This document shows, piece by piece, positions 1 through 64,000 of a DNA stretch of 64,000 nt. Each line of letters begins with the position of its first letter. Position 1 is the first letter of the stretch. A program made the position numbers and the translations under genes. The notes beneath the pieces are model-generated. The model did no database searches. It saw only the letters and a program-made list of their open reading frames with translations, and was not told the DNA's origin. Where the stretch lies: NCBI RefSeq assembly GCF_900115105.1, contig NZ_FOYP01000001.1, positions 1-64,000 on the forward strand, written 5' to 3'. This DNA comes from Yoonia tamlensis. Lineage in GTDB: Bacteria; Pseudomonadota; Alphaproteobacteria; Rhodobacterales; Rhodobacteraceae.

Positions 1-1176
<1,176 letters not shown>

Positions 1177-1183
1177 GCCGTAG

Positions 1184-1203
1184 GATGGGTGCTCGCACCC
1201 ATC
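1184..1203. repeat. GATGGGTGC palindrome, copy 1
   Basis: Perfect inverted repeat, GATGGGTGC-TC-GCACCCATC, directly after the tuf stop codon. The same arms recur twice after rplR (18767-18790 and 18802-18825), so this is a dispersed palindromic repeat and not a chance hairpin. There is no T-run, so it is not itself a terminator. Confidence 0.8.
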
Positions 1204-1216
1204 GCACGACAAATAA

Positions 1217-1243
1217 AGGCCGCTCCATTCGGGGCGGCCTTTT
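1217..1243 (+). terminator. Rho-independent terminator of tuf
   Basis: GC-rich stem of 10 pairs (AGGCCGCTCC with GGGGCGGCCT, one G-T wobble), loop ATTC, followed by a short T-run. It separates tuf from the inserted Stealth gene. Confidence 0.8.
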
Positions 1244-1360
1244 GCACAGTAATCACTCCATGCGCCCAATTTGATTGCGAAATCTTATGTGTCATTTATC
1301 TTGCTTTAGCAGAGAGAGTTTTAGCTGCTGTGTCAGCCTCAACTTTGAACGGTACTTGTC

Positions 1361-2317
1361 GTGAATATTGATGTCGTTATTCCATGGGTGGACGGGGCTG
1401 ATGAACGGCATAGACGGGCGCGTCTAAAGCATATTGATGTGGGGGCTAACGGTGGTGGTAATGACTTTTATGTTCAGGAACGATCCGCCGAGATACGCTG
1501 GAAACAACATGGAGAAATTCAGTTTTGTTTGCGCACAATTGAGGCATTTGCACCTTGGGTGAACAAGATATTTCTCGTGACCGACAACCAAAGACCGGAA
1601 CTCACCGGGTTTTCACGTCAATTCCTGAGTAAAATTAACATCATCGACCACACCGAAATTTTTAGCGAGAATTTGGAGGTTCTTCCAACCTTCAACTCGG
1701 CGACTATCGGCTCCGCCTTTTGGAAAATTCAGGGCCTTTCGGACTATTTTCTTATTTTCAATGACGATCTCTTTTTTACGCAGCCTGTCTTGCCAACAGA
1801 TTTTTATGACGACGGCAAACCAATGGTACGTGGAAGGTATTTGCGACTGATTACGAACGTAGATTCTGACGTCGCGTGGAATCATCATCAAATTAACAGC
1901 GTAAGGATGGCTGGGGTTACTGGCAGGAAGTACTTTGCATTGGCTCATGTCTGCCAGCCTATGAGACGGGATTTGCTTTCGGACTTTTTTTCAAAAAATC
2001 CAGAATTGTATCTCGACAATATCGCGCACCGTTTCCGCCATAAGTCTCAGTTCAACTTGTCATCATTGGGCTCTCAGCTTGCGATTGCGCTTGGCGAAGC
2101 CAAATTGGTGCATGCTGGCCCGGAGCAAGACTGGCACACGCTTTCGGCGGTGCATGCGCAAACGAAGCGACCGCTCTTTGTTAAGCGAAGCCTAAAGAAA
2201 TTCCATTCACCGGAAGTCAAAATGGGCTGTGTGAACGATATTGCTTCCTGCAGCCAGAAGGTACCGGATGCGTGGCGCATACTTGAAGACATACTGGACG
2301 ATTCGCATTCAAGTTGA
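1361..2317 (+). CDS. Stealth-family sugar-phosphate transferase
   Basis: Stealth proteins transfer hexose-1-phosphate from a UDP-sugar to build phosphodiester-linked capsule or exopolysaccharide. The 318-residue product begins with the conserved region 1 signature (IDVVIPWVDG, residues 3-12). It then carries the long conserved region 2 with WKQHGEIQFCLRTIEAFAPW, an LPTFNS block and the acidic FNDDLFF segment near residue 135. A later PMRRDLL...HRFRHKSQ stretch fits region 3. The start is a GTG with no strong ribosome binding site. The gene is visibly more A+T-rich than the ribosomal genes around it and stands alone, without other capsule genes, which suggests transfer. The family call is firm; the polymer made is unknown. 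Confidence 0.88.
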   Translation: MNIDVVIPWVDGADERHRRARLKHIDVGANGGGNDFYVQERSAEIRWKQHGEIQFCLRTIEAFAPWVNKIFLVTDNQRPELTGFSRQFLSKINIIDHTEIFSENLEVLPTFNSATIGSAFWKIQGLSDYFLIFNDDLFFTQPVLPTDFYDDGKPMVRGRYLRLITNVDSDVAWNHHQINSVRMAGVTGRKYFALAHVCQPMRRDLLSDFFSKNPELYLDNIAHRFRHKSQFNLSSLGSQLAIALGEAKLVHAGPEQDWHTLSAVHAQTKRPLFVKRSLKKFHSPEVKMGCVNDIASCSQKVPDAWRILEDILDDSHSS

Positions 2318-2384
2318 AGCGCGTGTTCTGAAGCGGGTGAGAAACGCTTAGTTTGCGATAATATGTGAAGTTTCTGACTACCTC

Positions 2385-2413
2385 TTTACACATCCTCCGC
2401 GACCCCCTATAGA
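2385..2413 (+). promoter_or_regulatory. Promoter of the rpsJ block
   Basis: TTTACA at 2385-2390, a 17-base C-rich spacer, TATAGA at 2408-2413, then a GC-rich discriminator. The arrangement matches the promoters proposed before rplB, rpmC and rpsM. It predicts a start of transcription near 2420, about 120 bases before rpsJ. Confidence 0.65.
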
Positions 2414-2427
2414 ACCCAAGTCCAATC

Positions 2428-2456
2428 AAGGGTGCGCTTTGCCGCGCCCTTTTTAA
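2428..2456 (+). promoter_or_regulatory. Terminator-like leader hairpin before rpsJ
   Basis: AAGGGTGCGC pairs with GCGCCCTT across a short loop, with a two-base bulge, followed by TTTTT. It lies only about 10 bases after the predicted transcription start, so it may be an attenuator or a stable 5' end. It could instead be a leftover terminator of the upstream Stealth gene. Confidence 0.45.
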
Positions 2457-2539
2457 CTTGGATATAAGACGCGAAGAAGGGTTGCGGTGGTCGCCGCTCT
2501 TCCTCTCCGATCTAGGCCCTAAATCTAGGGGTGATGAAA

Positions 2540-2851
2540 ATGGCAGCAAGCCAGAACATCCGTATTCGCCTAAAGGCGTTTGATTTCCGGGTGCTTGATG
2601 CAAGCACAGCAGAAATCGTTAGCACAGCAAAGCGCACTGGCGCCTCTGTGCGTGGTCCGATCCCACTTCCAAACAAGATCGAAAAATTCACCGTTCTGCG
2701 TGGTCCACACGTTGACAAGAAATCCCGCGATCAGTTCGAGATCCGTACGCACAAGCGTCTTCTCGACATCGTTGACCCAACACCACAGACAGTGGACGCG
2801 CTGATGAAGCTCGACCTGGCTGCGGGCGTTGACGTCCAGATTTCCGTGTAA
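2540..2851 (+). CDS. rpsJ: Ribosomal protein S10
   Basis: Small-subunit protein S10 (head of the 30S), also the NusE antitermination factor. The 103-residue product shows the family core [13 protein letters not shown] and [29 protein letters not shown]. The same frame has a GTG at 2531 and an ATG at 2534; I chose the ATG at 2540 because it gives the usual [14 protein letters not shown] start and the AGGGG at 2527-2531 is well spaced from it. A small CCCTA/TAGGG hairpin (2517-2530) could hide that ribosome binding site, which would allow translational control. First gene of the S10-L3-L4-L23 block. Confidence 0.97.
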
Positions 2852-2863
2852 GGAGTAGACAAT

Positions 2864-3601
2864 ATGCTCCGTTCCGGAATTATCGCAAAAAAAGTCGGCA
2901 TGACCCGTCTTTTCATGGAAGACGGCAAGCAGATCCCTGTTACCGTTCTTTCGCTCGAAAACCTGCAAGTTGTTGCGCAGCGCACTGTTGACAGCAACGG
3001 TTACACAGCTGTTCAGCTGGGTGCGGGTGCCGCGAAAGCAAAACGCACATCCCAAGCGATGCGCGGCCACTTTGCAGCGGCAAAAGTAGAACCAAAGCGC
3101 AAAGTCGCTGAGTTCCGCGTGTCCGAAGACAACCTGATCGCTGTTGGTGAAGAAATCACTGCAGACCACTACCTTGAAGGCCAGTACGTTGACGTATGCG
3201 GGACTTCGATCGGTAAGGGTTTTGCCGGTGCGATGAAGCGCCACAACTTTGGCGGTTTGCGCGCGACACACGGTGTTTCCGTGTCTCACCGTTCGCACGG
3301 TTCAACCGGTCAGTGTCAAGATCCGGGCAAGGTTTTCAAAGGCAAGAAAATGGCCGGTCACATGGGTTCTGCCCGCGTGACGACACAAAACCTGCAGGTC
3401 ATCAAGACAGACGCCGACCGTGGTATCATTATGGTCAAAGGCGCTGTTCCCGGCTCCAAAGGTGGTTGGGTGACTGTTAAGGATGCGGTTAAGAAAGCTG
3501 CGCCCGAAGGTCTTGCTTACCCTGCGGCCCTGCGGTCTGCTGCGAAAGCTGCTGATCAAACCGATGCTCCAGTTGAGGGAGGCGAAAACAATGAAGGCTG
3601 A
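2864..3601 (+). CDS. rplC: Ribosomal protein L3
   Basis: Large-subunit protein that binds 23S rRNA near the peptidyl-transferase centre and starts 50S assembly. The 245-residue product begins [16 protein letters not shown] and has the conserved loop [21 protein letters not shown] and the [17 protein letters not shown] segment. The C-terminal 30 residues, rich in Ala and Glu, are an extension common in this order. Its last 11 bases overlap the start of rplD, which implies translational coupling. Confidence 0.97.
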
Positions 3602-4211
3602 TGCAATCAAATTGGACGGCAAAGCTGCTGGTTCCGTCGAACTGAACGACGAAATCTTTGGTCTCGAGCCGCGCAAGGACATCTTGCACCGCGTTGTGCG
3701 CTGGCAGCGCAACAAGGCGATGGCAGGTACGCACGACACGCTTGGTCGTTCGGAAGTGTCCTATTCGACCAAAAAGATCTATCGCCAAAAAGGCACCGGT
3801 GGCGCACGTCACGGTTCCCGTGGCGCGCCGATCTTCCGGTCGGGTGGTATCTACAAGGGTCCAACCCCGCGTAGCCACGCACACGAGCTGACAAAGAAGT
3901 TCCGCAAGCTGGGTCTGAAGCACGCGCTGTCCGCGAAAGTGGCCGCAGGCGAGCTGGTCATCATCGAAGACATCAACATCAAGGACGCGAAAACCTCTGC
4001 ATTGGCCAAACAGGTTGGTGCGCTGGGTTGGAAACGTGCGTTGATCATTGATGGTGCCGAAGTCAGCGCCGACTTCGCACGCGCAGCGGCAAACATTTCA
4101 ACCCTGAACGTTCTCCCTTCACAGGGTGCCAACGTTTACGACATCCTGAAGTCAGACACGCTTGTCCTGACCAAAGCAGGTGTCGCAGCACTGGAGGCAC
4201 GTTTGTCATGA
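3591..4211 (+). CDS. rplD: Ribosomal protein L4
   Basis: Large-subunit protein lining the exit tunnel; in enterobacteria it also represses its own operon. The start at 3591 gives a 206-residue product ([10 protein letters not shown]...) with the family motif [11 protein letters not shown], the basic loop [22 protein letters not shown], and the C-terminal Rossmann-like half. The frame stays open upstream, but the ATG at 3591 is preceded by GAGGGAGGCG and matches the usual N-terminus. It overlaps rplC by 11 bases and rplW by four (ATGA). Confidence 0.97.
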
Positions 4212-4504
4212 ACGCCAAAGCAGAACACTACGATGTGATCCGCAAGCCGATCATCACTGAAAAAGCGACAATGGCGTCAGAAGCCAATGCCGTGGTTTTC
4301 GAAGTGGCGATCGACAGCAACAAACCCCAGATCAAACAGGCCGTTGAAGCCCTGTTCGGTGTAAAGGTCAAAGCGGTCAACACGACGATCACCAAGGGTA
4401 AAGTGAAACGCTTCCGCGGTTCACTCGGCACCCGTAAGGACGTCAAAAAAGCATATGTTACCCTCGAAGAAGGTAACACAATTGACGTATCAACCGGCCT
4501 GTAA
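4208..4504 (+). CDS. rplW: Ribosomal protein L23
   Basis: Large-subunit protein at the tunnel exit that docks trigger factor and SRP. The 98 residues carry [15 protein letters not shown] at the start and end [12 protein letters not shown]. The start codon overlaps the rplD stop (ATGA). The C-terminal 11 codons have a diverged duplicate 760 bases downstream (5260-5295), which makes this gene's 3' end the apparent integration point for the YdeI-like gene. Confidence 0.97.
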
Positions 4505-4526
4505 GCTGTTTGAAGTGAATTGAGAG

Positions 4527-4555
4527 AGGCCCTCGCGATAGCGGGGGCCTTTTTT
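4527..4555 (+). terminator. Rho-independent terminator after rplW
   Basis: Ten-pair stem AGGCCCTCGC/GCGGGGGCCT with loop GATA, followed by a T-run. It ends the rpsJ-rplW transcript inside what is normally a continuous S10 operon. Confidence 0.9.
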
Positions 4556-4596
4556 GTTGTCTTGTCACTTTGGCGCGGGCTTTCTAGGCTGGTGAG

Positions 4597-5217
4597 ATGA
4601 TCACCGATGCAAATGATTTCTTTGTCAAAGGCTGCGGGCGCTGCGCCCGCTTTGACACGCCCGATTGCGCGGCCATGATCTGGGCAGAGGGGTTGGCGCA
4701 GCTGCGCGCGATCTGCCTTGATGCAGGGCTGTCAGAGGTCGTGAAATGGGGCCACCCTTGCTATATGCATGCGGGCCGCAACATCGCGCTGATCGGTGCG
4801 TTTCGGGGTGATTTCCGGTTTACCCTTATGAATGCGGGCCTGCTTAAAGATCCCGAAAGGGTGCTGGAAAAGAACGGCCCCAACACCGCCACGGCCAGCG
4901 TGATCTACCTGCGGTCGCTGGCTGATGTGACGCGCCTGCGCCCCGTGATCGCCGCCTATATCAGCGAACTGAAATCCTATGCCGAAGCCGGGGTCAAACC
5001 ACCCAAAGTGACCCGCGAATACGAAATGCCTGAAGAACTGATTGCCGCGCTAGACGATGACCCCGAACTGTCCGAGGCCTTCCACGCGCTCACCCCCGGT
5101 CGCCAGAAAAGCTATGTGATCAACCTCAACAGCGCCAAACAATCCGCCACAAGGATAAACAGGATTGCGAAGTTTCGGGATAAGATACTGGAAGGAAAAG
5201 GCGCGCTGGAGCGGTGA
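4597..5217 (+). CDS. YdeI/OmdA-like protein (DUF1801 type)
   Basis: 206-residue cytoplasmic protein. The N-terminal 120 residues have the DUF1801-like pattern (SEVVKWGHPCYMHAGRNIALIGAF, then FRFTLMNAGLL). The C-terminal part (EMPEELIAALDDDPELSEAFHALTPGRQKSYVINLNSAK) is the OmdA/YdeI segment of bacteriocin-protection-like proteins. The biochemical role is not established; related proteins are linked to resistance to polymyxin or bacteriocins. The gene sits alone between the rplW terminator and a duplicate of the rplW 3' end, so it appears to have arrived as a separate unit. No clear ribosome binding site precedes the ATG. Confidence 0.82.
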   Translation: MITDANDFFVKGCGRCARFDTPDCAAMIWAEGLAQLRAICLDAGLSEVVKWGHPCYMHAGRNIALIGAFRGDFRFTLMNAGLLKDPERVLEKNGPNTATASVIYLRSLADVTRLRPVIAAYISELKSYAEAGVKPPKVTREYEMPEELIAALDDDPELSEAFHALTPGRQKSYVINLNSAKQSATRINRIAKFRDKILEGKGALER

Positions 5218-5259
5218 GGGGCATCTGAAAAATGCAATGAGGCTGCTGATGCCCATGGA

Positions 5260-5295
5260 GAGGGGAATACAGTCGACATCTCGACTGGCCTGTAA
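5260..5295 (+). pseudogene. Duplicate 3' end of rplW (remnant)
   Basis: Read in frame this encodes EGNTVDISTGL plus TAA, against [11 protein letters not shown] plus TAA at the end of rplW. I count 27 of 36 bases identical, with most differences at third codon positions. That pattern is expected of a once-functional copy from a diverged relative, not of a recent local duplication. No clear homology continues upstream towards the YdeI gene. The bases after the stop also resemble those after rplW (a shared GAATTGA and a related hairpin). Confidence 0.85.
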
Positions 5296-5317
5296 ACCCG
5301 TCAGATAGAATTGAAGA

Positions 5318-5348
5318 AGACCTCCGCAGAAATGCGGGGGCCTTGTTG
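5318..5348 (+). terminator. Decayed terminator copy after the rplW remnant
   Basis: AGACCTCCGCA, loop GAAA, TGCGGGGGCCT. One A-C mismatch and one wobble interrupt the stem and the T-run is broken to TTGTTG. Its position relative to the remnant matches that of the rplW terminator relative to rplW. It may still stop transcripts from the YdeI-like gene. Confidence 0.65.
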
Positions 5349-5377
5349 CACGTAAGGATTGCATCAAGGGTGATGCC

Positions 5378-6997
5378 GTGCCACTTTGGAAGAAGGTTAC
5401 TTTCGCATTTTTTGGGGGCAAGGTATTGAGTGAACTTACAATTCGTTCTCTTATTGAGCGCGTAGCATCTGGAGATATCCGCATCCCGGCGTTTCAGCGC
5501 GATTTTGTGTGGGACGCTGATCAGATTGCCTTCTTGATAGACAGCATTTACAAGAACTTCCCAATAGGGACAATCGTATTTTGGCAAACTGACCAGCGCC
5601 TAAACACGGAAAAAAAGCTGGGTGCATTTGAACTGCCAGAGCCCAAAAGGGACTATCCTGTTAACTATGTGCTCGATGGACAGCAGCGCCTAACTAGTAT
5701 TTTTAGCGTATTTCAAACTGAATTGACACCTTCTGACACCGAATGGGTTGATATATACTTCGACCTCGAGGCAATAAATAATCCGCAAGACACCTCCTTT
5801 TTTGCGCTTGAAAGCAGTGAGGTTGATCACGCCCGCCATTTCCCTATTAAGTCATTTTTCGATACTGTTGCTTACAGAAGGGCTACGGCGAGTCTAACAG
5901 AAGACAAAGCCGAACTGATTGACGGTGTGCAAGCGAAGTTCAAAGAGTACCGCGTGCAAAATCAAACATTTGAAACGCAGGACCGCAACGAGGTCGCGAT
6001 CGTCTTTGAGCGCATTAACCGGGCAGGTACAGAGCTTGATTTATTCGAGCTATTGGCTGCGTGGAGTTGGTCGGACGACTTCGACTTAATAGATAAATTC
6101 AGAGAATTGCAGGATAAGATAGCTGATCACGGGTTCGAAGATCTGACTGAGGAGCGAGATCTCCAATTAAGGACATGTGCTGCTGTGATCACAGGCGAAA
6201 CGTCGCCCAATAAGATTCTTGACCTACAAGGTGAGGACATTCGATCCCGCTTTGTTGAAATTGAGGCTGGAATTCTTGGAGCCATAGATTTTTTGAAACG
6301 TGAGTTGGGTGTCGTCCACTTCAAGATGTTACCCTTTCCGGGGATTCTTGTGCCGCTTAGCACATTTTTCGCGACTAAACGAAAGGATGGAATTAATTAT
6401 TCTGATTTGCAGCGACAGATGCTGGTTAAATGGTTCTGGCGATCAGTATTTACGCGGAGGTTTTCCGCTGATGTTAGCGAACGGCAGGCAAGCGATATCC
6501 GTGAAATGAAGCGCCTCCTGGACAACGAAAACCACAAGTTTAGATTTCCAAGTTTTGAAGTTAAGTTTGACTTTAGAAAAACCCGTTTCTCCATAGGTAC
6601 CGCGAACTCAAAGGCACTGGTCTTGATGCTTGCAAACAACAATCCGCATTCATTCTTGAGTGGCGCGAAAGTTGATGCCGCTAAAGTGCTCAAGAAAGGT
6701 AGCCGGCATGAATTCCATCACATCTTCCCGCGTAAATATCTAGAAACGCTGGGTATTGAACCAAAGGACATTAATTCGTTGGCGAATATCTGTTTTCTTA
6801 CTAGAAGTGACAACAATGCTATTAAGGCCAAGTCCCCCGAAGTATACTTTGAAGATATGGCCGAAAGCACTCGGAATGAGTATTTGAAGCAAGCGCTTTG
6901 TGATTACGGTGACCGCAATGCTTCGTATGAGGACTTTGCGAACTATCGGTCTGAGCGGTTGCATAGCTTGGCGATACGCTTGGCCGACGCAGAGTAA
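5378..6997 (+). CDS. DUF262-HNH protein (GmrSD-like defence type)
   Basis: 539 residues with the two-part layout of GmrSD-related proteins. The N-terminal DUF262 (ParB-like nucleotide-binding) region has IPAFQRDFVW at residues 36-45 and LDGQQRLTS at 99-107. The C-terminal HNH-type nuclease region has HEFHHIFPRKYL near residue 444, followed by SLANICFLTRSDNNAIKAKSP. DUF262 proteins with such nuclease ends restrict modified or invading DNA, and many sit in defence islands. The GTG start is supported by AAGGG seven bases upstream; an internal TTG is possible. The gene is A+T-richer than its neighbours and stands alone inside the ribosomal cluster, consistent with transfer. The target is unknown. 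Confidence 0.85.
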   Translation: MPLWKKVTFAFFGGKVLSELTIRSLIERVASGDIRIPAFQRDFVWDADQIAFLIDSIYKNFPIGTIVFWQTDQRLNTEKKLGAFELPEPKRDYPVNYVLDGQQRLTSIFSVFQTELTPSDTEWVDIYFDLEAINNPQDTSFFALESSEVDHARHFPIKSFFDTVAYRRATASLTEDKAELIDGVQAKFKEYRVQNQTFETQDRNEVAIVFERINRAGTELDLFELLAAWSWSDDFDLIDKFRELQDKIADHGFEDLTEERDLQLRTCAAVITGETSPNKILDLQGEDIRSRFVEIEAGILGAIDFLKRELGVVHFKMLPFPGILVPLSTFFATKRKDGINYSDLQRQMLVKWFWRSVFTRRFSADVSERQASDIREMKRLLDNENHKFRFPSFEVKFDFRKTRFSIGTANSKALVLMLANNNPHSFLSGAKVDAAKVLKKGSRHEFHHIFPRKYLETLGIEPKDINSLANICFLTRSDNNAIKAKSPEVYFEDMAESTRNEYLKQALCDYGDRNASYEDFANYRSERLHSLAIRLADAE

Positions 6998-7054
6998 ACA
7001 TATTTAACTGAGACTAAGAGTAAGCCGGGGCTGAGGGAAAACCATCTGCCCCAC

Positions 7055-7083
7055 TTGCCCTTCCTCCCATCCCCCGCTATATG
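7055..7083 (+). promoter_or_regulatory. Promoter of the rplB block
   Basis: TTGCCC at 7055-7060, a 17-base C-rich spacer, TATATG at 7078-7083, then a GC-rich discriminator. It is needed because the rplW terminator and two inserted genes cut rplB off from the rpsJ promoter. Confidence 0.65.
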
Positions 7084-7096
7084 CCACCCATCGCTC

Positions 7097-7129
7097 AGCC
7101 TCGGATTCGTCCGGGGCTGCGCTTTTATT
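7097..7129 (+). promoter_or_regulatory. Terminator-like leader hairpin before rplB
   Basis: AGCCTCGG pairs with CCGGGGCT (one wobble) around loop ATTCGT, followed by GCGCTTTTATT. It starts about seven bases after the predicted transcription start, a layout like that of the rpsJ leader. It could be an attenuator, or the terminator of the DUF262 gene. Confidence 0.5.
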
Positions 7130-7203
7130 ACTCGGGCACCTACGGGGGCCTATAACATCGGGGTCTGGCAACAGGCCCTCCTAAGCAAACGGAAGAAGCT
7201 AAC

Positions 7204-8046
7204 ATGGCACTTAAGTCGTATAAGCCGACGACGCCAGGCCAACGTGGGTTGGTGCTGATCGACCGTTCGGAGCTTTGGAAAGGACGCCCAGTTAAGGCCC
7301 TCACAGAAGGTCTTACGAAATCGGGTGGCCGGAACAACACCGGACGAATCACAATGCGTCGCATTGGTGGGGGCGCAAAGCGTCTTTACCGTATCGTTGA
7401 TTTCAAACGTAACAAGCTGGACATGTCCGCTGTTGTTGCACGTATTGAATATGACCCGAACCGGACCGCGTTTATCGCGTTGATCCAGTACGAAGACGGT
7501 ACACAAAACTACATCCTTGCCCCACAGCGTCTGGCTATTGGTGACAAGGTGATCGCATCTGCCAAGGCCGATATTAAGCCAGGTAACGCGATGCCATTCT
7601 CTGGCATGCCGATCGGTACGATCGTCCACAACATCGAAATGAAAGCTGGCAAGGGCGGTCAAATCGCACGTGCTGCTGGTACATACGCACAGTTCGTCGG
7701 TCGTGACGGTGGCTATGCGCAGATCCGCCTGTCTTCTGGCGAATTGCGTCTGGTCCGTCAGGAATGCATGGCAACTGTTGGCGCTGTATCCAACGCTGAC
7801 CATTCGAACCAGAACTTCGGTAAAGCCGGCCGTATGCGCCACAAAGGCATCCGTCCTTCGGTTCGTGGTGTTGCGATGAACCCGATCGACCACCCGCACG
7901 GTGGTGGTGAAGGCCGGACATCCGGTGGTCGTACGCCAGTGACACCTTGGGGTAAAGACACCAAGGGCAAGCGTACCCGTAACAAAAACAAAGCGTCGCA
8001 GCGGCTTATCGTCCGTTCGCGTCACGCCAAGAAGAAGGGTCGGTAA
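7204..8046 (+). CDS. rplB: Ribosomal protein L2
   Basis: Large-subunit protein needed for subunit joining and peptidyl transfer. The 280-residue product has the N-terminal [12 protein letters not shown] motif and the C-terminal signature with the functionally critical histidine ([22 protein letters not shown]). The ATG is preceded by GGAAGAAG. It heads the L2-S19-L22-S3-L16 block; spacing to rpsS is two bases. Confidence 0.98.
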
Positions 8047-8048
8047 TT

Positions 8049-8327
8049 ATGGCTCGTTCCGTCTGGAAAGGCCCGTTTGTCGACGCCTATGTCTTGAAAA
8101 AGGCAGAAGCATCGCGCGAAAGCGGCCGCAACGAAGTGATCAAAATCTGGTCACGCCGTTCAACTATCCTGCCTCAGTTTGTTGGCCTCACTTTTGGTGT
8201 GTACAACGGCAAGAAGCACATCCCTGTTAACGTCTCTGAAGACATGATTGGTCAAAAGTTCGGTGAATATTCACCAACACGCACCTATTACGGTCACGCA
8301 GCTGACAAAAAAGCGAAGCGGAAATAA
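8049..8327 (+). CDS. rpsS: Ribosomal protein S19
   Basis: 30S head protein that forms a heterodimer with S13 and touches the A-site tRNA. The 92 residues start [12 protein letters not shown] and contain [30 protein letters not shown], the family signature. It is packed two bases after rplB and three before rplV. Confidence 0.97.
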
Positions 8328-8330
8328 GCC

Positions 8331-8711
8331 ATGAGCAAGGATAACAATCCCCGCCGCGTGGCCGACAACGAAGCACGTGCAAAACTGCGCATGCTCCGCA
8401 CTTCGCCACAAAAACTGAACCTTGTTGCTGCACTGATCCGTGGCAAGAAAGTCGAGCAGGCGCTGACTGACCTGACTTTCTCGAAAAAGCGGATTTCGGA
8501 TGACGTGAAGAAATGTCTTCAGTCTGCCATCGCGAATGCTGAAAACAACCACAACCTTGATGTTGATGAACTGGTTGTTGCAGAAGCATATTGCGGCAAG
8601 AACCTGATCATGAAGCGCGGTCGCCCGCGGGCCCGTGGTCGTTTTGGCAAGATCATCAAGCCATTCTCGGAAATCACAATTGTGGTTCGCCAAGTTGAGG
8701 AGCAATCATAA
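8331..8711 (+). CDS. rplV: Ribosomal protein L22
   Basis: Large-subunit protein whose beta-hairpin lines the exit tunnel. The 126 residues include [24 protein letters not shown] and the hairpin region [25 protein letters not shown]. The stop codon overlaps the rpsC start by one base (TAATG), typical of coupled translation. Confidence 0.97.
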
Positions 8712-9412
8712 TGGGTAACAAAGTAAACCCTATCGGTATGCGTCTTCAGGTCAACCGCACCTGGGATAGCCGCTGGTATGCTGACACCAAAGACTATGGT
8801 GATCTGCTGCTGGAAGACCTGAAGATCAAAGCATTCGTCAAGAAAGAATGCGTGCAGTCCGGCATCAGCCGCGTGATCATTGAACGTCCGCACAAAAAGT
8901 GCCGCGTCACAATCCACGCAGCCCGCCCGGGTGTGATCATCGGCAAAAAAGGTGCAGACATTGAAGGTCTGCGTCAGAAGCTTGCCAAACTGACCGCGTC
9001 CGAACTGCACCTGAACATCGTCGAAGTCCGCAAGCCGGAACTGGACGCTGCGCTTGTGGGTGAATCCATCGGTCAACAGCTGGAACGTCGTGTATCTTTC
9101 CGCCGTGCAATGAAACGTTCTGTTCAGAACGCGATGCGCATGGGTGCTTTGGGTATCCGCGTGAACCTTGCTGGCCGTCTTGGCGGTGCTGAAATTGCCC
9201 GTACAGAATGGTACCGTGAAGGTCGCGTGCCGCTGCATACGCTGCGCGCCGACATTGACTATGCGCATTACGAGGCGATGACACCCTATGGGATCATCGG
9301 CATCAAGGTGTTCATCTATAAAGGTGACATCATGGAGCACGACCCGTCAGCGCACGATCGTAAACACGCCGAGCTGCAAGAGGGCGCTGTCCCTCGCGGC
9401 CCACGTCGCTAA
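8711..9412 (+). CDS. rpsC: Ribosomal protein S3
   Basis: 30S protein at the mRNA entry site with helicase activity. The 233-residue product has the KH domain motif [19 protein letters not shown] (about residues 77-95) and the C-terminal [30 protein letters not shown] segment. It overlaps rplV by one base; rplP follows after 12 bases. Confidence 0.97.
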
Positions 9413-9424
9413 GGAGCTAGATAG

Positions 9425-9838
9425 ATGCTACAACCAAAGCGTACAAAACACCGGAAACTGCACAAAGGCCGTATCCGTGGTGAAGCAAAAGGCGGGTCAG
9501 ACCTGAACTTTGGTACATATGGCCTGAAAGCCATCGAACCAGAGCGGATCACTGCCCGTCAGATCGAAGCCGCACGTCGTGCCATGACGCGTCACATGAA
9601 GCGTCAAGGCCGTGTCTGGATCCGTATCTTCCCGGATCTGCCCGTAACATCGAAACCAATCGAAGTTCGGATGGGTAAAGGTAAGGGTTCTATCGATTTT
9701 TGGGCATGCAAGGTTAAACCTGGCCGCGTGATGTTCGAAATTGATGGCGTCGACGAAGTTATCGCCCGCGAGGCCCTGCGCCTTGCAGCGATGAAGCTTC
9801 CTATCAAAACACGCACAGTCGTGCGCGAAGACTGGTAA
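9425..9838 (+). CDS. rplP: Ribosomal protein L16
   Basis: Large-subunit protein near the A site that helps position tRNA. The 137 residues begin [16 protein letters not shown] and include [26 protein letters not shown], the family signature. Preceded by AAGGAGCTAG. In most bacteria rpmC follows at once; here a terminator and about 5.4 kb of unrelated genes come between. Confidence 0.97.
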
Positions 9839-9873
9839 TTTTCGCTTAGCGAAATTCACTGTCTAGAAATATG

Positions 9874-9907
9874 AAAGCCCCCGCTGAGTAATCTGCGGGG
9901 GCTTTTT
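9874..9907 (+). terminator. Rho-independent terminator after rplP
   Basis: Perfect eight-pair core GCCCCCGC/GCGGGGGC with loop TGAGTAATCT, A-tract before and TTTTT after. It ends the rplB-rplP transcript before the inserted block. Confidence 0.92.
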
Positions 9908-9934
9908 GTATTTCGGGATATGAAATTCCCGCTG

Positions 9935-10735
9935 CTAGAACCGCACAACGCTGGTCGGCGTGATCCGGTAGACTTCGGCGGCCAGATCGTTGTTTTCCAT
10001 AAACCGCGCGATTGATCCGAATGTCGCGGTGGCGACGTTCGGGCCGTGGTCGGCGGTGGTCAGGGCTTGGGATGCGACAGTCGCAAAGGCGCGTTGCAAC
10101 CCGTTGACCGCGATCGGTTGCGGCACGAAATATGCGGCAGTGTTGGCTTTGATCTGGTTCAGATCATCGGTGTCATAAAGCGCAGCCATCAGCACATTCA
10201 GCGTATGTTCGGTGCAGTTTTGGAACCGGTTGGTATTGGGGTTCGAAAGCGCGGAATAGACCGGATTGTGCAGCGCTGAATAGGTCGGGCTGCCGATCAC
10301 ATCCAGCAGTTTGGTCTGCAGGCGCGGGTCAGGGATAATGATGCCAGCGTCGAACACATGTGCGCCGGCAAAGAAATCTGCGGGGCTGTCTTGGACCAGA
10401 TCGCTGCGCACGGGGTTATCGGCCTGTTGGTACAGGTTATAGACGCGGTAGCCCTGTCCGGTGCTGCCGTCTGCAAGGGTAATCCGCGAATAGACCCAAA
10501 TGCCGACATGGGTATAGGTCACATCATCGGGTAGCTGTGCAGGGTCGCGCCCGACACGGGCAACAATAGCGACACGCGCACCACGCGCGGCAAGGTCCTG
10601 TTGCACGCGGTTTGCAAAGCTGGCGACTTGATCCGCGGGCAGAATAGCAACGCCATTGGCGCTGCTTCCGGCCTGTGCTTGCATTGGCGCGGTGAGCGTG
10701 GTGGCAAGCAGGCATGCTGAAATGAAACGTTTCAT
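9935..10735 (-). CDS. DUF2145 family exported protein
   Basis: 266 residues with an N-terminal signal peptide (MKRFISACLLATTLTAPMQA), so probably periplasmic. The mature part matches the DUF2145 pattern: THVGIWVYS, YRVYNLYQQADNP...SDLVQDSPADFF, then FQNCTEHTLNVL with a cysteine. The function of the family is unknown. I chose the ATG at 10735 because AGGCGG lies nine bases upstream; an ATG at 10744 has no spacing for it. It is second in a two-gene unit with the small lipoprotein gene (13 bases apart), both probably read from the promoter at 11077-11105. Confidence 0.82.
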   Translation of the reverse strand: MKRFISACLLATTLTAPMQAQAGSSANGVAILPADQVASFANRVQQDLAARGARVAIVARVGRDPAQLPDDVTYTHVGIWVYSRITLADGSTGQGYRVYNLYQQADNPVRSDLVQDSPADFFAGAHVFDAGIIIPDPRLQTKLLDVIGSPTYSALHNPVYSALSNPNTNRFQNCTEHTLNVLMAALYDTDDLNQIKANTAAYFVPQPIAVNGLQRAFATVASQALTTADHGPNVATATFGSIARFMENNDLAAEVYRITPTSVVRF

Positions 10736-10748
10736 GATGATCATCCGC

Positions 10749-11042
10749 CTATTTCAACACAGGCGGGCCATCGGGCGCCGGTAGTGGGATGATATAGGTG
10801 CCATCGGGGCCATAGGCGGCATCAGCCAGCCCTGCGCCGGAAACTGTAAGCACGGTGCCCGCAGCCGTAAGCGGGGCCGCGCTGACCAGTGCCGCGCCGG
10901 TTCCAACGGCGGCGACGCTGTGCCCCAGTGCGTTGCCGCTATGATCAACGGCTTGCGCGGAATGCTGTGCGCTGGGTGTGGCGCATGCGGCGGATAGTGC
11001 AAAGACGCCAAGGATAATTGACTTGGGTAGAAAGCGTTTCAC
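10749..11042 (-). CDS. Small lipoprotein-like membrane protein
   Basis: 97 residues from a GTG at 11042, which has GGAG six bases upstream. The N-terminus is a short basic stretch and a hydrophobic helix ending ALSAAC, a loose lipobox (cysteine near residue 21). A second Ala/Gly-rich hydrophobic stretch (VAAVGTGAALVSAAPLTAAGTVL) follows. Longer readings starting upstream run back through the promoter and operator region, so I reject them. The family is not recognised. It sits upstream of the DUF2145 gene and is probably co-transcribed with it. Confidence 0.7.
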   Translation of the reverse strand: MKRFLPKSIILGVFALSAACATPSAQHSAQAVDHSGNALGHSVAAVGTGAALVSAAPLTAAGTVLTVSGAGLADAAYGPDGTYIIPLPAPDGPPVLK

Positions 11043-11049
11043 GAGAGTC

Positions 11050-11080
11050 TCCAATTCATGATCAATGTTCATGAATTGGA
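11050..11080 (-). promoter_or_regulatory. Perfect 12-bp inverted repeat over the -10 region
   Basis: TCCAATTCATGA and its exact complement, separated by seven bases. It covers the -10 box and start of transcription proposed for the lipoprotein-DUF2145 unit, so it is a good repressor site. As RNA it would pair with the GGA of the ribosome binding site, an alternative mode of control. Confidence 0.6.
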
Positions 11081-11105
11081 TAGAGCGCAAAAACCATCTC
11101 GTCAA
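11077..11105 (-). promoter_or_regulatory. Promoter of the lipoprotein-DUF2145 unit
   Basis: On the minus strand: TTGACG (11105-11100), 17-base spacer, TATCCA (11082-11077). It is flanked on both sides by palindromes. Confidence 0.6.
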
Positions 11106-11113
11106 CAAAAAAA

Positions 11114-11126
11114 TGAACGGCGTTCA
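11114..11126. promoter_or_regulatory. TGAACG palindrome upstream of -35
   Basis: TGAACG-G-CGTTCA, a perfect 13-base palindrome of the kind bound by TetR-type regulators, just upstream of the -35 box. No regulator gene is adjacent. Confidence 0.45.
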
Positions 11127-11139
11127 CGAATTTTGGCGA

Positions 11140-11760
11140 TTAGCCCCAGCTATAATTAAAGCTGACAGAAATACGTTCGTCTTCTTCGGCCATGTTCATC
11201 GGCACCTCGTGGCGCAGCCAGCTTTCCCACAGCAGCACATCACCCACGGCGGGTTTGATATAGATGAACGGGCGCAATTCTTCGCGCGCGCCTTTGGTGC
11301 GGGTGGGGGCGGCCATCATCATAGGCAGGCGCGGGTCCTCGAGCTTGAGCGCGCTGGCACCTTCGGGCATGGCGACATAGGTTGTCCCCGAAATCACCGA
11401 ATGCGGGTGGATGTGGCTGGTGTGAATGCCACCCGGCGGCAGGATGTTGATCCAGATATCTTCAAGTTTGAGTTCCTTATCCCCAAGATCGAATTCCAGA
11501 TCCTTGGCAAAGGCGGCAACATGCGCATCCAGCACTTTGACCAGATCGGCAAAAATCGGAAACCGCCATGGCAGATCCGTCAGCGATGCATAGGACGTAT
11601 AGCCAGGATAGCCGTGTTCGTCGCACCAGCTCTGGCCGGCCTCGTCATCATCGGCGATCACAAGACAGGAATTTTCCAGCTCGACGGGGTCAATAGCCCC
11701 ATGTGCGGACAGGCTGGCGTGATAAAGGCGGGTCGCAAACAGCGATTTGATATTGGACAT
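11140..11760 (-). CDS. TIGR02466-type 2OG-Fe(II) oxygenase-like protein
   Basis: 206 residues. The pattern fits the TIGR02466 family of putative 2-oxoglutarate/Fe(II) oxygenases: NILPPGGIHTSHIHPHSVISGTTYV supplies the metal-binding histidines, and WLRHEVPMN...ERISVSFNYSW supplies the distal histidine and the 2OG-binding arginine. The substrate is unknown. A TTG would extend the frame to 11832, but the ATG at 11760 gives the expected MSNIKSLFATRLYHASL start. No strong ribosome binding site. Divergent from the LysM gene. Confidence 0.75.
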   Translation of the reverse strand: MSNIKSLFATRLYHASLSAHGAIDPVELENSCLVIADDDEAGQSWCDEHGYPGYTSYASLTDLPWRFPIFADLVKVLDAHVAAFAKDLEFDLGDKELKLEDIWINILPPGGIHTSHIHPHSVISGTTYVAMPEGASALKLEDPRLPMMMAAPTRTKGAREELRPFIYIKPAVGDVLLWESWLRHEVPMNMAEEDERISVSFNYSWG

Positions 11761-11892
11761 GCGCGCAGCATACTTCAGCCGCAAATCAAGCGCGAGCAAA
11801 ATTGCACCGCCATTCTGACGCGGCGTTAACAAAGATGGATCACAGGAAAACCATATTTAGCGGCTAAACGCGGGGCAGAAGTGGAGATTCTT

Positions 11893-12969
11893 ATGAACAG
11901 ATTACTACCAGTATTGGTGACAGCGGCGGCCGGTTTGGCTGGCAGCTCTGCCTATGCGCAAAGCATTGCGTGCGGCGAAACATATACCATCCAACGCGGC
12001 GACTACCTGTCGACCATCGCGCAGCGCGCCTATGGCGATCTGGGTAGCTTTAACCTGATCTACAGTGCCAACGTTGATGTGATCGGGCCAAATCCGGGCG
12101 CAATCAAGGTCGGTGACGAACTGGTGATCCCTTGTCTTGATGGTGATCTGGGTGAATCGCAATCGAATGCGTCCATTATCCGCGATGTTGAAACCACCGA
12201 ACAGCTGCCTGGTCCGTCGGGTGATCGCCCGATCCGCGTGTTGACCGCGACAGGCTGGGCGCCGTTTATGGACGAAGATCAGGAACAAGGCGGCCTGCTG
12301 ACCGAGATTATCAACCTTGCGCTGGAAAATGCGGATGGCAAGCCGGCCTATCAGATCGACTTTATCAATGATGATGGGGCGCATTTGCAGCCGCTGATCA
12401 CCGACCACGCCTATGACATCAGCATCGGCTGGAGCCAGCCAAACTGTGAAATCATGGACAAGCTGGAAGATGAATCCAAATTCCGCTGCAACAACCTGCT
12501 GTTCTCTGATGCGATGTACGAAGAAGTGCTTGGTTACTATAGCCCTGCTTCCGACGCGCCGATGACCGACCATCAGGAACTGGTCGGCAAACGCATTTGC
12601 CGCGCAGAAGCCTATACACTGGCCCCATTGGAAGAGGTCGAACTGGTCGAGCCGACAATCACCATTGTACGCGCGCCAACTTCGGCGGACTGCATGAACT
12701 TCCTGCTGGAAGGTAAAGCCGATGTCGCGCTTGTGGCCATCGACGTAGCAACCGGCCGGATCAGCGAACTGGGCGCGGGCGACCAGATCCAGATCCATGA
12801 TCCGCTGACCTATGTTGACGTGCTGCACGCTGTTATCGCGCAGACACACCCGCGTGCCGAAGAAATTCTGGCCGAGGTCAACAGTGGTCTGGCCAATATC
12901 AAAGCGTCAGGCCTGTGGTTTGAAACCGTGCGCCGTCACATGACAGCCTTCCGCGCGCTTAGCCAATAA
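11893..12969 (+). CDS. LysM domain fused to a solute-binding protein
   Basis: 358 residues. A signal peptide (ending SSAYAQ) is followed by a LysM peptidoglycan-binding module, about residues 30-78 (YTIQRGDYLSTIAQRAYGD...NLIYSAN...IKVGDELVIP). Then comes a family-3-type periplasmic solute-binding domain (IRVLTATGWAPFMDED... to the end). The fusion would anchor a binding protein to the cell wall, or sense a small molecule there; the ligand is unknown. The ATG at 11893 is chosen because GTGGAG lies seven bases upstream. No permease or ATPase gene is adjacent, which argues against a standard ABC importer. Confidence 0.82.
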   Translation: MNRLLPVLVTAAAGLAGSSAYAQSIACGETYTIQRGDYLSTIAQRAYGDLGSFNLIYSANVDVIGPNPGAIKVGDELVIPCLDGDLGESQSNASIIRDVETTEQLPGPSGDRPIRVLTATGWAPFMDEDQEQGGLLTEIINLALENADGKPAYQIDFINDDGAHLQPLITDHAYDISIGWSQPNCEIMDKLEDESKFRCNNLLFSDAMYEEVLGYYSPASDAPMTDHQELVGKRICRAEAYTLAPLEEVELVEPTITIVRAPTSADCMNFLLEGKADVALVAIDVATGRISELGAGDQIQIHDPLTYVDVLHAVIAQTHPRAEEILAEVNSGLANIKASGLWFETVRRHMTAFRALSQ

Positions 12970-12990
12970 TCCGCGCGACACCATGCAAGA

Positions 12991-13022
12991 AGCCCCCGCT
13001 TTGACTGGCGGGGGCTTTTTTT
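12991..13022 (+). terminator. Rho-independent terminator after the LysM gene
   Basis: AGCCCCCGC paired with GCGGGGGCT around an eight-base loop, followed by a run of Ts. It lies between convergent genes and may also serve the opposite strand. Confidence 0.92.
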
Positions 13023-13027
13023 GAGAC

Positions 13028-13912
13028 TTACTTCTTCTCGGGATGCAATGACGCGCCCAGAATATGGTCGGAATGCTGGACCGCATGTGACGCGTGCAGA
13101 ACGATCTTGGGGTCAGGCGCGGTGGCGACAGCGGGGTCTTTGTCCGGATAATCCAGTTGCGCCAAGAAATGCCGCATGCAGTTCAGCCGCGCGCGTTTTT
13201 TGTCGTTTGAGCGGATCACAGTCCACGGCGCGTCAGCAGTGTCAGTGTAAAAGAACATCGCTTCTTTGGCTTCGGTGTAATCATCCCAGCGGTCGATGCT
13301 GGCGCGGTCAATCGGCGATAGTTTCCACCGTTTAAGCGGATCGGTTTCGCGCGATGCAAACCTGTTGCGCTGTTCTTCTTGGGTGACCGAGAACCAGTAT
13401 TTGAACAGTGTCACGCCGCTGCGCACCAGCATGCGTTCAAATTCGGGGGTCTGGCGCATGAATTCGAGATATTCGTTTGGCTCGCAAAAACCCATCACCC
13501 GTTCGACACCAGCGCGGTTATACCAAGACCGGTCATACAGCACCATTTCACCCGCCGTCGGCAAATGTTTGATGTAGCGTTGGAAAAACCACTGGCCGCG
13601 TTCGTTGTCGGTCGGTTTGTTCAACGCAACAACCCGCGCGTCACGCGGGTTCAGATGTTCGGTAAACCGCTTGATCGTACCGCCCTTACCAGCCGCATCG
13701 CGCCCTTCGAACAGCATCACCACTTTTTGTCCGGTTTCTTGAATCCAGTGCTGTGCCTTCAGCAGTTCAACCTGCAGTGCGGCTTTTTCGTCTTCATAGC
13801 GCTTGCGGGGCAGGCGGCGCGCATAGGGGTAAATCCCGTCCTCGAACCCGATGATCTCGGCGGTGCGGGCTTTTGGTGCGGGGGCGGTTTTTTGCGTCGT
13901 GGTTGCTGGCAT
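13028..13912 (-). CDS. ppk2: Polyphosphate kinase 2
   Basis: Transfers phosphate between polyphosphate and nucleoside diphosphates, usually making GTP or ATP from polyP. The 294-residue product carries the Walker A motif FEGRDAAGKGGTIKRF, the lid region and the Walker B segment YDRSWYNRAGVERVMGF, which identify a one-domain PPK2. The ATG at 13912 is preceded by AAAGGAGAC. It stands as a single gene within the block between rplP and rpmC; a TTGACC-17-TGGTAC promoter candidate lies at 13951-13979 on the minus strand. Confidence 0.95.
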   Translation of the reverse strand: MPATTTQKTAPAPKARTAEIIGFEDGIYPYARRLPRKRYEDEKAALQVELLKAQHWIQETGQKVVMLFEGRDAAGKGGTIKRFTEHLNPRDARVVALNKPTDNERGQWFFQRYIKHLPTAGEMVLYDRSWYNRAGVERVMGFCEPNEYLEFMRQTPEFERMLVRSGVTLFKYWFSVTQEEQRNRFASRETDPLKRWKLSPIDRASIDRWDDYTEAKEAMFFYTDTADAPWTVIRSNDKKRARLNCMRHFLAQLDYPDKDPAVATAPDPKIVLHASHAVQHSDHILGASLHPEKK

Positions 13913-13950
13913 AGTGTCTCCTTTTGCGTTTACACAAAGTGAAACACGAC

Positions 13951-13979
13951 GTACCAATCCTGTCGTTGATATGGGTCAA
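13951..13979 (-). promoter_or_regulatory. Candidate promoter of ppk2
   Basis: Minus strand: TTGACC (13979-13974), 17-base spacer, TGGTAC (13956-13951). The -10 is a weak match. Confidence 0.4.
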
Positions 13980-14079
13980 GGGGGGGGCAGCGGTTTTGAT
14001 GTCAGGACCAAATGAAACTCGACACTATATCATGCACGCCAATCATTGACACGCATGCGAGCACGAGGCAGTCGGGGCT

Positions 14080-14667
14080 ATGTTTAACCGAAATCAACTT
14101 TTACGTTTGCTTTTTGCTATGCCTTTGGCTGGCTGTTCAATAGGGGGCGCAACAATCGGAGACGCGCCAGTTAGAGCAACTCAACTGCGAAGTTCTAGCA
14201 TTACAGTTTTGTCTGCCGAGTGGCAGGATGAATTTGATCTTCGATACAATTACGAAATTATTAACAATGGCAATCAGCCTATGTGCTTCATTGCCGTTCA
14301 CGAGGGTACGGGGGAAATACGACTACCAAACATACTTGAAGTAATTCGCAACGAGATAGGGCAGCCAATCGAATTGGGGCGTGGAGATCCGCTTCCCGAA
14401 ATGGTGAGCGAGGGATTCGTGCCCGCTCAGAGCGTGCTGGTTGTCGAGCCTGGAGAACGCATTAGGGCCGAAGGCTTACTTCTTGGAGATGTACTACCGG
14501 CGGGTAATGAAGGACAGCCAATCTCTTTATCGTTGACAGCGCAGCCAGTACATTGTGTTTCCAGCACATCTGAACAAGCCTCGTTGGAGGCGCTTTCGTC
14601 AGGCCCTGCTATAGTGCATCTTACGCAAGCCCATAAACAATATGTGCCGACCGCAGCGGCAAAATAG
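14080..14667 (+). CDS. Unrecognised lipoprotein
   Basis: 195 residues with a clear lipoprotein signal (MPLAGC, cysteine about residue 19), so likely membrane-anchored and facing the periplasm. The rest looks beta-rich, with no transmembrane helix and no motif I recognise. The DNA is more A+T-rich than the ribosomal genes. It is convergent with the next unknown gene; the two may have entered together. No firm ribosome binding site. Confidence 0.65.
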   Translation: MFNRNQLLRLLFAMPLAGCSIGGATIGDAPVRATQLRSSSITVLSAEWQDEFDLRYNYEIINNGNQPMCFIAVHEGTGEIRLPNILEVIRNEIGQPIELGRGDPLPEMVSEGFVPAQSVLVVEPGERIRAEGLLLGDVLPAGNEGQPISLSLTAQPVHCVSSTSEQASLEALSSGPAIVHLTQAHKQYVPTAAAK

Positions 14668-14710
14668 TCGTACCTGCAAAAAAAAGGCCAGCCCCCTTGC
14701 CACTCAGCAT

Positions 14711-15109
14711 TCAACGCGGGACGCTTTGCACCCAATAGGCTGATGGTATTGTTATTTGCATTAAAGTCTTGTTGCCGACTGATGCTGCAAGATCTCTTTT
14801 TGCGTCAAGCTCATTATCATATATGCCGCCAACAATGCTCCAACACCAATACTCATCGTCGTGATCGCAAGCCTCGGGATTCGTTCCGGTATAGTAGCCA
14901 CTCCAAATCTCGATCCAACCGGCCGGGCGCTGAACTATTGCCGCGTGACGAGGAAGGTCGTCACTAGACACATGAAACAATTGTAAAATTGGATGATCGG
15001 GATGTCTGGGTAATGTCGGTCCGCGTTCTTCGATGTCTAGCGGCTTTATATCGCTATCAGGTTCATAAGCGCTGGGCCTTTTCCACAAAAGATTTCTTAA
15101 TAGCTTCAT
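14711..15109 (-). CDS. Hypothetical protein
   Basis: 132 residues from the ATG at 15109 (MKLLRNLLWKRPS); a GTG at 15160 would add 17 residues. It is soluble-looking and acidic in the middle, with many Trp and Tyr (GWIEIWSGYYTG, DDEYWCWSIVGGIYDNELDAK). No domain is recognised. It is A+T-rich relative to its neighbours and convergent with the lipoprotein gene, from which 43 bases separate it, with no clear terminator between them. Confidence 0.55.
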   Translation of the reverse strand: MKLLRNLLWKRPSAYEPDSDIKPLDIEERGPTLPRHPDHPILQLFHVSSDDLPRHAAIVQRPAGWIEIWSGYYTGTNPEACDHDDEYWCWSIVGGIYDNELDAKRDLAASVGNKTLMQITIPSAYWVQSVPR

Positions 15110-15239
15110 GACGGAACCCAGAGAGAATGAAAGACCGATAGAATGGGTATATTGTGCCACGATGACAACCGGCGGTCATAGAGTTAGGCGCCACTTGTGG
15201 GCTCTGCCGGAAAAGTAGCCATTGTGTCTGCTAAACCCC

Positions 15240-15268
15240 TTGTCACACGGTCGCATCCCCCCTATACG
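15240..15268 (+). promoter_or_regulatory. Promoter of the rpmC block (spc operon)
   Basis: TTGTCA at 15240-15245, a 17-base spacer ending in six Cs, TATACG at 15263-15268, then GCCCAC. It restarts ribosomal transcription after the block inserted behind rplP. The leader is about 75 bases. Confidence 0.7.
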
Positions 15269-15348
15269 GCCCACTTCTACCCCACTCCATCGGGAATCGG
15301 GTCACGCACGTGTGCGGCCTGCCGGTGATGTTGAAAAAGGAAAATGGC

Positions 15349-15555
15349 ATGAACGCCAATGAACTGCGGGATAAAACGCCCGATCAGCTCCGTGAAGAGC
15401 TGGTGAACCTGAAAAAAGAATCCTTTAACCTGCGTTTCCAGCAGGCCACAGGCCAACTTGAAAACACCTCTGGTATCCGCGCTGCACGTCGCAACGCTGC
15501 CAAAGTCAAAACAATTCTGAACGAAAAAGCAGCTGCCGCTGCTTCGGAGGCTTAA
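15349..15555 (+). CDS. rpmC: Ribosomal protein L29
   Basis: Large-subunit protein near the tunnel exit. The start at 15349 gives 68 residues, the normal length, with [22 protein letters not shown] and [20 protein letters not shown] precedes the ATG. The frame is open upstream, but those codons fall in the leader. First gene of the spc block; rpsQ follows after three bases. Confidence 0.97.
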
Positions 15556-15558
15556 TCT

Positions 15559-15789
15559 ATGCCTAAGCGTATCCTAGCTGGGGTTGTCACAAGCAACCAA
15601 AACGAACAAACGGTCACAGTATCTGTTGAACGTCGTTACAAGCACCCGCTGCTTCAGAAAACTATTCGTAAGTCCAAAAAATATCGGGCCCACGATGAGA
15701 ACAACACATTCAACGTCGGCGACCAAGTTCGCATTCAGGAATGTGCTCCCAAGTCGAAAACCAAACGCTGGGAAGTGATCGCGTCGTAA
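15559..15789 (+). CDS. rpsQ: Ribosomal protein S17
   Basis: Primary 16S-binding protein of the 30S body. The 76 residues contain [27 protein letters not shown] and [11 protein letters not shown], the OB-fold signature of the family. It lies three bases after rpmC; an 80-base gap separates it from rplN. Confidence 0.97.
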
Positions 15790-15869
15790 GGCGTCCACCA
15801 TCAGTTTAATCGAAACCCTGGGGCCCCGGACGGAAATCGGGACTACCCCATAGGTCGGAAGGAAACCAA

Positions 15870-16238
15870 ATGATCCAGATGCAGACCAATCTGGATGTTG
15901 CTGACAACAGCGGCGCTCGCCGTGTTCAGTGCATCAAGGTTCTGGGTGGCTCACATCGTCGTTACGCGAGTGTCGGTGACATTATCGTCGTATCGGTGAA
16001 AGAAGCCATTCCACGTGGCCGCGTAAAGAAAGGTGACGTCCGTAAGGCCGTTGTCGTGCGCACCGCAAAAGAAGTTCGTCGTGAAGACGGCACATCCATT
16101 CGTTTTGACAGCAACGCTGCTGTTATTCTGAACAACAACAACGAGCCAGTGGGTACACGTATCTTTGGGCCGGTTGTTCGCGAATTGCGTGCGAAAAACT
16201 TTATGAAAATCATCTCGCTTGCTCCGGAGGTGCTGTAA
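15870..16238 (+). CDS. rplN: Ribosomal protein L14
   Basis: Large-subunit protein forming an intersubunit bridge and the RsfS silencing site. The 122-residue product starts [27 protein letters not shown] and ends [12 protein letters not shown], as expected. The ribosome binding site is GGAAGGAAACC. Confidence 0.98.
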
Positions 16239-16240
16239 CT

Positions 16241-16546
16241 ATGGCTGCTAAGCTCCGTAAAGGTGACGACGTGATCGTTCTTGCCGGTAAAGACAAAGGT
16301 CAAAAGGGCACAATTTCGTCCATCGACCCGAAATCAGGTAAAGCGATCGTCGATGGCGTCAATATGGCCGTCCGTCACGTGAAGCAATCTCAGGCAACAC
16401 AGGGTGGCCGCACGCCAAAGGCGATGCCGATCCAACTGTCAAACCTGGCAATCGTTGACAAAAATGGCAAAGCAACACGCGTTGGCTTCCGTATGGATGG
16501 CGACAACAAAGTGCGCTTCGCCAAGACAACAGGGGATGCGATCTAA
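16241..16546 (+). CDS. rplX: Ribosomal protein L24
   Basis: 50S assembly initiator. The 101 residues have the KOW motif near the N-terminus ([18 protein letters not shown]) and the usual basic middle. It starts two bases after rplN, and its TAA overlaps the rplE ATG by one base. Confidence 0.97.
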
Positions 16547-17109
16547 TGCTTGATACCGCAAACTATACCCCACGTTTGAAGGTTGAATATACTTCCAAGA
16601 TTCGCGCAGCGTTGAAGGAAGAGTTCGGCTATAAGAACGACATGCAGATCCCGCGTCTGGACAAAATTGTTCTGAACATCGGCTGCGGTGCAGAAGCTGT
16701 CCGTGACAGCAAGAAAGCAAAATCCGCACAGGAAGATCTGTCCACAATCGCCGGTCAAAAGGCCATGACAACACGTGCCAAGAAATCAATCGCTGGTTTC
16801 CGTGTACGTGAAGACATGCCGCTTGGCGCAAAGGTAACTTTGCGTGGCGAGAAAATGTACGAATTCCTGGATCGTCTGATCACAGTTGCTATGCCTCGTA
16901 TCCGCGACTTCCGCGGCGTATCCGGCAAATCTTTCGACGGTCGCGGCAACTATGCCACCGGCCTCAAAGAGCATCTGGTGTTCCCCGAGATCAACTTCGA
17001 TAAAATCGATGAGAACTGGGGCATGGACATCGTCATCTGCACCACAGCGAACACTGACGCTGAAGCAAAAGCATTGTTGAAAGCTTTCAACATGCCTTTC
17101 AACAGCTAA
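16546..17109 (+). CDS. rplE: Ribosomal protein L5
   Basis: 5S rRNA-binding protein of the central protuberance. The 187 residues include [16 protein letters not shown] and [26 protein letters not shown], the family signature. It overlaps rplX by one base. Confidence 0.98.
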
Positions 17110-17129
17110 GCGTTAGGGAGAGATTAGAA

Positions 17130-17435
17130 ATGGCTAAGAAATCCATGATCGCACGCGAAGTTAAGCGTGAAAAGCTGGTGGCCCAGTATGCTGAAAAGCG
17201 TGCAGCGCTGAAGGCGATCATCAACGATAAAGAGAAGCCCGTCGAAGAGCGTTTCAAGGCAACCCTTGAACTGGCAAAACTGCCACGCAACTCTTCTGCG
17301 ACGCGTCTGCACAACCGTTGTCAGCTCACCGGGCGTCCACACGCCTACTACCGTAAACTCAAGATCAGCCGGATCGCGCTGCGGGACCTTGGTTCCAATG
17401 GCGAAATTCCTGGCATGGTCAAGTCAAGCTGGTAA
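17130..17435 (+). CDS. rpsN: Ribosomal protein S14
   Basis: 30S head protein. The 101-residue product is the long, zinc-free form: it lacks the CxxC pairs and has the C-terminal signature [29 protein letters not shown]. Preceded by GGGAGAG. It sits between rplE and rpsH in standard spc order. Confidence 0.98.
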
Positions 17436-17447
17436 GGAGAGCATAAG

Positions 17448-17840
17448 ATGAACGATCCTATCGGTGATATGCTGACACGCATCCGTAACGGCCAAATGCG
17501 CGGCAAGGCAGCGGTGGAAACACCTGCGTCTAAACTGCGTGGTTGGGTTCTGGACGTGCTTTCAGACGAAGGTTACATCCGCGGTTACGCTAAAAAAGAT
17601 GGCAAAGACGGTCACCCCGCTTTTGCAATCGAACTGAAGTACTACGAGGGTGCTCCTGTTATTCGTGAAGTGAAGCGGGTTTCCAAGCCTGGCCGTCGCG
17701 TTTACATGGGCCCGAATGACCTCCCATCCGTCCGTCAGGGCTTGGGTGTGTCGATTGTCTCCACCTCAAAAGGTGTGATGTCGGATGCAAACGCACGGGC
17801 GGCCAACATTGGCGGCGAAGTGCTCTGCACTGTATTCTAA
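17448..17840 (+). CDS. rpsH: Ribosomal protein S8
   Basis: 30S platform protein; in enterobacteria it represses the spc operon. The 130 residues begin [19 protein letters not shown] and end with the family motif [26 protein letters not shown]. Ribosome binding site AAGGAGAGC. Confidence 0.98.
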
Positions 17841-17849
17841 GGGGATAAC

Positions 17850-18383
17850 ATGTCTCGTATTGGTAAAAAACCGGTTGAGCTACCATCAGGCGTTACCGCC
17901 ACGGTGTCTGGCCAGACCGTAGAAGTAAAAGGCCCTAAAGGGACCCTTTCTTTTAAAGCTACCGACGATGTTACCATCACTGTTGATGGCAATGTTGTAA
18001 CTGTAGAACCACGCGGCAAATCCAAGCGCGCGCGCCAGCAGTGGGGCATGAGCCGCACAATGGTTGCGAACCTTGCGACTGGCGTCTCTGAGGGCTTCAA
18101 GAAAGAACTTGAGCTGTCAGGTGTTGGTTACCGTGCACAGATGCAGGGCAAAATCCTGAAGCTGTCATTGGGCTACAGCCATGATGTGAATTTCGAAGTG
18201 CCCGAAGGTGTGACCGTCACATCCGCAAAGCCCACCGAAATCACTGTGGAAGGTATCGACTCTCAACTTGTTGGTCAGGTCGCGGCAAACATCCGCGAAT
18301 GGCGCAAACCAGAGCCCTATAAAGGCAAAGGTATCAAGTACAAAGGCGAATACATCTTCCGCAAAGAAGGCAAGAAGAAGTAA
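17850..18383 (+). CDS. rplF: Ribosomal protein L6
   Basis: Large-subunit protein near the factor-binding site. The 177 residues form the tandem beta-alpha domains and end with the family motif [19 protein letters not shown]...RKEGKKK. It starts nine bases after rpsH, with an AAGGGG ribosome binding site. Confidence 0.98.
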
Positions 18384-18394
18384 GGAACGCACAG

Positions 18395-18760
18395 ATGGCA
18401 AACAGCAAAAGAACTCTGTTTCTAAAGCGCCGCATGCGCGTTCGGAACAAAATCAAGGGCGTTACAGCCAACCAAGGGCGTGCGCGCCTGTCGGTTCACC
18501 GCTCAAACAAAAACATCAGCGTCCAGCTGATCGACGATGTCAAAGGCGTGACAATCGCTTCTGCTTCATCGCTCGAGGCAGCACTGGGCGTGGTTGGCAA
18601 GAACAACATCGAAGCCGCGACAAAAGTGGGTGCTGCAATCGCAGAACGCGCGAAAAAAGCCGGCGTAGAAGTTGCATATTTCGACCGTGGTGGTTTTCTC
18701 TTTCACGGCAAAATCAAAGCTTTGGCTGATGCTGCACGTGAAGGCGGCTTGAAAATCTAA
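18395..18760 (+). CDS. rplR: Ribosomal protein L18
   Basis: 5S rRNA-binding protein. The 121 residues include [20 protein letters not shown] and the C-terminal signature [26 protein letters not shown]. Two copies of a palindromic repeat separate it from rpsE, an unusually wide gap (139 bases) for these genes. Confidence 0.97.
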
Positions 18761-18766
18761 ATGAAC

Positions 18767-18790
18767 AAGATGGGTGCAAGCACCCATCTT
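18767..18790. repeat. GATGGGTGC palindrome, copy 2
   Basis: AAGATGGGTGC-AA-GCACCCATCTT, perfect 11-base arms, six bases after the rplR stop. Same core as the copy after tuf. Confidence 0.8.
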
Positions 18791-18801
18791 ACCCCCACCG
18801 T

Positions 18802-18825
18802 AAGATGGGTGCTCGCACCCATCTT
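18802..18825. repeat. GATGGGTGC palindrome, copy 3
   Basis: AAGATGGGTGC-TC-GCACCCATCTT, perfect 11-base arms. It is a tandem partner of copy 2, 11 bases away. A decayed third unit (TGGG-TGCAAG-CCCA) follows at 18863-18876. Confidence 0.8.
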
Positions 18826-18899
18826 CGATGATCCGGCGCTGATGCGACCGCGATTGGAGAATTGGGTGCAAGCCCAGAATGATATAAAGGACGCCACAT

Positions 18900-19481
18900 A
18901 TGGCAGAACGTGATAACAACCGGGGCGGCAACCGTCGCAACCGTGAAGAGCAAGCCCCCGAGTTTGCAGACCGTCTGGTCGCAATCAACCGCGTATCAAA
19001 AACCGTAAAAGGTGGTAAGCGCTTTGGTTTCGCAGCACTTGTCGTTGTTGGCGACCAAAAAGGCCGCGTCGGTTTCGGTAAAGGCAAAGCAAAAGAAGTG
19101 CCCGAAGCGATCCGCAAAGCAACCGAGCAAGCCAAACGCCAGATGATCCGTGTTGCCCTGCGCGACGGCCGGACATTGCACCACGACATGGAAGGCCGTC
19201 ACGGCGCCGGTAAAGTGGTTATGCGCACAGCCCCAGTTGGTACCGGGATCATCGCCGGTGGTCCAATGCGTGCGGTGTTTGAAATGTTGGGTGTACAGGA
19301 CGTTGTGTCCAAATCCATCGGGTCACAAAACCCGTACAACATGATCCGCGCCACTATGAATGGCCTCTCAAAAGAGCAATCCCCACGCAACGTCGCACAG
19401 CGTCGTGGCAAAAAGGTTGCTGACATCCTGCCAAAGCGTGACGAAGCACCTGCTGCCGCCGCTGAAGCAGCAGACGCGTAA
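18900..19481 (+). CDS. rpsE: Ribosomal protein S5
   Basis: 30S protein of the mRNA entry channel, important for accuracy. The 193 residues carry the double-stranded-RNA-type N-domain ([46 protein letters not shown]) and [32 protein letters not shown]. An Ala-rich tail makes it longer than the E. coli protein (167). AAAGGA precedes the ATG. Confidence 0.98.
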
Positions 19482-19493
19482 GGAACCTGAACA

Positions 19494-19682
19494 ATGGCAA
19501 AAACGATTGTTGTAAAACAGGTGGGTTCGCCCATCCGTCGCCCCGCAAAACAGCGTGCAACGCTGATCGGTCTGGGTCTGAACAAAATGAACCGCACCAA
19601 AGAACTTGAAGATACACCTTCGGTTCGCGGCATGGTCAATTCGATCAGCCATATGGTCGAAATCATCGAAGAAAAAGGCTAA
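19494..19682 (+). CDS. rpmD: Ribosomal protein L30
   Basis: Small 50S protein. The 62 residues have the family core [28 protein letters not shown] and end [11 protein letters not shown]. It follows rpsE by 12 bases and is the last gene of this block; normally rplO would follow directly. Confidence 0.97.
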
Positions 19683-19721
19683 GCCTTTCCGGCACGCCGG
19701 ATCACGATGAGATTGTTAGAG

Positions 19722-19747
19722 CGCCCTCGGGAAACCGGGGGCGTTTT
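19722..19747 (+). terminator. Rho-independent terminator after rpmD
   Basis: CGCCCTCGG/CCGGGGGCG (one wobble), tetraloop GAAA, followed by TTTT. A smaller TCCGGC-AC-GCCGGA hairpin sits just upstream at 19688-19701. Confidence 0.85.
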
Positions 19748-19766
19748 GCGTTGGGGTGTGGCCAAT

Positions 19767-19799
19767 GCACGCGCATGCCGCGCTGCGGCATGCGCGTGC
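19767..19799. repeat. 33-bp perfect palindrome
   Basis: Two exact 15-base arms (beginning GCACGCGCATG) around a three-base centre GCT. It would form an extremely stable hairpin but has no T-run and follows an existing terminator, so transcription termination is not its obvious role. Protein site, DNA structural element or mobile palindrome remain possible. Confidence 0.85.
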
Positions 19800-19826
19800 T
19801 GCATGGCGGCAATTCCATTCCAGCGT

Positions 19827-19855
19827 TTGTTGTTAGCGCTCTCACCGCCTATCTA
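19827..19855 (+). promoter_or_regulatory. Candidate promoter of the DUF1127 gene
   Basis: TTGTTG at 19827-19832, 17-base spacer with C-rich end, TATCTA at 19850-19855, about 70 bases before the start codon. Confidence 0.45.
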
Positions 19856-19927
19856 TGGGTCATGGAATTCACCGCCCCGCGACTGACCGCAGCGCAAACG
19901 GGGCTTCGTTCGAGAAGGAAGAGACAC

Positions 19928-20152
19928 ATGGCATATATGAATGCAAACATCCAAACAGTAGCTGGCAATTCGGTCCTGCGCATGATCGCAAACGCTTTTG
20001 CAGCTTTCAAAGCAGCCGCCGCCCAACGCGCTGTATATCGTCAAGTTTTTACAGAGCTTGAAAACATGACCGACCGCGATCTGGCCGACATTGGCATCGC
20101 ACGCGGCGATATCACCGCTGTTGCAACCAAGGCTGCATTTGGCGACCACTAA
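19928..20152 (+). CDS. DUF1127 (YjiS-like) small protein
   Basis: 74 residues. The C-terminal half has the DUF1127 pattern: FTELENMTDRDLADIGIARGDI, with an Ala-rich amphipathic helix before it (AFAAFKAAAAQRAVYRQ). Such proteins are small, basic and abundant in alphaproteobacteria; some are tied to phosphate or carbon signalling and RNA turnover, but no role can be assigned here. The ATG at 19928 is preceded by AAGGAAGAG; the longer open frame upstream covers the promoter and is rejected. Own promoter and terminator suggest a single-gene unit. Confidence 0.88.
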   Translation: MAYMNANIQTVAGNSVLRMIANAFAAFKAAAAQRAVYRQVFTELENMTDRDLADIGIARGDITAVATKAAFGDH

Positions 20153-20166
20153 GCGACAATTAGAAC

Positions 20167-21162
20167 CTATCCAGGGCGCCGCTGAGCAATCAGCTGGCGC
20201 CTTTCGTTTGCCGCGGTGATTATTTCACGTTCGACGATTTTGATCAGCTTGCGGTTATCGTAGCAATCAACGGCCTTTTGGCGGTTTGTTGTTGCCATCG
20301 CCCGAACCAGTTGACGATCAACCGCAAGCCGCAAGATTGCCCGTTGATAGCCATCGACATCACCTTCGGGGACAAGATAGCCGTTCACGGCTTCTGTAAC
20401 TGCCTCTGGAATGCCTGCGTGACGCGTTGACACGATGGCCATTCCGCATGACATCGCCTCTTGGATGGCAGTTGGCAGACCTTCGGTGCTGCCGTTCTTT
20501 GCGCGGACCGAGTGCTGCACAAATACTTCGGATTGCGCCAGCATGCTTTTGACGTAGCCGTGCGGTTTGGCGCCGTGGAAAGTGATGCGGTCGCACATAT
20601 CATATGCGCGCGCGATTTCTTCACAGGTTTCCCGCATGGGTCCATCGCCAACAACATCAAGTGTGATGTCAGGCACCTGCTTTGCGGTCTCACAAAAAGC
20701 ACGCAGTGTGATGTCCGGTCGCTTTTTTTCGATCAGCCTACCAACTGCCAGAATACTGCCCGGCTTTTTTGTGCCCGGCATGAACAGATCGGTGTTTACA
20801 CCGCTTGGAACCACATGGCTGTTGGGATGGCTTGCGCCATTGTCGGCAAGTTCATCAAGCAGGAATTGCGAGACCGAAAACACCCCGTCCAGCCGCGGCA
20901 TCATACGGCGGTAAGCGGCCGCGCGTAACGGCATGCGAAGTTGCGAAGAGGCATCGGCCCCGCGAAAGTAGCAAAAGATCGGCAGGCCAAGTTGGTTTGC
21001 CACAGGCGCAATGCGCATTGCAACATTGCCAAACTCGGCAAGGATCACATCGGGGCGGGTCTTGTTCAAAAATGCTATGATGTCGCGCCGTCTCGCGCCA
21101 TAGGGCACACGCGTTGTGCGGTGCAGCGTAAGGCTTCTGAGCTTAGACGAAAGAATTGCCAT
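20167..21162 (-). CDS. GT4-family glycosyltransferase, possibly N-truncated
   Basis: 331 residues. The C-terminal half is a typical GT-B/GT4 nucleotide-sugar-binding domain: ILAVGRLIEKKRPDITLRAF, VVGDGPMRE, and the acidic EGLPTAIQEAMSCGMAIVSTRHAGIPEAV motif. Cytoplasmic or membrane-associated; donor and acceptor are unknown. The first ATG leaves a short N-terminal domain. The frame stays open about 35 codons upstream to a stop, with no other start codon, so the gene may have lost its 5' end, where GT4 proteins carry a first Rossmann strand. It lies opposite to the ribosomal genes, with no sugar genes nearby. Confidence 0.85.
   Translation of the reverse strand: MAILSSKLRSLTLHRTTRVPYGARRRDIIAFLNKTRPDVILAEFGNVAMRIAPVANQLGLPIFCYFRGADASSQLRMPLRAAAYRRMMPRLDGVFSVSQFLLDELADNGASHPNSHVVPSGVNTDLFMPGTKKPGSILAVGRLIEKKRPDITLRAFCETAKQVPDITLDVVGDGPMRETCEEIARAYDMCDRITFHGAKPHGYVKSMLAQSEVFVQHSVRAKNGSTEGLPTAIQEAMSCGMAIVSTRHAGIPEAVTEAVNGYLVPEGDVDGYQRAILRLAVDRQLVRAMATTNRQKAVDCYDNRKLIKIVEREIITAANERRQLIAQRRPG
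20174..20209 (+). terminator. Terminator of the DUF1127 gene
   Basis: GGCGCCGCTGA, loop GCAA, TCAGC-T-GGCGCC (one bulged T), then TTTCGTTT. It overlaps the 3' end of the convergent glycosyltransferase gene. Confidence 0.7.
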
Positions 21163-21544
21163 CCGGTCGGCGAATGTTCGGTCCCGCTGTCGCGGGGGCG
21201 CCCAACAATGATGCGCGAGATCAAAAGGGTCAGCCGATTTGCGGTTTTCGCTTAGTATTTAGTATACAGACATGCCCACCAAAGAGGTTTTCGATATGAA
21301 ACCTGATTTGCGTTTCATGCGGGTGATAATAGCTGCCTGTTGCGATGCAAATCGTTGTCATAAAAAAGAAAAACCATTTGCTGTGCCGCATGGCTTTCCC
21401 TGCAATGAATTCTGGCCGGGAAAGCGTTTATGCCGGACGCGTGTAGCATATCGTGAATTGCGCCTTCAACGCCGAGTTCAACCACAATGGTCAGTTAAGC
21501 TGCATCATTACTTGTGACATGTTGTCCGCATTTGTTGTCGCTTC
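21163..21544. other. Gene-poor stretch behind the glycosyltransferase
   Basis: About 380 bases, A+T-rich, between the glycosyltransferase 5' end and the rplO promoter. It holds a short inverted repeat, ATGAAAC/GTTTCAT (21296-21318). An 81-codon open frame (21272-21517, plus strand) has no family resemblance. It may be eroded coding sequence. Confidence 0.5.
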
Positions 21545-21574
21545 TTGACCCTGTGGGCCGCGCCGGTCTATATC
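21545..21574 (+). promoter_or_regulatory. Promoter of rplO-secY-adk
   Basis: TTGACC at 21545-21550, 18-base GC-rich spacer, TATATC at 21569-21574. Leader about 85 bases. Confidence 0.7.
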
Positions 21575-21667
21575 CCGCTGGTCGGTGCTATTGGCCCGAC
21601 TCAATTGTAACGCCGTGTTTGACCGCTCCCGTCGCTGGGGGTCAGTTCCGGCAAAAGGAGAAGCGAC

Positions 21668-22141
21668 ATGAAACTGAACGAACTTCGCGATAACGAAGGC
21701 GCAACACAGCGTAAAAAACGCGTTGGCCGTGGTCCTGGTTCCGGCATGGGTAAAACCGCTGGCCGTGGTATCAAAGGTCAAAAGTCACGCTCTGGTGTGG
21801 CGATCAAAGGCTTTGAAGGCGGCCAAATGCCGATTTACCAACGTCTGCCAAAGCGTGGCTTTAACAAGCCGAACCGCAAGGCATTCTCTGTTGTTAACCT
21901 TGGCCTGATCCAGAAATTCATCGACGAAGGCAAGATCGACATCAAAGCAGACATCACCGAAGATGCGCTGATTGCGTCTGGTCTGGTACGTCGCAAAAAA
22001 GACGGTATCCGCGTTCTTGCAAAAGGTGACTTCACCGCAAAAGCAACGATCATCGTCACTGGCGCCTCTGCTGGTGCTGTTGAAGCTGTCGCAAAAGCAG
22101 GCGGTTCACTGACCGTCGCAACAGTCGCCGCGGCCGAGTAA
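21668..22141 (+). CDS. rplO: Ribosomal protein L15
   Basis: Late-assembly 50S protein. The 157 residues start [41 protein letters not shown], shown here as its key [11 protein letters not shown] and [10 protein letters not shown] segments, and end with an Ala/Val-rich tail. Ribosome binding site AAAGGAGAAG. It has its own promoter because the DUF1127-glycosyltransferase segment separates it from rpmD. Confidence 0.97.
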
Positions 22142-22190
22142 GACTTGTGAGCAACGGAAACGTTGCTTACATATCCATTCAAGTTTTCCC

Positions 22191-22225
22191 AAACGCCGCC
22201 AACGGGAACCCGTTTGGCGGCGTTT
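22191..22225 (+). promoter_or_regulatory. Large hairpin between rplO and secY
   Basis: AAACGCCGCCAACGGG pairs with CCCGTTTGGCGGCGTTT (one bulge) around two bases. A smaller hairpin, GTGAGCAACG/CGTTGCTTAC with a GAAA loop, precedes it at 22147-22170. Few Ts follow, so it is more likely partial termination or mRNA processing that lowers secY and adk output relative to rplO. Confidence 0.7.
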
Positions 22226-22245
22226 AGCATGAAAAGAGACACGAA

Positions 22246-23604
22246 ATGGCTTCTGCAGCAGAGCAAATGGCATCCAACATAAGTTGGAGCGCGTTCGGCA
22301 AAGCGACCGAACTACGCCAGCGCATTCTATTCACCATTGGGATGCTGATGGTTTACCGTCTTGGCACCTATATTCCCGTCCCTGGCATCGATTCGGGCGC
22401 ATTGCGCGAGTTTATGGATCAGGCGGCGACCGGCATTGGCGGCATTCTGTCGATGTTCACCGGTGGCGCGCTGTCGCGCATGGCGATCTTTACCCTTGGC
22501 ATTATGCCTTATATCTCGGCGTCGATTGTGATGCAGTTGCTTGGTTCCATGTGGGAGCCGCTCAAGAACCTCAAGAAAGAGGGCGAGCAGGGCCGCCGCA
22601 AGTTGACCCAATACACCCGCTACGGCACGGTGTTCCTTGCCACTGCGCAGGCTTATGGCCTGTCTGTCGGCCTTGAAGCCGGCGGTTTTGCCCATGATCC
22701 GGGCCTGTTCTTCCGTGCTTCCTGCATTATCACGATCGTTGGCGGCACCATGCTGCTGATGTGGATTGGTGAACAGATCACCGCACGCGGTATCGGCAAC
22801 GGTATTTCGCTGATCATCTTTGTCGGCATTATTGCTGAAATCCCCGCCGCCTTGGCGCAGTTCTTGGCCCAAGGCCGGTCTGGCACCATCAGCCCGCTGA
22901 CCATTATCGGCATTCTCGTCATGGTTGGATTGGTTCTGCTGTTTGTCGTGTTCATGGAACGCTCGCTGCGCAAGATCCACATCCAGTACCCGCGCCAGCA
23001 ACGCGGCATGAAGGTGTTTGACGGCTCTTCCAGCCACCTGCCGATCAAGGTCAACCCCGCTGGCGTGATCCCCGCGATCTTTGCCTCTGCCTTGTTGCTG
23101 TTGCCGACGACGATCAGCACGTTTGGCGGCGCCTCTGGCCCGATTATGTCAACTATTCTGGCATTGTTTGGCCCCGGCCAGCCGCTTTATCTGATTTTCT
23201 TTGGCGGTATGATCATCTTTTTCACGTATTTCTATACCCGTGAAGTTGCGTTCAAGACCGATGAAGTTGCGGACAACCTGAAAAACCAAAACGGTTTTGT
23301 GCCCGGCATTCGCCCCGGTAAAAAGACTGCTGAGTATCTGGATTATGTTGTCACCCGCATTCTTGTGCTTGGGTCTGGCTATCTGGCGCTTGTGGCGCTG
23401 CTGCCTGAAATTATCCGCGCACAGCTTTCGGTGCCATTCTACTTTGGTGGGACATCTGTGCTGATCATCGTATCGGTCGGTATGGATACAATCCAGCAAA
23501 TCCAATCGCATCTCGTCGCGCACCAATATGAAGGCCTGATCGAGAAGTCACAGCTGCGCGGCAAGCGCAGTGCCAACAAACGTAAGGGACCATCACGCCG
23601 ATGA
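22246..23604 (+). CDS. secY: Protein translocase subunit SecY
   Basis: Channel-forming subunit of the SecYEG inner-membrane translocase. The 452 residues give ten hydrophobic segments. The family signatures [10 protein letters not shown] (early periplasmic/plug region), [15 protein letters not shown] and [19 protein letters not shown] are present, as is the cytoplasmic loop with [11 protein letters not shown]. Its stop overlaps the adk start (ATGA). Conserved place behind rplO. Confidence 0.98.
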
Positions 23605-24176
23605 ACATTATTCTGCTGGGACCGCCCGGAGCGGGCAAAGGGACACAAGCACAGAAACTTGTGGCCGAACGGAACATGGTGCAGCTTAGCACAGGTGACA
23701 TGCTGCGCGCCGCGCGGACCAGCGGAACTGAAATGGGCAAGAAAGTTGCAGCCGTGATGGATGCAGGCAATCTTGTCACCGATGAGATCGTGATCGGCCT
23801 GATCCGCGAACAATTGGAAAACGGTGCCGAAGGCGGTTTCATCTTTGACGGCTTCCCACGTACCTTGACGCAGGCTGATGCGCTGGATGCGCTTTTGTCC
23901 GAGATGGGACAGAGCCTTGACGCGGTCATTGAACTGCGCGTCGACGATGAGGTGCTGGTTCACCGGATCGTCAATCGCGCCGAGGAAGCCCGCGCAGCAG
24001 GCGAACCCGTCCGCGCCGACGACAACGAAGAAGCACTGCGCGTCCGTCTTGTGGCCTACTACAAACAGACCAGCCCGCTGATCGGCTACTACTACGCCAA
24101 AGGCGACCTGAAATCTGTGGATGGTCTTGCCAGCATGGATGATGTTGCCGCAAGCATTGCGAAGGCGCTCGCGTAG
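23601..24176 (+). CDS. adk: Adenylate kinase
   Basis: Converts ATP and AMP to two ADP. The 191 residues begin [16 protein letters not shown], with the P-loop at residues 7-15, and have the [14 protein letters not shown] motif. It is the short-lid form: the inserted zinc/lid segment of 214-residue enzymes is absent, normal for many alphaproteobacteria. Translationally coupled to secY through ATGA. Confidence 0.97.
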
Positions 24177-24211
24177 ATTTCGCGAAAATCAATCGGCGCA
24201 GTTCAGGTGGG

Positions 24212-24240
24212 TTGACCCTATGTGTTTTCCCCCCTAAACA
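24212..24240 (+). promoter_or_regulatory. Promoter of the rpsM-rpoA block
   Basis: TTGACC at 24212-24217, a 17-base spacer ending in six Cs, TAAACA at 24235-24240. The leader of about 150 bases holds an AAGCCCG/CGGGCTT stem near 24319-24343. Confidence 0.7.
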
Positions 24241-24397
24241 GCGCCATCCCGCAAGGGAATCAACGGATGGTTAACGGGTCGCCCCCGAAACGCCATCAAC
24301 CACCTCGATATGACTTAAGCCCGGGCAATCGCTGCGGGCTTGCGTTGTGAAAAAAGGGTCTGGAATGACGGACCCGCAACCAAAAGGAATTGCACAC

Positions 24398-24766
24398 GTG
24401 GCACGTATTGCCGGCGTAAACATCCCGACTGCAAAGCGGGTTCCAATCGCCCTGACCTATATCACCGGAATTGGCCCAGCCAAATCTGAAGAAATCTGTG
24501 AAGCTGTCAAAATTGACCGCGCCCGTCGCGTCAACGAATTGTCAGACGCCGAAGTGCTCGCGATCCGCGAATACATCGACGCGAACCTGACCGTTGAAGG
24601 TGACCTGCGTCGCGAGACACAGATGAACATCAAGCGTCTGATGGACCTTGGTTGCTACCGTGGCCTGCGTCACCGTCGTAACCTGCCTGTTCGCGGGCAG
24701 CGTACATCAACAAACGCACGTACACGCAAAGGCCCTGCAAAGGCCATTGCTGGTAAGAAGAAATAA
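24398..24766 (+). CDS. rpsM: Ribosomal protein S13
   Basis: 30S head protein contacting the 50S and P-site tRNA. The GTG at 24398 gives the standard 122 residues ([22 protein letters not shown]...) and has AAAAGGAA upstream. The frame is open further upstream, but that would add 17 residues with no family support. The end [17 protein letters not shown] is the family signature. Confidence 0.97.
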
Positions 24767-24779
24767 GGGGATCTGACAG

Positions 24780-25169
24780 ATGGCACGCGATACCAAACGC
24801 ACCAAAAAGAAGGTCTCCAAGAACATCGCCGCAGGCGTTGCTCACGTGAACTCTTCTTTCAACAACACAAAAATCCTCATCTCCGATGTGCAGGGCAACG
24901 CGATCTCTTGGTCGTCTGCTGGCACAATGGGCTTTAAAGGGTCACGTAAGTCGACACCTTATGCTGCCCAAATGGCGGCTGAGGATGCGGGCAAAAAAGC
25001 ACAAGATCACGGCGTGAAAACGCTTGAAGTCGAAGTGCAGGGTCCTGGTTCTGGCCGTGAAAGCGCATTGCGCGCTTTGGCTGCTGCTGGTTTCAACATC
25101 ACATCGATCCGTGACGTGACACCAATGGCCCACAACGGCTGCCGCCCACCAAAGCGCCGCCGCGTCTAA
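24780..25169 (+). CDS. rpsK: Ribosomal protein S11
   Basis: 30S platform protein at the E site. The 129 residues end with the family signature [21 protein letters not shown]. Ribosome binding site AAGGGGATC. It follows rpsM by 13 bases. Confidence 0.98.
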
Positions 25170-25185
25170 TTTTCACCCAAACGCT

Positions 25186-25217
25186 TTGGGGTCGTGCATG
25201 TTTTTGCGCGGCCCCAA
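25186..25217 (+). promoter_or_regulatory. Hairpin between rpsK and rpoA
   Basis: TTGGGGTCGTGC pairs with GCGCGGCCCCAA (two G-T wobbles) around ATGTTTTT. There is no T-run after it. Such intergenic stems can tune rpoA expression. Confidence 0.5.
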
Positions 25218-25283
25218 TTCGTCATTTTGAATCCTCGGGCGTTTGCCTTTCGGACATGAAGGCAAACAGGAATGGAGGGACAC

Positions 25284-26300
25284 ATGATCCACAAGAACTG
25301 GGCTGAGTTGATCAAGCCAACTCAATTGGAAGTGAAGCCGGGCAACGACCCAATGCGTCAGGCAACTGTGATTGCTGAACCGCTTGAGCGTGGCTTTGGT
25401 CTGACTTTGGGCAACGCATTGCGCCGTATCCTGATGTCATCGCTGCAAGGTGCCGCGATCACTGCCGTTCAGATCGACAACGTTCTGCACGAATTTTCAT
25501 CTGTGTCAGGTGTCCGCGAAGACGTCACCGACATCGTATTGAACCTCAAGGGCGTCGCCATCCGTATGGAAGTCGAAGGCCCCAAGCGTTTGTCCGTTCA
25601 AGCCAAAGGGCCTGGCGTTGTGACTGCGGCTGACATCTCGGAAACTGCCGGGATCGAAGTGCTGAACAAAGACCACGTGATTTGTCACCTTGATGACGGC
25701 GCTGATCTTTTCATGGAACTGACCGTGAATACCGGTAAGGGCTATGTTGCTGCCGACAAGAACAAGCCGGAAGACGCGCCAATCGGTATGATTGCGATCG
25801 ATGCGATCTATAGCCCCGTGAAAAAAGTCAGCTACGACGTGCAACCGACCCGCGAAGGTCAGGTTCTGGACTATGACAAGCTGACAATGAAAGTCGAAAC
25901 AGACGGTTCTATCACGCCTGATGACGCGGTTGCTTATGCGGCGCGCATCCTGCAAGACCAATTGTCGATCTTCGTCAACTTCGACGAGCCTGAATCAGCA
26001 TCTGCTGGCCAAGACGATGACGGTCTCGAGTTCAACCCGCTTCTGCTTAAGAAAGTGGACGAGCTGGAACTGTCTGTCCGCTCTGCAAACTGCCTGAAAA
26101 ACGACAACATCGTTTATATCGGCGATCTGATCCAGAAAACCGAAGCAGAAATGCTGCGTACACCTAACTTTGGCCGCAAATCTTTGAACGAAATCAAAGA
26201 AGTGCTGTCAGGCATGGGTCTGCACCTTGGCATGGACGTAGAGGACTGGCCACCAGACAACATCGAAGATCTGGCGAAAAAGTTCGAAGATCAGTTCTAA
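25284..26300 (+). CDS. rpoA: RNA polymerase alpha subunit
   Basis: Dimer scaffold of core RNA polymerase; its C-terminal domain binds UP elements and activators. The ATG at 25284 gives 338 residues, the usual length, with GGAGGGAC before it; an ATG at 25272 would add four residues without a ribosome binding site. The N-terminal domain has [26 protein letters not shown]. The C-terminal domain has [23 protein letters not shown]...[12 protein letters not shown]. Confidence 0.98.
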
Positions 26301-26306
26301 GAATTT

Positions 26307-26328
26307 GGGTGGGCCTTCGGGCCCATCC
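26307..26328 (+). promoter_or_regulatory. UUCG-capped hairpin between rpoA and rplQ
   Basis: GGGTGGGCC, TTCG loop, GGCCCATCC: nine pairs closed by a stable C(UUCG)G tetraloop. There is no T-run, so probably a processing or stability element. Confidence 0.55.
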
Positions 26329-26432
26329 GCAAATGCCCGCAAAGGCGGGGAACATCTGGGCAATTCTGCCCCAATAATACGGCTGGCACGCATCAGACCG
26401 TTGGACAAAGTATAAATCTAGGAGACCATCAA

Positions 26433-26852
26433 ATGCGTCACGCACGTGGATACCGCCGCCTGAACCGCACACATGAACACCGCAAAGCGCTGTTCGCGAA
26501 CATGGCTGGCTCGCTCATTGAACATGAGCAAATCAAAACAACATTGCCAAAAGCAAAAGAACTGCGCCGGATCACTGAAAAGCTGATCACGCTTGCAAAA
26601 CGCGGCGACCTGCACGCCCGTCGTCAAGCAAATGCGCGTCTCAAGCAAGAAGCACACACAGCGAAACTGTTCGAAATCTTGGGCCCACGGTACCAAGACC
26701 GTCAGGGTGGCTACATCCGCATCATGAAAGCCGGCTTCCGCTACGGCGACATGGCGCCAATGGCGATCATCGAATTCGTCGACCGTGATGTCGACGCCAA
26801 AGGTTCTGCTGATAAAGCACGCCTTGCTGAATACGAGAACGCAGAGGATTAA
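26433..26852 (+). CDS. rplQ: Ribosomal protein L17
   Basis: 50S protein near the tunnel exit. The 139 residues start [44 protein letters not shown] (here recognised by [12 protein letters not shown] and [15 protein letters not shown]) and include the family end segment up to FVDRD. Preceded by AGGAGAC. Last gene of the alpha block. Confidence 0.97.
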
Positions 26853-26882
26853 GTTCCCCCGCGTTTCGTCGGAGTAAAGAGA

Positions 26883-26912
26883 GGCCTCGCAGAAATGCGG
26901 GGCTTTCGCTTT
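26883..26912 (+). terminator. Terminator after rplQ
   Basis: GCCTCGCA/TGCGGGGC (one wobble), loop GAAA, then TTTCGCTTTT. It ends the ribosomal supercluster. Confidence 0.65.
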
Positions 26913-26937
26913 TGTGGGATCACGCTACATTCAAGTC

Positions 26938-27363
26938 ATGACTGCAACCGCTGGATATTCGGGCACGCCGCTGCCCATAAAACTGGGATTTAAGCCCGGA
27001 ACGACCGTGCTTGTACTCGATGCGCCTGATAATTACCGCGCTTTGTTGGCCGGGGCCGAAGCGGTGCAATTTCAAAGCGGCATCTGCGCACCTGACCAGC
27101 CCCCTGTCGCGGCTGCGCATGTATTTATCCGCGATGAGGATATGATTGCGCCACAGGCGCGGCTTTGCATTTCGCATCTGCAGCCGGGTGGCATGCTCTG
27201 GTTCAGTTGGGCAAAGAAATCATCCAAGCTGCATAGCGGCGTCACCGAAGACGATTTGCGCACCCATGTGCTACCGCTGGGCTGGGTTGATGTTAAGGTC
27301 TGCGCGATTGATCCAGATTGGTCTGGTTTGAAATTTATGAAACGCAAAGTGAAACCAACCTGA
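26938..27363 (+). CDS. DUF3052-like protein
   Basis: 141 residues from the ATG at 26938. The pattern LGFKPGTTVLVLDAPDNY, MLWFSWAKKSSK and the ending VLPLGWVDVKVCAIDPDWSGLKFMKRK resembles DUF3052 proteins, whose role is unknown; the ending suggests a small Rossmann-like fold. No clear ribosome binding site. Two bases separate its stop from the rarA start, so the two are probably co-transcribed. Confidence 0.7.
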   Translation: MTATAGYSGTPLPIKLGFKPGTTVLVLDAPDNYRALLAGAEAVQFQSGICAPDQPPVAAAHVFIRDEDMIAPQARLCISHLQPGGMLWFSWAKKSSKLHSGVTEDDLRTHVLPLGWVDVKVCAIDPDWSGLKFMKRKVKPT

Positions 27364-27365
27364 CA

Positions 27366-28673
27366 ATGGCTGACCTATTCGCAACAATGCCTGACAAAGA
27401 CAATGGTCGGCGTCCTTTGGCGGATCGTTTGCGCCCCAAACGTTTGTCCGATGTCATTGGGCAAGAACAGGTGCTTGGGCCGGATGCGCCTTTGGGGACG
27501 ATGCTTGCGTCGGGGTCGTTGTCGTCGCTTATTTTTTGGGGTCCTCCCGGCGTTGGTAAAACCACGATTGCGCGGCTGCTGGCCGATGAGACGGACCTGC
27601 ATTTCGTGCAGATATCCGCGATTTTTACGGGCGTACCGGACCTGCGTAAGGTGTTTGAAGCCGCCAAAATGCGCCGTCAAAACGGCAAGGGCACGTTGCT
27701 GTTTGTGGACGAAATCCACCGTTTCAACAAAGCCCAGCAAGACGGGTTTTTGCCCTATATGGAAGATGGCACCATTCTTTTGGTGGGGGCCACGACTGAA
27801 AACCCCAGCTTTGAATTAAACGCCGCGGTACTCAGCCGCTCGCAGGTTCTGATCCTCACGCGGCTTGATCTGGCTGATCTGGAACGCCTTGCGCAGCGGG
27901 CCGAGAAAGATTTGAACCGCGCTTTGCCACTTGATGGGCATGCCCGCGAAGCATTGCTTGAAATGGCCGATGGCGACGGGCGCGCGCTTTTGAACCTGAT
28001 TGAACAGGTGGTGGCGTGGAAGGTGGATAGCAAGCTAACCACCGATGATCTGACCAAACGTCTGATGAAACGTGCTGCGAAATACGACAAATCGGGCGAG
28101 GAACATTACAACCTGATCAGCGCGCTGCATAAATCCGTGCGCGGGTCTGATCCTGATGCAGCGCTTTATTGGTTTGCGCGTATGCTGGCTGGGGGCGAGG
28201 ACCCGCGATATTTGGCGCGCCGGATCACCCGCATGGCCGTCGAGGAAGTCGGGCTTGCCGACCCGCAAGCGCAGGCCGTGTGTTTGCAATCGTGGGACAC
28301 TTATGAACGGATCGGCAGCCCCGAAGGTGAACTGGCGCTGGCACAGGCGCTTGTCTATGTCGCCTTGGCCCCGAAATCGAACGCAGCCTATGTTGCCTAT
28401 AAGGCCGCCGTGGTGGCCGCGAAACAAACCGGATCAACGCCACCCCCGAGCCATATCATCAATGCGCCGACAAAGATGATGAAAGATCAGGGTTTTGGCG
28501 CGGGCTATGCCTATGACCACGACGCCGAAGACGCGTTTTCCGGCCAAAACTATTTCCCCGACGGGATGAAGCGCGGTGTCTATTACCAACCGGTTGACCG
28601 CGGGTTTGAGCGCGAGTTGAAAAAGCGCGTCGATTACTTTGCGGGGCTGCGCGCGAAAAGGAACAGGTCATGA
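27366..28673 (+). CDS. rarA: Replication-associated recombination factor RarA (MgsA)
   Basis: AAA+ ATPase related to clamp loaders and RuvB that acts at stalled forks. The 435 residues have Walker A GPPGVGKT at 59-66, Walker B LLFVDEIHRF at 111-120, the sensor LVGATTENPSFELNAAVLSR, and the C-terminal tetramerisation part with GSDPDAALYWFARMLAGGEDPRYLARR. The ATG at 27366 is chosen; the open frame to 27318 overlaps the previous gene. Its last four bases overlap crcB (ATGA). Confidence 0.96.
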   Translation: MADLFATMPDKDNGRRPLADRLRPKRLSDVIGQEQVLGPDAPLGTMLASGSLSSLIFWGPPGVGKTTIARLLADETDLHFVQISAIFTGVPDLRKVFEAAKMRRQNGKGTLLFVDEIHRFNKAQQDGFLPYMEDGTILLVGATTENPSFELNAAVLSRSQVLILTRLDLADLERLAQRAEKDLNRALPLDGHAREALLEMADGDGRALLNLIEQVVAWKVDSKLTTDDLTKRLMKRAAKYDKSGEEHYNLISALHKSVRGSDPDAALYWFARMLAGGEDPRYLARRITRMAVEEVGLADPQAQAVCLQSWDTYERIGSPEGELALAQALVYVALAPKSNAAYVAYKAAVVAAKQTGSTPPPSHIINAPTKMMKDQGFGAGYAYDHDAEDAFSGQNYFPDGMKRGVYYQPVDRGFERELKKRVDYFAGLRAKRNRS

Positions 28674-29020
28674 TTTTGGGAATGGTGGCGCTTGGTGGTG
28701 CGATTGGTGCGGTGGCGCGCTATCTGGTGGGGCTGTCTGTTGCCTTTCCGATGGGGACATTCACCGTCAATGTTATCGGTTCACTTTTGATCGGGCTGAT
28801 CTATGCCCTGACCCAGTCCAAGGGGCTGACAGCATGGCAACCGTTCCTGATCACCGGAATTCTGGGTGGCTTTACCACTTTTTCGGCGTTTTCACTGGAT
28901 ACCATGCGTCTGCTAGAGGCCGGAAGGCTGGCGGCGGCCGGTGGATATGTTATGGGCACGGTTCTATTATCGCTGGCGGCTTGCGCTGTCGGCCTTTGGA
29001 TTGCGAAAGGTGCCCTATGA
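28670..29020 (+). CDS. crcB: Fluoride channel CrcB/FluC
   Basis: Small dual-topology membrane protein that exports fluoride. The 116 residues form four hydrophobic helices with the family motifs GGAIGAVARY, GTFTVNVIGSLLIG and GILGGFTTFSAFSLD. It overlaps rarA upstream and the pseudouridine synthase downstream (ATGA at both ends), an unusual but tight operon. No fluoride riboswitch is seen, as expected for an internal operon gene. Confidence 0.95.
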   Translation: MILGMVALGGAIGAVARYLVGLSVAFPMGTFTVNVIGSLLIGLIYALTQSKGLTAWQPFLITGILGGFTTFSAFSLDTMRLLEAGRLAAAGGYVMGTVLLSLAACAVGLWIAKGAL

Positions 29021-30069
29021 GCGGCGTACAAACACGGACAATCGGCCCCGATGACGGTGACCAGCGGCTTGACCGCTACATGCGCCGCCTGTTTCCGCAT
29101 GTGACCCAAGGGCGCATCGAAAAGATGTGCCGCAAAGGCGAATTGCGCGTCGACGGTGGTCGCGTGAAATCAAACACGCGTCTTGAGGTTGGTCAAAAGA
29201 TTCGCATCCCGCCGCTGCCCACCGAGGACGAGGCAAATGCGCTGCGGTCATTGGCCCGCCAAGGTGTGACCAAAGCCGATGCCAAGATGATTCAGGCCTG
29301 TGTGATCTATAAGGACGACCACATTATTGCGATCAACAAACCGCACGGACTGGCCACGCAGGGCGGCACAAATACGACCCGCCATGTCGATGGGTTGGCC
29401 GAGGCATTGACCTTTGGCTATGACGAAAAACCGCGCCTTGTGCACCGTTTGGACAAAGATACATCGGGCGTTTTGCTGCTTGCGCGGACCCGCATGATGG
29501 CCAAGCAATTGACCGAAAACCTCAAGCACCGCGAGACCCGCAAGATTTATTGGGCGGCTGTTGCAGGTGTTCCGCATCCGCGCGCGGCGACGATCAAGTA
29601 TGGGCTGGTGAAATCGGGCGGGGGTCGTGGCGGTGACAATGAAAAGATGCGCTGCGTGCATCCGCGTGAGGTCGAAACAACCGAAGGCGCCAAGCGCGCG
29701 ACATCCGATTACGCCGTGATGGACACGCTGGCATCGCGCGCGTCTTGGTGTGCGTTGGTGCCAATCACAGGCCGCACCCACCAGCTGCGCGCGCATATGG
29801 CCGAGATCGGGCATCCGATTATCGGTGACGGGAAATATGGCGGCTCTGGCCAGGAAAACCTTGGCGATGGTTGGGGCGCTGGCATGGGGTCGGAAATTGG
29901 CCGCAAGATGCATTTGCACGCGCGGTCCCTGACGATCGAACACCCTGCCACGGGTGCCACATTGCATATCACCGCACCTTTGCCCGAGCATATGCAGAAT
30001 ACTTGGGACTATGTCGGTTGGGTTGTCGGCCATGCGCCGATTGATCCGTTCAATATGCCTGATGCCTGA
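29017..30069 (+). CDS. rluC: RluC-type 23S rRNA pseudouridine synthase
   Basis: Isomerises uridines in 23S rRNA. The 350 residues have an N-terminal S4 RNA-binding domain (about 15-70: RLDRYMRRLFPHVTQGRIEKMCRKGELRVDG), the catalytic motif HRLDKDTSG at 143-151 with Asp146, and RTHQLRAHMAEIGHPIIGD. The ATG at 29017 overlaps the crcB stop; longer readings upstream are a shadow of crcB. The exact RluC/RluD assignment is by family likeness only. Confidence 0.93.
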   Translation: MSGVQTRTIGPDDGDQRLDRYMRRLFPHVTQGRIEKMCRKGELRVDGGRVKSNTRLEVGQKIRIPPLPTEDEANALRSLARQGVTKADAKMIQACVIYKDDHIIAINKPHGLATQGGTNTTRHVDGLAEALTFGYDEKPRLVHRLDKDTSGVLLLARTRMMAKQLTENLKHRETRKIYWAAVAGVPHPRAATIKYGLVKSGGGRGGDNEKMRCVHPREVETTEGAKRATSDYAVMDTLASRASWCALVPITGRTHQLRAHMAEIGHPIIGDGKYGGSGQENLGDGWGAGMGSEIGRKMHLHARSLTIEHPATGATLHITAPLPEHMQNTWDYVGWVVGHAPIDPFNMPDA

Positions 30070-30727
30070 TCTGCGCCTTGTCATATTCGACGTAGACGGC
30101 ACGCTGGTCGATAGTCAGGCGGAAATTCTGGCCGCGATGACCCATGCGTTTGACGCTGAAAAACGGGCTATGCCGTCGCGCGAAGCAGTACTTGCGATTG
30201 TGGGACTGTCGCTTGACGTGGCGTTTGCACGGCTTTGCCCTGACGCCGACACAGGGACCCAAGCCCGACTGGTTGCTGGTTATAAGGACGCATTCAGCAC
30301 CCAGCGGGCGCAAAATGCGGATCACGGCCCGCTTTATCCTGGCGCGCGCGCCGTGCTGGATATGCTTGCGGGCCAAGACAACACGTTGTTGGCAGTCGCG
30401 ACGGGCAAATCGCGGCGCGGGCTCGACAAGCTGTTGGAACGCCACGCGCTGCAGGGATTTTTCCATAGCGAGCAGGTCGCCGATCACCACCCGTCCAAGC
30501 CGAACCCTTCGATGATCCTGACGGCGATGGGTGAATTGGGCGTTGATAGGGCGCGCGCCGTCATGGTGGGTGATACGACTTTTGACATGGATATGGCCCG
30601 CGCCGCGGGCATCGCAAATATCGGGGTTTCATGGGGCTATCACGCAGCCGATCAGTTGCAGCCCGATATCCTGATCACCGAATTTGGCGCCTTGCCCGGT
30701 GCCGTAGACAGACTTGTAGGACAATAA
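30062..30727 (+). CDS. HAD-family phosphatase (Gph-like)
   Basis: 221-residue HAD subfamily IA hydrolase. Motif I is FDVDGTLVDS (nucleophile Asp10, acid Asp12), motif II is VATGKSRRGL, the lysine lies in HHPSKPNPSM, and motif IV is MVGDTTFDMDMARAAG. Phosphoglycolate-phosphatase-like, but the substrate cannot be fixed. It overlaps the end of the pseudouridine synthase by eight bases and leads into the ATP12 gene. Confidence 0.9.
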   Translation: MPDLRLVIFDVDGTLVDSQAEILAAMTHAFDAEKRAMPSREAVLAIVGLSLDVAFARLCPDADTGTQARLVAGYKDAFSTQRAQNADHGPLYPGARAVLDMLAGQDNTLLAVATGKSRRGLDKLLERHALQGFFHSEQVADHHPSKPNPSMILTAMGELGVDRARAVMVGDTTFDMDMARAAGIANIGVSWGYHAADQLQPDILITEFGALPGAVDRLVGQ

Positions 30728-30728
30728 G

Positions 30729-31439
30729 ATGAGCGATTGGAAACCAAAGCGGTTCTGGAAAACAGCGACGGCAACAACCTGTGAAGGCGGGTTCACCGTT
30801 GAACTGGACAGCCGCAGCGTGAAAACCCCCGCCAAAGCCACGTTGATCGTGCCGACAATGCCAATGGCCGAAGCCATTGCCGCCGAATGGGACGCGCAGG
30901 GCGAAACGCTTGATCCGGCGACGATGCCCATCACCCGCGGTGCAAATGCCGCCATTGACAAGGTGCGCACACAGCACGCCGAGGTCGCCGAGATGCTGGC
31001 GGAATATGGCGATAGTGATTTGCTGTGCTACCGCGCCGCCGGACCGGATATGTTAATCGCGCGGCAGGCCGCCGCTTGGGATCCGATGCTGGAATGGGCC
31101 GCCGCGACATTGGGTGCGCGGCTTGCTGTCGGGCAAGGCGTGATGCATGTCGCCCAAGACCCTGACGCGCTGGCGGTGCTGCGCGCCGAAGTATGCGCCT
31201 TTGATGAATTTGCACTGGCCGCTGCCCATGACCTTATCAGTATTTCAGGGTCGCTGATTCTCGGGCTTGCGGTCGTTCGCGGTAAGGTTGAGCCCGATAC
31301 CGCCTGGCTTGTCTCGCGCGTTGATGAACATTGGCAAATCGAACAATGGGGCGCGGATGAAGAAGCTGCCGACAACGAGGCGATCAAACGCACCGCATTT
31401 TTGGATGCGGCACGGTTTTACAAGCTTTCGCGCAGCTAG
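30729..31439 (+). CDS. ATP12-family F1 ATPase assembly chaperone
   Basis: 236 residues matching bacterial ATP12: WKPKRFWKTATATTCEGGFTVELDSRSVKTPAKATL near the start, IAAEWDAQGETLDPATMPITRGANAAIDKV, and YGDSDLLCYRA. The mitochondrial homologue helps the alpha subunit enter F1. It starts right after the HAD stop. Its presence is typical of alphaproteobacteria. Confidence 0.93.
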   Translation: MSDWKPKRFWKTATATTCEGGFTVELDSRSVKTPAKATLIVPTMPMAEAIAAEWDAQGETLDPATMPITRGANAAIDKVRTQHAEVAEMLAEYGDSDLLCYRAAGPDMLIARQAAAWDPMLEWAAATLGARLAVGQGVMHVAQDPDALAVLRAEVCAFDEFALAAAHDLISISGSLILGLAVVRGKVEPDTAWLVSRVDEHWQIEQWGADEEAADNEAIKRTAFLDAARFYKLSRS

Positions 31440-31520
31440 GGAATTGTCCTGCAGATACGCAAATATTTGAGAAAACCGCCCTTTTGCCCGTATCAATAGA
31501 GAGTTTTCCGTATGTTAGTC

Positions 31521-31549
31521 TTGACGTTAATAACCGATTCCGCACAATC
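31521..31549 (+). promoter_or_regulatory. Promoter of the aap operon
   Basis: TTGACG at 31521-31526, 17-base spacer, ACAATC at 31544-31549 (CAATCT one base on is equally possible). The leader to aapJ is about 100 bases and holds an AGAAGG/CCTTCT stem (31560-31579) and an ACCGCCC/GGGGCGG stem near 31614-31638. Confidence 0.55.
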
Positions 31550-31656
31550 TACCCAGATTGAGAAGGTGCAAGCCTTCTTATTCATCACACCGTCCGTCAG
31601 GGCGGGATAAAAAGACCGCCCTCAATGTTGGGGCGGAAACTCAGGAAGAGGTAAAA

Positions 31657-32676
31657 ATGAAAAAAACCGTATTCTTCGGCGCGCTGACTGTAGCTGGCTT
31701 GGTTGCTGGCGCGGCTTCTGCGGCGACACTTGACGACGTGAAAGCACGTGGCTCGCTGAACTGCGGCGTGACAACTGGTCTTGTCGGCTTTGCCGCACCG
31801 GACGCTGATGGTAACTGGCAGGGCTTTGACGTTGGCGTTTGCCGCGCTGTTGCAGCTGCCGTTCTTGGCGACCCGGACGCAGTTGAGTTCGTGCCAACAA
31901 CTGGCCAAACACGTTTCACTGCGCTTGCATCTGGCGAAATCGACCTTCTTGCTCGGAACACAACATGGACAATGAGCCGTGACGTTGACCTGAAGTTCGA
32001 ATTTGTTGGCGTAAACTACTATGACGGCCAAGGCTTCCTTGTCCCCAAAGCGCTTGGCGTGACATCAGCGACAGAACTGGACGGCGCGACTGTTTGTATC
32101 CAAACCGGTACAACAACAGAGCTGAACCTTGCTGATTACTTCCGCACAAACGGCATCAGCTACGAGCCAGTGCCGATTGAAACAAACGCTGAAGGCCAAC
32201 AGCAGTACCTTGCCGGTGCTTGTGACGTTTACACAACTGACGCATCAGGTCTTGCTGCGACACGTGCGACGTTTGAAAACCCAGGCGACCACGTTCTGCT
32301 GCCAGAAATCATCTCAAAAGAGCCACTCGGCCCGCTTGTTCGCCACGGCGACAACGAATGGGGTGATATCGCACGCTGGACATTGAACGCGCTGATCACA
32401 GCTGAAGAGCTGGGCGTGACTGCTGCAAACGCTGCGGAACTGTCAATGGAGCCAGGCAACAACCCAGAAATCAACCGTCTGCTTGGCACCGAAGGTGAAC
32501 TGGGCGCGATGCTGGGTCTGGAAGCTGACTGGGCGAAAAAAGCCATCATGGCTGGCGGCAACTACGGTGAGCTGTTTGAAAACAACATCGGTGAAAACAC
32601 TGCAATCGCTCTGGCCCGTGGCCTGAACGCACAGTGGACTGATGGTGGTCTGATCTACTCTCCACCTTTCCGCTAG
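31657..32676 (+). CDS. aapJ: General L-amino-acid ABC transporter, binding protein
   Basis: Periplasmic receptor of the broad-range amino-acid importer. The 339 residues include a signal peptide (ending AGAASAAT) and the AapJ-type pattern LNCGVTTGLVGFAAPDADGNWQGFDVGVCRAVAAAVLGD, TRFTALASGEIDLLARNTTWTMSRD and the end SPPFR. The ATG at 31657 is preceded by GGAAGAGG. Codon use (very frequent ACA and GTT) is like that of the ribosomal genes, which indicates high expression. Confidence 0.96.
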   Translation: MKKTVFFGALTVAGLVAGAASAATLDDVKARGSLNCGVTTGLVGFAAPDADGNWQGFDVGVCRAVAAAVLGDPDAVEFVPTTGQTRFTALASGEIDLLARNTTWTMSRDVDLKFEFVGVNYYDGQGFLVPKALGVTSATELDGATVCIQTGTTTELNLADYFRTNGISYEPVPIETNAEGQQQYLAGACDVYTTDASGLAATRATFENPGDHVLLPEIISKEPLGPLVRHGDNEWGDIARWTLNALITAEELGVTAANAAELSMEPGNNPEINRLLGTEGELGAMLGLEADWAKKAIMAGGNYGELFENNIGENTAIALARGLNAQWTDGGLIYSPPFR

Positions 32677-32692
32677 GATCTGAAAACGGTGA

Positions 32693-32719
32693 GGGGCTCG
32701 GGTAAAACCGGGCCCTTTC
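32693..32719 (+). terminator. Attenuating hairpin between aapJ and aapQ
   Basis: GGGGCTCGG/CCGGGCCCT (wobbles) with loop GTAAAA, then TTTCCC. Weak T-run. It probably limits read-through so that the binding protein is made in excess over the permeases. Confidence 0.6.
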
Positions 32720-32827
32720 CCAAAATGGCGATCACGCTCAATAAAAATTGCGCACCCTGCACGCGAAGACAGTCGGATCAACCGGCGCGCGCGTGACTGA
32801 TATCGGGGCGCACCGGGAGATAAATTC

Positions 32828-34105
32828 ATGTCGACGTTGACCGACCCGCCGAAGCCGGGGTTTCGGCTAAGCCAGCTTATTTACGATACACGCTATCGCT
32901 CAATCACCATTCAGGTCATCGCGCTTGTGCTGATTGTTGGCGCGCTGTGGTGGCTGGTAAATAACACCGTGAACAACCTGAACGCATTGGGTAAGGACTT
33001 TAATTTCGGGTTCCTTAGCAGTGCCGCAGGCTATGACATTAACCAGACGCTGATCGAATATAACAACCAGATGTCGCACGGGCGTGCAGCAATGGTCGGT
33101 ATTCTGAACACGCTGCTTGTGGCCTTCATGGGCTGCGTTTCCGCACTGGTGATCGGGGTTTTCGTTGGCGTGCTGCGCCTGTCCAAAAACTGGGTCGTCA
33201 GCCGCCTGATGGCGGTCTACGTCGAAGGTTTCCGCAACGTGCCGCTGCTGATCTGGATCTTGCTGATCGGCGCGGTGATGTCCGAAAGCATGCCGCAGCC
33301 GCGCGATTTCCGCGGAGAAGATGCGACCACGAGCATGATCCTTGGCGATAGCGTTGCTGTCACAAACCGCGGGATCTGGATTCCGCGTATCGGCTTTACA
33401 AATTCCATCAGCGGCGAAGAAGCTGTTGCCCCGATCGAAGGCGCAACGCCTGTGGCATCGGGCGGTGCCGATTGGTTGCTGGTCTTGGGGACGTTTGCGC
33501 TTAGCCTGATTGCGATGCGGTTTGTGCGCATGCGTGCTGACAAAATTCAGCACGCAACGGGCGAACGCCCCAAAACATGGTATCAGCTGATGGGCTTGTT
33601 CTTTGTCCCCGTCGGCATCGTTCTTTTTGCTTTGGGTGCACAAATTGTGACGCCCTACCTGAAAGGCTTCAACTTTACCGAAGGCACGCATCTGCGGAAT
33701 TCCTTGATCGCGCTTTGGGTGGCTTTGTCGCTGTATACGGGTGCATTTATCGCGGAAATCGTGCGCGCCGGTATTCTGGCCGTATCCAAAGGCCAGTCAG
33801 AGGCGGCCGCAGCACTGGGCTTGCGTCCGAACCGCACGATGAACCTTGTGATTCTGCCGCAGGCGTTGCGGGTGATCATTCCACCGCTGATTTCGCAGTT
33901 CCTGAACCTGACCAAAAACTCGTCTCTTGCGATTGCCGTGGGTTACATGGATGTGCGCGCCACGCTTGGCGGTATCACCATCAACCAAACGGGCCGCGAG
34001 CTTGAAGGGATGCTATTGATGGGTGCTTTCTATCTTGCCCTGTCACTGCTGATTTCTGGCGGCATGAACTACTACAACCGTTCAACTCAACTCGCGGAGC
34101 GCTAA
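32828..34105 (+). CDS. aapQ: General L-amino-acid ABC transporter, permease AapQ
   Basis: Inner-membrane permease of the HisM/GlnP family. The 425 residues have a first helix at about 25-47, further helices from about 95, and the C-terminal EAA loop EAAAALGLRPNRTMNLVILPQALRVIIPPL, which contacts the ATPase. Polar amino-acid permease signature. One base separates it from aapM. Confidence 0.95.
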   Translation: MSTLTDPPKPGFRLSQLIYDTRYRSITIQVIALVLIVGALWWLVNNTVNNLNALGKDFNFGFLSSAAGYDINQTLIEYNNQMSHGRAAMVGILNTLLVAFMGCVSALVIGVFVGVLRLSKNWVVSRLMAVYVEGFRNVPLLIWILLIGAVMSESMPQPRDFRGEDATTSMILGDSVAVTNRGIWIPRIGFTNSISGEEAVAPIEGATPVASGGADWLLVLGTFALSLIAMRFVRMRADKIQHATGERPKTWYQLMGLFFVPVGIVLFALGAQIVTPYLKGFNFTEGTHLRNSLIALWVALSLYTGAFIAEIVRAGILAVSKGQSEAAAALGLRPNRTMNLVILPQALRVIIPPLISQFLNLTKNSSLAIAVGYMDVRATLGGITINQTGRELEGMLLMGAFYLALSLLISGGMNYYNRSTQLAER

Positions 34106-34106
34106 G

Positions 34107-35414
34107 ATGTCAGATACTCCTGTTACTTACGTTCGCAAGGAAATGCTGGGCCAAAAGGCCCCGCCAACATCCGAAGTCGGGCCGGTGCGCTGGGTACGCG
34201 AGAACCTGTTCTCGTCTCCCATGAATGCTTTCCTGACGATCCTGTCGCTTTATGCGATCTACGTCGTGGTTAGCCATGTTGGACCGTGGCTGCTGAACGG
34301 GATTTGGGATGCGGAATCGCTGACCGAATGTCGCGAAATCATTGCGGCAACCGGCGATGGTCATCATTCGGCGGCCTGTTTTGGCGTGATTTCTGCGCGC
34401 TGGCACCAGCTGGTGTTCGGCTACTACCCGTCCGAGCTATACTGGCGGCCGATCTTGGCCTTGGTAGTTTTCCTTGTCGGGATTTCGCCGGTGATGTTCC
34501 CGTCGCTGCCGCGCAAGCTTTATATCGTGACTTTGGCTGCACCTTTGCTTTGCTTCTGGCTGCTATGGGGCGGGTCCATCTGGTTCCCTGTCAGCATCGC
34601 GCTCGGGTTTGGTGTTGGCGTCGTTGCGCATAAATTGCTTGACGAAAATGTCAGCGCGCTTGCGGCGATTATCGGCGCGATTGTCCTGCCTTTGTTGTTC
34701 TGGCTTTATCTTGCCGGTCCAATTGCATCTGGGCTGGATAGTGTCATTCCGCTGGGCATCGAATTTGTGCCGTCGCGGTCATTTGGTGGCTTTATGCTAT
34801 CCATTGTGATCGGGCTTTCGGCGATTGTGATTTCGCTGCCTTTGGGGATTTTGCTGGCGCTGGCGCGCCGGTCCGACCTGTTCATCATCAAAACCTGCGC
34901 GGTTGTCTTTATCGAAGTCATCCGTGGCATCCCGTTGATCGTGTGGCTGTTCACAGCGCAATTGCTGCTGAACTACTTCTTGCCACCAGGCAGCAGCTTT
35001 GACCTGACCCTGCGCGTGATCATCATGGTGACCCTGTTTGCATCGGCTTACATCGCCGAGGTGATCCGTGGCGGTCTGGCCGCATTGCCAAAAGGACAGT
35101 ACGAAGGCGCAGACAGCCTTGGTCTGAACTACTGGCAGTCCATGCAGCTGATTATCTTGCCGCAGGCGCTGAAAATCTCGATCCCGGGAATCGTGAACAC
35201 CTTTATCGGGCTGTTCAAAGATACAACGCTGGTTGTGTTCATTGGTCTGTTCGATCCGCTTGGCATTGCCAGCGCGATCCGTGCCACGACCGAATGGAAC
35301 GGCATCTACTGGGAACTCTTCCTCTTTATTGGCATCATGTTCTTCATCTCTTGCTTCAGCATGGGCCGTTACTCACTTTACCTGGAGAAAAAACTCCAGC
35401 GTGAACACCGCTAA
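34107..35414 (+). CDS. aapM: General L-amino-acid ABC transporter, permease AapM
   Basis: Second permease of the heterodimer. The 435 residues have about eight hydrophobic segments and the EAA-type loop EGADSLGLNYWQSMQLIILPQALKISIPGI near residue 335. It follows aapQ after one base; aapP begins 12 bases after its stop, with AAGGAGAC between them. Confidence 0.95.
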   Translation: MSDTPVTYVRKEMLGQKAPPTSEVGPVRWVRENLFSSPMNAFLTILSLYAIYVVVSHVGPWLLNGIWDAESLTECREIIAATGDGHHSAACFGVISARWHQLVFGYYPSELYWRPILALVVFLVGISPVMFPSLPRKLYIVTLAAPLLCFWLLWGGSIWFPVSIALGFGVGVVAHKLLDENVSALAAIIGAIVLPLLFWLYLAGPIASGLDSVIPLGIEFVPSRSFGGFMLSIVIGLSAIVISLPLGILLALARRSDLFIIKTCAVVFIEVIRGIPLIVWLFTAQLLLNYFLPPGSSFDLTLRVIIMVTLFASAYIAEVIRGGLAALPKGQYEGADSLGLNYWQSMQLIILPQALKISIPGIVNTFIGLFKDTTLVVFIGLFDPLGIASAIRATTEWNGIYWELFLFIGIMFFISCFSMGRYSLYLEKKLQREHR

Positions 35415-35426
35415 GGAGACCTGACA

Positions 35427-36218
35427 ATGGTTGAACTCACACAAGAACGCACCGTTGATCGTAGCCACATGCAGGTCTCGGATGAGGTCGCGATCGAAAT
35501 CCGCAACATGAACAAATGGTACGGCACCTTCCACGTGCTCCGTGACATTGACCTGACCGTGCAACGCGGTGAGCGGATTGTTATCTGTGGCCCGTCAGGG
35601 TCCGGCAAATCGACCCTGATCCGTTGCATCAACCGGCTTGAAGAACACCAAGCCGGTGACATCATCGTGGACGGGACCGAACTATCATCCGATCTGAAAA
35701 ACATCGACAAGATCCGGTCAGAGGTTGGCATGTGCTTTCAGCACTTCAACCTGTTCCCGCATCTGACGATTTTGGAAAACTGCACGCTGGCACCTATCTG
35801 GGTCCGTAACACGCCCAAGAAAGAAGCCGAAGAAATCGCGATGCACTTCCTTGAAAAGGTGAAGATCCCCGAGCAGGCCAACAAATACCCTGGCATGTTG
35901 TCAGGTGGTCAGCAGCAGCGTGTGGCGATTGCGCGTTCATTGTGCATGAAGCCACGCATCATGCTGTTCGATGAGCCGACATCAGCGCTTGATCCCGAAA
36001 TGATCAAAGAGGTGCTGGATACAATGATCGAGCTGGCCGAAGAAGGCATGACCATGCTTTGCGTGACCCACGAAATGGGCTTTGCCCAAGCGGTGGCGAA
36101 CCGGGTCATCTTTATGGACCAAGGTCAGATCGTTGAACAAAACGAACCGACCGAGTTCTTTAACAACCCGCAATCGGAACGGACGCAACTGTTCCTCAGC
36201 CAGATCATCGGCCACTAA
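35427..36218 (+). CDS. aapP: General L-amino-acid ABC transporter, ATPase
   Basis: ATP-hydrolysing subunit. The 263 residues have Walker A GPSGSGKST at 55-63, the Q-loop CFQHFNLFPHLT, the signature LSGGQQQRVA at 158-167, Walker B with FDEPTSALD at 181-189, and the H-loop THEMGFA. Last gene of the operon, closed by a strong terminator. Confidence 0.97.
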   Translation: MVELTQERTVDRSHMQVSDEVAIEIRNMNKWYGTFHVLRDIDLTVQRGERIVICGPSGSGKSTLIRCINRLEEHQAGDIIVDGTELSSDLKNIDKIRSEVGMCFQHFNLFPHLTILENCTLAPIWVRNTPKKEAEEIAMHFLEKVKIPEQANKYPGMLSGGQQQRVAIARSLCMKPRIMLFDEPTSALDPEMIKEVLDTMIELAEEGMTMLCVTHEMGFAQAVANRVIFMDQGQIVEQNEPTEFFNNPQSERTQLFLSQIIGH

Positions 36219-36222
36219 AAAC

Positions 36223-36254
36223 AAAGCCCCGAGGGAAACCTCGGGGCTTTTTGC
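36223..36254 (+). terminator. Rho-independent terminator of the aap operon
   Basis: Perfect 12-pair stem AAAGCCCCGAGG/CCTCGGGGCTTT with GAAA tetraloop, followed by Ts. With A-rich and T-rich flanks it can also act on the convergent SixA-like gene. Confidence 0.95.
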
Positions 36255-36275
36255 TTTTGGGGTGGTGGCAGGTTT

Positions 36276-36800
36276 CTAGGCCGCCCCGCCCGTCGTCCCA
36301 ATCAGATCGCGTGGCACGATGAAATCGACGCAGGTGCCACTGTGGCGTTGCATGGCCGCCCAGTCGGGGATGTTGAAATCAATCACCGTGGTGGCGCAGG
36401 TCGGGTAGCCCGTGAACCTTGCGTGGTCGGGTGCTGTGTCGACCAACATATTCGCCAACATCCCGATCCCCGGATTATGCCCGATTAGGGCGACTGTCGT
36501 CACGCTCTCGCGGTGGATGGTGTCCATCAGCGTGTCAGGGGCCGCGTGGTAGAGCGCGTGCATCAGGCGCAGCTTCGGCGGCGCAGGCAGGGCCGCGATA
36601 ATCAGATCGGCTGTCTGTGCGGTCCTGCGCGCGTCTGAGCAAAGGATCTCGTCGGGTTGATAGCCCTTGTCGGCCATCCATGCGCCAATCGCTGTGGCCG
36701 AGGCCAGCCCGCGCGCGTTCAACACCCGCGCATGATCATCCGAAAAAGGATCATCCCAGTTGGATTTCGCGTGGCGGATCAGGATCAAACGCAATGTCAT
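36276..36800 (-). CDS. SixA-like histidine phosphatase
   Basis: 174-residue phosphohistidine phosphatase of the RHG superfamily. The catalytic LIRHAKS lies at residues 7-13 with His10, the second arginine is in SDARRTAQTADLI, and the distal histidine is in LIGHNPGIG. SixA acts on phosphohistidine in signalling or PTS proteins; the target here is not known. Single gene, followed downstream by the aap terminator. Confidence 0.9.
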   Translation of the reverse strand: MTLRLILIRHAKSNWDDPFSDDHARVLNARGLASATAIGAWMADKGYQPDEILCSDARRTAQTADLIIAALPAPPKLRLMHALYHAAPDTLMDTIHRESVTTVALIGHNPGIGMLANMLVDTAPDHARFTGYPTCATTVIDFNIPDWAAMQRHSGTCVDFIVPRDLIGTTGGAA

Positions 36801-36822
36801 AGGGGGCGTTCCAAAATATGTG

Positions 36823-37341
36823 TTAGCGGCGATGCCACAGGCGCGGCATTTGGTTCGGGTTCACCTCACCGCCAGCTGTTGCTTCGAACCGCAGAGTGTC
36901 CGCCGTGCATTCAAACCAGCCAATCCCGCCGCCACCCATTCCGGTGGCTGAATCGAACGGGATTTCCATTGTTTGCCCCAAGACATCCGCCGATCCGACA
37001 AGCGTATAGTCATCCACAGCGGCGATAAAGGCGTTGTCAGCCGCATCAATCCGTCCCGCGCTATAGCCCACGACCTTGACGCTCATCACCGGGATATCCG
37101 GAATCGCGATGCTTAGGGTCATGTCGTCAGCAAGCAGCGTAAACATCCCGTCGGGCAGGATTTCCATTGATACCTCGCCATTGGTGGGCGTTGCGGTGCC
37201 TTGCATCTGAACCGACATCATATCGGCAATATCACGCAGATCGGCGATCCATGTGCCGACCATGCAGTCGTCGACAGCGGCATGTGCTGGCGCTGAAAAC
37301 AGTGTCGCGGCAAGGCAGACAGTCATTGAAAAACGTGTCAT
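36823..37341 (-). CDS. Secreted hypothetical protein
   Basis: 172 residues with a signal peptide (MTRFSMTVCLAATLFSAPAHA), so periplasmic. The mature part is acidic and beta-rich, with a CMVGTW start and a second cysteine in GWFECTADTLRFE; the pair may form a disulfide. The GTW start of a barrel is reminiscent of lipocalin-like proteins, but the family is not recognised. It ends 22 bases upstream of the SixA gene on the same strand. Confidence 0.7.
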   Translation of the reverse strand: MTRFSMTVCLAATLFSAPAHAAVDDCMVGTWIADLRDIADMMSVQMQGTATPTNGEVSMEILPDGMFTLLADDMTLSIAIPDIPVMSVKVVGYSAGRIDAADNAFIAAVDDYTLVGSADVLGQTMEIPFDSATGMGGGGIGWFECTADTLRFEATAGGEVNPNQMPRLWHRR

Positions 37342-37410
37342 GGCGGCTCCAGAATTATACTATTTCAAGACAATGATACCACGCCGCCAACACGACCCAA
37401 AGTCAGGTTT

Positions 37411-38289
37411 TCATGGCTTTTCGTAGCGGATGATCGATCCGGCCCCATGTTCGGTAAACAGCTCAAGCAGGCTTGCATTCGGCAGGCGCCCGTCAAGGAT
37501 CACCACCGCGCGCACACCTTTTTCCAATGCATCAAGCGCAGTTTCCGTTTTGGGGATCATGCCGCCGGCGATGGTGCCCTGGGCAATCATATCGCGCACC
37601 TGGTCGGGGGAAAGCTGTGTGACAACGTTGCCATCGGCGTCTTTCACGCCGGATACATCTGTCAGCAGCAACAGGCGGTCGGCCTTGAGAGCGCCCGCAA
37701 TCGCACCGGCTGCGGTGTCACCGTTGACGTTAAATGTTTCCAGAAAATCCATGCCTGTCGCAACAGGGGCGACGACCGGAATAATGCCTGCGGTAAACAG
37801 ATCGCGCAGCACCTGCACGTTCATTTCAACAGGGCGGCCCACAAAGCCCAGTTCCGGATCGTCGGCCTCGGCAACCATCAGGTCGTCGTCTTTGCCAGAC
37901 AGACCAACCGCGCGCCCGCCTTCATCCATGATTGCTTGCACGATGCGTTTGTTCACAAGACCCGTCAGAACCATTTCAACCACCTCGACGGTCGCCTGAT
38001 CGGTCACACGCTTGCCACGGATGAATTCGGATTTGATGCCCAGCTTGTCCAGCATTTCATTGATCATCGGGCCACCGCCGTGCACGACCACAGGGTTCAT
38101 GCCGACCTGTTTCATCAGCACGATATCGCGTGCGAATTGCGCCATTGCATCCGCATCGCCCATCGCGTTGCCGCCAAATTTGACCACCACAATCGCGCCG
38201 GAATAGCGCTGCAAATAGGGCAGGGCCTCGGACAGGGTGCGGGCGGTTGCGATCCAGTCACGGTTCATGTCTTGGGTCCTTGCTTTCAT
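37411..38289 (-). CDS. argB: Acetylglutamate kinase
   Basis: Second step of arginine biosynthesis: phosphorylates N-acetyl-L-glutamate. The 292 residues have [35 protein letters not shown] and [14 protein letters not shown], the amino-acid kinase fold motifs. The ATG at 38289 overlaps the engB stop (ATGA); an ATG at 38268 (MNRDWIA) is also possible. The engB-argB link is usual in this order. Confidence 0.96.
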
Positions 38290-38933
38290 GATATACCTGC
38301 AATGATTGCGCGTAGGGTCGGGATGCCGTCGCCCTTTTCCGAAGATGTCAGGATCAGTTCGGGGAATGCGGCGGGGTGTTTGGCCAACGCCGCACGGGTT
38401 TTCGCAAGCGAAGCTTCGAGCGCGTCGCCGCGCAACTTGTCGACTTTGGTCATGATCACCTGAAACGTCACCGCGGATCGGTCCAGCAGCGACATGATTT
38501 CTTCGTCGACGGCCTTGGCCCCGTGGCGCGCATCAATCAATACAAAGACGCGGCGCAGAGTTGGCCGGCCCGAAAGATAGTTTTTCAGCAGACGCTGCCA
38601 CTTTTCGACAACCGCAACAGGGGCATTCGCAAACCCGTATCCGGGCAGATCGACGACATAGATGTCGCCTGCGGTGAAATAGTTGATTTCTTGTGTGCGG
38701 CCTGGCGTGTTGGATGCACGCGCCAGCCCTTTGCGACCGGTCAGCGCGTTGATCAATGATGACTTGCCCACGTTCGAACGTCCGGCAAAGCAAATCTCCA
38801 TCCGGTCCGCTGGTGGCAGCCCGTCCATCGCAACCACGCCTTTGACAAACGTGGTCTCGCCCGCAAAAAGCAGCCGCCCCGTTTCCAGTTCTGCGGGTTC
38901 CGGGGCCTTGACCTCGGGAAAGCGCATTTCCAT
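38286..38933 (-). CDS. engB: Ribosome biogenesis GTPase EngB/YihA
   Basis: GTPase needed for 50S maturation. With the ATG at 38933 it has 215 residues: G1 motif GRSNVGKSS at 51-59, G2/G3 region [11 protein letters not shown] and DLPGYGFA, and TKVDK as G4. That ATG has GAGG eight bases upstream. A GTG at 38966 would add 11 residues but lies against an inverted repeat and lacks a ribosome binding site. Confidence 0.95.
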
Positions 38934-38966
38934 CTCAACTACCTCGATCTTGTCGGTTGGATACAC

Positions 38967-38995
38967 CTATACCGCCGTAGCGCACGGCGGCATAG
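38967..38995. repeat. Imperfect inverted repeat between engB and yidC
   Basis: CTATACCGCCGT and ACGGCGGCATAG, 12-base arms with one mismatch, five-base centre. It lies in the engB leader. Confidence 0.6.
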
Positions 38996-39049
38996 ATGCC
39001 AAACATCCGTAATGGATAAACGCTGGGCGCCGTTGCGCATTGGCCCCAG

Positions 39050-40858
39050 CTATTTGCGCGGTGCTGCGTCTGCTTTTTTCTTGCGGCGCAAGCTGGATTT
39101 GATGTTGCCAAACACATCCGGTTTTGCGCCGTGGCTGCGCATAATCGCGTATTGCTGGATGAACGTGATCACGTTGTTGGCGATCCAGTACAGCACGAGC
39201 CCGCTGGCGAAATTGCCCAGCATGAACATGAACACCCAAGGCATCCATGCAAAGATCATCTGCTGTGTGGGGTCGGACGGGGCCGGATTCAGTTTTTGTT
39301 GCAGCCACATTGATACGCCAAGGAATATCGGCAGGATGCCCAGCGACAGCAGTTGCAGCGGGCCCAGATCAGGTGCCGCAAATGGCAGCAGGCCAAAGAG
39401 GTTAAAGATAGATGACGGGTCTGGCGCGCTGAGGTCCGTGATCCAGCCGATCCATGCGGTGTGGCGCAATTCGATCGTGACAAAAATCACCTTATAAAGC
39501 GAAAAGAAGATAGGGATCTGCAACAGCATCGGCAAACAGCCGGATGCAGGGCTGACCTTGTTATCCTTGTAAAGCTTCATCATGCCTTGCTGCATGGCTT
39601 GCTTGTCGTCACCGGTTTGCTCTTTGAGCTTTTCCATTTCTGGCTGCAATTCTTTCATACGTGCCATCGACACATAGGATTTATAGGCCAGCGGCAGCAC
39701 CAGCGCCTTGAGCGTGATGGTCAGCGCGATAATCGCCCAGCCCATGTTGCCGATCAGCCCATGCAATGTGTGCAACAACCAGAAAATCGGCTTGGTCAGG
39801 AAAAAGAACATGCCCCAGTCGATGCTGTCGATAAAGCCGCTGACACCTTCTTCGTCTTCGTAGTGCTTGATGACTTCCCATTCTTTTGCGCCGGCAAAGA
39901 AACGGGTCGTGTTGGAATAGGTTTCACCGGCGGCAATGGTTGCAACCGGCATCACGGCCTCGGCCTGAAACAGGTCGCGACGTTCATAGTATTTAGATGT
40001 CGACCGGAACGGCGCGGATTGCGCGGGGATCAGTGTTGTCATCCAGTAGTGATCGGTAAAGCCGATCCAGCCGGAGTCTGTGGCTTCAAGCCGTTCGGCG
40101 GGCACACCTTCGCTGGCGTGAATTTCGAAATCCTGAATGTCGTCATAGTCGGTTTCTTTAAGCTCGCCATCGGTCATGCTGACCAGACCTTCGTGGAGAA
40201 TAAAGAATTTTTTCAGATCTTCGGGGATACCGTGGCGGCGGATTAGCCCATAGGGGCGCGCGGCGACCGCTTCGGTGCCATTGTTGGTGACCGACTGCGT
40301 GAACGAGAACATGAATTCGTCATCGACCGCGATTTCGGTGCGGAACACCTGACCAACGCCATTGTCCCACAGCAGTGTGACAGGGGTGTCAGCGGTCAGT
40401 GTGTCACCGGTTTCCAGTGTCCAGATTGTTTCCGGCGACGGCACGTTTTCTGTGGCGATGCCATTCGCAGCGGCCCAGCCGAACGCGGCGTAATAGGCGC
40501 CTGCTTCGCCTTCAGGGCGCAACAGCTGGACGATGGGGGAATCTTCGGTGTTTTCGACGCGGTATTGCGTCAGTGACAGCGTATCAATCCGCCCGCCACG
40601 CAGCGAAAGCGAACCTTCGAGCGTGTCAGTCTTGATCGCAACGCGTGGGGCAGGGGTTTCTGGCGCGGCTGCCTCGGGGGCGGTTGTTGTGGTCGCGGCT
40701 TCTTGGGTCGCGGGCAGTGCAGGATCGCTCGCGGCGATGGCCGCCTCATCCGTAAGGCTGACGGGTGGATCTTCGGGCGGGGACAGGTATGTCCAGCCTA
40801 GGATCACCAAAAAGCTAAGCAGCGTTGCCAAGATGAGGTTTTTGTTCTGGTCGTCCAT
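39050..40858 (-). CDS. yidC: Membrane protein insertase YidC
   Basis: Inserts inner-membrane proteins with or without SecYEG. The 602 residues begin with the N-terminal helix (MDDQNKNLILATLLSFLVILGWTYL), then the periplasmic P1 domain (about 60-340), then the five-helix insertase core with LKALVLPLAYKSYVSMARMKELQPEMEKLKE and the basic tail SLRRKKKADAAPRK. A very acidic, Ala/Thr-rich stretch follows helix 1. Usual rnpA and rpmH neighbours are not upstream here. Confidence 0.97.
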   Translation of the reverse strand: MDDQNKNLILATLLSFLVILGWTYLSPPEDPPVSLTDEAAIAASDPALPATQEAATTTTAPEAAAPETPAPRVAIKTDTLEGSLSLRGGRIDTLSLTQYRVENTEDSPIVQLLRPEGEAGAYYAAFGWAAANGIATENVPSPETIWTLETGDTLTADTPVTLLWDNGVGQVFRTEIAVDDEFMFSFTQSVTNNGTEAVAARPYGLIRRHGIPEDLKKFFILHEGLVSMTDGELKETDYDDIQDFEIHASEGVPAERLEATDSGWIGFTDHYWMTTLIPAQSAPFRSTSKYYERRDLFQAEAVMPVATIAAGETYSNTTRFFAGAKEWEVIKHYEDEEGVSGFIDSIDWGMFFFLTKPIFWLLHTLHGLIGNMGWAIIALTITLKALVLPLAYKSYVSMARMKELQPEMEKLKEQTGDDKQAMQQGMMKLYKDNKVSPASGCLPMLLQIPIFFSLYKVIFVTIELRHTAWIGWITDLSAPDPSSIFNLFGLLPFAAPDLGPLQLLSLGILPIFLGVSMWLQQKLNPAPSDPTQQMIFAWMPWVFMFMLGNFASGLVLYWIANNVITFIQQYAIMRSHGAKPDVFGNIKSSLRRKKKADAAPRK

Positions 40859-40994
40859 GCGAAACCACCCATATTCCCATAAAAATCTGAAGGCCGTTCA
40901 ACCCGTCAGGGTCGCAAAGGTCAAGAGCTATTCAGGAAATAGGGGCGGAATGCGACAGTTGTGATCGATATCGCAGCCGCAAACCGGCGTGTTT

Positions 40995-41168
40995 CTAGTT
41001 CTTGGCAAGATTCTGGTAGTAAACGCGTGTACTTTGAAAGACGGCGATCAGGCGGGGATCATTGACAGCGAGCCGTTCAACCTGCTTTGCAAAAGCATCT
41101 TCGTCCTGGCCATAGAATGATTTTGCCGCTGCCTCGTGGGGGGCGACACGTTTGCTGGATTGGTTCAT
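40995..41168 (-). CDS. 57-residue hypothetical protein
   Basis: Open frame from ATG 41168 to TAG 40997-40995: MNQSSKRVAPHEAAAKSF..., ending RVYYQNLAKN. It is soluble, charged and helix-prone. Coding is suggested by good amino-acid composition and the gap it fills between yidC and the SulP gene; the ribosome binding site is weak (AAGTAAG). No family recognised. Confidence 0.5.
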   Translation of the reverse strand: MNQSSKRVAPHEAAAKSFYGQDEDAFAKQVERLAVNDPRLIAVFQSTRVYYQNLAKN

Positions 41169-41387
41169 AACTACTTACTTTCTGACTGACTACGCCACAA
41201 CATTACCCGTTCAAGGCGGTAAAAATGAGGCGGCAATAAGGAGTATGGATTCAAATTTAATCATTAAACTCAAACGAGTTTAGGCTTCTTGCCTGTCTTA
41301 GCAAGTCTTATGAAACATGTCGGTCCGCGATTGCAACCACAAGTGCGCGTGCGGCAACTTTGGCGCGGAAATCAGCGCGACACACAA
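41169..41387. other. A+T-rich gap between the SulP gene and the small ORF
   Basis: Contains a short perfect stem TAAACTC-AAAC-GAGTTTA (41265-41282). No gene, promoter or clear terminator is supported. Confidence 0.4.
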
Positions 41388-43091
41388 TCATTTGATGCAG
41401 TTGAGCGCGTCAAATTGTGATAAATAAATATTGCCTGTCAGCGATTTTAAAAAGTGTTGATCACGCAGCCGGTCCATTACGGGGCCTTTTACCTCGGACA
41501 GATGCAGCTTTACGCCCATTTCATCCAGCCGTGTATTGATCGTTTCAAGCGATTCGAGCGCGCTGAAGTCAATGTCGTTCACGGCTGAACATTGCAAAAT
41601 CACATGGCGCAACGCCTTGTCACTGGCGACACGGTTTTGCACGCAATCTTCCAGAAAACGGGCGTTCGCGAAATACAGGCTTTCGTCCACGCGCAAGGTT
41701 ACAACACGCGGGTCGGTTTGCACCTGATGGCGTTTGATGTTGCGGAAATGCTGGGTGCCGGCAATCAGACCGACCTCGGCGATATGGGGGCGCGACGACT
41801 TGTACAGATGCAAGAGGATCGACAGGCCGACCCCAGCCGACACACCAATTTCCACGCCCAAGCCCAGCGTCAAAATAATTGTGGCCAGCACGGCGGCAAA
41901 ATCGGCGAAGGAATAATGCCATGCGCGCTTGAGAATGCTGAAATCGACAAGGCTTAGCACAGCGACAATGATCGTGGCCGCTAGGGTTGCCTTTGGCAGA
42001 AAGAAAATCAACGGAGTCAGTGCAAGCGCGGCGATCGCCAGCCCGATGGCGGTGAATGCCCCTGCCGCGGGGGTTTCTGCACCCGCATCAAAGTTCACAA
42101 CAGACCGCGAAAACCCGCCCGTGACCGGAAAGCCACCTGTAAAGGCCGCGCCGATATTGGCGGCACCCAATCCGATCAATTCTTGGTCGGGGTCGATGCG
42201 TTGCCGTTTTTTGGCGGCCAATGTTTGCGCGACTGAAATAGATTCCACAAAGCCGATGATCGAGATCAGAAAGGCAGGTAGCAGCAGTTGCCCCAGCAAT
42301 GTCGGCGAAAATGATGGCATTGTCAGGGGCGGCAGGCTTTGCGGGACGTCACCGACGATTTTGACCCCCCGAGCGTCCAGACCGAACAGCCAGACTGCAA
42401 CAGTGGTTGCGATGACCACAACAACCGGCCCTGTTTTCACCGCAATACCTGTGAGCCCCGCGCCCAGCCCCAGTTTTTGCAACGCAGGTCTTAACCCTTT
42501 GCGGACCCAAAATAAAAATGCGGTGGCCGTGATCCCGATCAGGGCGGTGGTCCCGTTGGTTTCGGGTAAATGTTCGAAAAGTGACAGCCCGAGGTCTAAG
42601 AGGTTGTGCCCATGCGCATCAATGCCAAGAATGTGCTTGATCTGGCTGGCCGCGATGATGATCCCCGAGGCCGTGATGAACCCCGAAATGACCGGATGCG
42701 ACAGGAAATTCGCGATGAACCCCATGCGGAAAATGCCCATCGCCAGCAGCATCGCGCCGGACAGTGCCGCCAGCGACAATGCGGCAACCGCGTAACCCAT
42801 CGTGCCTTGTTCAACGATATTGCTGAGCGCCGCCGCCGTCATCAGCGACACCACGGCCACCGGCCCCACGGCAAGCATACGGCTGGTCCCGAACACGGCA
42901 TAAAGCATGATCGGCGCGATCGATGCATAAAGCCCCGCCTCGGGCGGCAGCCCCGCCAAAAGCGCATAGGCAAGAGATTGCGGGATCAACATGATCGTCA
43001 CGATCACCGCGGCAATCAGGTCGTTCGCAAGCGTCGCACGGGTATAGGTTTTGCCCCACGTGAGGATAGGCAGAAAACGGGCAATGGGCAT
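41388..43091 (-). CDS. SulP-family anion transporter with STAS domain
   Basis: Secondary transporter for sulfate or similar anions in the inner membrane. The ATG at 43091 gives 567 residues: about ten or more helices including IPQSLAYALLAGLPPEAGLYASIAPIMLYAVFGTSR (the SulP signature) and TGGFPVTGGFSRSVVNFDAGA, then a C-terminal STAS domain from about residue 430 (VVTLRVDESLYFANARFLED...AVNDIDFSALESLE). It begins 26 bases after the SQR-fusion stop, so it is probably the last gene of the sulfur operon. It may carry sulfite or sulfate released by persulfide oxidation. Confidence 0.93.
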   Translation of the reverse strand: MPIARFLPILTWGKTYTRATLANDLIAAVIVTIMLIPQSLAYALLAGLPPEAGLYASIAPIMLYAVFGTSRMLAVGPVAVVSLMTAAALSNIVEQGTMGYAVAALSLAALSGAMLLAMGIFRMGFIANFLSHPVISGFITASGIIIAASQIKHILGIDAHGHNLLDLGLSLFEHLPETNGTTALIGITATAFLFWVRKGLRPALQKLGLGAGLTGIAVKTGPVVVVIATTVAVWLFGLDARGVKIVGDVPQSLPPLTMPSFSPTLLGQLLLPAFLISIIGFVESISVAQTLAAKKRQRIDPDQELIGLGAANIGAAFTGGFPVTGGFSRSVVNFDAGAETPAAGAFTAIGLAIAALALTPLIFFLPKATLAATIIVAVLSLVDFSILKRAWHYSFADFAAVLATIILTLGLGVEIGVSAGVGLSILLHLYKSSRPHIAEVGLIAGTQHFRNIKRHQVQTDPRVVTLRVDESLYFANARFLEDCVQNRVASDKALRHVILQCSAVNDIDFSALESLETINTRLDEMGVKLHLSEVKGPVMDRLRDQHFLKSLTGNIYLSQFDALNCIK

Positions 43092-43117
43092 ATTGGGGCT
43101 CGGTTTGATCAGGTGTG

Positions 43118-44791
43118 TTATTTGACGGAGATTTTTTCGGGTTTGGCAAGCCATTCACGGCCTTTCAGCATCCCCTTCCAATAGATCGGCGGTAGCATCT
43201 TTTCTTTCAGGAACCACGCGGCGCGCGTGGCTTTGGTGCCGTCTACAAGGAATTTCGGAAAGCTGGGTAGCAGGGTGCCGCCATAGCCAAATTCGGCCAA
43301 AACGATTTTGCCCCGCTCAACGGTCAACGGGCAAGACCCATAGCCATTGTATTGCGCGACAGGTGCGCCGCCGCGCATATCCGCGACCATATTGTCGGCT
43401 ACCACGGGGGCCTGCATCCGCGCGGCGGCGGCGGTTTTTGCATTGGGCGCGTTCATCACATCCCCAAGCGACCAGATGTTGTCATAGGTTTTGTGACGCA
43501 GCGAATATTGATCTACGTCGACCCAGCCAGCCGCGTCCGCAAGCGGCGAGACGCGGATAAAATCCGGCGCCGTTTGCGGTGGGCAGACATGCATCATGTC
43601 AAAGTCTATCGCAATCCGCTCAACGGGCGTGTCCGGTTTGGCCACATCGAACCAAGCCTTCTTGGCAGGGCCGTCAACCGCGACAAGGTTGTGAAAGAAG
43701 TTCAGGTTAGCATCGTATTTTTTGACATACTCCATCAGCGCGGGCACATAGTCTTTGACGCCAAACAGCACGCCGCCTGCATTGTTGAACTGAATGTCGA
43801 TGTCTTTCAGAACGCCGCGCCGGAACCACGCATCGCCGGACAGGTACATCGCCTTTTGCGGCGCACCGGCGCATTTGATCGGCATCGGTGGTTGCGTAAA
43901 TATCGCGCGACCGGATGCCATGCTGGACACGAGATCCCATGTATAAGGCGCCAGATCATAGCGGTAGTTCGAGGTGACACCGTTCTGGCCCAATGTTTCG
44001 ACAAGCCCGTCGATCTTGTTCCAATCGAGCTTTATCCCAGGAGTCACAACCAAACGGTCGTATTTCACCACGCGGCACCCATCCAGAATGACGGCGTTAT
44101 TGTCAGGTTCAAACGCGGCAACTGCGGCCTTGATCCAATGCACGCCGCGCGGGATCAGCGACCCCATGGTGCGGGCGGTGGTTTGGGCGTCAAAAATCCC
44201 GCCGCCAACCATTGTCCAGCCGGGCTGGTAATAATGCACATCAGCGGGGTCGATGATAGCGATGTCCAGATCAGGCTTGCGTGCTTTCAGGCTGGCGGCA
44301 ACTGCGATACCGCCTGCGCCCGCACCAACGATCACAACCGCATAGCTGGCATCGCCTGTGTCGGTGGGTGTTTTGCCGCCATTGGCAATGCGGCGCACAA
44401 CGCCGCCCATATCGTAGCCCGCGTTTTTGGTCGCGGCGAGAATATCAGCGACACTCAGGTTCCCCGCTTGTGACAGCGACCACAATGTCGCCGACCGCGT
44501 GCCTGTCCGGCAATAGGCAAGCACAGGGCCGGGGAGGTCTTGCAATGATGCGCCAAAGGCAGTGGCATCCGCGTCACTGACTTTGCCCGCGACAATGGGT
44601 TGATAGACAGCTTCGATCCCCAATTTTTTCGCGGCTTTGGCGACTTCCTGAAACGTGGGTTGATCGCCGCCTTCGCCGTCGGGTCTGTTGCAGATGATCG
44701 CCCGAAACCCTGCGTCTTTGATCGCTTGCAGGTCATCAGGCATAACTTGGGGGCTGGCCGAAAGGCCAGCAGTAAGCGTGTTCAATTCCAT
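43118..44791 (-). CDS. TIGR01244 phosphatase-like domain fused to sulfide:quinone oxidoreductase-like flavoprotein
   Basis: 557 residues in two parts. Residues 1-110 are a TIGR01244 (DUF442) domain with the active-site loop YCRTGTRS, Cys94, often fused to sulfur enzymes and thought to act in sulfur transfer. Residues 150-557 are an FAD-dependent sulfide:quinone oxidoreductase-like domain with GAGAGG at 156-161, a Cys in IKCAGAPQKAMYL and another in MHVCPPQTAPD, as in the redox pair of such enzymes, and the second FAD motif IWSLGDVMNAPNAKTAAA. It would oxidise sulfide to persulfide and pass electrons to quinone. It sits between the persulfide dioxygenase and SulP genes. Confidence 0.92.
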   Translation of the reverse strand: MELNTLTAGLSASPQVMPDDLQAIKDAGFRAIICNRPDGEGGDQPTFQEVAKAAKKLGIEAVYQPIVAGKVSDADATAFGASLQDLPGPVLAYCRTGTRSATLWSLSQAGNLSVADILAATKNAGYDMGGVVRRIANGGKTPTDTGDASYAVVIVGAGAGGIAVAASLKARKPDLDIAIIDPADVHYYQPGWTMVGGGIFDAQTTARTMGSLIPRGVHWIKAAVAAFEPDNNAVILDGCRVVKYDRLVVTPGIKLDWNKIDGLVETLGQNGVTSNYRYDLAPYTWDLVSSMASGRAIFTQPPMPIKCAGAPQKAMYLSGDAWFRRGVLKDIDIQFNNAGGVLFGVKDYVPALMEYVKKYDANLNFFHNLVAVDGPAKKAWFDVAKPDTPVERIAIDFDMMHVCPPQTAPDFIRVSPLADAAGWVDVDQYSLRHKTYDNIWSLGDVMNAPNAKTAAAARMQAPVVADNMVADMRGGAPVAQYNGYGSCPLTVERGKIVLAEFGYGGTLLPSFPKFLVDGTKATRAAWFLKEKMLPPIYWKGMLKGREWLAKPEKISVK

Positions 44792-44806
44792 TGTCGTTTT
44801 CCTAGA

Positions 44807-45688
44807 TCAAAGCGTGTTGACAGGCACTTTCAGCATCGGATTGCCGTCTTTATCCTTTGGGACATCGCCTGCGCGCATATTGACCTGCAAAGACGGGATG
44901 ATCAGCTTGGGCATGTCCAGCGTTGCATCACGCTCGGTGCGGAATTTGATAAAATCCTCGCGGGTTTTATCGCCGCCGACGTGAATGTTATGCGTCTTTT
45001 CATCGCCAACGGTGGTTTCCCATGCAATTTCGCGTCCGTTCGGGCCATAGTCGTGGCACATGAACAGCCGCATGTCGTCGGGCAAGGACAGCACCTTTTG
45101 GATGCTGTCATAAAGCGTACCAGCGTCCCCACCAGGGAAATCAGCACGGGCCGACCCGCCATCGGGCATGAACAGCGTGTCACCGACAAAGGCCGCGTTG
45201 CCTGCCACATGCACCATGCACGCTGGCGTGTGCCCGGGGGTATAGATCGCCACGACCTGCATATTGCCGATCATATAGGTGTCACCATCCGTAAACAGCG
45301 CATCAAATTGCGATCCGTCGCGCTGGAATTCGGTGCCTTCGTTAAAGACCTTGCCGAATGTTTCCTGCACGACCAGAATCTTGTCGCCAACGCCGATTTT
45401 CCCGCCCAGCTTTTGCTGGATATAAGGTGCGGCGGACAGGTGGTCGGCGTGGACGTGGGTTTCGATGATCCAGTCGAGCATCAGCCCGCGATCCTGAACT
45501 TCCTTGATCAGCGCGTCAGCGTGGTCATAGGTGATCCGTCCGGCGGCGTAATCAATATCCATCACGCTATCAATGATCGCGCAGTGACTGCTGGTCGGGT
45601 CTTTTACGATATAACTGATTGTATTTGTCGCCGCATCGAAATGGGCGGACACGTCGGGGGTGATGTTCATATCAATGGGATAGGTCAT
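44807..45688 (-). CDS. Persulfide dioxygenase (ETHE1/Blh type)
   Basis: Metallo-beta-lactamase-fold iron enzyme that oxidises glutathione persulfide to sulfite. The 293 residues have THVHADHLSAAPYI with the HxHxDH ligands at 78-83, GHTPACMVHV, GDTLFMPDGGSARADFPGGDA and the late CHDYGPNGR. It ends 15 bases before the fusion flavoprotein. In other alphaproteobacteria the same enzyme pair is under BigR control; no BigR gene is present here. Confidence 0.93.
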   Translation of the reverse strand: MTYPIDMNITPDVSAHFDAATNTISYIVKDPTSSHCAIIDSVMDIDYAAGRITYDHADALIKEVQDRGLMLDWIIETHVHADHLSAAPYIQQKLGGKIGVGDKILVVQETFGKVFNEGTEFQRDGSQFDALFTDGDTYMIGNMQVVAIYTPGHTPACMVHVAGNAAFVGDTLFMPDGGSARADFPGGDAGTLYDSIQKVLSLPDDMRLFMCHDYGPNGREIAWETTVGDEKTHNIHVGGDKTREDFIKFRTERDATLDMPKLIIPSLQVNMRAGDVPKDKDGNPMLKVPVNTL

Positions 45689-45701
45689 AAGTTTTCTCCA
45701 G

Positions 45702-45914
45702 CTAGGTCCGGCAGGTGCGCAGGCCGAAAATGCGGTAGATCGGACAGAACCGCAGCGCGGCTGTGCCGATCATGATGATACCGGCGATCACACTGATCAC
45801 TGTCGCGGCAATGCTATCAAAGATTGCAAATTCGCTGATCACGGGCAACGCAATCAGTATAACACCAAGTACGATGCGAAATAGGCGGTCGATTGTTCCA
45901 ACGTTTGCGGTCAT
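45702..45914 (-). CDS. DUF2892 (YgaP-type) membrane protein
   Basis: 70 residues with the NVGTIDRLFRIVLGVILIA start and a C-terminal CPIYRIFGLRTCR, typical of DUF2892 proteins with two membrane helices, often linked to rhodanese and sulfide genes. Preceded by GGAGCCGG. First gene of the unit that continues into the dioxygenase 13 bases on. Confidence 0.9.
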   Translation of the reverse strand: MTANVGTIDRLFRIVLGVILIALPVISEFAIFDSIAATVISVIAGIIMIGTAALRFCPIYRIFGLRTCRT

Positions 45915-45970
45915 TTTTCCGGCTCCATGTTATGTTGAGACCAACCATAGGCCACGCGCGCAGAAGATTC

Positions 45971-45985
45971 GGTGACATTGTCACC
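45971..45985. promoter_or_regulatory. Operator candidate of the sulfur operon
   Basis: Perfect 15-base palindrome GGTGACA-T-TGTCACC, in the 88-base gap between the Crp/Fnr gene and the DUF2892 gene. A site for the adjacent regulator is the simple reading. Confidence 0.6.
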
Positions 45986-46002
45986 AAACGATGAAATTGT
46001 GC

Positions 46003-46671
46003 CTAATGCTGTTGTCCCGCCAATCCGGCAAGAGCAGTCCTATTGATCAGATTGACGCAGCCCCGCCCCTGTTCGATCCAGCCCCGACGTTGGAATTCTT
46101 GCAACTGGCGTGAAATCACCTCGCGGGCGGTGCCCAATTCAACAGACAATTTCTGGTGCGTCGTGGCGATGCTGTCTTGACCGCCTGACAGGGCGATCAG
46201 CTTGTCGGCCAGCCGCACGTCCATTTTTTGAAATGCCACTTCGTCGATCATCAAGAACAGATCGGTGATCCGCTTGGAAAAGGCGGCAAAGACAAAATCG
46301 CGGAATTCTTTGGACTGCGCGACCAGTTCGTCAAAAACAGCGCGCGGGATGGCGGCGGCTTGGATATCGGTTTCGCAAATGCCTTCGGCGGAATAGTCCT
46401 CGTAGGCCAATAGACAGGCGGTGGTCAGCACGCAGCTTTGGCCCGCATGTATCCGGTAAAGAACAATTTCATGCCCCGTTTCCGAGGTTTGCTGCACCCG
46501 AACGCTGCCATCAAGCAAGAAAAGCATGTTTTCGGGCGAATTACCGGGACCAAAGATTGTCGTTCCCGCAGGTACGTCGATGACGGCGCTTTTCTCTAGC
46601 AATATCTGCTGGGTTTGCGGTGCCAGCCGCGCGAGCCCTGCAAAACGCGCCGTCCACTGTTGACCTGTCAT
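46003..46671 (-). CDS. Crp/Fnr-family transcriptional regulator
   Basis: 222 residues from the ATG at 46671, which has GGGAGAAG upstream; longer starts lie in the leader. N-terminal cyclic-nucleotide-type beta-roll (about 25-125, VPAGTTIFGPGNSPENMLFLLDGSVRVQQTSE) and C-terminal winged helix with THQKLSVELGTAREVISRQLQEFQRRGWIEQGRG. The N-terminal cysteine set of oxygen-sensing Fnr is missing, but two cysteines in the effector domain (HAGQSCVLTTACLLA) could sense thiol or persulfide. It probably controls the sulfur genes just downstream. Confidence 0.9.
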   Translation of the reverse strand: MTGQQWTARFAGLARLAPQTQQILLEKSAVIDVPAGTTIFGPGNSPENMLFLLDGSVRVQQTSETGHEIVLYRIHAGQSCVLTTACLLAYEDYSAEGICETDIQAAAIPRAVFDELVAQSKEFRDFVFAAFSKRITDLFLMIDEVAFQKMDVRLADKLIALSGGQDSIATTHQKLSVELGTAREVISRQLQEFQRRGWIEQGRGCVNLINRTALAGLAGQQH

Positions 46672-46692
46672 TTCTTCTTCTCCCGCCGCATT

Positions 46693-46710
46693 CATTCCAT
46701 ATTGGGAATG
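46693..46710. promoter_or_regulatory. CATTCC-N6-GGAATG palindrome at the regulator start site
   Basis: Six-base perfect arms immediately downstream of the regulator's -10 box, over the expected transcription start. Candidate autoregulatory site; its sequence differs from the 45971 palindrome. Confidence 0.45.
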
Positions 46711-46738
46711 TGTATAGGGTGAATACCACACAAGCCAA
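46711..46738 (-). promoter_or_regulatory. Promoter of the Crp/Fnr regulator
   Basis: Minus strand: TTGGCT (46738-46733), 16-base spacer, TATACA (46716-46711). Confidence 0.55.
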
Positions 46739-46803
46739 GACATTCGCGCAGGTGCACGCTATGCTCCGCACCAAAGAACGACCACCAGCCACGGGAGGGG
46801 GGA

Positions 46804-47766
46804 ATGGTCATTTCGGAAAAGAAGCTGCATATCGACCGGATATTGGGGGCCGTGCATTCGGGCTCGGCGGCGGCGCGGTCGTCATTGGCGGCATCATGGC
46901 GGCGGTCGGTTGAACGCCACGGGCTTGACCCTGCCGCAGACATCAGCGTGAGCCGCATTGATCCGGCAGAGCTGCATGGCAGGCGCGAAAAACACGACCG
47001 TTTTATGATGGTCGCCGCCCCAAAACTAGATCACCTTTACCGGCTTGTCGGCAATTCCGGTTGCGGGGTTTTGCTAACCGACGACGCGGGAATCGTTTTG
47101 GATCAACGCTGTACCGATGCCGATAGCGACACATTTGCCGATTGGGGGCTTTGTGTCGGCGCCGATTGGAGCGAGGCCGCCGAAGGCACCAACGGTATCG
47201 GCACCTGCCTGACCGAACAGCGGCAGGTTACCATTCACCGCAACGAACATTTCTTTGCGCGCAACATCGGGATGAGCTGCATGGATGCCCCGATTTTTGG
47301 CACTGACGGGCGGTTGCTGGCCGCGCTGGATGTATCGTCCGCGCGCGCGGATCAAACGGAAAGCTATAACCAGTTGATCGGCGCGATGGTGGGGCAAACC
47401 GCTAAATCCATCGAATCCGACTATTTCCGCGCCTCGTTCCCCAAGGCGCGAATCATTGTGGCCGACAGCGGTGATGCGGATATCGCAACGCTGCTGGCCG
47501 TCGATTCCGACGATATCATTGTGGGTGCCACCCGTAACGCGCGCAAAGTATTCGGGCTGGAACCCACCGGCGCGCTGCGCCCGCGCCCTGCGTCTGACAT
47601 CTTTGGCCGCGACGATGGGCCGACAGGGTTTGAAAAGGCCGAACGGGCCGCGGTGGTGCGTGCGCTTGCGCGCGCGGATGGCAATGTTTCACAAGCCGCA
47701 CGGGCGCTGGGCGTCGGGCGCGCCACGCTTTACCGGCGGATGAAACGGCTGGGGTTGGGGGAATAG
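46804..47766 (+). CDS. AcoR-like GAF-Fis regulator lacking the AAA+ domain
   Basis: 320 residues. The N-terminal SSLAASWRRSVERHGLDP motif and GAF-like domain (about 75-215, VLLTDDAGIVLDQRC...TNGIGTCLTE) match the sensor part of AcoR, the acetoin/alcohol activator. A Fis-type helix-turn-helix ends the protein (RALARADGNVSQAARALGVGRATLYRRMKRLGLGE). The sigma-54-contacting AAA+ domain of true AcoR is absent, so it must act with another sigma factor or by simple binding. It lies upstream of, and probably controls, the aldehyde dehydrogenase gene. Confidence 0.85.
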   Translation: MVISEKKLHIDRILGAVHSGSAAARSSLAASWRRSVERHGLDPAADISVSRIDPAELHGRREKHDRFMMVAAPKLDHLYRLVGNSGCGVLLTDDAGIVLDQRCTDADSDTFADWGLCVGADWSEAAEGTNGIGTCLTEQRQVTIHRNEHFFARNIGMSCMDAPIFGTDGRLLAALDVSSARADQTESYNQLIGAMVGQTAKSIESDYFRASFPKARIIVADSGDADIATLLAVDSDDIIVGATRNARKVFGLEPTGALRPRPASDIFGRDDGPTGFEKAERAAVVRALARADGNVSQAARALGVGRATLYRRMKRLGLGE

Positions 47767-47785
47767 CATTTCCCGCCGCGCCAAG

Positions 47786-47803
47786 TGTCCCAGTTCTGAG
47801 ACA
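47786..47803. promoter_or_regulatory. Operator candidate before the aldehyde dehydrogenase gene
   Basis: TGTCCCAG-TT-CTGAGACA, eight-base arms with one mismatch, about 100 bases before the start codon. Fis-type helix-turn-helix regulators bind such dyads, so it is a likely site for the GAF-Fis regulator. Confidence 0.55.
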
Positions 47804-47905
47804 GATCACCCCGCCCTTCGCCTAGCGGGAGATTTACGCGCAGTTCAGCACAAAGTTAGCCTCTTGCAACCCGGGTGGAGGACCTAGGGTATGGAGGAGA
47901 ATATT

Positions 47906-49426
47906 ATGAATGAGATGACACAGACAGAGCAGCAGTTCCGCTCTCCGTTTAAGAACCGCTATGACAACTATATCGGCGGGCAATTTGTGCCACCTGTTGG
48001 CGGGCGCTATTTTGAAAACATCACCCCGATCACAGGTGCCGTGGTTTGCGAAATTGCACGATCCGACGCGGCAGATGTTGAACTGGCGCTTGATGCGGCA
48101 CATGCAGCCAAGGGCGCGTGGGGCAAAACATCAGCGACCGAACGCTCCAACATCCTATTGAAAATCGCGGATGTGATCGAGGCAAATCTTGAACTTATCG
48201 CAACTGCCGAAACATGGGATAACGGCAAGCCGATCCGCGAAACAATGGCGGCTGATATTCCGCTTTCTGCTGACCATTTCCGCTATTTTGCGGGCGTGCT
48301 GCGGGGCCAAGAAGGGTCAATGTCGGAAATCGACAATGACACGATTGCCTATCACTACCACGAACCGCTAGGCGTTGTTGGGCAGATTATTCCCTGGAAC
48401 TTCTCGGTTCTGATGGCCGCTTGGAAATTGGCGCCAGCATTGGCTGCGGGTAACTGCGTTGTGCTCAAACCCGCTGAACAGACCCCCGCCGCGATTATGG
48501 TGTTCGCAGAGCTGATTTCCGATCTGCTGCCGGATGGCGTGTTGAACATCGTCAACGGCTATGGTGGCGAAGTGGGTGCCGCATTGGCCACATCGTCACG
48601 CATCGCCAAAATTGCGTTCACCGGATCCACCGCCACCGGTCGCAAGATCATGCAGGCCGCGACTGAAAACCTGATCCCTGTCACGTTGGAACTGGGCGGC
48701 AAATCACCAAACATCTTCTTTTCCGATGTGATGGCCAAGGATGATGCGTTTCTTGACAAGGCGATCGAAGGCTTTGTGCTGTTTGCCTTTAACCAAGGCG
48801 AGGTCTGCACCTGCCCAAGCCGCGCGCTGATCCAAGAAGACATCTATGAAGAATTCATCGCGCGCGCCATTGCGCGGGTGAAGGCGATCAAACAGGGTGA
48901 TCCACGTCTGCCTGACACGATGGTCGGCGCGCAGGCCAGCCGCGAGCAGCAAGACAAGATCCTGTCCTATCTGCAAATCGGTGTCGAAGAAGGCGCGCAA
49001 GTTCTTGCAGGCGGGGCCGAGGCCAAGATGGACGGCGATATAGCAAACGGGTTCTACATCCAGCCAACAATCCTGAAAGGCCACAATAAAATGCGGGTCT
49101 TCCAAGAGGAAATCTTTGGCCCCGTTGTATCGGTCACGACCTTTAAGGACGAAGCCGAAGCAATGGAAATCGCCAATGACACGATGTACGGGCTTGGCGC
49201 CGGTGTCTGGTCACGCGATATGAACACCTGCTACCGCTTTGGCCGCGGGATCGAAGCCGGTCGTGTTTGGGTCAACAACTATCACGCCTATCCGGCGCAT
49301 GCGGCATTCGGCGGATACAAGCAATCCGGCGTTGGACGTGAAAACCACAAGATGATGCTGGACCACTACCAGCAGACCAAAAACATGCTGGTCAGCTATA
49401 ACCCCAACAAATTGGGCTTCTTCTAG
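47906..49426 (+). CDS. NAD-dependent aldehyde dehydrogenase (AcoD/ExaC-like)
   Basis: Oxidises acetaldehyde or related aldehydes to the acid. The ATG at 47906 has GGAGGAG seven bases upstream and gives 506 residues, the family length. Key residues: [27 protein letters not shown] for NAD, Glu262 in [12 protein letters not shown], and nucleophile Cys301 in [11 protein letters not shown]. The best match by eye is the AldB/AcoD/ExaC group used in acetoin and ethanol breakdown, which fits the neighbouring regulator. Confidence 0.93.
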
Positions 49427-49435
49427 AGGCGCTTG

Positions 49436-49471
49436 CAGGCAGCGGCGGACAATCTGTCGCTGCCTGTATTT
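49436..49471 (+). terminator. Terminator after the aldehyde dehydrogenase gene
   Basis: CAGGCAGCG pairs with CGCTGCCTG across a 13-base loop, then TATTT. A TATACT box at 49488-49493 before icd has no good -35 partner. Confidence 0.5.
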
Positions 49472-49552
49472 GCATCGTATGCAGCGGTATACTGTGGACG
49501 ATTGCGGCAACATCCGTTATGGACCTAGGCAACTTATCTCAAGAGGTTTCCT

Positions 49553-51742
49553 ATGTCAGATATCATCTACACCAAAGTCGACGAAGCACCTGAATTGGCG
49601 TCTGCGTCGTTCTTGCCCATCATCCAAAAATTCGCGGCCGCCGCTGGCGTATCTGTCGGCACCAAGGATATCAGCCTTGCGGGCCGTATTCTGGCGACCT
49701 TCCCTGATTATCTGGCCGCAGATCAGCGCCAGTCCGACGATCTGGCCGAATTGGGCGAGCTGGTGAAAACACCAGACGCCAATGTGATCAAACTACCAAA
49801 CATTTCGGCCTCTGTGCCGCAACTGGTTGCTGCGGTGAAAGAATTGCAAGCGCAGGGCTACGCATTGCCGAATTATCCCGAAACCCCCGAAACCGATGAA
49901 GAAAAAGCCGTGCGCGCGAAATATGACGGGCTTAAAGGTTCTGCTGTGAACCCTGTGCTGCGCGAAGGCAACTCTGACCGCCGTGCGGCGAAAGCTGTCA
50001 AAAGCTTTGCGCAGAATAACCCGCACCGGATGGGTGAATGGGTGGCTGACAGCAAAACACGTGTGGCGTCCATGTCTGGCGATGATTTCTTTTCCAACGA
50101 AGTGTCCGCAACGCTGGCCAATGCGGCCACTGCCAAAATCGTTCTGGAAACCGCAGAAGGCGAAACCGTTCTGAAAGACGGGATCAGCTATCCTGCGGGC
50201 ACCGTGGTTGACGCGACATTCATGAGCGCTGCTGCGCTTGATGCGTTTTTGGCGGATGAAATTGCCAAGACCAAAGAAGAAGGCACGCTGTTTTCGTTGC
50301 ACATGAAAGCGACGATGATGAAAGTGTCCGACCCGATCATCTTTGGTCATGCGGTCAAGGCGTGGCTTGCGCCGGTGTTCGACAAATTCGGCGATAAGCT
50401 GGCCGCGCTGGGCGTGAACCCGAACCAAGGTCTGGGTGCACTTTTGGCAGCCGTCAAAGACGAGGCCGATATTATGGCCGCTATAGAAGACGTCACCGCC
50501 GCACGTCCGCCAATGTATATGGTCGACAGCGACAAGGGCATCACCAACCTGCACGTGCCGTCCGATGTGATTATTGACGCGTCTATGCCCGCGCTGATCC
50601 GCGCAGGCGGCAAAGGCTGGGGTCCGGATGGCAAGGAATCCGACACCAACTGCGTGATCCCTGACAATTCCTATGCGCCGGTTTATGACGAGACCGTCAA
50701 ATTCTTCAAAGAAAACGGCAAGCTGAACCCAGCAACTGCCGGCACGGTGCAAAACATCGGCCTGATGGCGCAAAAAGCCGAAGAATACGGATCACACCCG
50801 ACCACGTTCGAAATCGCGGCGGCTGGCACGGTCAAGATGATCCTTGACGATGGCAGCGTATTGCACAGCCACGCGGTTCAGGCCGGTGATATCTGGCGGT
50901 CCGCATCCGCGCGCAAGGCGCCGATTGAGGATTGGGTGAACCTTGCGATTGCGCGCCAAAAGGCAGAAGGTACGCGTGCGATTTTCTGGCTGGACGCAAA
51001 CCGCGCCCATGACGCCGAACTGATCGCCTATGTGAAACCAATCCTCGAGGCCCAAGGTGTGGCTGACAAGTTTGAAATCATGGCCCCGCGCGAAGCGACA
51101 CGCGCGTCGCTTGAGACCATCACCAAAGGCGAAAACACCATCGCGATCACAGGTAACGTGCTGCGCGACTATCTGACCGATCTGTTCCCGATCCTTGAAC
51201 TGGCGACATCTGCAAAGATGCTGTCGATTGTGAAATTGATGAACGGTGGCGGCTTGTTTGAAACCGGTGCCGGTGGCTCTGCGCCGAAACACGTGCAGCA
51301 ATTGCAGTCTGAAAACCACCTGCGTTGGGACAGTCTTGGCGAATTCTGCGCGCTGGGCGAAAGCCTGACATTCCTTGCGGATGCCAAAGGCAACGAAAAA
51401 GCCCGCGTATTGGGTGAAGCCGTGGACGCCGCGACCCAAGGGATTTTGGACAATGGCCATTCGCCATCACGCAAAGTCGGCGAGCCTGACAACCGCGACA
51501 GCCACTATTGGTTCGCACGCTACTGGGCCGAAGCCTTGGCCGCGCAAACCAAAGATGCCGATCTTGCCGCGCAATTTGCACCGATTGCAGAAGCACTGGT
51601 CGCAGGCGAAGCGGCGATCATTGCAGAACTGGCAGCGGCACAAGGTGTTGCGGCTGATCTGGGCGGCTATTACCACGGTGACGCTGCCAAGACCGCAGCG
51701 GTCATGCGCCCCTCTGCCACGCTGAACGCGATCATCGGGTAA
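49553..51742 (+). CDS. icd: Isocitrate dehydrogenase, NADP, monomeric type
   Basis: TCA-cycle enzyme making 2-oxoglutarate and NADPH. The 729-residue length and sequence ([100 protein letters not shown]) identify the monomeric IDH-II form, which is unrelated in length to the 45-kDa dimeric enzyme. AAGAGG precedes the ATG. Single-gene unit with its own strong terminator. Confidence 0.97.
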
Positions 51743-51765
51743 TACCCTTTGGCTGGAAAATTCGG

Positions 51766-51802
51766 GGCCGCGCTGTCAATCGGATAGCGCGGCCTTTTTT
51801 TT
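51766..51802 (+). terminator. Rho-independent terminator of icd
   Basis: Perfect nine-pair stem GGCCGCGCT/AGCGCGGCC, 11-base loop, then eight Ts. Confidence 0.93.
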
Positions 51803-51811
51803 GTGGGCAGA

Positions 51812-51844
51812 CAAAAAAAGAGCGACTGCAAGCAGCCGCTCTTT
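51812..51844 (-). terminator. Terminator of the sugar ABC operon
   Basis: Minus strand: a 13-pair stem AAAGAGCGGCTGC/GCAGTCGCTCTTT (one G-T), two-base loop, then a T-run. It faces the icd terminator. Confidence 0.88.
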
Positions 51845-51867
51845 CCTTTCCGTTCCGGGAGAAGAGC

Positions 51868-52821
51868 TTAGAACGGTGAGTCGGGGAAGTAGAAGGATGC
51901 GGCGTTTTCTTGTGTGATCAATGTCGCGCCAAGAATATAGCGACCCGCAACCGGACCGTTAGATTTAAACGCAGCCACGGTCACATCCATCGCCGTTGCG
52001 ATCATCGCTGGCGGATAAAGCACGTCAACGGGGACCAGCTCATTGCCGTCCATGATGCCACGGATGGTTTCTTTCATGCCTGCACCGCCCACAACGAACA
52101 TGCCGTCGCCTGTACGGCCAGCCTGTTCAAGAGCGGCAACAACACCGATTGCGATGTCATCATCTTGGGCCCAAACGGCATCGATATCGGGAAAGCGGCT
52201 CAGGAAATCCTGCATCACGTCAAAACCGTCGTCGCGGTTCCAGTTTGCGTGCTTGTGATCCAGAACGTTGATCCCTGATCCTTCGATTTCGGCCATGAAC
52301 GCATCAAAACGCTCATTGTCGATGGTTGTCGGGATGCCGCGCAGGATGACGATGTTATCGCCAGATTCCAGACGGCTCATCATATATTCTGCGGATTTAC
52401 GCCCCAGTTCGGGGTTGTTACCTGCAACATAGATATCCTCGATGCCTGGCTGGCTCAGGCCGCGGTCAACAACGGTGATCAGCGCGCCGCTGTTTTTGAC
52501 GTTTAGAACCGGATCGGTCAGCGGCTCTGATTCAAATGGCAGCACAACAAGCGCGTCGATGCCGTGGATCGATACCAGATCTTCCAGCGCGCTGGCTTGC
52601 GATGCCGGATCAGGCGAGTTGATGAGGATCAGATCAACATCAGGGTAAAGCGCCTCGAGACGTGCTTCGGCCTGTTCTGCGTGCCAGTTCATGCCGGCCG
52701 CCCACGCATGTGTTGGCGTCGGGTATGATACCCCGATCTTGATTGTGTCCTGCGCCGCAGCGGCGCCTGCAAATGCCATCGCGCCAATCAGGCCCGCAGC
52801 GATTGTTTTTCCGAATTGCAT
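51868..52821 (-). CDS. Ribose-type sugar ABC transporter, binding protein
   Basis: 317 residues with signal peptide (ending AGAAAAQD) and the RbsB/periplasmic-binding-protein type 1 fold: IKIGVSYPTPTHAWAAGMNWHAEQ, GIDALVVLPFESEPL, VDRGLSQ, and DAVWAQDDDIAIGVVAALEQAG. The sugar cannot be named from sequence. Last gene of the ATPase-permease-binding protein operon; two hairpins in the 94-base gap before it may stabilise its mRNA. Confidence 0.92.
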   Translation of the reverse strand: MQFGKTIAAGLIGAMAFAGAAAAQDTIKIGVSYPTPTHAWAAGMNWHAEQAEARLEALYPDVDLILINSPDPASQASALEDLVSIHGIDALVVLPFESEPLTDPVLNVKNSGALITVVDRGLSQPGIEDIYVAGNNPELGRKSAEYMMSRLESGDNIVILRGIPTTIDNERFDAFMAEIEGSGINVLDHKHANWNRDDGFDVMQDFLSRFPDIDAVWAQDDDIAIGVVAALEQAGRTGDGMFVVGGAGMKETIRGIMDGNELVPVDVLYPPAMIATAMDVTVAAFKSNGPVAGRYILGATLITQENAASFYFPDSPF

Positions 52822-52877
52822 TTTATCCCTCCCATAGGATTTGCTAGTGAATGCCCCTTTGTTAGGGGCGATTTTTT

Positions 52878-52906
52878 GCGCGCGCTGCCTCCTCCGCAGC
52901 GCGTGC
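52878..52906. promoter_or_regulatory. Hairpins between permease and binding-protein genes
   Basis: An 11-pair stem with core CGCGCTGC/GCAGCGCG. A second, smaller stem, GCCCCT/AGGGGC, lies at 52854-52869. Probably differential-stability elements. Confidence 0.55.
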
Positions 52907-52915
52907 GGTCGTTGG

Positions 52916-53923
52916 TTAATCTTTTGGCTTGCCCCAATCAGCGCGTTGCAGCCAAACAGCGATGATGATGATCAGACCCTGCATGGTCCCGTTCAGGTAG
53001 TTGGAAACAACATCAGTGAAATTCAGGATATTGCCGATTGTGGTCAGGATCAGCGCGCCAAAGATCGTGCCGCCGATCCGGCCATAGCCGCCCTTGAGCA
53101 CCGTGCCGCCGATGATCACGGCTGCGATCGCCTCGAGTTCCCACAATACGCCGGTTGATGACGATGCCGACCCCAGACGCGGCACATAGATGACCGTGGC
53201 CAATGCAACGCATAGCCCTTGGATCACATAGGTCCATGTCTTGATCTTGTTGACGTTGATCGCGGAATATTGGGCGACATGTTCGTTCGATCCGATCGCG
53301 GTGCAATAGCGGCCGAATGTCGTGCGGTTCATCAAAAGCCAGCCCGCAACCGCGACAACCGCAAAAACCCAGACCGGATAGGGCACGCCCAGCAGGCTGT
53401 CATAATAGACGGGGCGATAGGTGCCGCGGATATCGAAATTCAGCGAAAGCGTGCCGCCGTCAGCGAAATAGGTGACCAGCGACCGGAAAATCCCCATCGT
53501 GCCAAGCGTGACGATAAAGGCCTCAATCTTGCCTTTGGTGGTCAGCAGCCCGTTGGCCAGACCCGCAAGCGCGCCCAACAATACCGCGCAGCCCGCACCA
53601 ACGACCACGGTTAACACGCCCGTGCCCAGAATATCGACTAGCGCATTCATCAAAATAATCATGATACCCGCAATCGCGGCGGCCATGGACCCGACCGACA
53701 GGTCGATCCCGCCGGATGTGATGACAAATGTCGCGCCAACAGCGATGATCCCGATAAAGGCGGAGCGGGTTAGAAGGTTGGTGATGTTGCCTTCGCTCAG
53801 AAAGGCGGAATTCAGCGAAAACCCGATTATGCATAAGATCACCAGCGCAATTGCGGGGCCATACATTTTCAAGTCAAGTTTCGGTTTGCGGGCGGTGGTT
53901 TCCGTCTGGGCCAATTCAGGCAT
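52916..53923 (-). CDS. Ribose-type sugar ABC transporter, permease
   Basis: 335-residue RbsC-family permease with about nine helices. It has FVITSGGIDLSVGSMAAAIAGI, NGLLTTKGKIEAFIVTLGTMGIFRSL, FGRYCTAIGSNEHVAQYSAINV and GRIGGTIFGALILTTIGNILNF, the family signatures. Its start overlaps the ATPase stop by eight bases. Confidence 0.94.
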   Translation of the reverse strand: MPELAQTETTARKPKLDLKMYGPAIALVILCIIGFSLNSAFLSEGNITNLLTRSAFIGIIAVGATFVITSGGIDLSVGSMAAAIAGIMIILMNALVDILGTGVLTVVVGAGCAVLLGALAGLANGLLTTKGKIEAFIVTLGTMGIFRSLVTYFADGGTLSLNFDIRGTYRPVYYDSLLGVPYPVWVFAVVAVAGWLLMNRTTFGRYCTAIGSNEHVAQYSAINVNKIKTWTYVIQGLCVALATVIYVPRLGSASSSTGVLWELEAIAAVIIGGTVLKGGYGRIGGTIFGALILTTIGNILNFTDVVSNYLNGTMQGLIIIIAVWLQRADWGKPKD

Positions 53924-55445
53924 GGGTCTTCTCCTCGTTCAGCCCTGCGGCATAGCGTACAATTTGGGTTTCATTGATGTCGCGGCCCGAAACGGTGCCT
54001 GCGATCCGGCCTTCGCGCATGATGATCACGCGGTGACTGATGCCGATGACTTCGGGCATTTCGGATGAAATCACGACGATCGACACGCCTTCGGCTGCGA
54101 GGGCCGCAATGAAATGGTAGATTTGTTGTTTTGTGCCAACGTCGATGCCGCGTGTGGGTTCATCAATGATGACGATCTTTGGATTGGCTTCCATGACCTT
54201 GGCCAGTAGCAATTTCTGCTGGTTGCCGCCTGACATATCCTTGGCCAGCACATTGGGATCGCGGGCGCGGATGTCAAACCTGCGGATCGCGCGGGTCAGT
54301 GCGGCTTCTTCCTTTTTGCGGTCCAATATCAGGTGGCGTGCAAATTGGGGCAGGGCCAGAAGCGTCAGATTGGTCTGCATCCCTTCTTCAAGCAGCAGCC
54401 CCTTACCTTTGCGGTCCTTTGTCAGATAGACGATGCCCGCGTCGCGTGCCTGTGCCACAGAATTGAATCGCGCCTCATTGCCGAAGGTGGTGATCGACCC
54501 GGCATGCATCGGGACCAAACCGCAAATGGCTTCGAACACTTCGGTGCGGCCCGAACCAACCAGCCCCGAGAACCCCAAAATTTCGCCTTTGCGCAGATCG
54601 AACGACAGGTTGCGCAGGTTCTTTGTTTGCAGCCCCGTGACGCTTAGCGCGATTTGCGCATCGACATCGGGTTCGTTCACAGGCGGATAAAGGTCGGATA
54701 ATTCGCGGCCCACCATCATGCGCGCCATGTCATCAAGGTCCAGATCCGCCGTGGGGCTGGTGCCGATCCACTGGCCGTCTCGTAACACGGTGACGCGGTC
54801 GGAAATCTCTTTGACCTCGTGCAGCTTGTGGCTGACGAACATGATCGCAACACCTTGATCGCGCAGGCGGTTCACCTGTTTGAAAAGGATGCGGGTTTCG
54901 GCCTCGGTCAGAACGGCGGTGGGTTCGTCCATGATCAGCACACGGGCGTTGCGGCTCATGGCTTTGGCGATTTCGACCATCTGTTTTTGCGCGATGGACA
55001 GTTCGGAAATCCGCGTGTCTGGTGAAATATCAAGCCCGACATCTGCCAGCATCCGCACCACGCGGCTGTTCATTTCCTGCCGGTCAAGGATGCCGCGTTT
55101 TGAAATTTCGCGCCCGAGAAAGATATTCTCAGCCACGGTCATCTGTTCGGCGAGGTTCAGTTCTTGGTGGATCAACACAATGCCAAGCGCCTCTGCGCCG
55201 CCGTTCGGGGGCAGGGTGACGGATTCGCCGTCATAGATAATGCGGCCGGATGTGGGGCTGTGGAAACCCGACATGATTTTCATCAAGGTCGATTTGCCCG
55301 CACCGTTTTCGCCGATCAGCGCGTGCACTTCTCCGGCCTTTAGCGAAAAGCTGACGCTGAATAAGACCGGAACGGTTCCAAAGGATTTGCTGAGCGAGTC
55401 TGCGCAAAGCAACCCGTCCGATGCCATCGGATTCTTGACCACCAT
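53916..55445 (-). CDS. Ribose-type sugar ABC transporter, duplicated ATPase
   Basis: 509 residues with two ABC domains, as in RbsA/MglA. The first has Walker A GENGAGKST at 45-53 and signature LSIAQKQMVEIAKA. The second has GSGRTEVF in place of a standard Walker A and LSGGNQQK-like KDMSGGNQQKLLLAK, normal for this family. The ATG at 55445 is preceded by GGGGAGGGT; a longer frame to 55478 is rejected. First gene of the operon, behind two LacI-type operators. Confidence 0.95.
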   Translation of the reverse strand: MVVKNPMASDGLLCADSLSKSFGTVPVLFSVSFSLKAGEVHALIGENGAGKSTLMKIMSGFHSPTSGRIIYDGESVTLPPNGGAEALGIVLIHQELNLAEQMTVAENIFLGREISKRGILDRQEMNSRVVRMLADVGLDISPDTRISELSIAQKQMVEIAKAMSRNARVLIMDEPTAVLTEAETRILFKQVNRLRDQGVAIMFVSHKLHEVKEISDRVTVLRDGQWIGTSPTADLDLDDMARMMVGRELSDLYPPVNEPDVDAQIALSVTGLQTKNLRNLSFDLRKGEILGFSGLVGSGRTEVFEAICGLVPMHAGSITTFGNEARFNSVAQARDAGIVYLTKDRKGKGLLLEEGMQTNLTLLALPQFARHLILDRKKEEAALTRAIRRFDIRARDPNVLAKDMSGGNQQKLLLAKVMEANPKIVIIDEPTRGIDVGTKQQIYHFIAALAAEGVSIVVISSEMPEVIGISHRVIIMREGRIAGTVSGRDINETQIVRYAAGLNEEKTHA

Positions 55446-55487
55446 AGACCCTCCCCGGTCAGTTGTTGCCTCCCGCAACGAATCCTA

Positions 55488-55501
55488 TGTAAACCTTTAC
55501 A
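55488..55501. promoter_or_regulatory. LacI-type operator 1
   Basis: TGTAAACCTTTACA, close to the LacI-family consensus TGTAAACGTTTACA but with CC at the centre. Divergent region between the importer and its likely repressor. Confidence 0.7.
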
Positions 55502-55509
55502 CTATTTTA

Positions 55510-55523
55510 TGTAAAGGTTTTCA
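55510..55523. promoter_or_regulatory. LacI-type operator 2
   Basis: TGTAAAGGTTTTCA, centred 22 bases (two helical turns) from operator 1, so two dimers could bind on the same face. Confidence 0.65.
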
Positions 55524-55613
55524 TTGCTGTAAATGTTCGCTAGTCTTCTTGCACTTTCGGATAAAACAGGCCCTAGGTAGATTGCAGCGCAGGCCAAAGA
55601 GCAAAGAAACCAA

Positions 55614-56639
55614 TTGCAGAATTCCCCAAAGAAACCAGCAACAATCGAAGATGTCGCGCGGCTTGCCGGAGTGTCGATTGCTACCGTTTCGCGGGCAATT
55701 TCAAAGCCTGAAAAAGTTGCTGACAGCACCCGAAAGAAAGTGAACGCAGCCATTGCGCGCACCGGATATACGGCAAATGCAATGGCCCAAAACCTGCGTC
55801 GGCAGCGGTCGCATATGGTGTTGGTGCTGGCTGAATCCATCTCGGACCCGAATTTTCCGGGGGTTCTGACGGGGTTGGAAAAGGTGGCCAACGCGCGCGG
55901 CTATGGCGTGTTGATCGGCAATACCGAAGGCGATGTGGCCGTCGAAGAAAAATACTTGCGCTTTTTGTCAACGGGCATGGCGGATGGTTTGATTTTGCTG
56001 ACAGGGCATTTGCCCGTGGCCGGATGGCCCGATAATTCGAAATCGCTGATCCCGCCGACTGTGGCCGCAGCCACCCCGATTGAACACGCCAATATCAGCT
56101 ATGTTTGCACCGATGATCAGTCGGCGGCGCGCGTTGCAACGGAATATCTGATGTCGCTGGGGCATCGGCGGATTGTCTATGTTGCGGGACCAAAAGGCAG
56201 CATCCTGTCAGAGCGGCGGCTCAAGGGGTATTGCGACGCGCTTGCCCAAGCATCAGAGCCCATTTCGATCTGGAAGGTGGATGGTGATGGCACCAGCCTT
56301 GGCGGTCGCGCGGCAGTCGAGCGGCTTTTTATTCGCGACACGCTGCCAACCGCGTTTTTTTGTTTTAACGACAACACGGCGATCGGCGTGATCGGCGCAT
56401 TGCAAGATCGCGGTATTGATGTGCCGCGCGATATGTCGGTTCTTGGTTTTGATGACATTCCGTTTGCCAATAATATCACGCCTTCGCTGACCACCATTCG
56501 CCAGCCGCGCAGCCAGATTGGCGAATATGCGATGACAGCACTTTTGGACCGGTTGGCGCAGCCCGCGACGCCCGTGCAAACAAGCGAGCTGCACGGCGAT
56601 CTGATCGTGCGCAATTCATGTGCGGGCGTTAAAACTTAA
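55614..56639 (+). CDS. LacI-family repressor
   Basis: 341 residues. Helix-turn-helix at about 9-33 (ATIEDVARLAGVSIATVSRAIS) with hinge helix TANAMAQNLRR, then a periplasmic-binding-protein-like effector domain (MVLVLAESISDPNFPGVLTGLEKVA, SVLGFDDIPFANNITPSLTTIRQP). The start is a TTG at 55614; no in-frame ATG fits the family N-terminus, and the ribosome binding site is weak, which suits a scarce repressor. Divergent from the sugar importer with two operators between, so it most likely represses it. Confidence 0.93.
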   Translation: MQNSPKKPATIEDVARLAGVSIATVSRAISKPEKVADSTRKKVNAAIARTGYTANAMAQNLRRQRSHMVLVLAESISDPNFPGVLTGLEKVANARGYGVLIGNTEGDVAVEEKYLRFLSTGMADGLILLTGHLPVAGWPDNSKSLIPPTVAAATPIEHANISYVCTDDQSAARVATEYLMSLGHRRIVYVAGPKGSILSERRLKGYCDALAQASEPISIWKVDGDGTSLGGRAAVERLFIRDTLPTAFFCFNDNTAIGVIGALQDRGIDVPRDMSVLGFDDIPFANNITPSLTTIRQPRSQIGEYAMTALLDRLAQPATPVQTSELHGDLIVRNSCAGVKT

Positions 56640-56721
56640 GCGCCGCCAAGTTGTTGATGCCCGTCGCGTTTTCTGGGCATAGTCCGCGGCGAAAGCATCA
56701 GTAATCCGGACGGGCCAAATC

Positions 56722-57486
56722 ATGACAAAAGTTGCAATTATCACGGGCGGCCTGTCGGGCATGGGGCTTGCGGTTGCAAAGCGGCTGCATAGCGCAGGCA
56801 CGGTCGTTTGCATTGGCGCGCGCCGTGGCGACGACGCGGACGCGATCGCAAAATTGCACGCCGCAATTGGCGCGCCGATTATGGTTGGTGCCTTGGACGT
56901 GCGCGATAGCCAAAGCGTTGCAGCGTTTGTCGACCGCGTGATCGCCGCGCACGGGCGGGTTGATATTTTGGTGAACACGGCGGGCGTCTACGAAGAATCC
57001 GCTGTGATCGAACACCCTGACGCCATGTGGGACGCCACGATTGATACCAATCTGACCGGCAGCTTTAAGATGATCCGCGCTGTGATGGCGGGCATGGTGG
57101 CGCAAAAATGGGGGCGGATCGTGAACCTTGCCTCTGTTGCGGCGCATCAGGGCATGCCCAATAACGCCGCCTATTGCGCGTCAAAGGCAGGGCTTTTGGG
57201 CTTGGGCCGCTGTGTATCTCTTGAAGGGGCGGCGCATGGCGTGACCTGCACCAGCATTAGCCCGACATGGGTTGAAACCGAGATGCTCAAGCAGTTCGTC
57301 GATCAGGAAATCGCGGAAACCGGCGCGCCGCGCGCGCAGGTGCGGGCCAAGTACGAGGCGTCAAACCCGCAGGGCGCATTGGTCCAGCCCGAAGAAATCG
57401 CCGATCTTGTTGCGTTTCTGGTCAGCGACGCGGGCCGTGCGATCACGATGGAAGATATTCAGGTTAACGCCGGATCGCTTTGGTAG
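56722..57486 (+). CDS. Short-chain dehydrogenase/reductase
   Basis: 254-residue classical SDR. NAD(P) motif TGGLSGMG at 8-15, NTAG, the catalytic Ser in NLASVAA and Tyr-Lys in YCASKAG, then a C-terminal DIQVNAGSLW. It resembles polyol and 3-hydroxy-acid dehydrogenases. Placed 82 bases after the LacI gene and in the same direction, it may act on the sugar or polyol taken up by the neighbouring importer. Confidence 0.9.
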   Translation: MTKVAIITGGLSGMGLAVAKRLHSAGTVVCIGARRGDDADAIAKLHAAIGAPIMVGALDVRDSQSVAAFVDRVIAAHGRVDILVNTAGVYEESAVIEHPDAMWDATIDTNLTGSFKMIRAVMAGMVAQKWGRIVNLASVAAHQGMPNNAAYCASKAGLLGLGRCVSLEGAAHGVTCTSISPTWVETEMLKQFVDQEIAETGAPRAQVRAKYEASNPQGALVQPEEIADLVAFLVSDAGRAITMEDIQVNAGSLW

Positions 57487-57488
57487 GG

Positions 57489-60278
57489 CTATTGGTCCAA
57501 GCGGCGTGAAATCAACAAATCAGGCGCGCTGATGCTGGCAAAGGGCGTGTCGGCAATATTTTCCCATGCGGCGCGTGCCTGCCCAAAATCAAACCGCGCA
57601 TCGGCGTGCAAAACCGTGAGGTCTGATGCAATCAGCGCGCGTTCGGCTTGGGTCACGGGGGCTTGTGCCAGCCACTCTGCCACCGGAACCGTGGGCAGCT
57701 GGTTTGGATTGGCCCATAGATCAGGCGCAAGGTTGAAATAGCGCGCCCCGTCACTGGCCGGAATTTCGACCAAGAACCGCGCCGCGCTATGCACATCAAT
57801 CATCCGGAACATTAGCCCCTCTGGGACGGTGCGCATTTTGGCGCAGGCCGTCACGATGGTTTCATAGATGTCATTGGGGTTTGGCGCGTCCAGATCATAA
57901 AGCGAAGGCAGGCGCACGATTGCCGCGCGCACGCTGGATGCTGCAATCATCTGTTCGGCGTCGATCTTGGCCGCGCCATAGCCGCCGCAACTTTCGTAAA
58001 GGCTGGTGGCGGTTTCCGGATGCCGCCCGCCAGTATCGGGGAACACGGCGACAGAGGATGAAAACCGCAGATCCGCATCCGCATCGCGGCAGAATTGCAA
58101 GATATTCGCGATGCCGGCCTTGGACCAGATTTCCATATTCGCGCGATCGACCGCAAGGTTGACCATCGCCGCGCAATGAATGACCGACTGCGTATTGGCG
58201 CAAAGTGCTGCGTAATCCGCGCCGCCCAGCCCAAAACGCGCGTCTTCGATGGCGGCGGGCAGCATGACCAGACGGTTGGGCGCGACCCCGTGCGTGGCGG
58301 CGATTTCATGCAGCCGTTCCAGCGCATCGCGGCGTTTGGGGCGCACCAGACAATAGATGACCTGATCTTGGGGCAGGTGCCGCGCGGCGGCGGCCAGAAC
58401 GCGACTGCCCAAGAACCCCGTCACACCGGTCAGCAAAATGCCCTTGCGGTCAAATCCGCCGCTGGGTTGCGGCGCGGCCACGGCTTGGGTCAGCACATCG
58501 TGCAGCCGATCCAACGGGACGTTAAGTGCAAAGTCGAAATCAACCCGGCGGTCATAGGCCTGTTCGAGCGCAAGCACGAGGTTCACCGCCATCAATGAAT
58601 CGCCCCCGCAGTCATGGAATGACTGGCTTGGGTCAATCTCGGTGACCGCGCAACCCAAGGCTTGGGCGCTAAAGATCACGCTGGGCCGTGTTTCGGTTGT
58701 GGCGGTATCTTGCGTGCTGCGCATCTGCACGGGTGGCAGGGCCTTAAAGTCGCATTTGCCGGACACCGGATTAATCGGGATCGCGTCCAGCGCAACTAGA
58801 TAGCTTGGCACACAATAGGCGGGCAGTTCGGCGCGCAGCGCCTTGGACAGGGCGGCGGGCATCCGGTTTTCGCCAGATTTCAGGCCCCATTTTTCTAGGT
58901 TCTGTGCGGCTCCGGTCACATCCGCGCAATAGTAGAACGCCAACGCCTTGCCTTGCACGCCTGCATCAACAATCCACGGCACGCCCTGTAAGAACCCCAG
59001 AAAATGCCCAAGCGATTCCGTCAGTTCGCGGGTCTGGATACTATGCCCGCGCAATTTGAGCATATGCGCAATCCGGCCCATCACATGGATCATGCCGTCG
59101 GGCGTAACATAGCCTTGGTCGCCGGTATCATACAGCCGCACCGCGCGCCCGTTCAGCACCAATTCACGAAACCGCAACTGCGTTTCTTCGGCCCTGTTCA
59201 CATAGCCGGGGCCTAGCATCTTTGGCCCTTCGAAATGCAACAGACCGGGTTGGCCGAGCGCGCATTCTTGGTCATGATCGTCCAGAACAACGGCTCGCAA
59301 ATCGGGCATGGCCACGCCAACAGCACCGGGCACCCGCGCGGTGTCGGTGATCTGGGTCATCGCGATATCATGGGTTTCGCAGATGCTATACAGGTTCCAC
59401 AGCTGCGCGCGGGGCAGTTTTTGCATCGCAGATGCGACCAGCGCGTCGCTCACGACTTCGCCATTCAAGATGATCCGTTGCAAGGGCACATCCTTGCACA
59501 TTTCTACGGTCGCGGCTTGCAGGGTCTTTTCCAGCGCCGAAGGCGTGAACAGCATCTCTGTCACATTATAGCGGATCAAAAAGGCGACCAGATCGGCGGG
59601 GTTCAATAGTTCCTGAAAACTTGGAAAGCACATGCGCGCGCCATCGCGCAGCGGACGGAACATTTCCCAGATCGCAAAGATATAGATGCCAATGGTCTGG
59701 CTTGGATCATAGGGCGTGTATGCATCGCGCCATTCATAAGAAAGATAGGCCGCCTGCTGTGTGACAGGGATACATTTTGGCCGCCCCGTGGTGCCGGATG
59801 TCGCGACAATATAAATTGCCGCATCGGCCAAAATCGGCGGCGCGGCGACAGGCAGCAAAGGCACGGTGGGCAGGTCAATGGTAAGCGCGGCCACATCGAT
59901 ATAGCTGTGCGATTGCGGCAATTGTCCTGCCGCCGCAGGCTGGCACATCAGCACGGTGTCAATGCCAAGTTCGGCCAGTATATTGGCCAGAACATCGGTG
60001 GGCATCGCCGGATCAAGATGCACAAACGGGCGCCCCGCTACCACGCAAGCGGTCACGGCCGCTGCAAAAATGCTTGAGGGTTTGCCAAATACCGCTACGG
60101 CGCCGGTCTTGGGCAATGCGGGTTCAATGCGCGCGATACAGGCCGCAAGCTGCCCATATGTCAGGGTCAGTTCCGTATCGACAAAGGCCGTCCGGTGCTG
60201 ATGGGTCTGCAACGCCTTTGCGATTTGTGAAGGCACGTTTTGTGGCAGCAATTGCGCTGCGATTTGGGTTTGTGTCAT
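57489..60278 (-). CDS. A-T-R enzyme: adenylation, carrier, thioester reductase
   Basis: 929 residues with the layout of carboxylic-acid or alpha-aminoadipate reductases and single-module NRPS-like reductases. Adenylation domain (1-520): TSGTTGRPK at 160-168, YDTGD at 383-387 and the catalytic lysine in NPVSGKCD (Lys508). Carrier domain with phosphopantetheine Ser561 in CGGDSLMA. Reductase domain (about 612-929): NADP motif GVTGFLG at 618-624 and YGAAK at 767-771. It would activate an acid, hold it as a thioester and release an aldehyde or alcohol. No condensation domain, and no other biosynthetic or phosphopantetheinyl-transferase genes nearby. Substrate unknown. Its stop is two bases from the SDR stop (convergent). 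Confidence 0.92.
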   Translation of the reverse strand: MTQTQIAAQLLPQNVPSQIAKALQTHQHRTAFVDTELTLTYGQLAACIARIEPALPKTGAVAVFGKPSSIFAAAVTACVVAGRPFVHLDPAMPTDVLANILAELGIDTVLMCQPAAAGQLPQSHSYIDVAALTIDLPTVPLLPVAAPPILADAAIYIVATSGTTGRPKCIPVTQQAAYLSYEWRDAYTPYDPSQTIGIYIFAIWEMFRPLRDGARMCFPSFQELLNPADLVAFLIRYNVTEMLFTPSALEKTLQAATVEMCKDVPLQRIILNGEVVSDALVASAMQKLPRAQLWNLYSICETHDIAMTQITDTARVPGAVGVAMPDLRAVVLDDHDQECALGQPGLLHFEGPKMLGPGYVNRAEETQLRFRELVLNGRAVRLYDTGDQGYVTPDGMIHVMGRIAHMLKLRGHSIQTRELTESLGHFLGFLQGVPWIVDAGVQGKALAFYYCADVTGAAQNLEKWGLKSGENRMPAALSKALRAELPAYCVPSYLVALDAIPINPVSGKCDFKALPPVQMRSTQDTATTETRPSVIFSAQALGCAVTEIDPSQSFHDCGGDSLMAVNLVLALEQAYDRRVDFDFALNVPLDRLHDVLTQAVAAPQPSGGFDRKGILLTGVTGFLGSRVLAAAARHLPQDQVIYCLVRPKRRDALERLHEIAATHGVAPNRLVMLPAAIEDARFGLGGADYAALCANTQSVIHCAAMVNLAVDRANMEIWSKAGIANILQFCRDADADLRFSSSVAVFPDTGGRHPETATSLYESCGGYGAAKIDAEQMIAASSVRAAIVRLPSLYDLDAPNPNDIYETIVTACAKMRTVPEGLMFRMIDVHSAARFLVEIPASDGARYFNLAPDLWANPNQLPTVPVAEWLAQAPVTQAERALIASDLTVLHADARFDFGQARAAWENIADTPFASISAPDLLISRRLDQ

Positions 60279-60607
60279 TCCAAAAACGTCTATTCATGCA
60301 AGGTTTGCGACATTGCGCCGATGTGGTTCCTTCGCGAATATGCGCGTGAATTGCAACAATAAAGCGCATCGCGATGATTGCAGCCAAGGCTGTGGTGCGC
60401 AGACGCCTCGCCAAGGGCCGTAGAACGGAAAATGCACGTATTCCAGTATATTGCGCGTTTCAGAAATGCCGCCACAGGTTGTATTTATCAAATGGTCAAG
60501 ATTTCGTTTGAAACTGTCGCAAAATTTTCACAAGCTGTTTCTATGGACTTTTTCTGTTCTGCGCGCCGTTCTGGCCGCGGCCACCTGTAAATGAATGGAC
60601 CTCTGAT
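60279..60607. other. Divergent intergenic region between the A-T-R gene and potF-like gene
   Basis: About 330 bases that must hold both promoters. I see no convincing -35/-10 pair or operator. The stretch before the binding-protein gene is A+T-rich (about 60490-60560). Confidence 0.5.
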
Positions 60608-61669
60608 ATGAAACTTGGACTAGCATCAACGACAGTTATGATTGCCGCATTGTCGGCAACCACCCTTTCGGCCGATACGCTGCGGCTGTTGACTTGGGGT
60701 GGCTATGCGCCTGAAGACGTGATCGCGATGTTCGAAGCCGAAACCGGCCACACTGTCGAAGTGACAACTTCTAACAACGAAGAAATGATTGCGAAACTGC
60801 GCGCAACCAACGGTGGCGGCTTTGATCTTGCCCAGCCAAGCCAGGACCGGATTGCCGGCGCTCAAGAAGAATTCGGCATCTACAAACCGATTGATATGTC
60901 GCGCATCGACGCTGCGCAGTTCATTCCTTCCATGCTGGCAGCAACTGCCGCCAACTCGACATACGAAGGCGAAGTTTACGGGCTGCCACATGTCTGGGGC
61001 ACCAGCGGGTTGGTTGTGAACACAGCCGAAGCGCCCCAAGTCACCGACTATACCGACCTGTGCGACGATTCCGTTGCGGGTTCTGTATCCTACCGTCTCA
61101 AGCGTCCGACGCTGATCGGTTTTGGCTATTCCATGGGTCTTGACCCGTTTGCCGCCTATGCTGACATCGACGCATACCAAGCCATTCTGGACGAGGTCGA
61201 AGCCGCGCTGATCGCTTGTAAGCCAAATGTGAAAACCTATTGGGATGGCGGCGACGAGATCAAGAATCTGCTGCGGTCCGGCGAAGTTGTCGCCGCGATG
61301 GCGTGGGACACTGGCGGCTGGCAGCTGAATGCTGACAATGCCGATATCACATTCGTCGCCCCCGAAGCGGGTGCGCTGGGCTGGATCGACACATTTGTGC
61401 TGCCTGCACGTGGCCGTGCGGATGATGCTGCTTATGACTGGATCAACTTTGTGATGCGCCCTGAAATCGCATCCATGATCACAAATGCCGCGGGTAACTT
61501 TACCGCCGCCGTGAATGGCGATGTTGACGTTAGCGCAGATCTCAAAGCCCGCTACCAAGCCAGCTTTGATCAGGCAGCAATCGACAACATCAAATGGTAC
61601 CCACCTGTGCCTGCCGGTCTGGAAGCGCTTGAAGGTGCCGCATTGGACCGCATCAACGCGTCCAACTAA
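60608..61669 (+). CDS. Polyamine-type ABC transporter, binding protein
   Basis: 353 residues with signal peptide (ending ALSATTLSA) and the PotD/PotF pattern: LRLLTWGGYAPEDVIAMFEAETGHTVEVTTSNNEEMIAKLRA, YGLPHVWGTSGLVVNTA, GEVVAAMAWDTGGW. Ligand is probably a polyamine or related cation. First gene of the operon, with ATPase and two permeases following. Confidence 0.9.
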   Translation: MKLGLASTTVMIAALSATTLSADTLRLLTWGGYAPEDVIAMFEAETGHTVEVTTSNNEEMIAKLRATNGGGFDLAQPSQDRIAGAQEEFGIYKPIDMSRIDAAQFIPSMLAATAANSTYEGEVYGLPHVWGTSGLVVNTAEAPQVTDYTDLCDDSVAGSVSYRLKRPTLIGFGYSMGLDPFAAYADIDAYQAILDEVEAALIACKPNVKTYWDGGDEIKNLLRSGEVVAAMAWDTGGWQLNADNADITFVAPEAGALGWIDTFVLPARGRADDAAYDWINFVMRPEIASMITNAAGNFTAAVNGDVDVSADLKARYQASFDQAAIDNIKWYPPVPAGLEALEGAALDRINASN

Positions 61670-61690
61670 GACCGATCAAACGACCCATGT

Positions 61691-61724
61691 GAAGGGCGCG
61701 GTTGCCGCGCCCTTCACTGCTATT
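61691..61724 (+). terminator. Attenuating hairpin after the binding-protein gene
   Basis: Perfect 11-pair stem GAAGGGCGCGG/CCGCGCCCTTC, three-base loop TTG, weak TATTTT tail. It lies in the 73-base gap before the ATPase gene, like the aapJ-aapQ hairpin. Confidence 0.7.
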
Positions 61725-61742
61725 TTAGGACGATACCCCCCG

Positions 61743-62843
61743 ATGACAACGCCAGCCGACCTTGTTTGCAAAGACCTGACCAAAGACTTTGATAAATTTC
61801 GCGCCGTTGACCGCGTCAGCTTTGAAGTGCCGCAAGGGTCGTTCTTTTCCATTCTCGGCCCGTCTGGCTGTGGCAAGACCACGCTTTTGCGGATGATTGC
61901 GGGGTTCCAGTTTCCGACAAGCGGCGATCTGCTGATCAAGGGTAAGTCGATGATCGACGTCGGCCCCAGCAAGCGGCCGGTGTCGATGGTATTTCAACAC
62001 CTTGCCCTGTTTCCGATGATGAATATCGGCAAGAACGTCGGTTTCGGCTTGCGCCAGCGCGGCGTGCCTGCGGCGGAAATCAAAACCCGCGTTGGTCGCG
62101 TGCTGGAACGTGTCGGCCTGCCGGGAATTGAGGATCGTCAGGTTGACCAGCTTTCGGGCGGACAAAAGCAGCGCGTGGCGATTGCCCGCTGTATGGTGCT
62201 TGAGCCTGATGTCTTGCTGCTGGATGAACCGCTTGGCGCGCTTGATCTCAAGCTGCGCGAACATATGAAGATCGAGCTGAAATCGCTGCAAGCCGAATTC
62301 AACACCACATTTGTCTATATCACCCACGACCAATCCGAAGCCTTGGTCATGAGCGACAACATCGCCGTGATGAACAAGGGCCGGTTTGATCAGATCGGCA
62401 CCGCAAAAGAGCTGTACTATGAGCCCGCGAATGCATTCGTGGCGGGTTTTGTGGGGGATGCGAATAAATTCAGCGGCAAGATCACCGCGCGCGACGGGCA
62501 AACCGTAAGCCTTGTCACGGATGGCGGCGTGACATTGCACGCGCAGGCCGTGCAGGCCGTTCCAGAAATCGGCGCTCGCGCCCAAATATTTGTCCGCCCC
62601 GAGGCAATTGCACTGTCCAAGACGGCCCCCGCCAACAGCCCGAATGCAAGCGCGCGCGTGGTGGATAGCGTGCTTTTCAACGGGGCGAACAGCATGGTTT
62701 TGCTGCGTGATCCACAGTCGGGCGAATTGCTGCAAGTCACCCTGCCGCAAACCGGCGCATTCTTGGGGTTAGCCAAAGGCGACACCGTTTATGCCAGCTG
62801 GGAACCCGCCCAAGCCCGCTGTTTCGCAGCCGAGGCAGCATAG
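61743..62843 (+). CDS. Polyamine-type ABC transporter, ATPase
   Basis: 366 residues of the PotA/PotG family. Walker [10 protein letters not shown] near residue 39, signature [13 protein letters not shown], Walker [13 protein letters not shown]-loop THDQSEAL, and a C-terminal TOBE-like domain (about 270-366). The start at 61743 is chosen over a longer frame that crosses the upstream gene. One base from its stop the permease begins. Confidence 0.93.
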
Positions 62844-63704
62844 ATGACCGACAAGTCGAAACTGGGGTTTTACCTGTTGCTGATGCCGCTGCTGCTTTGG
62901 TTGATTACCCTGATCATATTACCGCACATCGGGCTGTTCATGGTGTCGATCAGCGAAAAGATCGGGGTGCGCCAATATGAAACCGGCCTTGGAAATTATG
63001 CCGTTTTCTTTAACGAACCGCTGTATTGGCGTACATTCGCACGCACCGCGTTCATGTCGATTTTTACCACGGTGCTGACATTGGTGCTGGGGTTTCCGGT
63101 GGCCTATTACATCGCCAAGCTGACGCGCGGGCGCACAAAAACCACGCTTTTCTTGATGTGCCTGATCCCGTTTTGGGTGTCGGAACTGGTGCGCACATTC
63201 GGTTGGATGATCTTGTTGCGTGAAACAGGTGTTTTGTCGAATTTCCTGCAATACACTGGCGTCATCGGCGGACCTGTCGAATTTTTGTATAATGACGGCG
63301 CGATCATGGTCGGGCTGGTCTATACTTCGATCCTGTTCATGATTGTGCCGCTTGTCACCACGCTGGATAGCCTTGACGACAGCCTGATTGAAGCGGGTTA
63401 TGATCTTGGCGGATCGGGCTATTCCATCATGCGCGAAATCGTCATTCCCCACGCCATGCCCGGTATTGTATCGGGCTGTATCGTGGTTTTCATGCTGTCG
63501 CTGGGTAACTATCTGACCCCGATCCTGCTGGGCGGCAAGGACAGCCTGTGGTTCACGGGGCTGATCTATACGCAGTTCATTACCCGCTTTAACTGGGAAC
63601 TTGGATCGGCCTTTGGTTTTCTGCTTCTGGCGCTGTCATCGACAATTGTTTTCCTCGGCCTGAAACTGTCGCGGCAATCGCTTTCTGATACGATGGGGCG
63701 CTAG
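62844..63704 (+). CDS. Polyamine-type ABC transporter, permease 1
   Basis: 286-residue PotB/PotH-type permease with six helices and the loop EAGYDLGGSGYSIMREIVIPHAMPGIVSGC, the EAA motif for the ATPase. Starts directly after the ATPase stop codon. Confidence 0.92.
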   Translation: MTDKSKLGFYLLLMPLLLWLITLIILPHIGLFMVSISEKIGVRQYETGLGNYAVFFNEPLYWRTFARTAFMSIFTTVLTLVLGFPVAYYIAKLTRGRTKTTLFLMCLIPFWVSELVRTFGWMILLRETGVLSNFLQYTGVIGGPVEFLYNDGAIMVGLVYTSILFMIVPLVTTLDSLDDSLIEAGYDLGGSGYSIMREIVIPHAMPGIVSGCIVVFMLSLGNYLTPILLGGKDSLWFTGLIYTQFITRFNWELGSAFGFLLLALSSTIVFLGLKLSRQSLSDTMGR

Positions 63705-64000
63705 ATGATCCCGACAATTCCGCAAACCAAGCTGCTCAAATGGTCTTATCGGGCCTATGTCACGCTGTTCTTCGTCTACCTTGCGTTGCCGCTGACGGTG
63801 GTCAGCGTGTTTGCCTTTAACAATAGCGTGTTCCCGTCCCTGCCATGGGAAGGGTTCACAATGGCATGGTTTTTCGGGACTGAAGCGCCGTTCATCGGCG
63901 TGTTCAATGAACGATCAATCATGCGCGCGATTGGCACTTCGGCCTTTGTTGCCGTTTGGGTCGCGGGGCTGGCGGTATTCGTGGGGACCTGTAATGCGTT
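63705..64000 (+). CDS. Polyamine-type ABC transporter, permease 2 (partial, runs off window)
   Basis: Begins at ATG 63705, right after the first permease's stop: MIPTIPQTKLLKWSYRAY, then a first membrane helix VTLFFVYLALPLTVVSVFAF and the family segment FNNSVFPSLPWEGFTMAWF. The frame is open to the window edge (98 codons seen). By position and sequence it is the PotC/PotI-type second permease. Confidence 0.9.
   Translation, partial: MIPTIPQTKLLKWSYRAYVTLFFVYLALPLTVVSVFAFNNSVFPSLPWEGFTMAWFFGTEAPFIGVFNERSIMRAIGTSAFVAVWVAGLAVFVGTCNA

Follow-up and report, generated by a model that had tools for sequence, protein, structure and literature searches.

Displaced rplW 3' ends at the rplW-rplB junction of Rhodobacteraceae: an original gene end pushed downstream in Yoonia tamlensis

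In the alphaproteobacterium Yoonia tamlensis, the 3' end of the ribosomal protein gene rplW appears twice, once at its proper place and once more behind a YdeI-like gene, which raises the question of which of the two ends is the original one and how the other came to lie beside it. The stretch of DNA analyzed here, referred to as the window, comprises positions 1 to 64,000 of contig NZ_FOYP01000001.1, and all features of the gap between rplW and rplB lie on its plus strand. The rplW gene (4208 to 4504; Pfam Ribosomal_L23) encodes an L23 protein 99% identical to that of the nearest named locus, Yoonia sp. I 8.24, and is followed by its current terminator (4520 to 4560), a hairpin of -26.9 kcal/mol with a T run. 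Next come the YdeI-like gene (4597 to 5217; DUF1801 and OmdA by Pfam), the second rplW end (5256 to 5295) with its own UTR and terminator (5296 to 5348), and a GmrSD-type (DUF262) gene (5378 to 6997) of uncertain start codon, which matches Pfam GmrSD_N at 3.4e-30 and GmrSD_C at 0.0018, the latter under the cut-off. The right boundary of the gap is formed by the L2-Alphaproteobacteria ribosomal leader (7134 to 7201; RF03142, 56.6 bits against a gathering value of 37.8) ahead of rplB (L2; 7204 to 8046). This leader family stems from a computational survey, where the L2 candidate carries a question mark (PMC7247131). The original prediction spoke of an insertion inside the S10 operon; the operon cannot, however, be regarded as intact at this point, since in this family rplW has a terminator, rplB has its own leader and almost every relative has an open gap between the two.

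The existence of a second rplW end is well supported. Positions 5260 to 5295 translate into EGNTVDISTGL followed by a stop codon, and 27 of these 36 bases are identical to the current rplW end, with 7 of the 9 differences at third codon positions, exactly as had been predicted. Against a profile of rplW C-termini the remnant scores 52, while the best score in 906 kb of dinucleotide-shuffled gaps is 24.8 and none reaches 25. Likewise, when the last residues plus stop codon of 67 open reading frames (ORFs) of the window were sought up to 6 kb downstream of each, rplW gave the sole clear match (score 53; next ORF 28; shuffled maximum 27). Moreover, the homology is longer than originally stated, as the similarity to a sister species extends over 5256 to 5348 and thus covers gene end, UTR and terminator. 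The displaced terminator, predicted to be a decayed copy, is so only in part: its hairpin can still be folded (-18.7 kcal/mol), and its T run is interrupted (CCTTGTTGC). Beyond the remnant, a weak repeat of 19 nt (4555 to 4573 and 5371 to 5389, 79%) is too short to weigh. A chance resemblance, or a piece of a real gene, might be suspected because the match first described spanned only 36 nt and three minus-strand ORFs overlap the remnant. The latter is a mechanical overlap, the ORF list of the window holds no plus-strand ORF of at least 50 aa across the remnant, and the absence of shuffled matches at the threshold together with a UTR homology that goes on into the sisters refutes this reading, which we regard as almost certainly wrong.

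Which of the two ends belongs to the vertical lineage is decided by the untranslated region and by a few diagnostic sites. With positions 5218 to 5400 as query, all of the 14 best matches listed are current rplW ends of sister species (L002, L003, L007, L130 and L005, under several locus ids), and the matches run through UTR and terminator, the best of them being 83% over 94 nt to L002 (E 7.6e-20). On the contrary, the current UTR (4505 to 4600) retrieves, among the 14 matches listed, terminator-like pieces of 28 to 56 nt from its own and other genera, and none from these five sisters. UTR scores to the three nearest species are 57, 53 and 54 for the remnant versus 30, 34 and 33 for the current end. 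If the coding end is added to the query (4430 to 4600), the sisters are again the best matches (about 80% over about 130 nt), and when coding end and UTR are taken together the scores of the two copies hardly differ (remnant 103, 103 and 108; current end 99, 103 and 98), because the current gene, too, has a mostly vertical coding end. Within the last 40 nt, the five sisters agree with one another and differ from the current rplW at three sites (-16, -13 and -10 from the stop), and the remnant carries the base of the sisters at all three. A tree of 104 columns places the remnant on the side of the sisters and the current end elsewhere, with a support of 82/94 that lies below the mark set by the tool. 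Taken together, UTR scores and diagnostic sites show that the remnant is the lineage's own original rplW 3' end with UTR and terminator, pushed downstream, and that the present tail, UTR and terminator entered with the YdeI-like gene from outside. The rplW gene of the window is consequently a hybrid of vertical body and imported tail, the switch lying somewhere between about 4444 and 4489 (-61 to -16 from the stop). A tandem duplication of the rplW end that arose locally in a single genome, followed by divergence and involving no import, would suit an rplP case from another locus (L134), whose two ends share their type and hardly differ in sequence. For the window it is largely refuted and considered very unlikely, as it is the current tail that is non-vertical and the cargo is not duplicated.

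These results bear out the proposal that foreign DNA recombined at the end of the gene, restored it and displaced the old end; the check named with it, namely which end groups with the vertical rplW lineage, favors the remnant by UTR and three sites. Two further expectations were borne out in part. The remnant orders the YdeI unit relative to its neighbor and yields no date; the GmrSD-type gene, which occupies the rplW-rplB gap beyond the remnant, is the older neighbor. As to the empty site, the current ends of the sisters match the remnant, and a full empty site, with the GmrSD gene and devoid of YdeI, was not found when the GmrSD protein was searched in the 55 other genomes of a sample of 56 from the GTDB genus of the window (the window's own included): the single match was 33% identical and located elsewhere. 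YdeI itself is present in the rplW-rplB gap of 5 of the 23 genus genomes with a YdeI match (homologues in the gaps of G004, G032, G002 and G020), and in G012 a homologue lies about 3.5 kb past rplB, probably in the gap between rplP and rpmC. Since GmrSD is a nuclease family by name, a homing-type element could be considered, in which rplW is cut by a nuclease and, during repair, receives a recoded end together with the nuclease gene; the anatomy is that of a fungal mitochondrial case (PMC3630166). There, however, the nuclease is located between the two ends (PMC3630166), a position held in the window by YdeI and not by the GmrSD-type gene, and no protein from a first gap unit matched a nuclease when scanned. 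Homing by the GmrSD gene was hence rejected, and homing in general is judged highly improbable.

The setting of this event is a junction that is conspicuously open. Among 106 distinct Rhodobacteraceae loci, 99 have an rplW-rplB gap of at least 200 nt (median 1700, maximum 5347), while the seven other junctions from rpsJ to rplP never exceed 143 nt (77 to 107 loci each). In Alphaproteobacteria outside the family the gap measures about 2 to 39 nt in 28 of 28 loci, taken from the top-ranking of 114 genomes with an rplB match after the window and one relative had been set aside. Within this sample the junction is thus open only in Rhodobacteraceae. Gene turnover between the two fixed core genes is high, a feature of hotspots devoid of mobile elements: 96 gaps contain 211 ORFs of at least 80 aa, of which 150 have no relative in another gap, spurious frames being counted. 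A family scan covered 137 of the 170 ORFs of at least 110 aa. Among the families listed (25 of 80 for Pfam), fatty acid desaturases (8), DUF2200 (4), sulfotransferases (3), Hint (3) and YceI (2) recur, and the defense proteins listed (25 of 73) include OLD, AbiP2, AbiU, SoFic, TIR and PD-T4-6; the last units of the gaps include TIR, kinase, HATPase and SMR proteins. No integrase family occurs among those listed for these 137 ORFs (25 of 41 PHROG and 25 of 80 Pfam families), where transposases with 2 members are the only recombinases, and 17 gap proteins scanned singly gave no match to a nuclease or recombinase family, 7 of them matching nothing at all. A composition rule for first and last units was tried and abandoned: GC content is slightly lower towards rplB than towards rplW (46 of 73 loci, P 0.001), a trend too weak to build on.

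Several observations were made alongside. In the window, a Stealth-type gene (1361 to 2317; Pfam Stealth_CR1 and CR2) lies between tuf and rpsJ, so that this junction is open too, and about 5.5 kb of other genes (9839 to 15310) separate rplP from a gene that is probably rpmC (L29), another opened junction, at which the relative L134 carries a displaced rplP end. In five loci, L127, L131, L133 and L143 (genomes G025, G016, G011 and G037) as well as L128 (G040), the genes after rplW are unrelated chromosomal ones, and rplB lies on a different contig (G025, G016, G037), on the same contig in opposite strand (G011) or was not found (G040); in G011, genes presumably corresponding to rpoA and rpsK stand reversed about 10 kb after rplW. 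The rplW-rplB junction thus also looks like a rearrangement breakpoint. In G043 (L138, 948 to 17701) about 17 kb separates the two genes, a stretch that encodes a 2862-aa protein and contains secretion-system-like genes. Units adjacent to rplB in L123 (gap positions 1385 to 1650) and L062 (2225 to 2450) have broken frames that are HNH-like by eye, parts of which were scanned with no match, and the first units of L062 (203 to 568) and L123 (162 to 584) each contain a small minus-strand gene, similar by eye and not linked by blastp at 1e-6.

Displaced rplW ends are not a peculiarity of Y. tamlensis. They recur in Rhodobacteraceae, sometimes two or three per gap, and one case concerns rplP. Of 109 distinct loci in which both rplW and rplB are present, 16 carry one to three displaced rplW ends, 21 in total and all on the coding strand, two being marginal (L071, score 25.1; L091, score 27.7), whereas none occurs in the 17 loci with no rplB in reach. 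The choice of loci is biased, as 80 were chosen for their rplW being closest to that of the window (the top 80 of at least 570) and others come from its genus. Four regions were added because a genome sweep had flagged a second match in them: L152 is among the 16, two duplicate L098 and L053, and in L151 rplB is not in reach; with L152 omitted, the count is 15 of 108. Left out were L126, whose contig has only the rplW end, and the flagged genomes G334 and G413. A cruder sweep of the family, which misses the window's own remnant, found a second match at E of at most 0.01 in 6 of the 354 genomes with any match (394 searched). As a control, copies of each gene's own C-terminus were counted at a score of at least 30, which gave 15 of 126 for rplW, 0 of 126 for rplD, 3 of 105 for rplB (all with the same weak score of 31), 1 of 42 for tuf (weak, 32) and 1 of 92 for rplP, a strong one (123). 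The possible displaced tuf end (GHRHGDVGVLSKIVK plus stop codon, score 32), about 1 kb downstream of tuf in L033, is too weak to count. In the rplP case (L134), gene end, UTR and terminator are repeated 1.6 kb downstream, behind a glycosyltransferase-61 gene, with 197 of 200 aligned columns identical (about -133 to +67) and decayed homology back to -333; given that both ends are of the same type, it gives no demonstration of tail import. The notion that ends of ribosomal genes act as landing sites, with neither a tRNA nor a visible integrase, thereby gains support from 15 further rplW loci and one rplP locus.

Individual loci differ in what they reveal about the order of events. Octadecabacter locus L062 has two remnants and one close relative, L039, whose current end scores 125 with the outer remnant, 64 with the current end and 59 with the inner remnant of L062, as expected if two additions had occurred since the split; the comparison provides an independent confirmation. 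In L078 the match of the remnant to the closest two or three relatives is no worse than that of the current end, and the same applies to L152 except for the third relative, while L053, L123 and L140 give mixed results. In the remaining 9 of the 16 loci with remnants, it is the current end that lies closer to the nearest relatives. This lends no support to displacement, although decay of old remnants alone would give the same. An rplW tail that diverges faster than the body of the gene was considered as a family-wide sign of tail swaps and dropped, because the pairs had been chosen by the rplW body itself: 22 of 29 such pairs show it (P 1.8e-4), as against 20 of 29 when pairs are picked by rplD (P 0.11), the window and L062 being positive as single cases.

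Cargo moreover changes its position. In Ruegeria, a unit of rplW end, MarR and YceI heads the gap in L078 and is second, behind a displaced end, in L091, and a unit of rplW end, desaturase and remnant heads L091 and is displaced in L083. In addition, L083, L067 and L123 have an outer remnant in a better state than the inner one, which speaks against a simple stacking with the newest unit always next to rplW. Both this and the unit placement in L078 and L091 are expected of repeat-driven exchange and tentatively suggest an integrase-free cassette system, in which each added gene end with terminator would serve as homology for the next cassette, such that the array may grow and shuffle between genera. 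A particular form of such traffic, in which two gene ends recombine, a circle of cargo plus one end comes free, and one homologous crossover, whether at an rplW end or at a remnant, brings it back in, would account for the same cargo in different gap positions and hosts and for outer remnants that are sometimes the better preserved. It is nonetheless rather unlikely, for no circle was seen, the first displaced end is left unexplained, and repeats of 100 to 180 nt are short for frequent RecA exchange.

The borders of the remnants bear on how the first displacement took place. Sixteen borders, a manual selection among the 21 remnants, range from -36 to -104 relative to the stop, a spread of about 70 nt with no one fixed core; too decayed or gapped to enter were L067@758, L072, L071, L081 and L083@1246, and L083@2549, with a range of -76 to -94, was entered as -90. 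They are nevertheless clustered, as 7 of 16 fall within 7 nt (-72 to -78; P 0.019), and units tend to end shortly past a stop codon. In one case, by eye, the motif GCCAG is common to L078 and L091 near the joint. This clustering, a restored gene end with the old end displaced in direct orientation as the classic outcome, and the known integrative and conjugative elements (ICEs) at 3' ends of ribosomal genes (PMC4701971) speak for site-specific integration. In this view the 3' end of rplW would contain an attachment site for small elements, each bringing a replacement end, and the tyrosine recombinase that integrated them would have acted in trans or would have been lost since. We consider this unlikely, because the borders spread over about 70 nt versus streptococcal direct repeats of 12 to 54 bp (PMC4701971), the families listed for the gap ORFs contain no integrase, and the units are mostly single genes, the one in the window consisting of YdeI with no recombinase gene.

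Instead, import of linear chromosomal DNA, anchored by RecA in rplW and accompanied by displacement of the vertical end, is the favored explanation, with a probability of roughly 0.55. It is favored by the match of the window's remnant to the sisters' ends, by the Octadecabacter comparison, by the Ruegeria units found at different depths of the gap, by the recurrence of remnants on the coding strand, by the variable borders, by the 17 gap proteins with no nuclease or recombinase match, by uptake genes and by the gene transfer agent of R. capsulatus. ComEC- and DprA-family genes are present in the genome of the window, an unspecific sign given that they were matched in 10 and 11 of 14 control genomes, respectively. 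The agent of R. capsulatus carries pieces of about 4.5 kb and requires Com, DprA and RecA (PMC9690577). A segment of linear chromosomal DNA from a relative would thus arrive via a gene transfer agent or natural transformation, and RecA-type homologous recombination would anchor it in conserved rplW sequence. Its other end would be joined inside the 3' end of the recipient's rplW by a short-homology joint (homology-facilitated illegitimate recombination) or, alternatively, by a repeat-based one, with the imported tail keeping L23 intact. After the first displaced end, the cargo would be flanked by two gene ends of about 100 to 180 nt, a usable homology for later exchanges. Cargo would be tolerated at this place, lying as it does between the terminator of rplW and a leader that belongs to rplB. 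Counted against import by RecA are the clustering of borders, the unit ends shortly after stop codons and the better-kept outer remnants, and neither a donor nor a joint sequence was seen.

The displaced end is of wider interest, as half of the transfer hotspots in a large survey were devoid of evidence for mobile elements and their entry route was left open (PMC5635113). It constitutes a readable scar from which the new end, the sequence of unit arrivals and the imported tail can be told, so that single events of gene arrival could be put in order and counted even where no integrase is involved. A further suggestion is that the arrival of cargo gives an essential ribosomal gene a foreign tail. 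Since the gap holds single-gene defense systems besides metabolic genes, it is a place to seek new defense systems; and if the cassette-system reading is true, arrays would grow and shuffle between genera in the absence of a dedicated recombinase.

Literature searches, judged by the listed results, found no description of rplW-rplB insertions or displaced ribosomal gene ends in Rhodobacteraceae, and the hotspot survey has no word match for ribosomal operons or Rhodobacter (PMC5635113). In fungal mitochondrial mobile ORFs (Allomyces atp6; Glomus atp6, atp9, cox2 and nad3), as at rplW, a foreign tail is in use, while the native tail lies downstream, matches close relatives and has the cargo in between; the event is driven there by an endonuclease ORF as cargo, whereas the rplW units are ordinary genes, bacterial and stacked (PMC3630166). 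Mobile-element-free hotspots share the high turnover between two core genes with no mobility gene, for which recombination in the flanks was proposed; that model swaps alleles between flanks, while rplW units are added and leave displaced ends (PMC5635113). Streptococcal ICEs at rplL, rpsI and rpmG likewise use the 3' end of a ribosomal gene and keep it intact, but they are integrase-borne, conjugative and bounded by direct repeats of 12 to 54 bp, in contrast to single-gene units with variable borders (PMC4701971). Homology-facilitated illegitimate recombination resembles the proposed route at rplW in having one homologous anchor, one illegitimate joint and linear DNA, yet it usually pairs an insertion of about 1 kb with a similar deletion, whereas recipient sequence is retained at rplW (PMC3240628). 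In pneumococcal merodiploids made by transformation, imported DNA leads to tandem duplication via alternative pairing and unequal crossing-over at repeats, the duplications measuring about 100 to 900 kb versus about 100 to 200 nt at rplW (PMC3784515). None of these systems, as far as they are described in these sources, unites the stacking of added units, a varied cargo of ordinary genes and the displacement of gene ends in bacteria; the fungal mitochondrial case is the nearest parallel in anatomy, the integrase-free hotspots are the nearest in setting and the streptococcal ICEs the nearest in the choice of site.
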